Source of the DNA: a virus
DNA: 35,441 nt
Direction: 5' to 3' (one strand)
IMG/VR virus record: IMGVR_UViG_3300037493_000253
Span: 1-35,441 of that record
Shown: one piece after another, positions 1 to 35,441 of the stretch
Layout: the number at the start of each line of letters is the position of its first letter
Position numbering within the stretch: the stretch's first letter is position 1
The notes under the pieces: model-generated
Database searches by the model: none
What the model was told of the DNA's origin: nothing
The model's input: the letters and a program-made list of their open reading frames with translations, nothing else
Position numbers and translations under genes: made by a program

Positions 1-69
1 CCAAGTGTCGCCAGATGCGCCAACTTCCGGTTTAGTTAAGGCGAAATTGGTGGTTGTTGTATCTGCCAT
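1..69 (-). CDS. Duplicate 5' end of tail-collar fibre gene (partial)
   Basis: This is the first 23 codons of the gene at 34649-35350, read leftward from an ATG at 67-69 and cut by the start of the window. It is part of the terminal repeat and not a second gene. On the circle it joins the copy at 35282-35350. Confidence 0.9.
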   Translation of the reverse strand, partial: MADTTTTNFALTKPEVGASGDTW

Positions 70-160
70 CTATCTTGCCCTTATGCGGCCCAAGTTGCCG
101 GGGCAACTGTCTGGGGTGTCCATGTCTCATTGTGTGCGGCCTGCGGCGTCCATGTCTCAC
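1..160. repeat. Left copy of 160-bp terminal direct repeat
   Basis: Bases 1-160 match 35282-35441 with one difference, A at 34 versus G at 35315. The repeat contains the start of the tail-collar gene and the end of the repeat-rich gene at 81-605, so it lies inside coding DNA. This fits an assembly overlap of a circular or circularly permuted genome better than a physical terminal repeat, though the latter is not excluded. The mismatch is a synonymous threonine codon change (ACT versus ACC). Confidence 0.95.
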
Positions 161-605
161 CCTGTGCGGCGTCATCTTCCCATTTTTTGCGTGCCAATGC
201 AACAAATGTGAGAACGCTGGAAGATTGAGCCGAAACTAGGGCTATGCGGTTTGCGTTTGCCGATACTTGGCTTTGCGACAACATGCTGCCGCCGATTAGA
301 TAAATCGCCAGCGCCGTTGCTGATGTTGACGATGTGACCGCAATGTCGCCGGACGCCAACTGGATGCGATTGGCGCTGGCCGTAGCTGCCGACGTTATGG
401 GCAGATTGGCTGCGGCAAGTCTGATCGGCGTTGCGGATACGCTGGCTGCTGATGTTACAGTAACCAGCGCGGTTGGTTGCTGTATGCGTTCCGTGCTGGC
501 CGATACCGCCGAAGATACGGATGCAGCCGCCGAGGCGATCTTGGCATCACCCTCGGCGTATCCTTCAATCCAGTATTCAGGTTCGACGTAATACGGCGCG
601 GGCAT
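81..605 (-). CDS. Repeat-rich virion or tail-associated protein, unknown function
   Basis: A 174-residue protein dominated by Ala, Ser, Thr and Val. After a short aromatic N-terminus (PYYVEPEYWIEGYAEG), residues 25-135 hold about five imperfect repeats of roughly 23 residues, each with a core like S-A-x-R-I-x-L-A/P followed by V-T-S-A. This looks like a regular beta-type fibrous stretch. The C-terminus holds near-identical TWTPQ units (GETWTPQ, NETWTPQ) and a related ATWA end. The AGGA ribosome site lies 9 bases before the ATG. It is the last gene before the tail-collar fibre on the circular map, so a fibre accessory or head-decoration role is likely. No database family was recognised. Confidence 0.6.
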   Translation of the reverse strand: MPAPYYVEPEYWIEGYAEGDAKIASAAASVSSAVSASTERIQQPTALVTVTSAASVSATPIRLAAANLPITSAATASANRIQLASGDIAVTSSTSATALAIYLIGGSMLSQSQVSANANRIALVSAQSSSVLTFVALARKKWEDDAAQGETWTPQAAHNETWTPQTVAPATWAA

Positions 606-631
606 GGCTCATTCCTAAAGTTAAGTAATAT

Positions 632-928
632 TTACCACGGAACGCCGTTAAGTGTGACTGGATTTTTCTGGGCTTCAATCTGCTGTGCCAGCGAGGCTTC
701 CGTTGCATCCTTATCAACTGACCCCCATACCCATGCCAGCACATCTTCCTGCGTCAGTTGGTCGTAGGGTTTAAAGTCTGGTGCGCTTGCGTCAGGTGTA
801 AACCCTGCGCTGCCATAAGCCGATGCGGAATGATCTCCGTCAACCGCCTCAACACGCCAGTGAGCGACAGTGACGCCGCCGTTGGCAGCGTTGCGGTCCA
901 TTTGACCGATGCTCCAAGTAGTTGTCAT
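632..928 (-). CDS. Hypothetical tail-region protein (DUF7936-like)
   Basis: A 98-residue acidic, tryptophan-containing protein that opens MTTTWSIGQMDRNAANGGV and has a C-terminal part rich in Asp/Glu and Ala. The middle (HWRVEAVDGDHSASAYGSAGF) resembles small proteins beside tail-fibre genes in aquatic phages, which I recall as the DUF7936 group. The ATG at 926-928 is preferred over an in-frame TTG two codons upstream because AGGA lies 9 bases before it. It sits between the S74-type fibre and the repeat protein, so a fibre-assembly or attachment role is inferred. Confidence 0.6.
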   Translation of the reverse strand: MTTTWSIGQMDRNAANGGVTVAHWRVEAVDGDHSASAYGSAGFTPDASAPDFKPYDQLTQEDVLAWVWGSVDKDATEASLAQQIEAQKNPVTLNGVPW

Positions 929-948
929 TCGCAATATCCTTTCTGGGC

Positions 949-2616
949 TTATGCCTCTAGTGCGGCGATGCGGGCGGTTAGGGCGGTGATGATGGCTTGC
1001 TGTTCTTGCATACCTTTTGTCAGGGCTGCAATAACTGCGCGGTCGTAGAAGCCGTAGTAGCCATCGTTGCCCATAGGTGCGGCAGACGGGATGATGTCCT
1101 TAGCTTCATTAGCGAAGAAGCCAAGTTCAACGGCAGCGTCATCGCCACGCTTCTCAATATCGTCCAGCCATTTGTAGGCCACAGGACGAAGTTGCATGAT
1201 CTCCGCAAGACCAGCGATAGATGCTTCTGGCACTTCTTGCTTTAGGCGGCTGTCGGATGTTGCGGCTAGGATACCAGTAGCACCAGCCGTAACTGTGCGT
1301 GAACCTGTTCCACCTAAAGATGAAACAAGAACAGTGGTGCTGTTAAGTTTAATTTGCCCTGCTGAAGTGCAAGCAATTACCCCATATTCTGATGAAGCAG
1401 CCGCATCAGTAAATTGGATTGCAGCCGCACCAGCAGTAGCGTTTGCCCGAAGCCGCACAGCATAACCTATGCCAGCCGTTGTGTCTGAAGAAGCTATATC
1501 CAGTTTGTATGCCAATGAGGAAGTTGCGCCAATCGCCACAACGCCAGAGGAGTCAATACGCATACGTTCTGTGGCAGAAGTTGCAAACCGCATATAGTTG
1601 CTTGTGTGGTCGTAAGAAACATAGCCAGCATTATCTACAGTATCGGCAAACCTAAGTTCAGCAATTCCTGTAGCAGATGCCCTGATGATTGAAGCTGTAA
1701 ACGCAGCAGACGTATCTCCGATGTCAAGCTTTGCCTGTGGCGAAGTCGTGCCAATCCCCACGTTGCCGCCAAAATATGACGTGCCACCTGTGGTCTGCAA
1801 CTGGAGTTGTTGAACGCCAACCGCAGTTTGAAAAGCATTGATGGCGCTTGCGCCGCCACTGGTCACCCCCACTGTGAAGTATGTTGTTCCATTTCGTACA
1901 TGGAAAATGTCAGTGGCGCTTGTGCCGACAACATCAAGTTTAGATCCTGGCGAACTCGTGCCAATCCCCACGTTGCCAGTGGAGTCGATACGCATACGTT
2001 CTGTATTAACAGAAGCTGCACCAGTTGGGCGTGTGGAAAAAGTGAGCAAACCACTAACATCGCCAACGCCCGTAAATGTTTCTACCCGCCCTCGCATTTC
2101 ACCTGTAGCAATAAAATCTGAACCATCGTATGCACTAAAGGCAATTTGTCCAGTGAAATCATTACTACTAACTGCAACTTTAGAAGCGGTTGTTCCTCTA
2201 GCTTTTCTAAAGTTAAAAGTAGGCGATCCATTATTAGTAGATGATCTAATCAAATTAATAACTGATGTAGTATCTCCATCCATCAAAATCTGCGCCGCTG
2301 TAGAACTATACAGATTTAATAGAGCAGTTGGCGTAACTCCAATCCCCACTTGTCCGCTGCTATCCACACGCAAACGCTCAACGCCAGCCGTAGACACAGC
2401 CACAGTATCCGCAGCGGGGAAGAATAGGCCAGCGTTGAGGTCGCCAGTGTGGGCAATGGATGGCAAGGCGGCTGTGCCATCTGCAAAAGATGCTTGGCCC
2501 GTGAAGGCGGGAGACGCCAATTCAGCCTTGTCTGTGTTCAAGTTTGTGAAATTAGCGTCCACCTCAACGTGCGTGAGTGGACTACCTTTTCCCGCCCGTG
2601 TGACTATTGTTGCCAT
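949..2616 (-). CDS. Tail fibre/spike with C-terminal S74 self-cleaving chaperone domain
   Basis: A 555-residue trimeric-fibre candidate. The N-terminus (TRAGKGSPLTHVEVDANFTNLNTDKAEL) is the short motif that anchors many phage fibres. The middle contains repeated units of the type ERMRIDSSGxVGIGTxxPxxKLDI, typical of beta-structured fibre stalks. The last ~105 residues start with SDSRLKQEV and form a peptidase S74 intramolecular chaperone. In that family the domain assists trimerisation and then cuts itself off near the conserved Ser of SDxRLK, with a catalytic Lys nearby. A terminal coiled coil (MQEQQAIITALTARIAALEA) fits trimer formation. It is probably a main host-recognition protein. The part around 2080-2350 is AT-richer than its surroundings. 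Confidence 0.9.
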   Translation of the reverse strand: MATIVTRAGKGSPLTHVEVDANFTNLNTDKAELASPAFTGQASFADGTAALPSIAHTGDLNAGLFFPAADTVAVSTAGVERLRVDSSGQVGIGVTPTALLNLYSSTAAQILMDGDTTSVINLIRSSTNNGSPTFNFRKARGTTASKVAVSSNDFTGQIAFSAYDGSDFIATGEMRGRVETFTGVGDVSGLLTFSTRPTGAASVNTERMRIDSTGNVGIGTSSPGSKLDVVGTSATDIFHVRNGTTYFTVGVTSGGASAINAFQTAVGVQQLQLQTTGGTSYFGGNVGIGTTSPQAKLDIGDTSAAFTASIIRASATGIAELRFADTVDNAGYVSYDHTSNYMRFATSATERMRIDSSGVVAIGATSSLAYKLDIASSDTTAGIGYAVRLRANATAGAAAIQFTDAAASSEYGVIACTSAGQIKLNSTTVLVSSLGGTGSRTVTAGATGILAATSDSRLKQEVPEASIAGLAEIMQLRPVAYKWLDDIEKRGDDAAVELGFFANEAKDIIPSAAPMGNDGYYGFYDRAVIAALTKGMQEQQAIITALTARIAALEA

Positions 2617-2623
2617 GTCAGGA

Positions 2624-3004
2624 TCAATCCAGCGTGATGTCTAGGTCGCCAGCAGGAATGCGCAGAACGTCGCCAGACGCAATCGTCTTGGCCGCCGTCA
2701 GCGTCGCGTATGCCAGCATGTTGCCGGTGGTCAGCGCATCAAACACCGCGATGTGCGTGATCGTGCCCCAGCTTGCCGTTGCCGTCGGCCATTCAACCGC
2801 AGCCGAATTGGTTGCCAAATCGCCGGTGACAGTAAAAGTTACCGCCATGCGAACGTAGGAACCGCCGCTAACCTCGGTTCCACCGCCAGCCTCACCGGGG
2901 GCAGCCGTGAACAAGCCGATATACCAAGCCGTTGGACGGGTCGGAGAACCTGTCGTAAACAGCCATTGCAGCGTGCGGGTTTCTGCGTCGTTAGTGAAAC
3001 TCAT
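2624..3004 (-). CDS. Phage tail fibre-associated protein
   Basis: A 126-residue protein beginning MSFTNDAETRTLQWLFTTGS. The pattern (P-T-x-W-Y-I-G-L-F-T-A-A-P-G-E-x-G-G-G-T-E-V, then Y-x-R, then a beta-rich C-terminus with TAAKTIASGDVLRIPAG) matches the small 'phage tail fibre protein' family often beside fibres. I chose the ATG at 3002-3004; an in-frame ATG four codons earlier is possible but has a weaker ribosome site. It lies between the neck adaptor and the large fibre, so it may connect them or form a baseplate-like element. Confidence 0.65.
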   Translation of the reverse strand: MSFTNDAETRTLQWLFTTGSPTRPTAWYIGLFTAAPGEAGGGTEVSGGSYVRMAVTFTVTGDLATNSAAVEWPTATASWGTITHIAVFDALTTGNMLAYATLTAAKTIASGDVLRIPAGDLDITLD

Positions 3005-3037
3005 GTCTGTCACCATCCGTTTGGTTTGTGAAGTGCG

Positions 3038-3664
3038 TCAAGGTGCGCCTCGTTTGGTTTTCATGACTAGCCCAGATCCGCCGTATTTTGCATCAGCCGA
3101 CGTGGCGTTCAAGTTATCCATCGCGGCCTTATACAATCCGTCCCAGACCGCAATCTTCGCGTCATCTTTCAGATACGGAGCCGTGTGGACCAAGGCCCCA
3201 TACAGGTATGCGTCAGGTGCTTCCGTCAACAGCCAGTTTGTCGTATTGCTGACCGACAAAGCTGCCACGCGGCCATAATACACCAATGACGCATTATATA
3301 CTACGTCAGGCGTCGGATATAATTCCAAGCCGCCGGCGGTCAGCGCGTAGTGCGTAGGTTTACCCGTCTGGTCATAGTTGTCGGCGCGAAGCTGCAACAT
3401 CTGCGCCGTGCTGATCGGCTCAACCGGGCTGGTTGACCCATCCAAAATCTGCAAGCGGATCGGACGCAGGTAGTCGGCGGGGATGGCACTGTATTGCGTA
3501 TCGAGTTGAGCCGTGCTGCGTTTCTCTTGCCGGAAGTGACGCAGGTCGCGGTCAATGCGGCTTTCGGCCAACCGAATGAACGTAGGCAGAACCGACGTTA
3601 AATCGTCTCGGTTAAGCGTGTCTGCCATCGCAGTCTGCAATTCGGCGTATGTGGCTAGGGTCAT
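3038..3664 (-). CDS. Head-tail adaptor protein (SU10/P22 gp4-like)
   Basis: A 208-residue, mostly helical protein. The start (MTLATYAELQTAMADTLNRDDLTSVLPTFIRLAESRIDRDLR) and the later YYGRVAALSVSNTTNWLLTEAPDAYLYGALVHTAPYLKDD are characteristic of podovirus neck adaptors, which form a dodecameric ring under the portal and join it to the tail. Its ATG overlaps the upstream stop by four bases (ATGA), so translation is probably coupled. The C-terminus is basic (MKTKRGAP). Family assignment rests on motif recognition. Confidence 0.8.
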   Translation of the reverse strand: MTLATYAELQTAMADTLNRDDLTSVLPTFIRLAESRIDRDLRHFRQEKRSTAQLDTQYSAIPADYLRPIRLQILDGSTSPVEPISTAQMLQLRADNYDQTGKPTHYALTAGGLELYPTPDVVYNASLVYYGRVAALSVSNTTNWLLTEAPDAYLYGALVHTAPYLKDDAKIAVWDGLYKAAMDNLNATSADAKYGGSGLVMKTKRGAP

Positions 3665-4047
3665 TCGTCCTCACCCTCGTAATCCTTGCGTTCCCATGCC
3701 TGACAGGCCCGCAGGTTGTGGCAGATAAAGTCAAACTTGTGGCAATAGCCGCGACCGCCGCCGTCCGCGTCCAACTGGTTGAACGGGATTTTCTCCATGG
3801 CACGCATCATCTCAGGCGTATTCTCAAAGTAGTCGCAATTGGCGCACAACTGCCGACGTGCTTCCTGCGACGAGATACCCCAGATCTCGGCCAAGCTATC
3901 CCAGTAATCAGGGTTAGCACCGGGCTTCGGGCTGGCCTTGTCCGGGCCGAGATGCCAGTTGTCGACGACACGCTGCAAGTTAACCTTGTTTTCGGACGTG
4001 CTGACAATCTCCGGCGTGATCATGCGGCCCATGGTTTCCTTATCCAT
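3661..4047 (-). CDS. Cysteine-rich hypothetical protein
   Basis: A 128-residue protein with a cysteine cluster in its second half: LCANCDYF near residues 72-79, then GYCHKFDFICHNLRACQAW near 105-123. The spacing (CxxC ... C-x6-C-x5-C) suggests a metal-binding knuckle, possibly zinc or iron-sulphur. The N-terminus carries MGRMITPEIVSTSENKVNLQRV. Start and upstream stop overlap as TGATG, so I used the ATG at 4045-4047 and not the GTG one codon earlier. Position between the adaptor gene and a small basic protein suggests a virion-assembly job. No function is claimed. Confidence 0.7.
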   Translation of the reverse strand: MDKETMGRMITPEIVSTSENKVNLQRVVDNWHLGPDKASPKPGANPDYWDSLAEIWGISSQEARRQLCANCDYFENTPEMMRAMEKIPFNQLDADGGGRGYCHKFDFICHNLRACQAWERKDYEGEDE

Positions 4048-4229
4048 CACATCTTGCCCTTCTTAGCCTTGCCGGCCTGTGCCAGCGCGATGGCGACGGC
4101 CTGCTTGCGGCTGGTAACCGTGGCGGCCTTCTTCGGCCCCTTGGGGTCGACGCCGGCGTGCAGCGTGCCAGCCTTGTATTCACCCATAACCTTGGCGATC
4201 TTGGCTGCGGCTTTAGTTGGCTTTTTCAT
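4047..4229 (-). CDS. Small basic protein, DUF6496-like
   Basis: A 60-residue Lys/Ala-rich protein: KKPTKAAAKIAKVMGEYKAG, then a G-x-D-P-K-G-P-K-K turn and TSRKQAVAIALAQAGKAKKG. This layout (basic helix, 'KAGTLH', 'SRKQAVAIALAQAGK') matches DUF6496-type small phage proteins. The high charge suggests nucleic-acid or capsid-interior binding. It overlaps the upstream stop as ATGA and the downstream gene as TGATG, so it is embedded in a coupled string of virion genes. Confidence 0.75.
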   Translation of the reverse strand: MKKPTKAAAKIAKVMGEYKAGTLHAGVDPKGPKKAATVTSRKQAVAIALAQAGKAKKGKM

Positions 4230-5641
4230 TCGCGGTTCTCCCGTGCATACTGGTCAGACAATAACCCATAAGCGAGCGGCGAGATAGCCACCCCGGCAGA
4301 TAGGTTGCGAAGATGTGAAAACATAGGGTCAAAGCGGGCAAAGCGGGAGCGAACCTGATTGGGAGCAAGCCTCACATCCACTGTTGCCGGCGTATCAAGC
4401 TGCCGCAAATAATCTAAACGCATGGCCTCAATTTCTGCCGGAGAATACCCAGCACGCTTGAATTGTTGGGAGTCAAAACCCGGCCCAATGTCCAAAACAT
4501 CTTTAAACCTAACGCCGCTGCGTCCTTCCTTTACAGCAGCAGCCTCAATGCTTCGCGTGCTTTGAAGCGCGTTCGGGTCAAGCCAAGATGCTACTGCCGG
4601 ATCGTCAATTGCCTGTATTGGGATTTGGCTCCACAAGCGCCCGCCAGCATCAACCGGCGTAGTGCTTAACTTGCTTCGCAAAAGCAAAGGATAAGTTTGT
4701 GCATCCGTTATGCCGCGTGCATATGTGCTGGCTAATGTTGGGTTATCAGCAGTAAATACGTTTCCTTGAAATCCACCAATGTCTTGGTTGGTTCCGTGAT
4801 ACCAATCCTCTTTTGGAAACCCAATGTCGCCCGCCCGCGCCATCCGGCTTGCCTTATCCATAGGCAGTGGCGTGTAGTTATACATATACTGCGGATCGGC
4901 AGCATTCATCATGCTTTCGGTCACTGCGTCAACATTGCCGGTGGCACGCAGTTCAAGGATGTTCTTGGCGATGGCCTCGGCTTCGTTGCGTGGGGCGGGC
5001 AAAGTGTCGCCCAACAGGTTAGCAAGGTTTGACCCCATCACCGGCACAGGCCCGCGTTGGTTGGCACGTTCGGCGACGGTGCGGGCGATGGATTTAGCTG
5101 TATCCTTTGCCGCCGCTGATGTTGGCGACCAACCCAGCAAGCCCTCCATCAAAGCCATGGCTGCAGGCGTGCCAGCGCGGGCTGCAGCAGCCACAGGAGC
5201 GGCAACACCAGCAACCCCTGACAGCATGTCGCCCAACGCAGATACACGGTCCCAGCCGGCCGTATCGGGGGCTAACATGCGACGAGACGCATCCATCGAC
5301 TGCCCGATACCCTCGACGGGGTTCAACATCTGATTGATATTGCCCAGCCCCGTCAGCATGCGGTCAAGTTCAGGGAAACCTGTGGCAGAGCCTTGGTCTT
5401 CTGGCTGCGACGCCAACAGGCCGCTGCTTGGCATATCATACGGTTGCGCTGGCTTCCAATCCGCACCAGCTTCAGCCGGTGGCGGCGCGGCATACAATGC
5501 CTCGCCCGTTGCCTGATCGTATTCCATGCCGGGGTTCATGTAACGCATAACGTCGGCCAGAACAGCCTCGTCGCCGTCAGGATACAGCACCATGGCGACG
5601 CCATCGCGCTGAAATATCTTTGCGTCGTATGTCTCAGCCAT
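4226..5641 (-). CDS. Polyvalent-type protein with ADP-ribosyltransferase-like domain
   Basis: A 471-residue protein. The first ~100 residues are acidic and Pro-rich, followed by an Ala/Gly-rich helical stretch (residues ~105-180, MLSGVAGVAAPVAAAARAG). The C-terminal half looks like the ART domain of phage polyvalent proteins: WYHGTNQDI at ~280-288, VFTADNPTLASTYA at ~295-308, then a strand ending DVRLAPNQVRSRFARFDP. The usual catalytic Glu before the last strand seems to be replaced by Asp, so activity is uncertain. In characterised relatives such proteins ride in the virion and act in the new host. The ATG at 5639-5641 has GAAGGA 7 bases upstream; an earlier in-frame start is less likely. 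Confidence 0.65.
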   Translation of the reverse strand: MAETYDAKIFQRDGVAMVLYPDGDEAVLADVMRYMNPGMEYDQATGEALYAAPPPAEAGADWKPAQPYDMPSSGLLASQPEDQGSATGFPELDRMLTGLGNINQMLNPVEGIGQSMDASRRMLAPDTAGWDRVSALGDMLSGVAGVAAPVAAAARAGTPAAMALMEGLLGWSPTSAAAKDTAKSIARTVAERANQRGPVPVMGSNLANLLGDTLPAPRNEAEAIAKNILELRATGNVDAVTESMMNAADPQYMYNYTPLPMDKASRMARAGDIGFPKEDWYHGTNQDIGGFQGNVFTADNPTLASTYARGITDAQTYPLLLRSKLSTTPVDAGGRLWSQIPIQAIDDPAVASWLDPNALQSTRSIEAAAVKEGRSGVRFKDVLDIGPGFDSQQFKRAGYSPAEIEAMRLDYLRQLDTPATVDVRLAPNQVRSRFARFDPMFSHLRNLSAGVAISPLAYGLLSDQYARENRE

Positions 5642-5655
5642 GGACCATTCCTTCG

Positions 5656-5684
5656 TTGCGTTTGCCTTTACGCACAGATATAAT
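5656..5684 (+). promoter_or_regulatory. Candidate sigma70-type promoter for the lone + strand gene
   Basis: TTGCGT at 5656-5661, 17 bases, then a perfect TATAAT at 5679-5684. It points rightward, against the surrounding leftward genes, and lies just ahead of a good ribosome site and the ORF at 5713. The -35 is only half-matched. Confidence 0.5.
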
Positions 5685-5712
5685 GATAGCATACAAACAG
5701 GGAGATGACGAT

Positions 5713-5898
5713 ATGGCCTTGACGTTTGCCGATGCGCAGGATCTGCGTGAGAAAATGACGCTCGCCGTGTGGCGCAAGTCTGACTTCAACCAGCAACTTG
5801 CCGAAGAGTTTGATGCCAACATTTGCCTTGCCCTAGACCTTGATGACGATGCAGGCTTCCCGCCGTTCCTGTTTGAAGCGCAGGCAATGCGCGGTTAA
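5713..5898 (+). CDS. Small acidic protein encoded opposite to its neighbours
   Basis: A 61-residue acidic protein (MALTFADAQDLREKMTLAVW ... DLDDDAGFPPFLFEAQAMRG) with no recognised family. GGAG lies 8 bases before the ATG and a TATAAT promoter lies upstream, which decides the start over the longer frame. It fits exactly between two leftward genes: the promoter starts just beyond the start codon of the ART-like gene, and its stop shares bases with the stop of the gene at 5895-7091. That tight fit supports it being real. As the only rightward gene among the virion genes, it may be an independently expressed accessory gene. A partner or inhibitor role for the flanking polyvalent-like proteins is speculation. 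Confidence 0.6.
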   Translation: MALTFADAQDLREKMTLAVWRKSDFNQQLAEEFDANICLALDLDDDAGFPPFLFEAQAMRG

Positions 5899-7091
5899 GG
5901 TATCAAGCCAAGTTCGCGTGCAAATTTAACAGCGGCTTCATATTCGTCACCCATCTGTTGCGTGACAGGCTGCATGGGCCGCTGTCTGCTCAATGCATAA
6001 CTTTTGTTTGCCTCGGTTAACGGCATTCCGCGCTTGTCTACCTGAGTGCCATAACCAGCATAAGCATCAGGGAAAAGCACGCCTTGATGTTGCGGAAGCG
6101 CAAGGCGACCCATGTATTCGCCAGCCAATTGTGCAGCAAAGTCTGAATGTGGAACCTTTGGGTTAGCAATAACTGCACCTTCGCCAGCGCCAAGTTTAGC
6201 AACACCGTATCCACCGTAACCCGGCGCTGACAAGCGTTGGCTTGGAGCAGTCAAAGCGTATCGCGCCGCGCCGGCTGGATCTGTATTGATCCCAAGTGCG
6301 GCAGCATTTTCGCTACCGACAAATCGAATAAATGCTTTACGTTCATCTGGCGTTGCCGCTTTTAAAAATTGATCAAGTTCGTCAGACATCAAACCGGGCA
6401 TTGTCGGAACCCTATTGCGCATCTCAGCATCAAACGCCTTTGCCACCGACTTCTTTGGCTCAGTCTGCTGCAATAGATCGGCAGCGACACGCGATGTCGT
6501 TCCTTGAAAATCAAGTGCACTCGGTGGCATGGTTAGAGGCACAAGGTGCAATTTCTTGCCCTTTTGAGCAACTTCATCCGACAATCTAGCGTAAGCAGAA
6601 ATCACACCTTTGTCGGATGCAGTCATAGCACCCTCGGCCTGAGCCGCTGGCCCACGCATAAATCCAAAACCTCCGGGCATTTCATACCCGCGTTGCAGGT
6701 TAACATCACCAACGCCTAGCAATGTCTCGCCAGCGTTCATGCGATCCCAATATGTTGGGATTATGTAATCGCCTACAATGTCAGACAACGAAAATGTTTT
6801 CTCAGGCAACAACGGCTGGTTCGACGTAACCGTGCGGGGGCCGTAGCTTTCGACCGGGCGCGACAGTTTCACATCCGAATAACCAATCGGATCCAGTAGA
6901 CCCTTGGTTACCTTCGTCGTCGGGATCTTGGGGATGTTGATAACTTCGCCGGCCTTCAAGGTTGTTGCCGTGGCAGGCTTTGCCAACTTCTTAGCCGCAG
7001 CGGCCGCCGCCTTTACATCAGCAGCAGCCAACGGCTTAGACGACGCGCCAAGGATAAGTTGGATGATCTCATCCATGCCACGTCCGGCCAT
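5895..7091 (-). CDS. Polyvalent-like virion protein of unknown function
   Basis: A 398-residue protein beginning with an Ala/Lys-rich helical segment (residues ~20-45). The centre (SLSDIVGDYIIPTYWDRMNAG ... LLGVGDVNLQRGYEMPGGFGFMRG, residues ~100-150) resembles a segment I recall from large phage polyvalent proteins: a 'GD ... G..L..pV...GG..fmr' pattern. The C-terminal part has Gly/Tyr-rich turns (APGYGGYGVAKLGAGEGAVIA). Start and the terminase stop overlap as TGATG. With the next leftward gene it may represent a polyvalent protein divided in two. Function is unknown; ejection into the host with DNA is inferred. Confidence 0.6.
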   Translation of the reverse strand: MAGRGMDEIIQLILGASSKPLAAADVKAAAAAAKKLAKPATATTLKAGEVINIPKIPTTKVTKGLLDPIGYSDVKLSRPVESYGPRTVTSNQPLLPEKTFSLSDIVGDYIIPTYWDRMNAGETLLGVGDVNLQRGYEMPGGFGFMRGPAAQAEGAMTASDKGVISAYARLSDEVAQKGKKLHLVPLTMPPSALDFQGTTSRVAADLLQQTEPKKSVAKAFDAEMRNRVPTMPGLMSDELDQFLKAATPDERKAFIRFVGSENAAALGINTDPAGAARYALTAPSQRLSAPGYGGYGVAKLGAGEGAVIANPKVPHSDFAAQLAGEYMGRLALPQHQGVLFPDAYAGYGTQVDKRGMPLTEANKSYALSRQRPMQPVTQQMGDEYEAAVKFARELGLIP

Positions 7092-8500
7092 CAGGCTATC
7101 CCCTTTAAATTCCGCCGTATCGGCTTAGACCAATTCCCCGTGGGCGAACCCAACGACGTCGCGGCATCCCCGGCGAAAGTAAGAAACACCGCGTCGGCCT
7201 TGTCGGGGGAACGCAAACCCCGCCGCCGCATGTCGTCCTTACTCTCGGCCTTCATCTTGCCGCTGCTGCCGAAAGAATACCTGATCGACGTCAATTCCGC
7301 AATAAGTTCGCCGTCGGCGGGTAACCGGCTGCCCCGCTGCTCAAGCCAACCGCGAAACCTGAATATCAACTCGGTGCGCAAATTGTTATACGTCGCCCCA
7401 AACGCGGGAGCCTCGGACACGTTCACAGCACGCACAGGAAGCCCCAGTTCGCGCAGGCGGTCATGGACACCAGAGCCAAGCCCGATGACGTCCACAAGGA
7501 TCTCTGACGGCCTGTCCGACGACATCAAGCCATCGTATTGCGCCTTGACCCTGCCGACGGTCTGCATCAGGTCCAAACCCTTCCACGTCTCAACCTCGGT
7601 GATGATCGGCCCGACCCGTTTAGCCAATGCCGACCGGTCGCTGCCGAAGCGTGCCACGTCCAATCCCCAGACAGCCCTCGTCGTCGGCGACGCAACCACA
7701 TCCCGACCCTTGGCAGCCTCGGCCAGATACAGCGGGATGATGGTGTCGTCGTCGCCCAAGGGAAACTCGCCCAACACGCGGATGCGATAGGCATTGCTAT
7801 CCTCGCCGTAGCGAACCTTCATCTCCTCGACAAACTCATCCGACACGCGGCTGCTCTCGACGCAAGACCAATGCAAAGTATGCCAGTGATCAGACAGCCG
7901 GTTGTGCGTCTCGTAAAACGTGCCGGTCGACCGCGTCGGGTTGCCAGCCAAAATCGTTATCGCGTTGTGGCCCGACATCGAACCGCTGGCAGCCTCGAAA
8001 ACCTGCTCCGGCACGCCGCTGGCCTCGTCAACCACCAGCATCACGTTATCGCTGTGAACCCCTGCCAACGCTTCGGGCTGCTCGGCCCGCGACGTCCTAG
8101 CCGAGATAAACGCTTCCGACGGGGCCGCGATCAATTCAACCCGGTCGGTCTTCACCTCAACCAAACTCTGCAACGCTTCGGGCAGTTCGTTAATCCACCG
8201 CTTCAATTCGGCAAACAAGGCGTCATACAACTGCGCACTGGTCGGCGCGGTCACCACAACCTTGCACGGATACCGAAACAGCAAAAACCACAGCATGCTC
8301 CAACTCAAGCTGGTCGACTTACCCGTGCCGTGACCCGACCGCACCGACACCTTCCGCTCGCCGCCGCCGACCGCACGCAACAAATCATCCTGATAGGCTT
8401 CCGGCACAGCGCCGAGGATCTCACGCACAAACAACCCCGGACCCTCGGCCGACATGCCATACCGTGCGATCATCTCCTCGAAGGGGTTATCTTTGCTCAT
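7091..8500 (-). CDS. Terminase large subunit
   Basis: A 469-residue DNA-packaging motor with ATPase and nuclease domains. Walker A is GHGTGKST at residues 56-63, Walker B is VMLVVDE at 153-159 with the catalytic Glu at 159, and the coupling motif is TILAGNPTRSTGTFY at 182-196. The RNase H-fold nuclease begins at GLDVARFGSD (Asp281), with a second acidic strand at ILVDVIG (Asp337) and a late acidic site in SPDKADA. Length and motif order match the terminase_6/T4-like families. The ATG overlaps the preceding gene as ATGA. Confidence 0.95.
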   Translation of the reverse strand: MSKDNPFEEMIARYGMSAEGPGLFVREILGAVPEAYQDDLLRAVGGGERKVSVRSGHGTGKSTSLSWSMLWFLLFRYPCKVVVTAPTSAQLYDALFAELKRWINELPEALQSLVEVKTDRVELIAAPSEAFISARTSRAEQPEALAGVHSDNVMLVVDEASGVPEQVFEAASGSMSGHNAITILAGNPTRSTGTFYETHNRLSDHWHTLHWSCVESSRVSDEFVEEMKVRYGEDSNAYRIRVLGEFPLGDDDTIIPLYLAEAAKGRDVVASPTTRAVWGLDVARFGSDRSALAKRVGPIITEVETWKGLDLMQTVGRVKAQYDGLMSSDRPSEILVDVIGLGSGVHDRLRELGLPVRAVNVSEAPAFGATYNNLRTELIFRFRGWLEQRGSRLPADGELIAELTSIRYSFGSSGKMKAESKDDMRRRGLRSPDKADAVFLTFAGDAATSLGSPTGNWSKPIRRNLKGIA

Positions 8501-8679
8501 TTTGTGGCAGGCCCAAACAAAAACGGATCGTTGATGTGATCAATCAATTCATCACCATCAAGACCCTCAGACAGCATATATCGAATGATGTCGCGGACAG
8601 TGTGATCCTCGGTGAAGCAGGTGTAAATGATGCCGTCCTCATCCTCAACTTCGATTGGCTTACGTCTAACCTCACTCAT
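8497..8679 (-). CDS. Small acidic hypothetical protein
   Basis: A 60-residue protein (MSEVRRKPIEVEDEDGIIYT ... LIDHINDPFLFGPATK). It has an acidic N-terminal half and a predicted helix around RDIIRYMLSEGLDGDELIDHI. Start taken at the ATG 8677-8679, six bases after GGGG; an in-frame ATG two codons earlier touches the ribosome site. It lies between a second small gene and TerL, so it could be a terminase accessory factor. No family recognised. Confidence 0.65.
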   Translation of the reverse strand: MSEVRRKPIEVEDEDGIIYTCFTEDHTVRDIIRYMLSEGLDGDELIDHINDPFLFGPATK

Positions 8680-8896
8680 CGTCATCCCCTAAAATCGCGT
8701 AAATCTTCGCCATCTCAATCAGCCACAAGGCATCCTTGCGCGAAACATCCCCCGACGCCGCCACATACAGCGAACCCTCGGCAGTCTCACCCAACACCAG
8801 CACAGTATCCAAACCCTTGGCGGACGCCGCCACCAACACGTCGCCGACCGAAATATCGGGCTCGAACAGGTTAACCACGTTGCCGCCGTCACTCAT
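8672..8896 (-). CDS. Small hypothetical protein between terminase subunits
   Basis: A 74-residue protein, MSDGGNVVNLFEPDISVGDV then VAASAKGLDTVLVLGETAEG and a terminal helix (ALWLIEMAKIYAILGDDDE). The pattern of two beta strands and a C-terminal helix is common among small phage proteins near terminase genes. The ATG at 8894-8896 has GGGGGA 8 bases upstream and overlaps the TerS stop. Its last codons closely copy the TerS tail (both end DDE), as described in the findings. Confidence 0.65.
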   Translation of the reverse strand: MSDGGNVVNLFEPDISVGDVLVAASAKGLDTVLVLGETAEGSLYVAASGDVSRKDALWLIEMAKIYAILGDDDE

Positions 8897-9383
8897 CGTC
8901 GCCATCCCCCACAACCGCGTCCACAACCTCGGCCACCGCGTTAATCGTAATGCCGCCGTCCCGACGCTTCTTCAACGCATCCAAATGCAGTTGGCCGATG
9001 TTAATCGTCACGTTCGGCCCGTTCGGATTGTGCCGGAACCTGTCGGGATTGTTAACCGACGCCATCCACTTGCGGACGTCAATCCGCTCCTTGCCGACCG
9101 CAACCTGCTCGCGGTTAATCGTCGGCAACAAAGCCATGTCGTCGGCAATCTTCAAGGCTTCCTCGGCCAACTGATCCGCATACTCGCGCCGACCCTCGTT
9201 GATCACGGCCCGATACTCTGGATGCGCGTTGATGTGTCGGCTCAAATATGTGCGCGAACACCCCAACTTGGTCGCCAAATCCAAAATCGTGCCACCCTCG
9301 GCAATGTAATCCTGCAACCACTCAACACCGCCGAGAGCCTCAATTTCGCCAAACAAACGCTTCTTCAACGCACGGCCAGCCAT
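8889..9383 (-). CDS. Terminase small subunit
   Basis: A 164-residue DNA-recognition subunit. After a basic start (MAGRALKKRLFGEIEALGG) comes a helix-turn-helix, GTILDLATKLGCSRTYLSRHINAHPEY (residues ~28-55), and a helical oligomerisation region (RREYADQLAEEALKIADDMA). A later segment, DVRKWMASVNNPDRF, is the familiar 'Kw.as..np..y' motif of small terminases. The acidic tail ends GDGDDE. The ATG at 9381-9383 follows GGGAG by 7 bases; the longer frame would begin inside the upstream inverted repeats. Two small genes separate it from TerL. Confidence 0.88.
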   Translation of the reverse strand: MAGRALKKRLFGEIEALGGVEWLQDYIAEGGTILDLATKLGCSRTYLSRHINAHPEYRAVINEGRREYADQLAEEALKIADDMALLPTINREQVAVGKERIDVRKWMASVNNPDRFRHNPNGPNVTINIGQLHLDALKKRRDGGITINAVAEVVDAVVGDGDDE

Positions 9384-9391
9384 CGTGTTCT

Positions 9392-9496
9392 CCCAAGTTA
9401 ACGTGGGGGTTGTCTGCACCCTGAGCGCGTGGGCCGTGTTGCCTCGCATTCTCTACCCCACACAGGGCCTATGTAGCAACATATAGGCAACTTGGG
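9392..9496. repeat. Nested inverted repeats between HNH and terminase genes
   Basis: CCCAAGTT at 9392-9399 pairs with AACTTGGG at 9489-9496. Inside, GCCTATGT (9467-9474) pairs with ACATATAGGC (9479-9488) with a two-base bulge. The leftward transcript would form a hairpin in front of TerS, without a T-run for classic termination. It could be an attenuator, an RNA-processing site, or a packaging (pac) site next to terS. The sequence does not decide between these. Confidence 0.45.
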
Positions 9497-9526
9497 TTTT
9501 CCACGCAACGATTAGGTTTATTCGGG

Positions 9527-10201
9527 TTAGATATACGTCCAGCCGGGTTGGTCGATCTGGCAGTAGCGAGCCACCGCACGGGGATGCAAACCTAAAGCTG
9601 CCGCTGCCAGCGTGGCACTCGGAAAGTTACCATGCGGCGTCTGGACGGCCTTGGCACGCGGATGGCGGCTGCGATCACGCAGGTGATCCCCATTTGACGA
9701 TACCGCACGCCCCTTGGCCCGCATGTCGGCCATGTTCTCCATCTGCGAGCCGGATTTCAAATGGGCCGGATTGACGCATGCAGGGCTGTCGCAAGTGTGC
9801 ATGACAACCTCGGCCACCGCGTCGCCCGTCACTAAAGCGTGGATCAACCGATGCGCCAACACAGTATGCCCACCCAGCGAAATCATGCCGTAGCCGCCGT
9901 GGTTAACCGTGCCAACCCATAGGTGACAAGCATCCTTGCCGACGTTGGCGTTGATTTTGGCGCGAAACTTTCCATCCAACTCAGGTGACCATTTCTGCAA
10001 AAGCATCACAACCCCGACGCCCCTTGTAGGAACATTCCTACCGCGAGTTGTCACGCCCTTAACCTGTGCGGCCACGTTGGCATCGTAAAGTTTCTGATAA
10101 TCCAACCGCTGCTTGGCCCGACGTTCACGCATGTAGCAGGCTTGGCACAGGCCGCGAACGATGGCGTCCCGGTCAGGATGATTTTTGCAGGAAGTGTCCA
10201 T
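9527..10201 (-). CDS. HNH endonuclease (HNH_3 type)
   Basis: A 224-residue nuclease. The N-terminus carries a zinc-knuckle pattern (C5, H8, C19, C22). The HNH core runs AHRLIHALVTG ... VVMHTCDSPACVNPAHL, with H117, H135, C137, C142, N144 and H147 in family positions. The C-terminal ~40 residues contain SATLAAAALGLHPRAVARYC, a NUMOD-like helix-turn-helix typical of homing nucleases. The ATG at 10199-10201 has GGAG 6 bases upstream; the longer frame starts at TTG. HNH proteins beside terminase genes are needed for packaging in some phages, while others are selfish homing elements. With a terS neighbour and its own promoter, either role is possible. Confidence 0.88.
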   Translation of the reverse strand: MDTSCKNHPDRDAIVRGLCQACYMRERRAKQRLDYQKLYDANVAAQVKGVTTRGRNVPTRGVGVVMLLQKWSPELDGKFRAKINANVGKDACHLWVGTVNHGGYGMISLGGHTVLAHRLIHALVTGDAVAEVVMHTCDSPACVNPAHLKSGSQMENMADMRAKGRAVSSNGDHLRDRSRHPRAKAVQTPHGNFPSATLAAAALGLHPRAVARYCQIDQPGWTYI

Positions 10202-10612
10202 GATGCTCTCCAATGTTGCTGTGCGTTATATAGTCTGCGCAAGTTATATGGGCAATGGGTTTGCGGATAATTTTACAAAATTTTTATCGGGTTAGCAGAT
10301 GTGTGTGGAGGAGCAGCAGCAGCCGCCCCCGCCTTAACCCCCTATACCGGGGGGGCCTCGGTAGGCATGGCAGGCAACCGATGCGGCTATATAACGCACT
10401 CAATCAGCTAACTACGATTATGTCCAGCATCCACATCAATGATAACAATGACTTAGCATATCTGCCGCATTATGTTCGATTTCCGTTTACCAACAGTGAA
10501 CGTCATGGCGGCAAAATGGGGTAGCCAGTTACCACCAAGCCAGCCACCGCCGACCCCGGCTCGCCCACGCCCACGCGAGGCGGCGTGTCTTAGGGCTTGG
10601 TCTAACCCCATT
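10202..10612. other. 411-base intergenic region with promoter and GC hairpin
   Basis: No convincing gene. It holds the leftward promoter at 10227-10255, an AT-rich patch at 10262-10290 with the dyad ATTTT-AC-AAAAT, a GC stem of CCCCC (10338-10342) and GGGGG closing a short TATACC loop, and GC-rich low-complexity DNA around 10520-10600. It separates the replication block from the packaging/structural block. Confidence 0.6.
10227..10255 (-). promoter_or_regulatory. Candidate promoter for HNH-terminase-structural operon
   Basis: Read leftward: TTGCCC (10255-10250), 17-base spacer, TATATA (10232-10227). An overlapping TATAAC two bases on is a second -10 option. Expected transcripts would start near 10220, just ahead of the HNH ribosome site. 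It lies where early and late leftward blocks meet, so it could be a middle or late promoter. Confidence 0.45.
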
Positions 10613-10840
10613 TCACTTAGTCTTCACGGCTAGATACGCGAACATCCCGTCCACCTTATCCAACCGCTTCATAACCAGTAAACACAAGCCGTCGTTGCTT
10701 GCGTCTGCCGCATCGCGTTTATGCACGCCACCACAATGTTGGCCGACGTGATAGATTAGGCGATCACCCGCATCCGCCTCTGCCAATCGGTGGCCGAAGA
10801 CACCCTGCTTATCCTTCGTGATGTCCACAAGTTTGCTCAT
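10613..10840 (-). CDS. Hypothetical protein
   Basis: A 75-residue protein (MSKLVDITKDKQGVFGHRLA ... FAYLAVKTK) with no recognised family. It contains GDRLIYHVGQHCGGVHKRDA, with clustered His/Cys residues that might bind metal, and a C-terminal beta-type stretch. The ATG overlaps the upstream stop as ATGA, so it is the last gene of the dCTP-deaminase operon. Confidence 0.6.
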   Translation of the reverse strand: MSKLVDITKDKQGVFGHRLAEADAGDRLIYHVGQHCGGVHKRDAADASNDGLCLLVMKRLDKVDGMFAYLAVKTK

Positions 10841-11409
10841 TTGAACACATCCCCCAAATCGTCATCCAAGCTGTCATTCGTCGGCTTCCTGATCGCCGTT
10901 ATCTCGGCTCCGGGAAAACTTTCTTTAACCTGTCGCACCAGATCGTTGCGATGGGCCGCCAAGGCAACCGCCACTTCCCGCATGTTGAACATCAGCAACC
11001 CCTTGCGCTTGCGGTAAGCTGCGGGCCACATCCTGCCATCCTCAATGATGCCGTATGTCACCCCGTCCAACTCATACTCCCAGATGTGCGGATCTGCGGG
11101 CTGGTGTCCGGCCGCCGTCGCCTCGGCGTCCATCATGGCTAACCCACGCACACACACCTCGGCCCATCCAGCCACCTTGCCAGCATCCTTGCTATCCTCT
11201 GCGGCATACAGGCCCGCCATAGCTTTACCCCATTTGGCGAGCGTCTCCGGCCCTGTCAGCCCCATCAGCACGCCTATCCCCCACTTCTTATCCATCTGCT
11301 CGCTTGCCCGTGTGAACCCCGCAAGCGCCACGTCAACCTTTATGTCGTCAGCCGATGCCTGCGGGTGAATGACGCGATCCGTCTTTTTCTGATACGTCGG
11401 CCGCTTCAT
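10837..11409 (-). CDS. Hypothetical protein of the nucleotide-metabolism operon
   Basis: A 190-residue protein. The N-terminus (KRPTYQKKTDRVIHPQASADDIKVDVALAGFTRASEQMDKKWGIG) is followed by a helical stretch and then WEYELDGVTYGIIEDGRMWPAAYRKRKG, a likely beta hairpin. The C-terminus is acidic (DSLDDDLGDVFK). I recall similar proteins of unknown function in proteobacterial phages. It is coupled by ATGA overlaps to both neighbours, dCTP deaminase upstream and a small ORF downstream, which points to a DNA-metabolism or modification accessory role. Confidence 0.6.
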   Translation of the reverse strand: MKRPTYQKKTDRVIHPQASADDIKVDVALAGFTRASEQMDKKWGIGVLMGLTGPETLAKWGKAMAGLYAAEDSKDAGKVAGWAEVCVRGLAMMDAEATAAGHQPADPHIWEYELDGVTYGIIEDGRMWPAAYRKRKGLLMFNMREVAVALAAHRNDLVRQVKESFPGAEITAIRKPTNDSLDDDLGDVFK

Positions 11410-11888
11410 GCCCGTTCATCCTTGGCTTCCACGGGTCCACGCACTTGATCCTGATACTTGCCATTGTATGCCGCAGGTTCGGCGATCTGGCTGAATATCA
11501 CCTGCGCTATGCCAGAGCCGGCCTTGATGTGCAGCGGCTGCCATCCGTGGTGGACCAACTCTAGCGTCAGGTATCCGCGCCAACCCGGTTCGATCACCGT
11601 GTTGAACACCGACAGCCCGCGTCTCGCCCACGACGACTTATCGTGAACCACGCCGACCAGATCGAACGGCATGTCAAATTGTTCCATCGCGCTTGCCAGC
11701 GTGAACCTTCCCGTCTTCCATTCGCCATCCACCCTGACCCTGTCACCGCCGAAGAATACATCCTGCTCAATTCGGATGTCATATCCTGCCAGCGTTAATC
11801 CATGGCTGACCCCGTTTAATATATGCTTACCCGTCAGCATATCTAATATCGGCTCGGCTTTAATAAGTTCCCTGCCATTGATAATCAT
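11406..11888 (-). CDS. dcd: dCTP deaminase-like protein
   Basis: A 160-residue member of the dCTP deaminase/dUTPase superfamily, which converts dCTP to dUTP (or dUMP in bifunctional forms) for thymidylate synthesis. The signature KSSWARRGLSVFNTVIEPGW begins at residue 84. TLEL at 108-111 gives the catalytic-type Glu110. IKAGSGIAQVIF and YNGKYQDQ near the C-terminus match the Dcd 'GGKYQGQ' end. Length is somewhat below the ~190 of the E. coli enzyme. GGGAG lies 7 bases upstream of the ATG. Confidence 0.85.
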   Translation of the reverse strand: MIINGRELIKAEPILDMLTGKHILNGVSHGLTLAGYDIRIEQDVFFGGDRVRVDGEWKTGRFTLASAMEQFDMPFDLVGVVHDKSSWARRGLSVFNTVIEPGWRGYLTLELVHHGWQPLHIKAGSGIAQVIFSQIAEPAAYNGKYQDQVRGPVEAKDERA

Positions 11889-11954
11889 GTCGATCTCCCG
11901 TTTGATTGTGCCATCGTAGTGGCAACCTGTTCTCGCCTGTGCCCACGTCGGGCC

Positions 11955-12188
11955 TTACATACTGCTAACCATCGTGCAGATAGCCAACCCGTATCCTGCT
12001 GCTGTTCGCTCGGATTTCCCCCTATTGCAAACTACCGGCTTGCTGCGAATGCGCCACTGGCGACATGCAGTGGCGGACTTGTCCGCCGCAGGTAGTTTAC
12101 TATAGGGGAAATCCAGCAGCGGAAGATTTGTTTTTACCTCTTTTCCGCCACTGGTCCGCCACTGAAAAAACCCACTGGCGGACGTCAT
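11955..12188 (-). CDS. Doubtful small ORF overlapping the repeat cluster
   Basis: A 77-codon open frame whose ATG overlaps the stop of the primase-helicase gene as ATGA, like most junctions here. Against it, almost its whole length is made of inverted repeats and iterons, giving unnatural-looking peptides (QWRTSGG, RQWRIRS), and no family is recognised. I think the DNA repeats are the functional element and the frame is probably incidental. Confidence 0.25.
   Translation of the reverse strand: MTSASGFFQWRTSGGKEVKTNLPLLDFPYSKLPAADKSATACRQWRIRSKPVVCNRGKSERTAAGYGLAICTMVSSM
12012..12183. repeat. Iteron and palindrome cluster: candidate origin or operator array
   Basis: An 11-base element, GTCCGCCACTG, occurs exactly at 12154-12164 and with one mismatch immediately before it at 12143-12153. 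It occurs inverted and exact at 12068-12078, inverted with one mismatch at 12173-12183, and weaker at 12049-12059. Perfect dyads overlap these: CGCCACTG (12052-12059)/CAGTGGCG (12068-12075) and GGCGGAC (12072-12078)/GTCCGCC (12081-12087). The set is framed by a ~24-base imperfect inverted repeat, 12012-12036 against 12091-12114. It lies directly after the primase-helicase gene. P4-type replication proteins use such iterons at their origin. Confidence 0.6.
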
Positions 12189-14518
12189 ATTTGCTCACCC
12201 ACACGGCTGGTTGAACGTAGGCCCTTGCGGTCTTTGTATTGCCCGGTCGACCGATAAGTAAACTCTTCCAGCAACCCTGTTTCGAGCCAATGCTTGATGA
12301 TCCGCTTGGCTTGTGCATCGTTTTTGGTGTGCTTGGCATTGTCGAACGGGTAGTTCGTTATAACAGATCCCGCGAACCGTTCTTTGTCTTGCGGTCGGCT
12401 GCTATAATGTTCGACACCGTCGTCCGTTAATATGCCCGCGTTGATCAGGCTTAGTATTCTGTTGACGGTCTTTTCGTCCATGCCTTCCCATTCGTCGGGC
12501 AGGTTGAAGGGCACGCAGACGCCGACGTAATCACCGTTGGCTATCTTGACGCCAATCATCTTGCGGTAGACTGCCGCTGCCGCTGGTGGCGCTAGGTTGG
12601 CTTTGCCGTCGTCTATCCTGAATATTCCCCTAGCGTCGTCCAGCGGTATGCCGAGTTTGACCGCGTCGTCTTCGCTGATCTTGTTGATCACGCGGGCTGC
12701 TCGGACGGCCCCGATTAGGCTTCCAGCGCCGCGCACGCTGTCTATGCCCGCGTCTTCCCCGTTACCTTTGCGGATGTGGTGAACCAGACATATGCTGCAA
12801 TTGGCTTCGTCGGCCACACGTCTGATTTCGGCCACGACGGCGTTAACCGCACCGTTATCGTTTTCGTTGACGTTATGGGCGGCCACCAGCGGATCTATAA
12901 AAATCATGCCGATGTTCCATTCCTTGATCTTTCGGATCATGTATTCGACCAAGGCTACGTTCGGTATCACACCGTCGCGGGTTTGCGTGCCGAATTTTAA
13001 ACTGAAATCTCGGCCTGCGCTGACAAACAGTTTTCCTCTGATTTCGTCAGGTTTGACCTCGTAGTGCCTCATTGTGGCTAGGACACGTCTTTGGATTTCC
13101 TCGTATGGATCCTCTAAATTTATGATCCAGACGTTGCATTGCTCATGCACGGTTTCGCCCAGTAGCGGCCTGCCGATGGCTATGGCAACAGCTTCCGCCG
13201 TCAGTGCGCTTGTCTTGCCCACACCGCCGGCAGCGGCAAAGGCACTTAGGAATGATCTCAGATAATGATGGCCGTAAATCCACCGGCGGACGGGCACGCT
13301 GGCCTCGTCAAAATCGTCGAACGGCACGGGCCACTCGGCTGCCGGTGTCGGTGGCTCTGCGCTGCCCATAGGTATGTCGATGTAATCTTTTTCTGGCTGC
13401 GCGTCGGCAACGTGATCCGGTTGCGTCGGTTGAACGTAGTCGAAATCATCCAGCGGGGATTTAGGCACGTCGGACGGCGGCGATGCGGAGATTGTCGGCT
13501 TAATCTCCGCACCATAAGCACGCACGGCGGCCTTAAAGTCGCCACCATGTTCGAAATGTGCAAATAGGTCGAACGCGTCGCCGTAGCAGTATGAATTGTC
13601 GCCCATGGCTTTAGATCGGCCAATACCGGCGGCCGCATCTGAACCCGACAGGCTGACCCAATGCGTGCCGAAGTTTTGGGTGGCGAAACTGGCCGACGAT
13701 TGGTAACGCGATCTGTAATGGGCCGACGATCCGCGACGCTCGTAACCGTATTTCAGCAATAGGTCGCCGATGTCGTGGGCCTCGTTGAATACGTCGACCG
13801 GGTTTGCGTCGTTAGGATGCTGTAGGCGGCGTTCGGCTCGCTGCTGTTCGCGCTGGCGTCGGGCCACGTCTGCCTGCTCGTTGGCAAGTCTGCGCTGCTC
13901 TTCGCGGCGTTCGACTTCCTGCATGATAGGGTTGGCGTCGGTTAAGAATACGTTTCCCCCGCGAATTATTTCGTAATCGTAGAACAGCGGTTTTAGATCG
14001 GGTCCACGCTTTGACATAGGCACGTTGGGCAGATAGATCGGCTGGCCGCAGCGTGCCAATGCGCCGTCGGGGGTGATCCCGTGTTGCCTGATCATGTCAA
14101 AGAATGCCGACTGTATATCCTCGTATTCGATACCGGATATCTTGGCAGCCAGAGGCAACAGCACGCGCCACTTGCGTTTGTCTTGGCTTGCCCCCGACGA
14201 CGAGTAGACGATCATGCTGACAGGCCCTAGCACGTCTCTGACGGCCTGTATGACGTCGGCCTTGCTTGGGTTGCCTTGGTCGACGTCTAGGGCAAGCATG
14301 CGGAACAACCCGCGTTCGCGCTGGGCGTCGTGCGATCTGCCGTCGTTGGCTCGGTAGGTCGACGGTATGAAAAAGTCGGCGTCGGCTTTGTCTTTGGCTT
14401 GCGGCTCTTTGACCATCTTGACGATGTCGGGCCATGATATGCCGGGGTAAGTCTGGTCTGGCTTGTCGATCAGCGTGAAGTAACTGCCGGCGGCCATCAG
14501 GAAACGGATGTCACTCAT
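12185..14518 (-). CDS. Primase-helicase: N-terminal primase-like, C-terminal RepA-type ATPase
   Basis: A 777-residue replication protein. Residues ~1-190 look like an archaeo-eukaryotic-type primase/Rep domain: LALDVD gives a DVD metal motif at 78-80, followed by YSSSGASQDKRKWRVLLPL at ~105-123. A charged helical linker (residues ~200-235) leads to a region with GDAFDLFAHFEHGGDFKAAV (~313-332). The C-terminal RecA-fold helicase has Walker A AAAGGVGKTS at 428-437, Walker B MIFIDPL at 538-544 and LVHHIRK at 578-584, as in RepA/DnaB-like AAA_25 proteins. It would unwind and prime the phage origin, leaving synthesis to host polymerase III. The ATG lacks a strong ribosome site. Confidence 0.88.
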   Translation of the reverse strand: MSDIRFLMAAGSYFTLIDKPDQTYPGISWPDIVKMVKEPQAKDKADADFFIPSTYRANDGRSHDAQRERGLFRMLALDVDQGNPSKADVIQAVRDVLGPVSMIVYSSSGASQDKRKWRVLLPLAAKISGIEYEDIQSAFFDMIRQHGITPDGALARCGQPIYLPNVPMSKRGPDLKPLFYDYEIIRGGNVFLTDANPIMQEVERREEQRRLANEQADVARRQREQQRAERRLQHPNDANPVDVFNEAHDIGDLLLKYGYERRGSSAHYRSRYQSSASFATQNFGTHWVSLSGSDAAAGIGRSKAMGDNSYCYGDAFDLFAHFEHGGDFKAAVRAYGAEIKPTISASPPSDVPKSPLDDFDYVQPTQPDHVADAQPEKDYIDIPMGSAEPPTPAAEWPVPFDDFDEASVPVRRWIYGHHYLRSFLSAFAAAGGVGKTSALTAEAVAIAIGRPLLGETVHEQCNVWIINLEDPYEEIQRRVLATMRHYEVKPDEIRGKLFVSAGRDFSLKFGTQTRDGVIPNVALVEYMIRKIKEWNIGMIFIDPLVAAHNVNENDNGAVNAVVAEIRRVADEANCSICLVHHIRKGNGEDAGIDSVRGAGSLIGAVRAARVINKISEDDAVKLGIPLDDARGIFRIDDGKANLAPPAAAAVYRKMIGVKIANGDYVGVCVPFNLPDEWEGMDEKTVNRILSLINAGILTDDGVEHYSSRPQDKERFAGSVITNYPFDNAKHTKNDAQAKRIIKHWLETGLLEEFTYRSTGQYKDRKGLRSTSRVGEQI

Positions 14519-14532
14519 GGTTGCACAGAGTG

Positions 14533-14561
14533 TTGCATGGTGGGTGTGCGTAATGTATAAA
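14533..14561 (+). promoter_or_regulatory. Candidate promoter for a + strand small RNA
   Basis: TTGCAT at 14533-14538, 17 bases, TATAAA at 14556-14561. The -10 matches five of six consensus bases; the -35 keeps only the TTG. Predicted start is near 14568. It faces rightward in a region where all coding genes run leftward. Confidence 0.4.
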
Positions 14562-14567
14562 CATGGT

Positions 14568-14638
14568 GCGAGGCGTTCTCCCTGCGTTGCATAGTGCTTA
14601 GGCCCGGTTGGTTCCTCCCCCAGCCGGGCCTCTTTTTA
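14568..14638 (+). ncRNA. Candidate phage small RNA with anti-Shine-Dalgarno loop
   Basis: About 70 nucleotides between the promoter-like element (14533-14561) and the terminator T-run. No ORF of note lies within it (the best is 12 codons). Its 3' half is an 11-bp hairpin whose loop reads UUCCUCCC, complementary to GGGAGGAA-type ribosome sites. One perfect seven-base match (UUCCUCC to GGAGGAA) is the ribosome site of the gene at 16138-16386. CU-rich loops of this kind are known in alphaproteobacterial 'cuckoo' sRNAs. It is antisense to the leader of the primase gene, so a cis-antisense role is also possible. Transcription itself is inferred. Confidence 0.4.
14601..14637 (+). terminator. Intrinsic terminator, rightward
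   Basis: GGCCCGGTTGG (14601-14611) and CCAGCCGGGCC (14620-14630) form an 11-bp stem with one G-U pair and an 8-base loop, followed by TCTTTTT. The G-U pair exists only in the + strand RNA (the other strand has a C-A mismatch) and the T-run is on the + strand, so it acts rightward. No protein gene on the + strand precedes it. Confidence 0.65.
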
Positions 14639-14639
14639 C

Positions 14640-15308
14640 CTAAAATGGCAAATCGTCTGCCAAATCATCTCGAAGGTTCGGCTTTGCCTGCAACGGCGGC
14701 GATGCGTAAGCCACAGTTTCGAACGGGTCAACGTCCGGCTTCTTAACTTCAACCGTGTCGAAATCATCCATGCCGGCTGCGTCGCCGTATTTCGCCTCGG
14801 TGACTTGCACGGCGTCCAGTAGCAAGCTGATGCCGCCTTGGCCGTCTGGGTCGACCACAGCGACGGCCCACGCACGCACAGTGCCGACCGAACCACCCCA
14901 GAAATCCAACCGCGTCATGGCATTCTTTTCGCCGTCGATAACGGTCGGTGCCTCGTTTTTGTCGCCGTTCTTTTTCGTGCCGTTACGTTTGGCTGTGAAT
15001 TGCATCACGCCGGTCGGGTTGCCGTCTTTGTCTTTCAGACGTTTGGCCCCGAAGACCGTTTTAAATTCCGGCATCTTGGTGTTGCGTGTCCGGCACTCGG
15101 CGTAGTGCGCTTTCAGATCGGCATACAGCGCCTTGCCGTCGGCTTCCGGCATGTCGAACGCGACGGACCAAGCGGCATTGCTTGCCGTCGGTGCGCACGG
15201 CTCGCTGCGCTGTGTCTGCGTGTTAAAACGGTAGGTTCCGTTTAGCTTGGGGAATTGCAGTGTGACGTTTTTCGCCAGCACTTTTCGGAAGTCTGAATTG
15301 TCTGCCAT
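14640..15308 (-). CDS. Single-stranded DNA-binding protein (DUF2815-like)
   Basis: A 222-residue protein. An OB-fold-type core (VTLQFPKLNGTYRF ... MQFTAKRNGTKKN ... VRAWAVAVVDPDGQGGISLLLDAVQV) resembles the DUF2815 group of phage ssDNA-binding proteins. The last ~30 residues are acidic and end DDLADDLPF, closely like the DDDIPF tail with which bacterial SSB recruits partner enzymes. The ATG follows AAGGAG by 6 bases. It sits between the exonuclease and the primase-helicase, so it probably coats DNA in replication and recombination and may also act in annealing, since no separate recombinase gene is seen. Confidence 0.75.
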   Translation of the reverse strand: MADNSDFRKVLAKNVTLQFPKLNGTYRFNTQTQRSEPCAPTASNAAWSVAFDMPEADGKALYADLKAHYAECRTRNTKMPEFKTVFGAKRLKDKDGNPTGVMQFTAKRNGTKKNGDKNEAPTVIDGEKNAMTRLDFWGGSVGTVRAWAVAVVDPDGQGGISLLLDAVQVTEAKYGDAAGMDDFDTVEVKKPDVDPFETVAYASPPLQAKPNLRDDLADDLPF

Positions 15309-15331
15309 GGTGTTCTCCTTGGATAGCAGGT

Positions 15332-16138
15332 TTAGAAATCTGTAAAGACGTCTTCTTCGGGTTGTTCAAACTGCCAGCGGGGCAGGTCGATCACGTTACA
15401 CAGGGGCCAGCCCGTTTGATAGTCGTTTCCGGCCTCGGCGTTCGCAATTTTGTGCAGGGTTTCCGTCACCTTCAAATCGGCGGCGGCAAGGTAGTCGTCG
15501 GTCAGCGTGTGGACGCATACCGCGTGCGGTGCTTCCTTCTCGACGCATATGAAGTAAAACTCCATGCCATCGCCGCCGGTATGTAGACGCATTACCCTGC
15601 GGTAGAATGCGGCTTGCAGATCGTAACCGTATTTGCGCACGTCACGGGGGAAGTTTGCCGGGCTGGCATCCTGCGTCGTCTTGATGTCAAACAGCATGCC
15701 GATGCTTGGGATGAAACCATCCGGCCGGCATTTAAGTTTGACGCCTGTCTGCGGATCGTCGGCGAAGAAGCTGCCCTCGGCGATCATGTCTTTGTAATCG
15801 AAGAATGCATTGGCGGCCGGATGGTTAATCACGGCGGCTGACATAGCCTGTGCCAAATCAAAGTCGGCCTCGGTCAGCAACAGCTTGCCGTCGATGTCTG
15901 CGGCCAGCTTAAGTTCTTTCCACTTGTTGCCCCGGCGATCTTCTGGCCCACGGACGACGAGATCCTTTTCCGGCTCAAGCAGCATGGCGTGAACGGCAGT
16001 TCCCAGATCGAACGCCACGCTGGATTTGTAGACTTTGTTTTTCCAATGCAGCAGGGATTTCAGGGCAACGGCTTTGACATCGCTGCTGCTGATCTCTGGC
16101 CGGGCGTGATAGGCTTCGTTGGTTAGGTCAAGTTGCAT
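15332..16138 (-). CDS. RecE-like PD-(D/E)XK exonuclease (DUF3799)
   Basis: A 268-residue nuclease resembling the C-terminal domain of RecE. It opens MQLDLTNEAYHARPEISSSD, a classic RecE/DUF3799 start. LGTAVHAMLLEP holds the conserved His50. EGSFF gives Glu121, KCRPDGF gives Asp140, and FDIKTT gives Asp151/Lys153 of the PD-(D/E)XK core. YDLQAAFYRRVM is the conserved C-terminal helix. It would resect double-strand ends to give 3' overhangs bound by the SSB encoded just downstream. The start at 16136-16138 overlaps the upstream stop as TGATG and follows GGGGAA; the longer frame is discarded. Confidence 0.85.
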   Translation of the reverse strand: MQLDLTNEAYHARPEISSSDVKAVALKSLLHWKNKVYKSSVAFDLGTAVHAMLLEPEKDLVVRGPEDRRGNKWKELKLAADIDGKLLLTEADFDLAQAMSAAVINHPAANAFFDYKDMIAEGSFFADDPQTGVKLKCRPDGFIPSIGMLFDIKTTQDASPANFPRDVRKYGYDLQAAFYRRVMRLHTGGDGMEFYFICVEKEAPHAVCVHTLTDDYLAAADLKVTETLHKIANAEAGNDYQTGWPLCNVIDLPRWQFEQPEEDVFTDF

Positions 16139-16386
16139 CAAATTTCCCCATTTTTTGCAGGCACTTGAGGCGTTGGCATCCAAGCCATGAGATCAACACA
16201 TTCATCATCTTTGGCATTGTTTTGAATGCCGATTAAAACGCTTGCCAACACCCATTGCCGCCACGGAGTGTGCCAGCGGACAACATCAACATATCCTTGC
16301 TCAAATGCATCGCCACGATAAACCAGCCATGCAATGATTGTGCTGCCGTCTTTTGGTGCTGTGTCGGCGCTATTCCATTTGTTCAT
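16138..16386 (-). CDS. DUF551-like small protein
   Basis: An 82-residue protein with the DUF551 layout: MNKWNSADTAPKDGSTIIAW at the start, a Trp-rich middle (DVVRWHTPWRQWVLA) and a terminal MAWMPTPQVP. Such proteins are common in proteobacterial phages and their function is unknown. The ATG at 16384-16386 has a strong GGAGG six bases upstream; an in-frame GTG four codons earlier is discarded. That ribosome site (GGAGGAA) is complementary to the loop of the candidate small RNA at 14568-14638. Confidence 0.75.
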   Translation of the reverse strand: MNKWNSADTAPKDGSTIIAWLVYRGDAFEQGYVDVVRWHTPWRQWVLASVLIGIQNNAKDDECVDLMAWMPTPQVPAKNGEI

Positions 16387-16826
16387 TTTTTCCTCCACCC
16401 AAAATACGCGATCAATGCACTTTCCGCTCTTCCGTCGTCTTTCACCCTAGCCCACTGATCGGCGGCATCCGGGAAATACTGGCTTGCCAACGCTCGGCTG
16501 GCATTCTTGTCTGTCGACAGGTGCATGGATTTCTTCCACGCGCTTGGGTCAACCTCGAACGTCGGTATGCCGGCATAAAACAGGCAAGCTTTCAGTTCGC
16601 CGTATGCCACCGCGATGGTGACGGCGTTCTTGATGCCAATCATGCGCGGGAAAAATGGACGTTCCAGCCATGCACACTTTACGACACCGATGTCGCTTAT
16701 AAGCTGCCTCTTACCGTCGATGGTTCCCGGCATGTCAAAGGTTTTGACCGACAGCGTGCCTTCGTAGTCGTCCATGACCGCGAAGGCTCCCTGTTTACCG
16801 GGGTCAATACCGATGAGGCGGGTCAT
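16383..16826 (-). CDS. RuvC-like Holliday junction resolvase
   Basis: A 147-residue RNase H-fold nuclease. IGIDPGKQGAFAV gives Asp8, WLERPF gives Glu55, and DDGRAESALIAYFGW gives the C-terminal acidic pair (Asp130/131, Glu135) of the RuvC active site. FEVDPSAWKKSM matches the conserved V-x-P-S-x-W-K motif. It would cut four-way junctions and branched replication products before packaging. The ATG overlaps the upstream stop by four bases, which decides against the longer frame. Confidence 0.88.
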   Translation of the reverse strand: MTRLIGIDPGKQGAFAVMDDYEGTLSVKTFDMPGTIDGKRQLISDIGVVKCAWLERPFFPRMIGIKNAVTIAVAYGELKACLFYAGIPTFEVDPSAWKKSMHLSTDKNASRALASQYFPDAADQWARVKDDGRAESALIAYFGWRKK

Positions 16827-17092
16827 ACCTCGCCCCACGCAATCTCACCGCCGCAGGCCAGATAACCGCAGCCATCAACCCAATTGTCCATGTTGTCAGG
16901 GTTTGACTTGATGCGGGCCAGCTTGAGCATGGTCATCATCACGGCCACGTCGCTGGCCGACACTGCAACATCCAAGTGAGCCGACCAGTATGCCGCGATC
17001 AGGCCGAAGTTGCGTTCGGCATCCCCGTGCTGGGCTGCGCGGTCTTGGGTCACATATCCTTTGGCCGTGTCGAGGATTTCAGCGCGGGTCAT
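16823..17092 (-). CDS. DUF6378-like protein
   Basis: An 89-residue protein, MTRAEILDTAKGYVTQDRAA then QHGDAERNFGLIAAYW and DVAVMMTMLKLARIKSNPDN, ending DNWVDGCGYLACGGEIA. This is a very recognisable small phage protein (DUF6378), resembling the helical folds of nucleotide-pyrophosphatase-type proteins (conserved 'H.D...nf...A.yW'). The ATG at 17090-17092 follows GGAG and lies within the end of the HTH gene (14-base overlap). No biochemical role is established; a nucleotide-binding role is inference. Confidence 0.8.
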   Translation of the reverse strand: MTRAEILDTAKGYVTQDRAAQHGDAERNFGLIAAYWSAHLDVAVSASDVAVMMTMLKLARIKSNPDNMDNWVDGCGYLACGGEIAWGEV

Positions 17093-17261
17093 AGATTGTC
17101 TCCACATAGCTTTTGAGGATAACCAAGGTGCCTTCCCTCGGCTCTTGTTTGCCTTCCCATATCCGCCACAACGACGAATATGACATGCCGCAGAACCGAG
17201 CCGCGTCAGCAATCTCGTTCTTCGGTATCAATCGTTTCAGTTCGTCCACGGTATAGATCAT
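17079..17261 (-). CDS. Small HTH repressor or Cro-like regulator
   Basis: A 60-residue protein whose core, NEIADAARFCGMSYSSLWRIWEGKQEPREGTLVILKSYVE, is a compact Cro/CI-type helix-turn-helix with recognition helix around SYSSLWRIW. AGGAG six bases before the ATG at 17259-17261 fixes the start. It is the first gene of the leftward unit beside the divergent control region, the classic place for an autoregulated switch protein. It probably binds the dyads in 17262-17410. Confidence 0.75.
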   Translation of the reverse strand: MIYTVDELKRLIPKNEIADAARFCGMSYSSLWRIWEGKQEPREGTLVILKSYVETIYDPR

Positions 17262-17286
17262 GGTCAACTCCTGTCGTAAGATGCCG

Positions 17287-17315
17287 ACCTTATGCGGCGG
17301 CGCAACAGTCGTCAA
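17287..17315 (-). promoter_or_regulatory. Leftward early promoter candidate
   Basis: Reading leftward: TTGACG (17315-17310), a 17-base spacer, TAAGGT (17292-17287). The -35 matches five of six consensus bases and the -10 three. Transcripts would start around 17280, about 10 bases ahead of the AGGAG of the HTH gene. Confidence 0.5.
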
Positions 17316-17349
17316 TCCAGTTTATTTTGCAAAGTGTGTTTTTTATGGC

Positions 17350-17378
17350 TTGCGGTGCGTTGCGTTAACGCATAACCT
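17350..17378 (+). promoter_or_regulatory. Weak rightward early promoter candidate
   Basis: TTGCGG at 17350-17355 and TAACCT at 17373-17378 with 17 bases between. Both boxes are poor matches, so this may be an activator-dependent promoter or the real one may be missed. The 12-base palindrome at 17361-17372 lies in its spacer. The first rightward gene has AAGGA 8 bases before its ATG. Confidence 0.3.
17361..17372. promoter_or_regulatory. Palindromic operator candidate
   Basis: TGCGTTAACGCA, a perfect 12-base palindrome in the divergent control region. It is followed by CGCATAAC-CTG-TTAGTGCG, a weaker dyad sharing the GCGT/ACGC half. Position between two divergent early units suggests the binding site of an HTH protein, either the one at 17079 or the one at 18063. 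Confidence 0.5.
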
Positions 17379-17410
17379 GTTAGTGCGAGTAAGCAAACAA
17401 GGAAACGAAC

Positions 17411-17740
17411 ATGACCCACACAATCCCCGCCGGCTATGCAAACCTGATTGGCTACAGCGATGTCCAGCCCTTCGAGATCCTGTCGGCCAATAAGTCCGGC
17501 AAGCAGATCGTCATCCGCGAGATGGACGCACAGCGCGACCCGAATTGGATACCTGACTTCGTAGCTGGTGGCTTCACCGCCAATTGCGCCAATCAGGGGG
17601 ATCAGGCTTGGTTTCTCGTGCCTAACGAGGCCAACCCCGCGATCAAGGCCCACTTGCGCGCCGACGGGTATTTCTGGTCGGCCTACGGCAAGCACCGTGT
17701 CGCCAGCAACCCGCGCAAGTTTTACGATTACAACTTTTGA
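17411..17740 (+). CDS. First rightward gene, hypothetical phage protein
   Basis: A 109-residue protein starting MTHTIPAGYANLIGYSDVQP and ending RKFYDYNF, rich in aromatic residues in the C-terminal half (WFLVPNEANPAIKAHLRADGYFWSAYGKH). I recall similar sequences as hypothetical proteins in proteobacterial phages. As the first gene of the early rightward unit it is a candidate host-takeover protein. AAGGA lies 8 bases upstream. Confidence 0.7.
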   Translation: MTHTIPAGYANLIGYSDVQPFEILSANKSGKQIVIREMDAQRDPNWIPDFVAGGFTANCANQGDQAWFLVPNEANPAIKAHLRADGYFWSAYGKHRVASNPRKFYDYNF

Positions 17741-17745
17741 CAACG

Positions 17746-17761
17746 GGGGGCTTCGGCCCCC
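17746..17761 (+). other. cUUCGg hairpin after first rightward gene
   Basis: GGGGGC-TTCG-GCCCCC, six G-C pairs closed by an exceptionally stable UUCG tetraloop. No T-run follows, so it is more likely an mRNA-stabilising 3' end, a partial attenuator or a processing signal than a full terminator. The next ribosome site is ~15 bases on. Confidence 0.6.
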
Positions 17762-17786
17762 ACTACCCCCAACAAAGGAAAACCCA

Positions 17787-17939
17787 ATGACCTACGAAAA
17801 AGACGGCTGGATGTTCAAGCACACAGGTGTTGGAAAATATGGCTCTATCTGGGAAGTGACTTGGAACGGAATGTTTTTTGCCAATGTCAGCACAAAAGCG
17901 GTTATCCGCGCAATGAAACAAGGAAAACCCAATGCGTGA
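17787..17939 (+). CDS. Small hypothetical protein
   Basis: A 50-residue protein, MTYEKDGWMFKHTGVGKYGS then IWEVTWNGMFFANVSTKAVI and a basic end. Aromatic residues and beta propensity suggest a small folded domain. AAAGGAAAA precedes the ATG. The same leader (AAGGAAAACCCA) recurs before the next gene, so the two ribosome sites are copies of each other. Confidence 0.65.
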   Translation: MTYEKDGWMFKHTGVGKYGSIWEVTWNGMFFANVSTKAVIRAMKQGKPNA

Positions 17940-18027
17940 ATTTCTTGAAGACCTGATCGGCTGCCTGTGCCTGTTCGCCATGATCCCGGGCTTGTGGTTC
18001 CTTGGATATGGCTTTGGGTGGCAGTAA
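17932..18027 (+). CDS. 31-residue single-pass membrane peptide
   Basis: MREFLEDLIGCLCLFAMIPG then LWFLGYGFGWQ: a short charged N-terminus followed by about 20 hydrophobic residues with aromatic and Gly content, ending in Gln. The ATG follows AAGGAAAACCC and overlaps the previous gene by 8 bases; the stop overlaps the next possible ATG (TAATG). Such early membrane peptides can alter host membranes or exclude other phages, but no specific role can be claimed. Confidence 0.55.
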   Translation: MREFLEDLIGCLCLFAMIPGLWFLGYGFGWQ

Positions 18028-18062
18028 TGGAACAACTTAACATCAACATGGGAGAAATGAAC

Positions 18063-18446
18063 ATGATCGAACAAAAGCCAACCGTATATCAACAAAATAG
18101 AGCTTTATTTGATGGCTTTAAGGATCGGTTTCCAAACATTGTCGCGCTGTCAAAAATCACAACAAATCTCGCGCAAATGGATGAAGCCGTTGGGTCGGCC
18201 AGTGGGGGTTGTGTTAGTCATTGGGTGCGCGGTAGCAATAAGCCCGGTGGCGGATCTGAACGGCGCGCCGGTGATTATTTAAAGCGCATCGCAAACAACC
18301 ATCCAGCACCCGTTGTGGCAGCGCCAGTTACACCCGTTCAATCTGCATCCATGTTCATTATCTCTGTGCCTGAAAATACAAAGACAAAGGCCGAGATGTT
18401 GTTGAACATGTTGCGCAACATTGGCTGTGAAGTCGTAGATTTTTGA
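18063..18446 (+). CDS. Probable HTH regulator
   Basis: A 127-residue protein. The segment NIVALSKITTNLAQMDEAVG followed by CVSHWVRGSNKPGG looks like a Cro/CI-type helix-turn-helix whose recognition helix is SGGCVSHWVRGSN. After a basic patch (SERRAGDYLKRI) comes a Pro/Ala-rich linker and a C-terminal beta-helix-beta unit (MFIISVPENTKTKAEMLLNMLRNIGCEVVDF), possibly for dimerisation. GGGAG lies 8 bases before the ATG at 18063; earlier in-frame ATGs at 18027, 18048 and 18057 are possible. It is the natural counterpart of the leftward HTH protein. Confidence 0.55.
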   Translation: MIEQKPTVYQQNRALFDGFKDRFPNIVALSKITTNLAQMDEAVGSASGGCVSHWVRGSNKPGGGSERRAGDYLKRIANNHPAPVVAAPVTPVQSASMFIISVPENTKTKAEMLLNMLRNIGCEVVDF

Positions 18447-18453
18447 GGAAACA

Positions 18454-18687
18454 ATGGAAACCAACTACCAAGCCATGCAAGCCCGCTACACGGTGGCAGA
18501 CTGGAATGCGGTCATCAGCCTGCACCGGGCCGACATAGAGCGCCTACAGGCCCGCTACGGGTCATATTCGGGCATCGCGTGGGTCGGAGAAGAGATTGAT
18601 ATGCTGCGTTACAGAATACAACAAGCTGAACAACGTAAGGCCACGCTGATTGCGTTGGCCGCAGGGGACGACAATGCAAACATCTGA
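18454..18687 (+). CDS. Coiled-coil hypothetical protein
   Basis: A 77-residue helical protein. ADWNAVISLHRADIERLQAR and DMLRYRIQQAEQRKATLIAL form two amphipathic helices joined by a short turn, suggesting an antiparallel hairpin or dimer. GAGGAAA precedes the ATG. It overlaps the following gene by 14 bases. No family recognised. Confidence 0.6.
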   Translation: METNYQAMQARYTVADWNAVISLHRADIERLQARYGSYSGIAWVGEEIDMLRYRIQQAEQRKATLIALAAGDDNANI

Positions 18688-19114
18688 AATCATGGTTATC
18701 AATAGGCTCGCCACCGGCACGGCGTTCGCCACGACGGTTGACAGCAATCAAGCCGTATTTATCCCGGCCAAGATCACGGCGCTACTGGATGCCAACGTGG
18801 GGGATAGGTTTAAAGCTATATTGATTGCGAATACAGCCATGCCCGAAAAGACCCCTTGGATGGCGATCAGGTTAGATCGGCTTGACGGGCAGGCAAACGC
18901 GTCCGTCAACATGGGGTCGGATCTGGCCGACATGATCATGGCCGACTTGCAGGACGGCGGCATGGCTACGGTCGAAGACATTGCCGACGCGATTGACTAC
19001 CCGATAGCCAGCGTCGTGGCGAAGATGCAGGAGATGGCCCGGCGTGGGCAGATTTACCGGCGCACGTTTTATGCGGTTAACGAGAGTGACTTTGTTGACG
19101 GGGTTGACGAATGA
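18674..19114 (+). CDS. Probable winged-helix DNA-binding protein
   Basis: A 146-residue protein. Residues ~5-75 form a beta-rich N-terminal domain (INRLATGTAFATTVDSNQAV, then PWMAIRLDRL) resembling an OB or cold-shock-like barrel. The C-terminal part (MATVEDIADAIDYPIASVVA then KMQEMARRGQIYRRTFYAV) reads as a winged helix-turn-helix. GGGGA lies 8 bases upstream of the ATG. The combination is seen in hypothetical phage early proteins and suggests a DNA or RNA-binding regulator. Confidence 0.6.
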   Translation: MQTSEIMVINRLATGTAFATTVDSNQAVFIPAKITALLDANVGDRFKAILIANTAMPEKTPWMAIRLDRLDGQANASVNMGSDLADMIMADLQDGGMATVEDIADAIDYPIASVVAKMQEMARRGQIYRRTFYAVNESDFVDGVDE

Positions 19115-19335
19115 GTGTGCAGCAAAGCAGCCGTGAAGACGACGCGCAGGTGCTGCGAATATTGCGGCTGCGGATACAGTATGGCGCGACCAAGACGGCC
19201 CGGCATGTCGGGTTAAAACCGGAGAGAGTGCGCACGATCTGCAACCGCATTTTGCGTGATGACCTGAATACCAGCGTGAAGTATGGCATTGAAACCGCCG
19301 ACAAGGTGCGGGCTGCCTATTGGAGTTTTGAGTGA
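19111..19335 (+). CDS. Small HTH protein
   Basis: A 74-residue basic protein with a helix-turn-helix at ~24-52 (IQYGATKTARHVGLKPERVR then TICNRILRDD). It overlaps the previous stop as ATGA. Size and composition suit a DNA-binding regulator with little else in the protein. It is the third putative regulator in this unit. Confidence 0.65.
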   Translation: MSVQQSSREDDAQVLRILRLRIQYGATKTARHVGLKPERVRTICNRILRDDLNTSVKYGIETADKVRAAYWSFE

Positions 19336-19505
19336 CCGACAAATACGGACAACGGAACGTGATCAAGATGTTCAACCAAGTAAATGCCCTGCGGAAAGCA
19401 ATCCGCAACGAAGGCACACCGTTAATCCAAGAGGCGTGGGACAAGGTCGAGGAACATATCGACTTTATTTATGCAAAGCAAAAGGCGAACAGCAATGCTG
19501 ATTAA
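19332..19505 (+). CDS. 57-residue protein with GTG start
   Basis: Starts GTG at 19332, overlapping the previous stop as GTGA, and encodes MTDKYGQRNVIKMFNQVNAL then a helical, charged sequence ending KQKANSNAD. A charged amphipathic helix (EAWDKVEEHIDFIYAKQK) dominates the C-terminus. It overlaps the next gene by 11 bases. The coupled arrangement and filling of an otherwise empty gap support it. Confidence 0.55.
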   Translation: MTDKYGQRNVIKMFNQVNALRKAIRNEGTPLIQEAWDKVEEHIDFIYAKQKANSNAD

Positions 19506-19797
19506 GATTAGAGGCGTTACATACCCGAATGCTAAAGCGGCGGCAGAGGCACACGATGTGCGAGTTGATGCCATCTATTCGGCACTCAACCGTGGCAAGA
19601 TTGACGCCGTCGGCACGGGCAAACAACGAAAAAAGCAAATCACCCTGAACGGATTTACGTTCCCGTCGATTTCTGCCGCCAGCGTGGCCTTGGGTTTCGG
19701 TCGGACGTATCTGGGTAAGGCTTTGGTCAACGGCAGTGAAATCAGCCGAAACAGGGTGCAAAACGCAATCAAGGTTTATGTGGAGAAAACGAAATGA
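19495..19797 (+). CDS. Protein of two NUMOD-like DNA-binding repeats
   Basis: A 100-residue protein made of two similar halves. The first has GVTYPNAKAAAEAHDVRVDA and IYSALNRGKI; the second has GFTFPSISAASVALGFGRTY and LGKALVNGSEI. Both follow the 'G.tfpS...Aa.alg....v..al..G' pattern of NUMOD-type helix-turn-helix modules found beside HNH homing nucleases. No nuclease domain is present, so this may be a stand-alone DNA-binding protein or the remnant of a homing endonuclease. Start at 19495 preferred because AAGGCG lies upstream. Confidence 0.7.
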   Translation: MLIKIRGVTYPNAKAAAEAHDVRVDAIYSALNRGKIDAVGTGKQRKKQITLNGFTFPSISAASVALGFGRTYLGKALVNGSEISRNRVQNAIKVYVEKTK

Positions 19798-19982
19798 CTG
19801 ACCCAAGAGAGATAATCAGGATTACAAACCAACCCGAACACTCAGAATGGTCCTGCTATCTGTTTGGCGGGCCGAACATAGCAGGGAGCGTCATATTCAG
19901 GCCAGCAAATAGCCTTGAACCAAACTGGTTCCATCGGTGGATGCAGTCGCTGTGCTTTGGGGTGAAGTGGGTGAAGAAATGA
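19794..19982 (+). CDS. Small hypothetical protein
   Basis: A 62-residue protein rich in aromatic residues (EWSCYLFGGPNIAGSVIFRP, NWFHRWMQSLCFGVKWVKK) with an amphipathic, basic C-terminus that may associate with membrane. Start and stop both overlap neighbours as ATGA. The end resembles small phage proteins often annotated only as hypothetical. Confidence 0.6.
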   Translation: MTDPREIIRITNQPEHSEWSCYLFGGPNIAGSVIFRPANSLEPNWFHRWMQSLCFGVKWVKK

Positions 19983-20212
19983 CTGACCTGATCAAGCGCG
20001 ATGATGCGCTGGCTGCTATCGACACGTTCAAACGTGACTTTGAGCAGTCTTGGAAAGTGCAGTTTAGCGCCGATATAGCGGCCCTGCCCGCCATCGATCC
20101 CGCCGCTATCCGTGAGGCTGCGCTGCGTGAGGCTTATGGTGTGTTACAGAATTGGCTTTATTGCTGTGATGCAGAAGACGAAATACTCGCCCTGATAGGA
20201 GAGGTGAAATAA
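19979..20212 (+). CDS. Small helical hypothetical protein
   Basis: A 77-residue helical protein, MTDLIKRDDALAAIDTFKRD then SADIAALPAIDPAAIREAALR and two Cys near the end (LYCCDAE). The start at 19979 overlaps the previous stop as ATGA and has GGTGAAG upstream. The middle segment (IAALPAIDPAAIREAALREA) is frequent in small early phage proteins of unknown function. Confidence 0.6.
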   Translation: MTDLIKRDDALAAIDTFKRDFEQSWKVQFSADIAALPAIDPAAIREAALREAYGVLQNWLYCCDAEDEILALIGEVK

Positions 20213-20418
20213 TGAAACTACTAGCCATCTTACTGATCACATGGATCGACGGCTCTCAGACTGGCTTTAAAGTGCCAGCCGATATGACCTGTGGCGATCT
20301 AATGGATAAAGCCTTAGTCTTGGCTAAAGCCCATGACATGGAACACACCATTATGCGTTGTATCTACACAGACCAAATTGTGGTATCACCTAGGCCCATG
20401 CCACGCCCCGTTGGCTGA
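20212..20418 (+). CDS. Small protein with hydrophobic N-terminus
   Basis: A 68-residue protein starting MKLLAILLITWIDGSQTGFK, a short hydrophobic segment that could be a signal or a first beta strand, followed by two Cys (TCGDLMD, RCIYTD) that could form a disulphide. The ATG shares a base with the upstream stop (TAATG). Export to the periplasm is possible but not certain. Confidence 0.55.
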   Translation: MKLLAILLITWIDGSQTGFKVPADMTCGDLMDKALVLAKAHDMEHTIMRCIYTDQIVVSPRPMPRPVG

Positions 20419-20427
20419 TGGAGCCAA

Positions 20428-20838
20428 ATGGCCGACGATAAGCAAAGAGAAATCTGGCGGTCGGCAAGAAGGCGATACGTTGCCAAAAACCGAGAAAAGG
20501 TTCGGGCAAGTAATCGCGCATCAAAACAAAAGAAACATCTGGCGGACCCGTCTTGGCGCGAGGAAACAAATTTCCGCAAACGCGCCAAGGGGTCAGGCTT
20601 CACAAAGGATCAATGGGGAATAATGTTTGATGAGCAGGGGCGTGTCTGCGCTATTTGTAAAACCGACAATCCGGGCAACCCCAAAGGCTGGCAACTAGAT
20701 CACTGTCACAAGACGAAGGTTGTCCGCTTCATCCTATGCACACACTGCAACCGGGGTCTGGGCGGTTTCAAAGACAACCCAGACCTGTTGCGCATGGCGG
20801 CAGATATGCTTGAAAAGTTTAACCGCAGCCAAACTTAG
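20428..20838 (+). CDS. Endonuclease VII-type (recombination) nuclease
   Basis: A 136-residue protein with the HNH/zinc fold of T4 endonuclease VII. The N-terminal ~55 residues are very basic. CAIC (C74, C77), LDHCH (D91, H92, H94) and ILCTHCNRGLGGFKDN (C104, C107, N108) give the four zinc cysteines and the catalytic His/Asn. T4 endonuclease VII resolves branched DNA and trims heads before packaging. GGAG lies 5 bases upstream of the ATG. It is the last rightward gene; its stop overlaps the stop of the leftward unit. Confidence 0.9.
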   Translation: MADDKQREIWRSARRRYVAKNREKVRASNRASKQKKHLADPSWREETNFRKRAKGSGFTKDQWGIMFDEQGRVCAICKTDNPGNPKGWQLDHCHKTKVVRFILCTHCNRGLGGFKDNPDLLRMAADMLEKFNRSQT

Positions 20839-20990
20839 GCGCGTTGGGATACCAGCAAGGCGATATGGGCATCAATCTTCGTGATAGCTGCCGCCGTGAT
20901 GATCGTCTTTGAAATCTCGTTGTTCGGCAGCGGAATGTTATTTTCCGGCTTGTAGTAACGATGGTTCGGCGTGTTCGCTTCGTCGGCCAT
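20835..20990 (-). CDS. 51-residue protein at end of head operon
   Basis: MADEANTPNHRYYKPENNIP then LPNNEISKTIITAAAITKID and a helical end (HIALLVSQRA). The ATG comes one base after the upstream stop with AAGGGG 7 bases before it. The last codons overlap the stop of the endonuclease VII gene in the opposite direction by four bases (20835-20838), so the two transcription units converge with no spacer. Possibly a minor virion protein. Confidence 0.6.
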   Translation of the reverse strand: MADEANTPNHRYYKPENNIPLPNNEISKTIITAAAITKIDAHIALLVSQRA

Positions 20991-20991
20991 G

Positions 20992-21279
20992 TTAGAACCC
21001 CTTCACGCGCAGTTTGGCAAAGTCGCCGTCCAGCAACTTCTTCTTGACGTATACAGCAAAACCCTGCGTGCCGATAGCTTCGCCGCATTCGGCTGACCAC
21101 TGTTCGGCCACAACTAACGGAATGCGACCGGCAAGGCGAAACTTGGCGTCGCCGTGTGCGCTGGGTGCGAACGATGCCAACCGGGCGTTGTCGTCCAGCA
21201 GGCTTTTGACATCCTGATGGCGGTTGATGATAACCTTGCCGTCCTGCTCGGTAATGGTCTGCCTGATGTCGTATGCCAT
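20992..21279 (-). CDS. Hypothetical head-region protein
   Basis: A 95-residue protein, MAYDIRQTITEQDGKVIINR then HQDVKSLLDDNARLASFAPS, ending FAKLRVKGF. The middle (AGRIPLVVAEQWSAECGEAIG) recurs in small proteins downstream of capsid genes in podoviruses. The ATG shares a base with the upstream stop. Probable head-completion or decoration factor. Confidence 0.65.
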   Translation of the reverse strand: MAYDIRQTITEQDGKVIINRHQDVKSLLDDNARLASFAPSAHGDAKFRLAGRIPLVVAEQWSAECGEAIGTQGFAVYVKKKLLDGDFAKLRVKGF

Positions 21280-21446
21280 TAGACAGCCTCTGGCAGAGCC
21301 TTACGGCGGGGTGCTTCAACGGCAACGGCAAAGCCTGCTGCGATCATAAGCTGGCCGTCAGCGTCGCTGGTTTCGACCTCTGCGTCCATGTCGTGCGGCT
21401 GGTTGTTGACCCAAGGCTGACGGTCGGTGGTAATCTTGATCTTCAT
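21279..21446 (-). CDS. Small hypothetical protein downstream of capsid gene
   Basis: A 55-residue acidic protein, MKIKITTDRQPWVNNQPHDM then DAEVETSDADGQLMIAAGFA. A beta-strand start and an acidic middle suggest a small stabilising or decoration protein. The ATG at 21444-21446 follows AAGGGAA; the longer frame would run through the hairpin region and is rejected. Confidence 0.6.
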   Translation of the reverse strand: MKIKITTDRQPWVNNQPHDMDAEVETSDADGQLMIAAGFAVAVEAPRRKALPEAV

Positions 21447-21467
21447 GTTGCATTCCCTTGTGATGGT

Positions 21468-21495
21468 AGGTGACGCCACCGCAGCAGCGTCACCT
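21468..21495 (-). other. Hairpin after the capsid gene
   Basis: AGGTGACGC (21468-21476) and GCGTCACCT (21487-21495) form a perfect 9-bp stem with a 10-base loop, beginning about 10 bases beyond the capsid stop. No T-run follows. It may protect or partly terminate the abundant capsid mRNA, lowering expression of the small genes beyond. Confidence 0.6.
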
Positions 21496-21504
21496 GATGT
21501 TAGA

Positions 21505-22491
21505 TTAGAGTGCGCCGTTGATGTCAGCGATGACGCCGTGGGCCTTCGAGGTGTCGACCTGCAAGCCGTATTCGCAGGCAATCAAGCGACGCTCCGAGTG
21601 GCCGGTGCGGGCCAGCGGCTTTTGCGTCACGTTCGACAGGTAGGCAACGCGGGCGTAGTTCGGGTCAAGAACGAACACGTCGCGGGCTGCTACGGTGCGG
21701 GTTTCCAAGAAACGCGACGGAACGATTTGCAGCGTGCCGAAGTCCGAAACGTAGATGTCGATGGCGGCCGACAAGGTCTTCGTTGCGGTCATGTCTTGAT
21801 ACTTGGTAGCCGAGCCGGTGAAGGTCGAAGAAATCTTTTGCTTCACAGCCGAGCCGCACAGGACGATGGTAGGCTCTGCGCCCTGCTCCCAGCAGGATGC
21901 AATCACAGTTTTCAGCATGTCTTCGGTCAAAGCGCGAGCCGTGCCGTCGGTAGCTGCTGCGTTGGGGTAGCCAGCGGTCGTGCCGGACAGAGTGCCGGAC
22001 GCGCCGCCCGTGCCACGCGAAACGTTGGTGCGCAAGAATGCGGCCAAGCCAGCGGTGGAGCGGGCAGTCGACGTGGAGCCAGCCGAGGCTGCGACGTTGG
22101 ACGTCAACATCAGTTCCATGTCGCGCTTCAGTTCTTTCAGCTTATTGGCAACTTGCTTTGCCAAGGTCTGAACGTCGCCAGCGCCATTCACGGCGTCGGC
22201 AGTGTCGGAAACTTCGACCACCTTGTCCGAGATCTGAGTATAGTTTGCCAGACGGATGGCGTTAGTAGCCGCGTCGTTGCCGGGGGCTGCTTCGCCTTCG
22301 ACCACACGGTTGGCGGCGGGCGACGCCAGTTCAACAACGGGCCATTCGAAGTAGGTGTTCGACACCGACTTACGACCGATAGCCGTCATGAACGGCGTGT
22401 CCATGGGGCTGATGCTGATCAAAGCGTCTTGCAGGTCTTCCCGCAGGGTGGTGACCTGATAGGTCTGGTTGGTATTCGCGTTAACGGCCAT
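21505..22491 (-). CDS. Major capsid protein (SU10/DUF5309-like)
   Basis: A 328-residue HK97-fold capsid candidate. The N-terminus, TTLREDLQDALISISPMDTPFM then TAIGRKSVSNTYFEWPVVEL, and the downstream EGEAAPGNDAATNAIRLANY are hallmarks of the SU10 major capsid family (DUF5309). The C-terminus (CEYGLQVDTSKAHGVIADING) carries the family's 'E.gL.v.n..Ahg.i..l'. Scaffold is encoded just upstream and portal further up, as expected for a head operon. Confidence 0.9.
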   Translation of the reverse strand: MAVNANTNQTYQVTTLREDLQDALISISPMDTPFMTAIGRKSVSNTYFEWPVVELASPAANRVVEGEAAPGNDAATNAIRLANYTQISDKVVEVSDTADAVNGAGDVQTLAKQVANKLKELKRDMELMLTSNVAASAGSTSTARSTAGLAAFLRTNVSRGTGGASGTLSGTTAGYPNAAATDGTARALTEDMLKTVIASCWEQGAEPTIVLCGSAVKQKISSTFTGSATKYQDMTATKTLSAAIDIYVSDFGTLQIVPSRFLETRTVAARDVFVLDPNYARVAYLSNVTQKPLARTGHSERRLIACEYGLQVDTSKAHGVIADINGAL

Positions 22492-22514
22492 TTCGGCTGC
22501 TCCTTAGATTGGGT

Positions 22515-23498
22515 TTAACTCAGGAGAAAACGTGCGACATCGTCCACATTTCCGGTGCGCTTCATCTGAGCCTTAGCCTTCTCGGTTGTCACATTCTTGG
22601 ATGCCTGTGCCGCAGGTCGAGCGCCCGGCTTGATAACCGGGGTCCGCTGTTGCTGCTGTGCCTGCTTCTCGACGGCTGCCTTGCCAGATACGATGCGGCG
22701 ATATTGTGCGGCATCGTGCAGGACACGCAGCAGGCGGTGGTCGGCGACCCCCTCCAACTCGTCAATCCCAAACCCGTAAATCTGGGTTCCAGCGTTGATC
22801 AGATCCTGCTTTACCTTTGCCGCCGTTTCTGGCTTTGCAAGTGCGGGGATGGCGCGAGCGAGTTGCTGTTGCTGTTCCGCTAGGTAGGCACGATGTGACT
22901 GCATTCTGTTTTCGGCATCTTGGGCTTCCAGTTGCTGCCGCAAACCTTGGGCATTCTGGTAGCTTAAAAGTTCCTTGTCATACCTGACGCGGGCTTCGAG
23001 ATAACCGATGGGATCTTTGGATAGCAGTTCTTCACTCGGCATCGACGGCGGCTGCATTGGGATTTGCCCAGATTGAGCCGCCTGAAAGACTTGTGCCAAC
23101 TGTTGGCGTTCGGCTTGCAGGGCTTCGTAAACTGCCGTCGTCTCTTGGCGAGCCGATGCAATTTCGCGGAAACCCTTTTGGATGACTTCTTGCCCCGAAT
23201 AGCCCCGGAGTAGCTCTTTGTAGGGAACCTGCTGTTCGCGCCCGTTTACCTTTACGGTATGCAGTTGCTCGGCTGGATCACCTTCTTCGGCTTCCGTTTC
23301 GCTTTCGTCTGTGACTTCATCCGTATGTGCGTCAACCTCTTCGGCTGCCGCGTCACCATCGTCTTGGCTTTGTGCGTCATCCTGTTCGGATTGCGCCAAG
23401 TCTACGGTTTCTTCTTCTTTGACTTCTTCGACCGGCGTCTCAATGAGGCTGGCCGCTACGGCGTCAATGCTTCCGTCGTTTGCAGTCGTGTTAGACAC
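22515..23498 (-). CDS. Scaffolding protein
   Basis: A 327-residue, strongly acidic and coiled-coil protein. The first ~100 residues are Asp/Glu-rich. TVKVNGREQQVPYKELLRGY then SGQEVIQKGFREIASARQET is the conserved motif of scaffolds encoded beside SU10-type capsids. Long Gln-rich helices follow, and the C-terminus is basic and short, where scaffolds bind capsid. I use the GTG at 23496-23498, 7 bases after AAAGGG; the longer frame begins inside the previous gene. Confidence 0.8.
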   Translation of the reverse strand: MSNTTANDGSIDAVAASLIETPVEEVKEEETVDLAQSEQDDAQSQDDGDAAAEEVDAHTDEVTDESETEAEEGDPAEQLHTVKVNGREQQVPYKELLRGYSGQEVIQKGFREIASARQETTAVYEALQAERQQLAQVFQAAQSGQIPMQPPSMPSEELLSKDPIGYLEARVRYDKELLSYQNAQGLRQQLEAQDAENRMQSHRAYLAEQQQQLARAIPALAKPETAAKVKQDLINAGTQIYGFGIDELEGVADHRLLRVLHDAAQYRRIVSGKAAVEKQAQQQQRTPVIKPGARPAAQASKNVTTEKAKAQMKRTGNVDDVARFLLS

Positions 23499-23739
23499 GG
23501 TGCTGCCCTTTCTCTTTGCGATGGTCGAACATCTTGCCGTCGGTAACAATAGAAGCAAGATGCACTTGCAACGCTTTTAGCGCACGGACCATCCGATGCG
23601 CTTCAGTCAACTGTTCAGGGCTGCACACATCGCTGGTAAAAACCCTGACCTGTGCATCTTGTAACACATCAAAAGCCTCCTTGAGAAGGGGATCCTCCAA
23701 AAGTAGCTTTGCACGCTGTGCGCGTTGGGTGACATCCAT
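23491..23739 (-). CDS. Small helical protein between portal and scaffold
   Basis: An 82-residue helical protein, MDVTQRAQRAKLLLEDPLLK then EAFDVLQDAQVRVFTSDVCS and HRMVRALKALQVHLASIV, ending with basic residues. Small helical proteins of this position are common between portal and scaffold in podoviruses. The ATG at 23737-23739 shares a base with the portal stop (TGATG). Assembly role inferred. Confidence 0.7.
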   Translation of the reverse strand: MDVTQRAQRAKLLLEDPLLKEAFDVLQDAQVRVFTSDVCSPEQLTEAHRMVRALKALQVHLASIVTDGKMFDHRKEKGQHRV

Positions 23740-26036
23740 CACATGCCACCCATCATGTCAGGTTGCTGCGGCTGCATCATTTGCGGCTGTTGAACCGCAG
23801 GCATGGCAACGGTGGCAGCCTGTTGAGCCTTGATGGCAGCCGTGTCGACCGCGATGCCATACTTGCCGGCGATCTGCGCCATGGCGATTTCCATGTCCTG
23901 CACCATGCGATCACGCTGCAAGTCGTCGGCCATCTTAGCCTTGTAGAAATCAAGTTGGATGCGCTGCTGATCGGACGCAATCTTAGCCTGCGCCTTGATT
24001 GTTTCAGCCTGAACCATCGCCTGTGCGGGATCACCCTGCTGCGGCGCTTGGCCTGCCTGTTGGGGTGGCTGTTGCGGGGCTGCTTCGGGCTGTTGCGGCA
24101 AGAAATATCGGTCAATGTTGCGGATGCCGTTGACTGCGGTGATGTCGGCCAGCGTATTGCGCAACTGCGGCAACCCGGCCAGCGGATTTGCTGGGCCGTA
24201 GGTTTGGATCGTTTGCAATTGCAGTTGCAGGATTTGGCCGAGCATGGCCGTCTTTTGATCCTCGCGGCCTGTCCCCAGCCCGACGTTAACTTCGCAGTCC
24301 AGATCGGTATCCCACACGCGGGGATCCATAGGCACATAGTTGCCGTTGATCCGCAGCATTTCGGCCTTTGTTGAATGCGTTGCCATCAGTCGCAGGATCT
24401 GGCCGAATAGGCGACGCATGCCGGTGTAGGCAAGGTTGGCTACCATAACCTCAACCTGCCCCGCAGCGGCGCTTACAGTGGCCGTCACGGCTGCCTTGGT
24501 GGTCGACTGCAAGGCGTCGGCATCTAGCCCCATGCTGGCCCGCGTGACGCCGGTCTTCATCTCCACCATCTGGTCAACATATTGCAACGCCGGCAAGGTT
24601 TGGCCCGCCACGAATGGCACGGCTAAATCGCGCAGCATACCGGGCTGGCTGACGCGCACGATGCCACCGATTTCGTTATTCAGCAGGTCGTCAATTTCAA
24701 CCATGCCTTTGACGGCTTCAATCCGAGGATTGTTAGTCATCTGCACGTTATCAAGGATGCCACGGATGATAGCCGTTGCCGCATCCTGATCCTGCTCAAT
24801 GATTTCAACCAAGCTACGGCCGAAATATGTGTGCGGCTCAGGGTCAACGTGCCAGCCGGCGAACGGGTGGTCATCTACGGGTTCGTAGGTCAGCATCTTG
24901 TAGGCCGAGCCGCCGAGGATAAACTTGTGTAGGATCGGCGTGCCCGTGCCGTCGACGTCAATCCGCATGTAAGCCTCGGTGATCGTCACCTGCTTCATGG
25001 CCGGATCGGCGGCGCTTTCGGTTTCGTTGCGGTTGATTGAGTAGCCCCGGCGTTCCTGATCTTCCTGATCGCGGGTATCGGTGGCAGACACGCTGTCTAG
25101 GCTCAACACAAGTTCCTCGTCGATGCCCATGGCAATGACGTCACCGGCCCGAAGTTCGGTGCGGTGGCCTATAACGTAAAAGTCGGTATCCGAGCGTGCA
25201 TTTCGGTCGATAAAGAAATCTTCCGGCGGGATGGTTTCAATGCACATCTTGCCCGTCGGATTGCGGTGTATAATCCGCACGTCATGCAACTGCGGCAACG
25301 GGTCAGGCATCTGCGGCAATTGAGCCGGATCAATCTGCTGACCGGCGGCCGCAGCTTGTTGGGCGATCTGTTGGCCTTCGTCTACCTGCTGTTGGATGAT
25401 CTTAATCATCTCGTCGTCGGGGCGAGTTTCTTCCGACAGGATTTCAGCGCCGGGTGCGGACACGATGGCTTGGTATTGCGCGTCATCCAGATCATCAAAG
25501 TTGAATATCTTAGCCTGATCGTATTCCGACCAGTATGCCTTCGTGAAGCCGGTGATGTTCACCAAGGCATCGTGCGTGACATCTCGCAAAATTTGGTAGC
25601 CGTTGCTCTGCCGAAATTTAGCCGCCGCATATGTGCTGGCCTGTTCCATAGATGCGACGTCTTCCGGCCCCTGTGGGATAAATTCAACCGGGCGGTCCGA
25701 CGTCATAAACACGCGCTGGATAGACGGCTTGACCGCACGCACGGTATCCCGGCATTTGGTCGAAACCATCGTGCTGCGGCCAACTTCCTCGCCGATGTCG
25801 ACCTCGCCGTTAAAGTAAAGCTGCGATTTCATCCGGCGTTCGGCAATCTCGCTGCCGATAAAGTCGATGGCATCGGCAATTGCCTGCGACACAATGCCGC
25901 CGATTTCGTCTTCGGCCAGAGGCTTAAACGGGGTGTCAACTTCGGGAAGTTCTTCCCCACCGTCGAAACCGACCATCACCATGTCAATCTCTAGATCGGT
26001 GACAAGTTTAGGTTCGCTCATGTCGTTGACTGCCAT
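23739..26036 (-). CDS. Portal protein
   Basis: A 765-residue portal, the dodecameric ring at the head vertex. Visible motifs include AIADAIDFIGSEIAERRMKS and VGRSTMVSTKCRDTVRAVKPS near the start, YWSEYDQAKIFNFDDL, PPEDFFIDRNARSDTDFYVI, and GWHVDPEPHTYFGRSLVEII then a Gln/Ala-rich, coiled C-terminal tail (QQAGQAPQQGDPAQAMVQAE). Size matches long podovirus portals with a C-terminal barrel. The ATG at 26034-26036 follows GAGG; the longer frame starts in the previous gene. Confidence 0.88.
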   Translation of the reverse strand: MAVNDMSEPKLVTDLEIDMVMVGFDGGEELPEVDTPFKPLAEDEIGGIVSQAIADAIDFIGSEIAERRMKSQLYFNGEVDIGEEVGRSTMVSTKCRDTVRAVKPSIQRVFMTSDRPVEFIPQGPEDVASMEQASTYAAAKFRQSNGYQILRDVTHDALVNITGFTKAYWSEYDQAKIFNFDDLDDAQYQAIVSAPGAEILSEETRPDDEMIKIIQQQVDEGQQIAQQAAAAGQQIDPAQLPQMPDPLPQLHDVRIIHRNPTGKMCIETIPPEDFFIDRNARSDTDFYVIGHRTELRAGDVIAMGIDEELVLSLDSVSATDTRDQEDQERRGYSINRNETESAADPAMKQVTITEAYMRIDVDGTGTPILHKFILGGSAYKMLTYEPVDDHPFAGWHVDPEPHTYFGRSLVEIIEQDQDAATAIIRGILDNVQMTNNPRIEAVKGMVEIDDLLNNEIGGIVRVSQPGMLRDLAVPFVAGQTLPALQYVDQMVEMKTGVTRASMGLDADALQSTTKAAVTATVSAAAGQVEVMVANLAYTGMRRLFGQILRLMATHSTKAEMLRINGNYVPMDPRVWDTDLDCEVNVGLGTGREDQKTAMLGQILQLQLQTIQTYGPANPLAGLPQLRNTLADITAVNGIRNIDRYFLPQQPEAAPQQPPQQAGQAPQQGDPAQAMVQAETIKAQAKIASDQQRIQLDFYKAKMADDLQRDRMVQDMEIAMAQIAGKYGIAVDTAAIKAQQAATVAMPAVQQPQMMQPQQPDMMGGM

Positions 26037-26043
26037 CTTAGCC

Positions 26044-28020
26044 TCACCGTTTATTTGCGTTGACGTATGCCGGAACCGCCGGAACGGTGGCACGCGCACC
26101 GAGCATTGTAACCTCGTTGATGGCCTTCGCGGTAGCAGATTGCAGTTGGCCGACCAAGCTGTTGTCTTTCAGCGCACGTTCCACAATTTTCGGGTCTTCT
26201 GACAGCACGATTTTTGCCACCGCAAGGCGTTGCGCATCCGTCAATTTAGGGTCGGCACTGCCAGCAATCTTTTTAACCAAGTTTAGCACGGAAATCGGGC
26301 TGCCACCCATTGCACCCAAAATATCTTCGCCGACGCTTACCGCACCGCCGACGCTGGGGGCCAATAACGTTGGTGTTGTGGCAGATTGTCCAAGAATGTA
26401 GCTTGATGCCGCCTGAGCCTCGTTTGCCCGATTGATCAGGTTTAGCACGTTATCTGTGTTGCCGGGCGGCAGGGCAAGGCGAAGTGCCGTTGACGGGCCA
26501 GTGTCTTCGGCGGCAAGTCCGCGCAACAGGCCGGGGGCCGTGCTGGGCTTTGCCATACCGGCACGCATGGCTGTAATCATGCCTTCGCGGAAGGCCGCAA
26601 CCGCATCCGGCCCCTTAGCCTGAATGTCGTCGTAGATCATCGCAAGTTCGTCAGGTGACTTTGCCATAGCCTTCGTGCCGATGTCGAACGCCTCACGGCC
26701 ACCTTTGATATTTGCCCAATTTGCACGGGCAGCAACCAATTCAGCCGAAGCCGCATCAATCGGTTCACGCAAAGATTGCTCAATCTCTTTGTAAACTTCA
26801 CCCCACGGCGAGCCAGCTTTATAAGCCTCGTCAGTTTTGCGTTGTAGGAAGCGGCGTGCAATCTCAGCCTCTTGCAACGTCGGCTGACGGGTAAATTGCA
26901 CCGTGCCATCCTTGGCAATTTCAAAGTAAGGCATCGCCTTGGTGCTTGCCCGCGTGTATGCGCTAAGTTCGTTGGCAACGCCGGGGATACGCTGGAAAGC
27001 ATCTTCTAGTGCGCCTTGGATTTCGCTGGTAACGCCACCGCCACCGCCAAGCAAGATGCGGTCAAACGCCTTGCTTTCGGCAGCCTTGGCTGCATCCTCG
27101 GCCATGCGGAATGCTTTTAACGTGTTGGGATCTGTTGACGTCGACAAGGCCCGTTGGGCTTCCGTCATTGCCGCCGTGCGTGTCTCACCCGGACGGGCTG
27201 ACATGACTGTCTTGATCTCAGCGCCGGCCGGACCACCTTCCGCATAGAATTTGCGGATGTAATTATTCAGCGTGCGGTTTTCTGCCATCAGTTGGCCCGA
27301 CGCAACGCGGGCAATGATTTCGTCAGGCGTCAGGCCGCTTTGCTCTGCCATCCGCTGAATTTCTCTTTGCACCGCGCCGGCCATTTTATCACCGGCGGCA
27401 TTACGCACCTTGTTTACAAAGTTTTCCGCAACATATTTTTGGACAGCACCCATGCCAGCGCCAAGCATACTTCCGATGCCGCCGCCAAGCAGTAGGCCAA
27501 CACCGCCAGAAATTGCGCGGTTAAAGACATCTCCTTCGCCTGTGCCAAACCCATATGCACCGCCCGATACTGCGCCAGCCTTGCCAGCCTTAAATGCAGA
27601 TCCGATAACTGATGGGGCAGCCGCTGTAACGCTTTCAGGTGCGGTGCGCCCACGCGACAAAATTGCCGGCGCGAATGCCCCAGCGATTTCATAGCCAGCG
27701 GCGCTTACAGGATAGTTTTCCTTGTAGCGACGCAAGGCATCGCGTTCAGCTTGCAGCCGTTCGTTGTAGGCTGCGCCTTGATCACCGATGCCCAATGTCC
27801 CACCAATGGCCGACATGGGGTTCATTGCGGCGGCAATCGCTTCATCCGAAAAGCCAAGGCTTGCACCTTGTGCCATCGCACGCAGCCGTTCGGTATCTGG
27901 CGGCTTTCGCGCTTCCACATTATTTCGCATTTCTTGCGCTGCCGCAGTATCGCCGGCCTTGTCTGCCAGCGCCGCCCCAGCAAGCAACTCTTCGTCGGTG
28001 TATTGCGAATAATCAGCCAT
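26044..28020 (-). CDS. Large ejection/internal virion protein
   Basis: A 658-residue protein. The start (MADYSQYTDEELLAGAALAD) is a short helical motif shared with other ejection proteins. LRAMAQGASLGFSDEAIAAA (~44-63) and a Gly-rich membrane-active stretch AGAVSGGAYGFGTGEGDVFN then AISGGVGLLLGGGIGSMLGA (~150-190) are typical of proteins injected to form a DNA channel. The rest is helical and Ala-rich. It lies between portal and a transglycosylase gene, so it is probably ejected with the DNA. Confidence 0.75.
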   Translation of the reverse strand: MADYSQYTDEELLAGAALADKAGDTAAAQEMRNNVEARKPPDTERLRAMAQGASLGFSDEAIAAAMNPMSAIGGTLGIGDQGAAYNERLQAERDALRRYKENYPVSAAGYEIAGAFAPAILSRGRTAPESVTAAAPSVIGSAFKAGKAGAVSGGAYGFGTGEGDVFNRAISGGVGLLLGGGIGSMLGAGMGAVQKYVAENFVNKVRNAAGDKMAGAVQREIQRMAEQSGLTPDEIIARVASGQLMAENRTLNNYIRKFYAEGGPAGAEIKTVMSARPGETRTAAMTEAQRALSTSTDPNTLKAFRMAEDAAKAAESKAFDRILLGGGGGVTSEIQGALEDAFQRIPGVANELSAYTRASTKAMPYFEIAKDGTVQFTRQPTLQEAEIARRFLQRKTDEAYKAGSPWGEVYKEIEQSLREPIDAASAELVAARANWANIKGGREAFDIGTKAMAKSPDELAMIYDDIQAKGPDAVAAFREGMITAMRAGMAKPSTAPGLLRGLAAEDTGPSTALRLALPPGNTDNVLNLINRANEAQAASSYILGQSATTPTLLAPSVGGAVSVGEDILGAMGGSPISVLNLVKKIAGSADPKLTDAQRLAVAKIVLSEDPKIVERALKDNSLVGQLQSATAKAINEVTMLGARATVPAVPAYVNANKR

Positions 28021-28032
28021 GTTTTATATTCC

Positions 28033-29364
28033 TTAACGCTCTGGAAGATACGGCGAAACATTGCCGGGAACCTGTCCACCCGGCGCAGGTGTCGTTGTCG
28101 TGCCACCCGGCAATGGCGTTGTTGTGACGCCGGCCATTGTTGGATTGTATATGTCTGGGTATACCAAATTCTCCGGGATGCCAGCAGCCTTTGCCGTTTG
28201 CGAAAGCAATCTTAAACGAGATTGGAGTGTTGGTATCTTGCTTTGATACAGTTGCTCTGACAAGTTTACAATTTGGTCACGAACTTCTGGAGGAAGTTGG
28301 CCTGTGCCAAGCAGCACATTGGCAAGGGTTGCGCGGATGGTAGAGTCAATTGCGCCTGATCCTGCAATGGCTGCCTGTTCGCCCTCCTTAACCACAGATG
28401 CAGGGTCAAGTATTTTTGCAAATGCAACAGTGAGAGCATAATCGCTAACACTTGAAGGGTTTGTGTAGAACGTCTTAATGTTCGAATACGCGCTGTTTAT
28501 CATATTAAATTCTGTGGCTGCCGATGTTGCGTCATCGCGCAAGCCATTAAGAATATTGCTTTGTGTATCCGTCAACAATGGTTCTGCACCATTAGTCGGA
28601 TCGTAGACAACTGCACCCGTGTCTGCATCAACCAGCTTCCCGCCGACTTCCATAATATTGCGCTTGCCCGGACCCTTCATAGCCTCTGCCACCGCATCCT
28701 TCGGCGACAACATGCCACCGGCGACGGCCTGAGCCAAGTCACCCCTACCCTTAGATATCAGCCACTGAGCCGTCTTGTTCTGCGTCCGCGTATCTTCAAA
28801 CCCGGCGATCTTGTTGGTCAGCATCTGCTGGACGCCGGCATTCGGCGTTGTTGATAGGCTGTTCAAGACCAACCCAAGTTTGGCACGCTTTTCTGGATCG
28901 GTGATAAAGCTAAGGATGCCCTTTGACTGTGGTTGTTGTGCGTATTGGTCCACTGCTGGCCCCCCTTGCTGTGTGTTGCCCGGCTGCGTGCCCATTGGCG
29001 CTGTGCCAAGAATGCGGCTTACATAGTTTTGTGTTTCTTGAAACGGTGGAACGCCGCCATATTTCCTCACGTTTCCGGGGCCAGCGTTGTATGCCGATAA
29101 GGCCAAACGATAGTCTCCGCCAAACGCATCATACTGCTCACGAAGATACTTTGCACCCCCACGAAGGTTATCAATTGGGTCGGTCCGCATGACACCAAGA
29201 TCCAAAGCCGTGCCGGGCATAAGTTGCGCCAAACCAAACGCACCTTTTGGGCTTTGGGCATTAGGGTTAAACCCGCTTTCCTGCTGGATCAACGCAACAT
29301 ATATATCTGGGTCGATCCCAAACTCTAGGGCGGCTTTCCTTGCCTCTGCGCGGTAGTCAACCAT
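28033..29364 (-). CDS. Virion lytic transglycosylase / ejection protein
   Basis: A 443-residue protein whose first ~110 residues form an SLT (goose-type) lysozyme fold. IQQESGFNPNAQSPKGAFGL holds catalytic Glu29, followed by AQLMPGTALDLG, and SAYNAGPGNVRKYGG is the conserved AYNAGPG motif. It would cut peptidoglycan during DNA entry. The remainder is helical with a Thr/Pro-rich end (TTPLPGGTTTTPAPGG). The domain at the N-terminus of an ejection protein resembles gp16-type internal proteins. Confidence 0.88.
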   Translation of the reverse strand: MVDYRAEARKAALEFGIDPDIYVALIQQESGFNPNAQSPKGAFGLAQLMPGTALDLGVMRTDPIDNLRGGAKYLREQYDAFGGDYRLALSAYNAGPGNVRKYGGVPPFQETQNYVSRILGTAPMGTQPGNTQQGGPAVDQYAQQPQSKGILSFITDPEKRAKLGLVLNSLSTTPNAGVQQMLTNKIAGFEDTRTQNKTAQWLISKGRGDLAQAVAGGMLSPKDAVAEAMKGPGKRNIMEVGGKLVDADTGAVVYDPTNGAEPLLTDTQSNILNGLRDDATSAATEFNMINSAYSNIKTFYTNPSSVSDYALTVAFAKILDPASVVKEGEQAAIAGSGAIDSTIRATLANVLLGTGQLPPEVRDQIVNLSEQLYQSKIPTLQSRLRLLSQTAKAAGIPENLVYPDIYNPTMAGVTTTPLPGGTTTTPAPGGQVPGNVSPYLPER

Positions 29365-29377
29365 TTACGTCCCCAGA

Positions 29378-30091
29378 TTAAAGGAGGCCAAGCAGTCCGG
29401 CGATGATATTTCCAGCGCCGGGATTGCTTGTGTTTGTCTGTGTTGTCGTTCCTTGACCAAGGCCAGCCCCGCTAATCGCGTTAATCAAGCCTTGCAGTGC
29501 GTCAGAAGGTTGACCCGTGAAGCCGCCGTATTGCGCCTTGATCGCATCAATCAGGGCTTGGTTGGTCTGCTGTTGAGCCTGACCCTGCGCGGTTTGCTGT
29601 GCGCCGATTACGTTGCCAAATCCAAAGCCTTGGCCTGCAAGGTTAGATTGAATATTTTGCTGGTTTTGAGCCGCGTTCAACGCTGTGTTGAACCCTTGCT
29701 GGTTCAGGTTAGCCAGCGTGTTTGCGCCTTGTTCAGCGAAACCTTGATTGGTTAAAGCCTCGGCCACACCGTGACGCGATCCGCCAAACGCGCCAGAACG
29801 AGTTGCCTGTGCGCCGATGTCATTCATCTGCATCTGCCGTTGGCGTTCAAGCCCCTGCAAAGTCGTATCGGTTACCGCGCTGGTATAGGGGTTAAAGAAT
29901 TGATTGATGTTCGGACCCGCAGCAGTTTGATTATACAGGTTGCTGGCCGTGGTGTAGACGTTAGGCATTGCGCTGGAAGCTGGTGTCACAGCGGGCGCAG
30001 TAGTTGCCGCAGGGATCACGGCAGGCGTAGTTACTGCCGGTGCGCCCGTTGCTGGAGTTGTAGCGCCACTCGGATTTGCTGAACCTGCCAT
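29378..30091 (-). CDS. Ejection or tail protein with QA-rich repeats
   Basis: A 237-residue protein. A Thr/Ala/Pro-rich N-terminus (TTPAVIPAATTAPAVTPASS) leads to FFNPYTSAVTDTTLQGLERQ then RQMQMNDIGAQATRSGAFGG SRHGVAEALT, a recognisable motif of short-tail phage internal proteins. The C-terminal half is Gln/Gly-rich. Together with its neighbours it is likely packaged in the head and released at infection. Confidence 0.7.
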   Translation of the reverse strand: MAGSANPSGATTPATGAPAVTTPAVIPAATTAPAVTPASSAMPNVYTTASNLYNQTAAGPNINQFFNPYTSAVTDTTLQGLERQRQMQMNDIGAQATRSGAFGGSRHGVAEALTNQGFAEQGANTLANLNQQGFNTALNAAQNQQNIQSNLAGQGFGFGNVIGAQQTAQGQAQQQTNQALIDAIKAQYGGFTGQPSDALQGLINAISGAGLGQGTTTQTNTSNPGAGNIIAGLLGLL

Positions 30092-30093
30092 GA

Positions 30094-30819
30094 TTATCTC
30101 CGTGTTGCGTTGCTGCCGCCGGTCGACTTAGACGACGAGGATTTAGAACCAGATTTTCCCGGGCCACCACCATTGATCATGTCAATAAGGCCAGTGTATC
30201 CACCCGTTACTGCCTGAAATGGACTTCCAGAGTATGTATCACCAGATTGACCCGGACCACCGCCATTGATCATATCGGTAAGGCCAGTGTATCCAAATAT
30301 AGTCCCGTTTCCGCCGCCAGAGCCGCCATTATTTCCACCACCTCCGCCGCCGCCACCGCCGCCGCCGCCGCCGCCAATGCCAGTGTTTCCAGCACCGCTA
30401 GAACCGCCAGCAGATTGCGACGAGGATGAACCAGCAGAGCCAGCAGGTGCAGCGCCAGTAACGGGATTAATAAACTGATCCATTATGGCCTGCCATTGGC
30501 CGGGGAAGCGTTTCTTCAACTCGGCGACGGCAGCATCGTAACCAGTTCCAGACGAATATGCACTCATGCCGCCGTAGTTTGTGGCCTCTGGCATGCCCGC
30601 CATTGGGTCAACTGTCTGCAACCCAAATGCCGACGCGGCAGAGTTTGTTCCCTGCATGGCGGCTATCTGGGATGGCGTCATGGCGGCTACGTCAGGGCCA
30701 TAATACGGCGTATAGCCAATTTGAGACGTTGATGTCGCACGGCCTAGCATTTCCTGTGCTGCCTTTGAAAGCCACGCCGGAACCGTGTTTGCCGTTGTCG
30801 TCTTGCTGCTGCCGCCCAT
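30094..30819 (-). CDS. Glycine-rich virion protein with poly-Gly tract
   Basis: A 241-residue protein. The N-terminus (MGGSSKTTTANTVPAWLSKA then AQEMLGRATSTSQIGYTPYY GPDVAAMTPSQIAAMQ) is typical of internal virion proteins. Residues ~125-175 are Ser/Gly-rich with 14 glycines in a row, coded by 30334-30375. Two near-identical units, GYTGLTDMINGGGPGQSG and GYTGLIDMINGGGPGKSG, lie 31 codons apart. The C-terminus is Ser/Lys-rich. The flexible linker suggests an unfolding/ejection role. GGAGAGGAAG precedes the ATG. Confidence 0.65.
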   Translation of the reverse strand: MGGSSKTTTANTVPAWLSKAAQEMLGRATSTSQIGYTPYYGPDVAAMTPSQIAAMQGTNSAASAFGLQTVDPMAGMPEATNYGGMSAYSSGTGYDAAVAELKKRFPGQWQAIMDQFINPVTGAAPAGSAGSSSSQSAGGSSGAGNTGIGGGGGGGGGGGGGGNNGGSGGGNGTIFGYTGLTDMINGGGPGQSGDTYSGSPFQAVTGGYTGLIDMINGGGPGKSGSKSSSSKSTGGSNATRR

Positions 30820-31175
30820 TATATCTTCCTCTCCAAGACAACCATCACTGGCTTAAAGCCGTGCGTGTCTAAAACCCGTTCCCAACCTTTGCGGCCATAA
30901 AGTGTGATGCTTTCACATCCCTGCGCCTTGGCCCACTCGGTCGCCGCATCCAACCCGCCCATGATCTCTTGCAGATCACCGCCGGCCAAAAACACATTCA
31001 ACACTTTCTTTCTAGCATATTGGATGATCTCTGTCACGGCGGCAGAGTTAGATGCCGGCCATAGCTGCATGATGCCATCGTTTATGGCCTTTGCGACGTC
31101 TTCAAAATTATGCGTTCCACCGCTGTATTCCAGCGCAGCCTCGATGTGCTTGCGGTTGGCATCTATGATATTCAT
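30819..31175 (-). CDS. GNAT-like internal virion protein
   Basis: A 118-residue protein. The C-terminal half, EIMGGLDAATEWAKAQGCESI then TLYGRKGWERVLDTHGFKPV, has the helix-strand-loop pattern of a GNAT-type fold, often seen in small virion proteins of podoviruses (I recall the pattern 'GR.GW...L...G'). It lacks an obvious acetyl-CoA binding P-loop motif, so enzymatic activity is doubtful. The ATG overlaps the previous stop as ATGA. Confidence 0.65.
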   Translation of the reverse strand: MNIIDANRKHIEAALEYSGGTHNFEDVAKAINDGIMQLWPASNSAAVTEIIQYARKKVLNVFLAGGDLQEIMGGLDAATEWAKAQGCESITLYGRKGWERVLDTHGFKPVMVVLERKI

Positions 31176-31831
31176 GCCCTGACCCGTGTGATTGCCAGCG
31201 TTACGGACGGAGACGCGGGAGCATATGCGGTGGCTGCGTGAGCCTCCAAAAACCCGTTTGTGCTATCCGTTGCCCACATCACATTCAAAACATCGTTGGC
31301 ATCAAGATCAAAGATTGCAGACCGCGACACAACAGTGGTCGACCCGTTGTTGTGTAGGCTGGCAACTATGGTTGACCCAGCCACGTTAGTCCCATTCAAT
31401 CGCGGCCAGAACCTCATCTCAACTGCGCTGCCTGATGTGCTGGTGATCTGAGCCGTAAACGAAATAAGATAAAGGCCACCGTCTTGAAACGTGATTTCGG
31501 TTGCAGGCGAACCAGTAAGCGTGATTGCGTTCGCAGTCACAAGATCAAGTGCAATCTTGTATGCCGTGTTGGCCGCCGCCGCCGTGATGTTCACGTCTTG
31601 ACTGAAAATGGCGGTCCCGTCACCCAAGACAATCTGATGCCAGACGTCATTCTTGCTGACGATAGGATAGCCGCCGACTGCATCCCACAACATCACGCCA
31701 TCCTCGGTCGCCGACGCGGTGGCAGATTTAAACTGCAACCGTGAAGCCGTCCGCCGCAGATAGGCAACGATATTCTGTGCCCAGTATTGCAGATCCGCCG
31801 TTACGGGTGGTGGTGTAAACCCTAAACTCAC
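31172..31831 (-). CDS. Head or tail fibre protein with jelly-roll-like C-terminus
   Basis: A 219-residue protein. The N-terminus (FTPPPVTADLQYWAQNIVAYL) is an attachment-like helix; the C-terminal ~140 residues (ITAAAANTAYKIALDLVTAN, then FQDGGLYLISFTAQITSTSG and EMRFWPRLNGTNVAGSTIV) read as alternating beta strands typical of C1q/TNF-like jelly rolls used by phage fibres. A minor fibre or decoration protein is likely. ATGA overlap with the upstream gene. Confidence 0.7.
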   Translation of the reverse strand: MSLGFTPPPVTADLQYWAQNIVAYLRRTASRLQFKSATASATEDGVMLWDAVGGYPIVSKNDVWHQIVLGDGTAIFSQDVNITAAAANTAYKIALDLVTANAITLTGSPATEITFQDGGLYLISFTAQITSTSGSAVEMRFWPRLNGTNVAGSTIVASLHNNGSTTVVSRSAIFDLDANDVLNVMWATDSTNGFLEAHAATAYAPASPSVTLAITRVRA

Positions 31832-33303
31832 CGCAAGCCACCTGCCGTTGCATCAAGCCGCATGATGCCAACCCGCCAATCGGCCAGACGCGCACCGTCA
31901 ACCCGCATTTTAATCTGCCGCCCGGTGAACCGCACGCTGGTAGGGTTAGCCATCGCATAGGGTCCGTAAGTCCGTTCGGTGTCGTTGGGGTAGAATTTTG
32001 TCTTGAAGGTAGCCGTCACGTCGCCTTGGGTTTCCTCGTCGGGGATCAATTTAGTGGCAGACAACACTTGGTCGCCATTGCCCAAACTGATCGGCCCGCT
32101 TTCGGCGAATATGTCTGCGCCATCGACGGCCAGCCCGGTTTCGTGATCATACGACTTGCCGTCGGCAGCAAACAAAATTGGGTTGCGGAATACGCCGCTG
32201 TCGACGCCGGCAGTTCTCACCAAGCTGCCAATGGTCCAATGCCGCTCGGCGTAGTTAAAGGCTACATAGCTGTCAATTTCGTTTGATGCTTCCGACGGGT
32301 AATACCACCAAACCTCGTTGAATTGTTGGTTTGCTACGCCAAAGATTTTAGATATTTGCGCAATGTTCATGTTGTTGAAAACATAGTCCGCAACTTCGCT
32401 TGGCACATCTTGCACAGCCCCGCCGGCATAAAGATGGATGCCACGTTTCCCCATCCAGAAGACACCCTCGTCGACGGCCACCGCAGCCTTGCGTGAGATA
32501 ACACCGCAGGCCGAGCCGACACGTTCAAATCCGTAGACATACGGCGGACCCTGATAGGTTGCCGAGTGCGCATCCTGATCGGTCAGGATCAAAGTCTGCC
32601 CGCGTGTTTTGATCCCCAGCATGATCTGGCCGGATGTCTGCAACTCAATGTCACCGGCTTCATTTGTAGTTAGCGGCGTCCATACCGTGTTGTTTTCGCG
32701 GTCACACCATTGCACCTTGCGGGGATTTCCGCCGGCTCCCAGTGCGAACAGGAAACGCTCGCCAGTGACAACCAAGGATTTATTTGACGTCGGCGCGTTG
32801 GTGATGGCGACGGCATCGTTGGCTGGGTTAAGCGTCCACTCCAACAGGCGACCGTCAGCCACCGAGCAGGCAACCAAGTTTTGCCCGAAGTTGTCTAGTG
32901 CCCACGTCGTTGCTTCGGAATAGTTACCCTTGTCAGCACGCAACGTGCCGTATGCTTCCATACCGTAAAACCCGCCGCCGTAGCCGACGTTCACGGCAGC
33001 CGTAAGGTTGCCTGTCACCAAAGCAGTCGGCGAGATGTCAGTGATTGTGCCAGAGGCGTTGACCGTCTTTAGCGCGTTGTGAAAGCCAACTGCATACCGC
33101 TGGTCGCCTGACAGATCCTGCCACGCTAGGGCCGCTCTAGGAGCCGTTGTGCCAACCGTGTCACGCAGTCGCCATCCGCCGACCGGGCGCATCGTGCCGT
33201 CAATCCAGCGAACCAGATTAGCATCACGCCAGCGGTTGCTGGCCTGAAACTCCGTGCCGTTGCGGAAGACACCCGGCGGGATCTGTAGCGGAATGAGTGA
33301 CAT
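31828..33303 (-). CDS. P22 gp10-like tail stabilisation protein
   Basis: A 491-residue beta-rich protein with the characteristic start (IPLQIPPGVFRNGTEFQASN then RWRDANLVRWIDGTMRPVGG). Later motifs such as FLFALGAGGNPRKVQWCDRE and SDNT-like WTPLTTNEAGDIELQTSGQI recur in the beta-propeller tail proteins that close short tails. The C-terminal part (FTGRQIKMRVDGARLADWRVG) ends with a strand-rich domain. It connects the tail tube to the spikes. AGGAG lies before the ATG. Confidence 0.85.
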   Translation of the reverse strand: MSLIPLQIPPGVFRNGTEFQASNRWRDANLVRWIDGTMRPVGGWRLRDTVGTTAPRAALAWQDLSGDQRYAVGFHNALKTVNASGTITDISPTALVTGNLTAAVNVGYGGGFYGMEAYGTLRADKGNYSEATTWALDNFGQNLVACSVADGRLLEWTLNPANDAVAITNAPTSNKSLVVTGERFLFALGAGGNPRKVQWCDRENNTVWTPLTTNEAGDIELQTSGQIMLGIKTRGQTLILTDQDAHSATYQGPPYVYGFERVGSACGVISRKAAVAVDEGVFWMGKRGIHLYAGGAVQDVPSEVADYVFNNMNIAQISKIFGVANQQFNEVWWYYPSEASNEIDSYVAFNYAERHWTIGSLVRTAGVDSGVFRNPILFAADGKSYDHETGLAVDGADIFAESGPISLGNGDQVLSATKLIPDEETQGDVTATFKTKFYPNDTERTYGPYAMANPTSVRFTGRQIKMRVDGARLADWRVGIMRLDATAGGLR

Positions 33304-33323
33304 GTTTTTCTCCTGTCCGTCAG

Positions 33324-33352
33324 ACTATACGACAGTTTTGGAATAGTGTCAC
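33324..33352 (-). promoter_or_regulatory. Late promoter candidate ahead of the tail genes
   Basis: Reading leftward: GTGACA (33352-33347), 17 bases, TATAGT (33329-33324). Each box matches five of six consensus bases, the strongest pair found in this window. It lies at the end of the outer spanin gene, and the expected start (~33317) is just ahead of the ribosome site of the tail gene. Confidence 0.55.
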
Positions 33353-33570
33353 TTGCCGCACCCTGCGTCGATCTGTTGGATCAATAGCGCACCCGTAACC
33401 AACGAAAGCGATCCACCATCCGCAACCAGTGCCGCCGCATGGTTCGTCCTGCTTTGCACCGTGCCATCGCAAATCGCGCTAGTGTTTGGCGCGGTTGCGC
33501 AGCCACTCACCGGCAGCGTCAGGGTCAGGCACAGGACCAACCGCGTTAATCCGCTTTGAAGTTTTGGCAT
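33349..33570 (-). CDS. Outer spanin (Rz1-like lipoprotein)
   Basis: A 73-residue lipoprotein. A basic/hydrophobic signal peptide ends in lipobox LPVSGC (Cys24, then Ala), so the mature protein would be anchored in the outer membrane. The rest (NTSAICDGTVQSRTNHAAAL then VADGGSLSLVTGALLIQQID) ends AGCGK. It overlaps the inner spanin gene by 92 bases in another frame, the typical Rz/Rz1 arrangement. It joins the inner spanin to disrupt the outer membrane during lysis. Confidence 0.78.
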   Translation of the reverse strand: MPKLQSGLTRLVLCLTLTLPVSGCATAPNTSAICDGTVQSRTNHAAALVADGGSLSLVTGALLIQQIDAGCGK

Positions 33571-33682
33571 AGGCTTGCAACTCCTCAATCTTAGCGGCCT
33601 GTCGCCCAGCCGCCTTGCCGCCAAACCAAGCTGCCAGCAATGTCAGCAGAGGCTTCAGGAGCGAGGCTAGGAACGATGTCAT
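33479..33682 (-). CDS. Inner spanin (Rz-like)
   Basis: A 67-residue protein, MTSFLASLLKPLLTLLAAWF then GGKAAGRQAAKIEELQAYAK, a membrane segment followed by an amphipathic helix that would reach into the periplasm, and ends AAGEWLRNRAKH. It is shorter than typical Rz. The ATG overlaps the holin stop as ATGA. With the outer spanin it completes a two-component spanin. Confidence 0.72.
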   Translation of the reverse strand: MTSFLASLLKPLLTLLAAWFGGKAAGRQAAKIEELQAYAKTSKRINAVGPVPDPDAAGEWLRNRAKH

Positions 33683-33846
33683 GCCTTGCGCTTGGCGATC
33701 ACCGACCAAACCGCGACAATGATCGTGGCAGCCGCGCCGCCGAGAGCGGTAGCCGTTTCGCTATCGACCAACCCCTTACCAACCAGATAGCCGCCGAGAG
33801 CAGAGGCAAGTGCGCGGGCGATGCCGCCAATTTCAGTAGCTGTCAT
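33679..33846 (-). CDS. Holin (small, two-helix)
   Basis: A 55-residue protein, MTATEIGGIARALASALGGY then LVGKGLVDSETATALGGAAA and TIIVAVWSVIAKRKA. Two hydrophobic segments separated by a short polar turn and a basic C-terminus fit a small holin; I recall closely similar holins in rhizobial phages. It overlaps the endolysin stop and inner spanin start by ATGA on both sides, forming a compact lysis cassette. Confidence 0.75.
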   Translation of the reverse strand: MTATEIGGIARALASALGGYLVGKGLVDSETATALGGAAATIIVAVWSVIAKRKA

Positions 33847-34397
33847 TTCGTTGTTCCCTTTAGGATTGCCAAGATGGCCTCAATGATTACTGTCAAGATT
33901 GATTTAGGTTCAACCTTTTCAGGCGCGGCAACGGTATGCATATCTGCGGTCACCGGCGTCAAGAACAACGTGACCTCTGCATTGCGACGGTTGACCAAAC
34001 CTTTGACAACCTCGCCGCCGGCCTTGTTCCACATCTTGAATGCAGCAGCCGCCTTTTCATTGTTGCCGGCGTTCAGTTCACGCAGGACAGTAGACTTGGC
34101 AAAGGCGGTCGGCCCGATGTTATACGCCAATGACACACAAGCCCCAAACTCATTTGCATTTACGTTGGCCGTGATCATTGCATCAACCGTGGCCGCAAAC
34201 TTATCTACGCCTTGCCGCAGCAAATCCTCGGCACGTTCCTGCGTGATGGTCATGCCTTTAGCCGGTATGATGCCAAGGCCAGCCATCGCCGTCGTGCCGT
34301 ATCCGATGGTCCAGATGCCAACGATGTCTTGATATGCCGTCAGCTTGCAGCCCTCAAACCGCTTGATCAAATCCAGCGTGGCCTGATTGACGCTCAC
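33843..34397 (-). CDS. Endolysin, GH24 lysozyme
   Basis: A 184-residue T4/lambda-type lysozyme. KRFEGCKLTAYQDIVGIWTI then GYG gives the E-8-D-5-T triad (Glu15, Asp24, Thr30). ACVSLAYNIGPTAF and NRRNAEVTLFL are the conserved helix motifs of GH24. Residues ~166-180 (ILTVIIEAILAILKG) form a hydrophobic C-terminal helix, unusual for this family, which could target the enzyme to the membrane. No signal peptide. ATGA overlaps on both sides. Confidence 0.92.
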   Translation of the reverse strand: MSVNQATLDLIKRFEGCKLTAYQDIVGIWTIGYGTTAMAGLGIIPAKGMTITQERAEDLLRQGVDKFAATVDAMITANVNANEFGACVSLAYNIGPTAFAKSTVLRELNAGNNEKAAAAFKMWNKAGGEVVKGLVNRRNAEVTLFLTPVTADMHTVAAPEKVEPKSILTVIIEAILAILKGTTK

Positions 34398-34639
34398 TTA
34401 CGCATCTCCCTTTGGATCTCATCCAACTTTTTTAGCACTTCGGAAAACCCCGTCTTGATCTCTTTCAGTTCCCGGTCGTGGCCTTCCTTGGTCAGATTGT
34501 ATTCAGACTTCATAACCGCGATTTCTGTTTCATGGTTTTGCGTCATTTTGTAGTGCATCCACACGAAGGCAACGATTGGGATGACCGCAAATTGCAGCAG
34601 GAGTTTCGCTAGTTCCATGATGTCCATCTCTTGCTGCAT
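34394..34639 (-). CDS. Membrane-anchored coiled-coil lysis protein
   Basis: An 81-residue protein with a hydrophobic segment at ~8-28 (ELAKLLLQFAVIPIVAFVWM) followed by a charged coiled coil (ETEIAVMKSEYNLTKEGHDR then ELKEIKTGFSEVLKKLDEIQ). This XhlA-like arrangement is common in lysis cassettes as a holin or its partner. The ATG at 34637-34639 has AAGGC about 7 bases upstream. It starts 9 bases after the tail-collar gene stop. Confidence 0.7.
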   Translation of the reverse strand: MQQEMDIMELAKLLLQFAVIPIVAFVWMHYKMTQNHETEIAVMKSEYNLTKEGHDRELKEIKTGFSEVLKKLDEIQREMRK

Positions 34640-34648
34640 GATATTGCC

Positions 34649-35350
34649 TTATGCTTTCATAATGTAAGCCAGAGCATAATACGGCGGCAAGTTTTCGTGT
34701 GAAGTGCCGGAACCAATTGACGATGTTGTCCCGCTGATAGTGTGCGTGTGGCTACCGGAACTGGCAGTGCTGCCAATGTTATCTAGGCTAAATAAGGACG
34801 AGTTCCCCACCCCGCGATCAGTATCACTTGATTGAACTGGAACCCCACCGTGTGTGTGTGCGCCGTCCGTAGATGTCGTGCCGCTAAACGTATGCGTGTG
34901 TGCAGGTGTTTGTGCCACAGTCAAAGTAACGGTAGCCGCGCCGCCGGTTGCTGCAACTGCATAGGTCGTGCCAGCGCCTACGATAAAACGATCACGCAGG
35001 TCTGGCGTTCCGTTAGCCCCGTTGCAAAGATACCAACTTGCTGGAATTGATGCGATAGACCCAGACCACATAATAATGCCGCCTGTTGGCATCAGGCGAG
35101 TGTTAAGGTCACTTGTGCTTGCAGTGACACCATCTAAGATATTCAATTCGGCGGCCGACGATGTTACCGCCGTGCCATCAATTTTCCACAGGCCACCCGA
35201 CAAATTGGGCTTGGCTTTCTGCGCACCCGTGCCACCGAGCAGGGCGTCAACCGCATCCAGATCCGTATTGATCTTGGTTCCCCAAGTGTCGCCAGATGCG
35301 CCAACTTCCGGTTTGGTTAAGGCGAAATTGGTGGTTGTTGTATCTGCCAT
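34649..35350 (-). CDS. Tail-collar fibre, receptor-binding candidate
   Basis: A 233-residue fibre. The N-terminus ([20 protein letters not shown] then [15 protein letters not shown]) attaches to the tail. [20 protein letters not shown] then [20 protein letters not shown] is the tail-collar domain. The C-terminal ~80 residues carry HTHTFSG, GAHTHGG and [10 protein letters not shown]: paired His motifs that in T4 gp37-like tips coordinate iron along a trimeric needle. It ends [14 protein letters not shown], the usual tip ending. The second fibre beside the S74 fibre is a likely host-range determinant. Confidence 0.88.
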
Positions 35351-35441
35351 CTATCTTGCCCTTATGCGGCCCAAGTTGCCGGGGCAACTGTCTGGGGTGT
35401 CCATGTCTCATTGTGTGCGGCCTGCGGCGTCCATGTCTCAC
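35282..35441. repeat. Right copy of 160-bp terminal direct repeat
   Basis: Matches 1-160 except G at 35315 versus A at 34. Running off the end, the copy contains the tail-collar start (to 35350) and the C-terminal end of the repeat-rich gene (35362-35441). Confidence 0.95.
35362..35441 (-). CDS. Duplicate 3' end of repeat-rich gene (partial)
   Basis: The last 25 or so codons, with stop at 35362-35364, of the gene complete at 81-605. The TWTPQ units are in this part. It is present only because of the terminal overlap. Confidence 0.9.
   Translation of the reverse strand, partial: ETWTPQAAHNETWTPQTVAPATWAA

Follow-up and report, generated by a model that had tools for sequence, protein, structure and literature searches.

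The junction between two replication genes of a phage, those for a single-stranded DNA-binding protein (ssb) and a primase-helicase, carries on the opposite strand a predicted antisense RNA with its own promoter and terminator, both of them predicted and both conserved. We consider it probable from the sequence evidence that this RNA acts in cis, masking the ribosome site of a short leader ORF and so lowering the coupled translation of the primase-helicase. In plasmids, antisense RNA acting on a coupled leader ORF is a textbook means of control; our search of open-licence papers found no antisense RNA on the leader of a phage replication primase, and the paper describing the roseophage family does not mention antisense RNA. 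If the proposal is true, a phage lineage with cultured roseophages and dozens of members known from metagenomes uses RNA to limit its own replication protein. The design would be an overlapping one, in which codons of the leader ORF double as the antisense promoter, and it is open to testing by synonymous changes.

Anatomy of the ssb–primase-helicase junction

The window, by which we mean the whole stretch of DNA analysed, is a viral contig, 35,441 bases long. Its nearest relatives among annotated phages are cultured roseobacter phages, in which gene order is identical. About 160 terminal bases are common to its two ends (1-160 and 35282-35441), with 40-mers at 61 and 101 recurring at 35342 and 35382; identity is not exact throughout, and the shared sequences suggest a near-complete genome that is either circularly permuted or terminally redundant. 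The ssb and primase-helicase genes, which flank the antisense element, both run leftward (Table 1). The sole rightward gene block of the window (about 17.4-20.8 kb) ends with an Endonuclease VII-like gene (phrog_2914) at 20428-20838.

Table 1. Features of the junction and its flanking genes (window positions)
Feature	Position	Strand	Details
Gp2.5-like ssDNA-binding protein gene (ssb)	14640..15308	-	upstream of primase-helicase; phrog_112, E 1.3e-10
5' hairpin H1	14566..14592	+	loop UUCUCCC (14576-14582); fold prediction
Intrinsic terminator H2	14600..14637	+	hairpin 14600-14631; loop UUCCUCCC (14612-14619); tail TCTTTTT
Predicted antisense RNA, ~73 nt	14565..14637	+	start inferred ~4-7 nt past the -10 box; end at the T tract
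Antisense promoter TTGCAT-17-TATAAA	14533..14561	+	TTGCAT 14533-14538, TATAAA 14556-14561; from sequence and relatives
Shine-Dalgarno GGGAGAA of leader ORF	14576..14582	-	complementary to the H1 loop
Leader ORF, 17 codons	14511..14564	-	MFIHYAHPPCNTLCNHE, then stop TGA inside primase codons 2-3
Primase-helicase gene, probable antisense target	12185..14518	-	Pfam AAA_25 1.6e-37; PHROGs DNA polymerase/primase and primase/helicase

An earlier note on this DNA had described a promoter-like TTGCAT-17-TATAAA pair, a gap of about 70 bases and a rightward terminator, all of which are present exactly as described (14533-14638). Its statement that the region holds no ORF is correct for the + strand but not for the opposite strand, on which the leader ORF lies; neither this ORF nor hairpin H1 figured in the note.

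The + strand between 14565 and 14638 folds as two hairpins, H1 and the terminator H2, at -35.8 kcal/mol versus -23.0 kcal/mol for shuffled sequences (z = -4.5); the fold of the minus strand of the element is unremarkable against shuffles (z = -1.5). The H2 stem consists of 12 pairs, one of them G-U, and a strict terminator scan returned it as the single strong terminator on both strands of the 35-kb window. The predicted RNA ends a few nucleotides from the ssb stop codon and does not overlap the ssb coding sequence. It is complementary to the leader throughout, from the terminator up to a point shortly before the start codon of the leader ORF, Shine-Dalgarno included. If transcribed, the RNA would lie entirely opposite the ssb-primase leader, in extended perfect complementarity with it, and the leader ORF begins where the RNA would start.

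Conservation of the terminator and the antisense promoter

Relatives were drawn from IMG/VR scans with ssb, the ssb alignment and the primase N-terminus. Counting that of the window, 65 distinct complete ssb/primase junctions resulted, to which four from cultured CRP phages were added, 69 in all. In every one of the 65 non-CRP junctions, an antisense GC-rich hairpin followed by a T-rich tail is located just past the upstream stop codon. A script detected at least four T among the eight bases behind the hairpin in 68 of the 69 junctions in the antisense direction and in none of the 69 in the sense direction; in the single miss, L045 (CRP-811), the script picked the wrong hairpin, and the true one is followed by TTTTTT. 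The strong-terminator criterion identified all 64 non-CRP locus junctions tested, versus four sites elsewhere in 461 kb. Stems of the four CRP phages are shorter and fall short of this criterion, but their tails are T-rich. An antisense terminator is found at the junction in four cultured roseophages, with ssb identity down to about 30%.

The H2 stems vary with compensation (GGCCCGGTTGG, GGCCCGGTAGG, GGCCTAGCTGG, GAACCCCGGC, AAGCCCGGC and GGCCCCGGCCGCG, among others). Covariation is generally blind to strand, because the hairpins are common to both strands, and the polarity of H2 favours neither of them (G-U and A-C counts are even, 4 versus 5). RNAalifold run on a plain MAFFT alignment recovered H2 in part only, with H1 misaligned.

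In L003/L005 an extra ORF is inserted between ssb and the element, which remains beside the primase gene. As read from its translation, the interposed ORF (L005:5455-5883) is HNH endonuclease-like, and homology to the window resumes at the terminator tail. In L035 an additional GC-rich hairpin (L035:4233-4330) separates the stop codon of ssb from the antisense terminator. No such element was seen by eye next to primase-helicases that have another type of N-terminus (L008-L019, L038-L041), and therefore it appears to belong to the primase-helicase subfamily of the window. Matches to the 5'-motif DNA pattern in L021, L025 and L027 were discarded, as they look like chance occurrences and come with no terminator.

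Taken by itself, the promoter of the window is weak: with 8 of 12 consensus matches, it is under the cut-off of the promoter scan, and it is not significant against shuffles (p ~0.08). What makes it convincing is solely its conservation among the sequences compared. The best-scoring antisense promoter consists of TTG, exactly 17 nt and TA at the corresponding place in 65 of 65 non-CRP junctions; in the CRP phages the antisense promoter is uncertain. All 39 relatives with a 17-codon leader display the pattern TTGN3-N17-TAN4, placed at two offsets three bases (one codon) apart, one case deviating by a single base. None of the 65 non-CRP junctions has lost the promoter or the terminator stem. The promoter geometry, the non-coding body and the terminator in 65 of 65 junctions support well the earlier proposal of a phage-encoded small RNA.

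Codon choice in the leader ORF points in the same direction. Where an isoleucine codon overlaps the antisense -10 box it is ATA (31 of 31 cases); at other positions in the same leaders, which serve as an internal control, it is either ATC or ATT (27 of 27; Fisher p = 4e-17, a value that overstates independence as the sequences are related). ATA makes up 0-15% of isoleucine codons in sampled phage genes, and the bias opposite the -10 box agrees across several divergent clades. The simplest reading of these sequences is that the antisense -10 element is under selection.

The leader ORF and a model for antisense control

We identified 27 distinct homologous leader ORFs, all of 17 codons, with zero internal stops and with a stop overlapping the primase gene; the other two frames are open in just 12 and 19 of them. 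The overlap between leader stop and primase start extends across the non-CRP junctions (L082 and L123 were judged by eye). In a separate clade, that of L066, L089 and their relatives, the leader ORF is 15 codons long and apparently follows a second tiny ORF; these chained ORFs are joined by a TAATG overlap, with a ATGTCTGA overlap with the primase gene following. In the same clade, the antisense loop CUCCUCCC resembles the alphaproteobacterial anti-Shine-Dalgarno small-RNA motif CCUCCUCCC.

Within 20 nt before its ATG, the primase-helicase of the window clade has no Shine-Dalgarno of its own. The leader Shine-Dalgarno sits among relatives in the loop of an mRNA-strand hairpin, the stem of which covaries in most of them (GGAAC/GTTCC, GTAAC/GTTAC, AGAAC/GTTCT, GGAAG/CTTCC, GGAC/GTCC). 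In the window clade, H1 is stable mainly as antisense RNA, by virtue of G-U pairs, and its strand polarity favours the antisense. A functional leader peptide was considered and rejected: the conserved residues (I at codon 3/4, K12 and the last) coincide with the antisense -10 box, the -35 box and the primase start, and their conservation is therefore better explained by constraint on the DNA.

In the model that we favour, the + strand would yield a short terminator-ended RNA (~14565-14637) able to pair over its full length with the leader that lies between the ssb and primase cistrons in the leftward mRNA. The primase-helicase is probably translated by coupling, as ribosomes finish the leader ORF at the overlapping stop. 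A first loop-loop contact would be followed by formation of a duplex that masks the leader ribosome site and might also open the mRNA to attack by RNase III. With ribosome entry at the leader ORF blocked, coupled translation of the primase-helicase would go down. As each copy of the genome would give rise to this RNA, it may act as a dosage-sensing brake as RNA and copies accumulate. Antisense action on the primase leader had been the last alternative listed in the earlier note, and it is the one to which the sequence comparisons lend most weight.

The phage element is similar to CopA/CopT-tap-repA of plasmid R1, RNAI/repB-repA and inc/repZ (IncB, IncI, IncL/M, IncK), all of them short antisense stem-loop RNAs on the leader of a replication gene. 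Translation of the tap/repB leader peptide is coupled to that of the replication protein. In plasmid antisense control the short stem-loop RNA and the replication-gene leader make initial contact through their loops (PMC10724649). The CopA/RNAI type targets a replication-gene leader with an overlapping leader ORF, an arrangement present in the phage, where we infer the coupling. The likeness is in logic, and no sequence homology is claimed. Unlike the plasmid systems, the phage element would act on a primase-helicase inside a long operon, its leader Shine-Dalgarno itself is within the antisense-covered loop, and no pseudoknot was identified.

A near parallel is asRNA1/ssr7036 of the Synechocystis plasmid pSYSA, an abundant cis-antisense RNA over a small ORF beside the primase-helicase replication gene for CyRepA1; it differs in belonging to a cyanobacterial plasmid and in being RNase E cleavage-dependent, and was likened by its authors to ColE1 (PMC9978351). 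ArrA of Bacillus subtilis, like the phage element, is antisense to the 5' leader of a replication gene. It lowers dnaA expression but is chromosomal, and the abstract on it describes no leader ORF coupling (PMC12112137).

Alternative readings

A different role proposed in the earlier note is that of a trans-acting small RNA, similar to NfeR1/alpha-r14, with C/U-rich loops that bind the ribosome sites of further phage genes or of host genes. Both loops, UUCUCCC and UUCCUCCC, are indeed complementary to Shine-Dalgarno sequences, and in the window clade the core of the H2 loop is invariant although the H2 stem varies. Perfect matches to parts of the loops occur at Shine-Dalgarno sites at 16396, 9394 and 4242. 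The GGAGGAA match reported at the gene ending at 16138 exists, and minus-strand copies of this motif are found just at 14618 and 16396. However, CCUCC is retained in the H2 loop in the window clade, L029/L030, L034/L035 and L049, and in most other relatives it gives way to UUGGUCU, UUGCUCG, CGGCUCU, UAUCUCC or UUUCUCCC, while terminator and promoter stay. UUGG loops, considered as possible YUNR U-turn recognition loops, are present in many relatives and absent from the window. H1 occurs in 27 distinct versions, with varying stems and with CUCC or CCUC in the loop of 25; here the anti-Shine-Dalgarno character is forced, because the ribosome site of the leader ORF lies opposite. Moreover, predicted pairing gives -171 kcal/mol for the cis duplex versus about -25 to -36 kcal/mol at other phage sites.

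The resemblance to alpha-r14/NfeR1 (RF02344) consists in hairpins with C/U-rich anti-Shine-Dalgarno loops. RNAs of that family have three hairpins with identical CCUCCUCCC and act in trans (PMC10746234). The ar14 model was the best sub-threshold Rfam match, at 25 bits, which is far under the gathering threshold of 58.8; at gathering threshold nothing matched in the window or in 17 relatives. We rejected membership in the family on this score and on the structure of the element, which has two hairpins and no CCUCCUCCC anywhere in the window.

As a conserved function, trans action finds no support, with CCUCC replaced in most relatives and the H1 loop being the complement of the leader Shine-Dalgarno, and as the main role of the RNA we regard it as unlikely. 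For the most part the loops appear to reflect complementarity to the leader of the phage itself, and trans action is possible but not needed. A broader scheme, in which the lineage has plasmid-type antisense control of replication, leader codons double as the antisense promoter and the anti-Shine-Dalgarno loops of the window clade additionally act in trans to repress further genes of the phage or the host, is speculative, and we give it a modest chance. More generally, an anti-Shine-Dalgarno loop in a small RNA can be a mere shadow of the ribosome site on the opposite strand.

Lambda OOP RNA, made from pO, is likewise a short terminated antisense RNA at the junction before a phage replication gene, and its length, 77 nt, is similar to that predicted here. 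OOP targets cII mRNA through RNase III, leaving the stability of O-P mRNA unaffected, and the promoter pO itself has a modulating effect on pR transcription (PMC3985674). In the same manner, the effect of the phage unit could fall on the 3' end of ssb mRNA, or on transcription through promoter interference, and not on primase translation. Its position and size are like those of OOP before gene O, and the RNA ends within a few nucleotides of the ssb stop. On the other hand, OOP is antisense to the coding mRNA of the upstream gene and has no leader ORF coupling, whereas the predicted phage RNA covers the leader Shine-Dalgarno and stops beyond the ssb stop codon. Moreover, the inserted ORF in L003/L005 parts the element from ssb and leaves it with the primase gene. 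We find an effect of this kind improbable.

It could also be argued that only the mRNA strand matters, as a leader with a processing or stability hairpin and the leader ORF, with the terminator and promoter on the antisense side as mere by-products. The mRNA strand does carry a conserved leader ORF and a Shine-Dalgarno hairpin, but the antisense bias of the T-rich tail (68 versus 0 of 69), the fixed -35/-10 geometry and the ATA bias opposite the -10 box make this very improbable. Finally, a role in phage replication as an RNA primer or as a transcript that activates the origin, which the location at the start of a replication gene might bring to mind and which was once proposed for OOP, is hardly credible, no origin features having come to light here and OOP having been shown to be unnecessary as a primer (PMC3985674).
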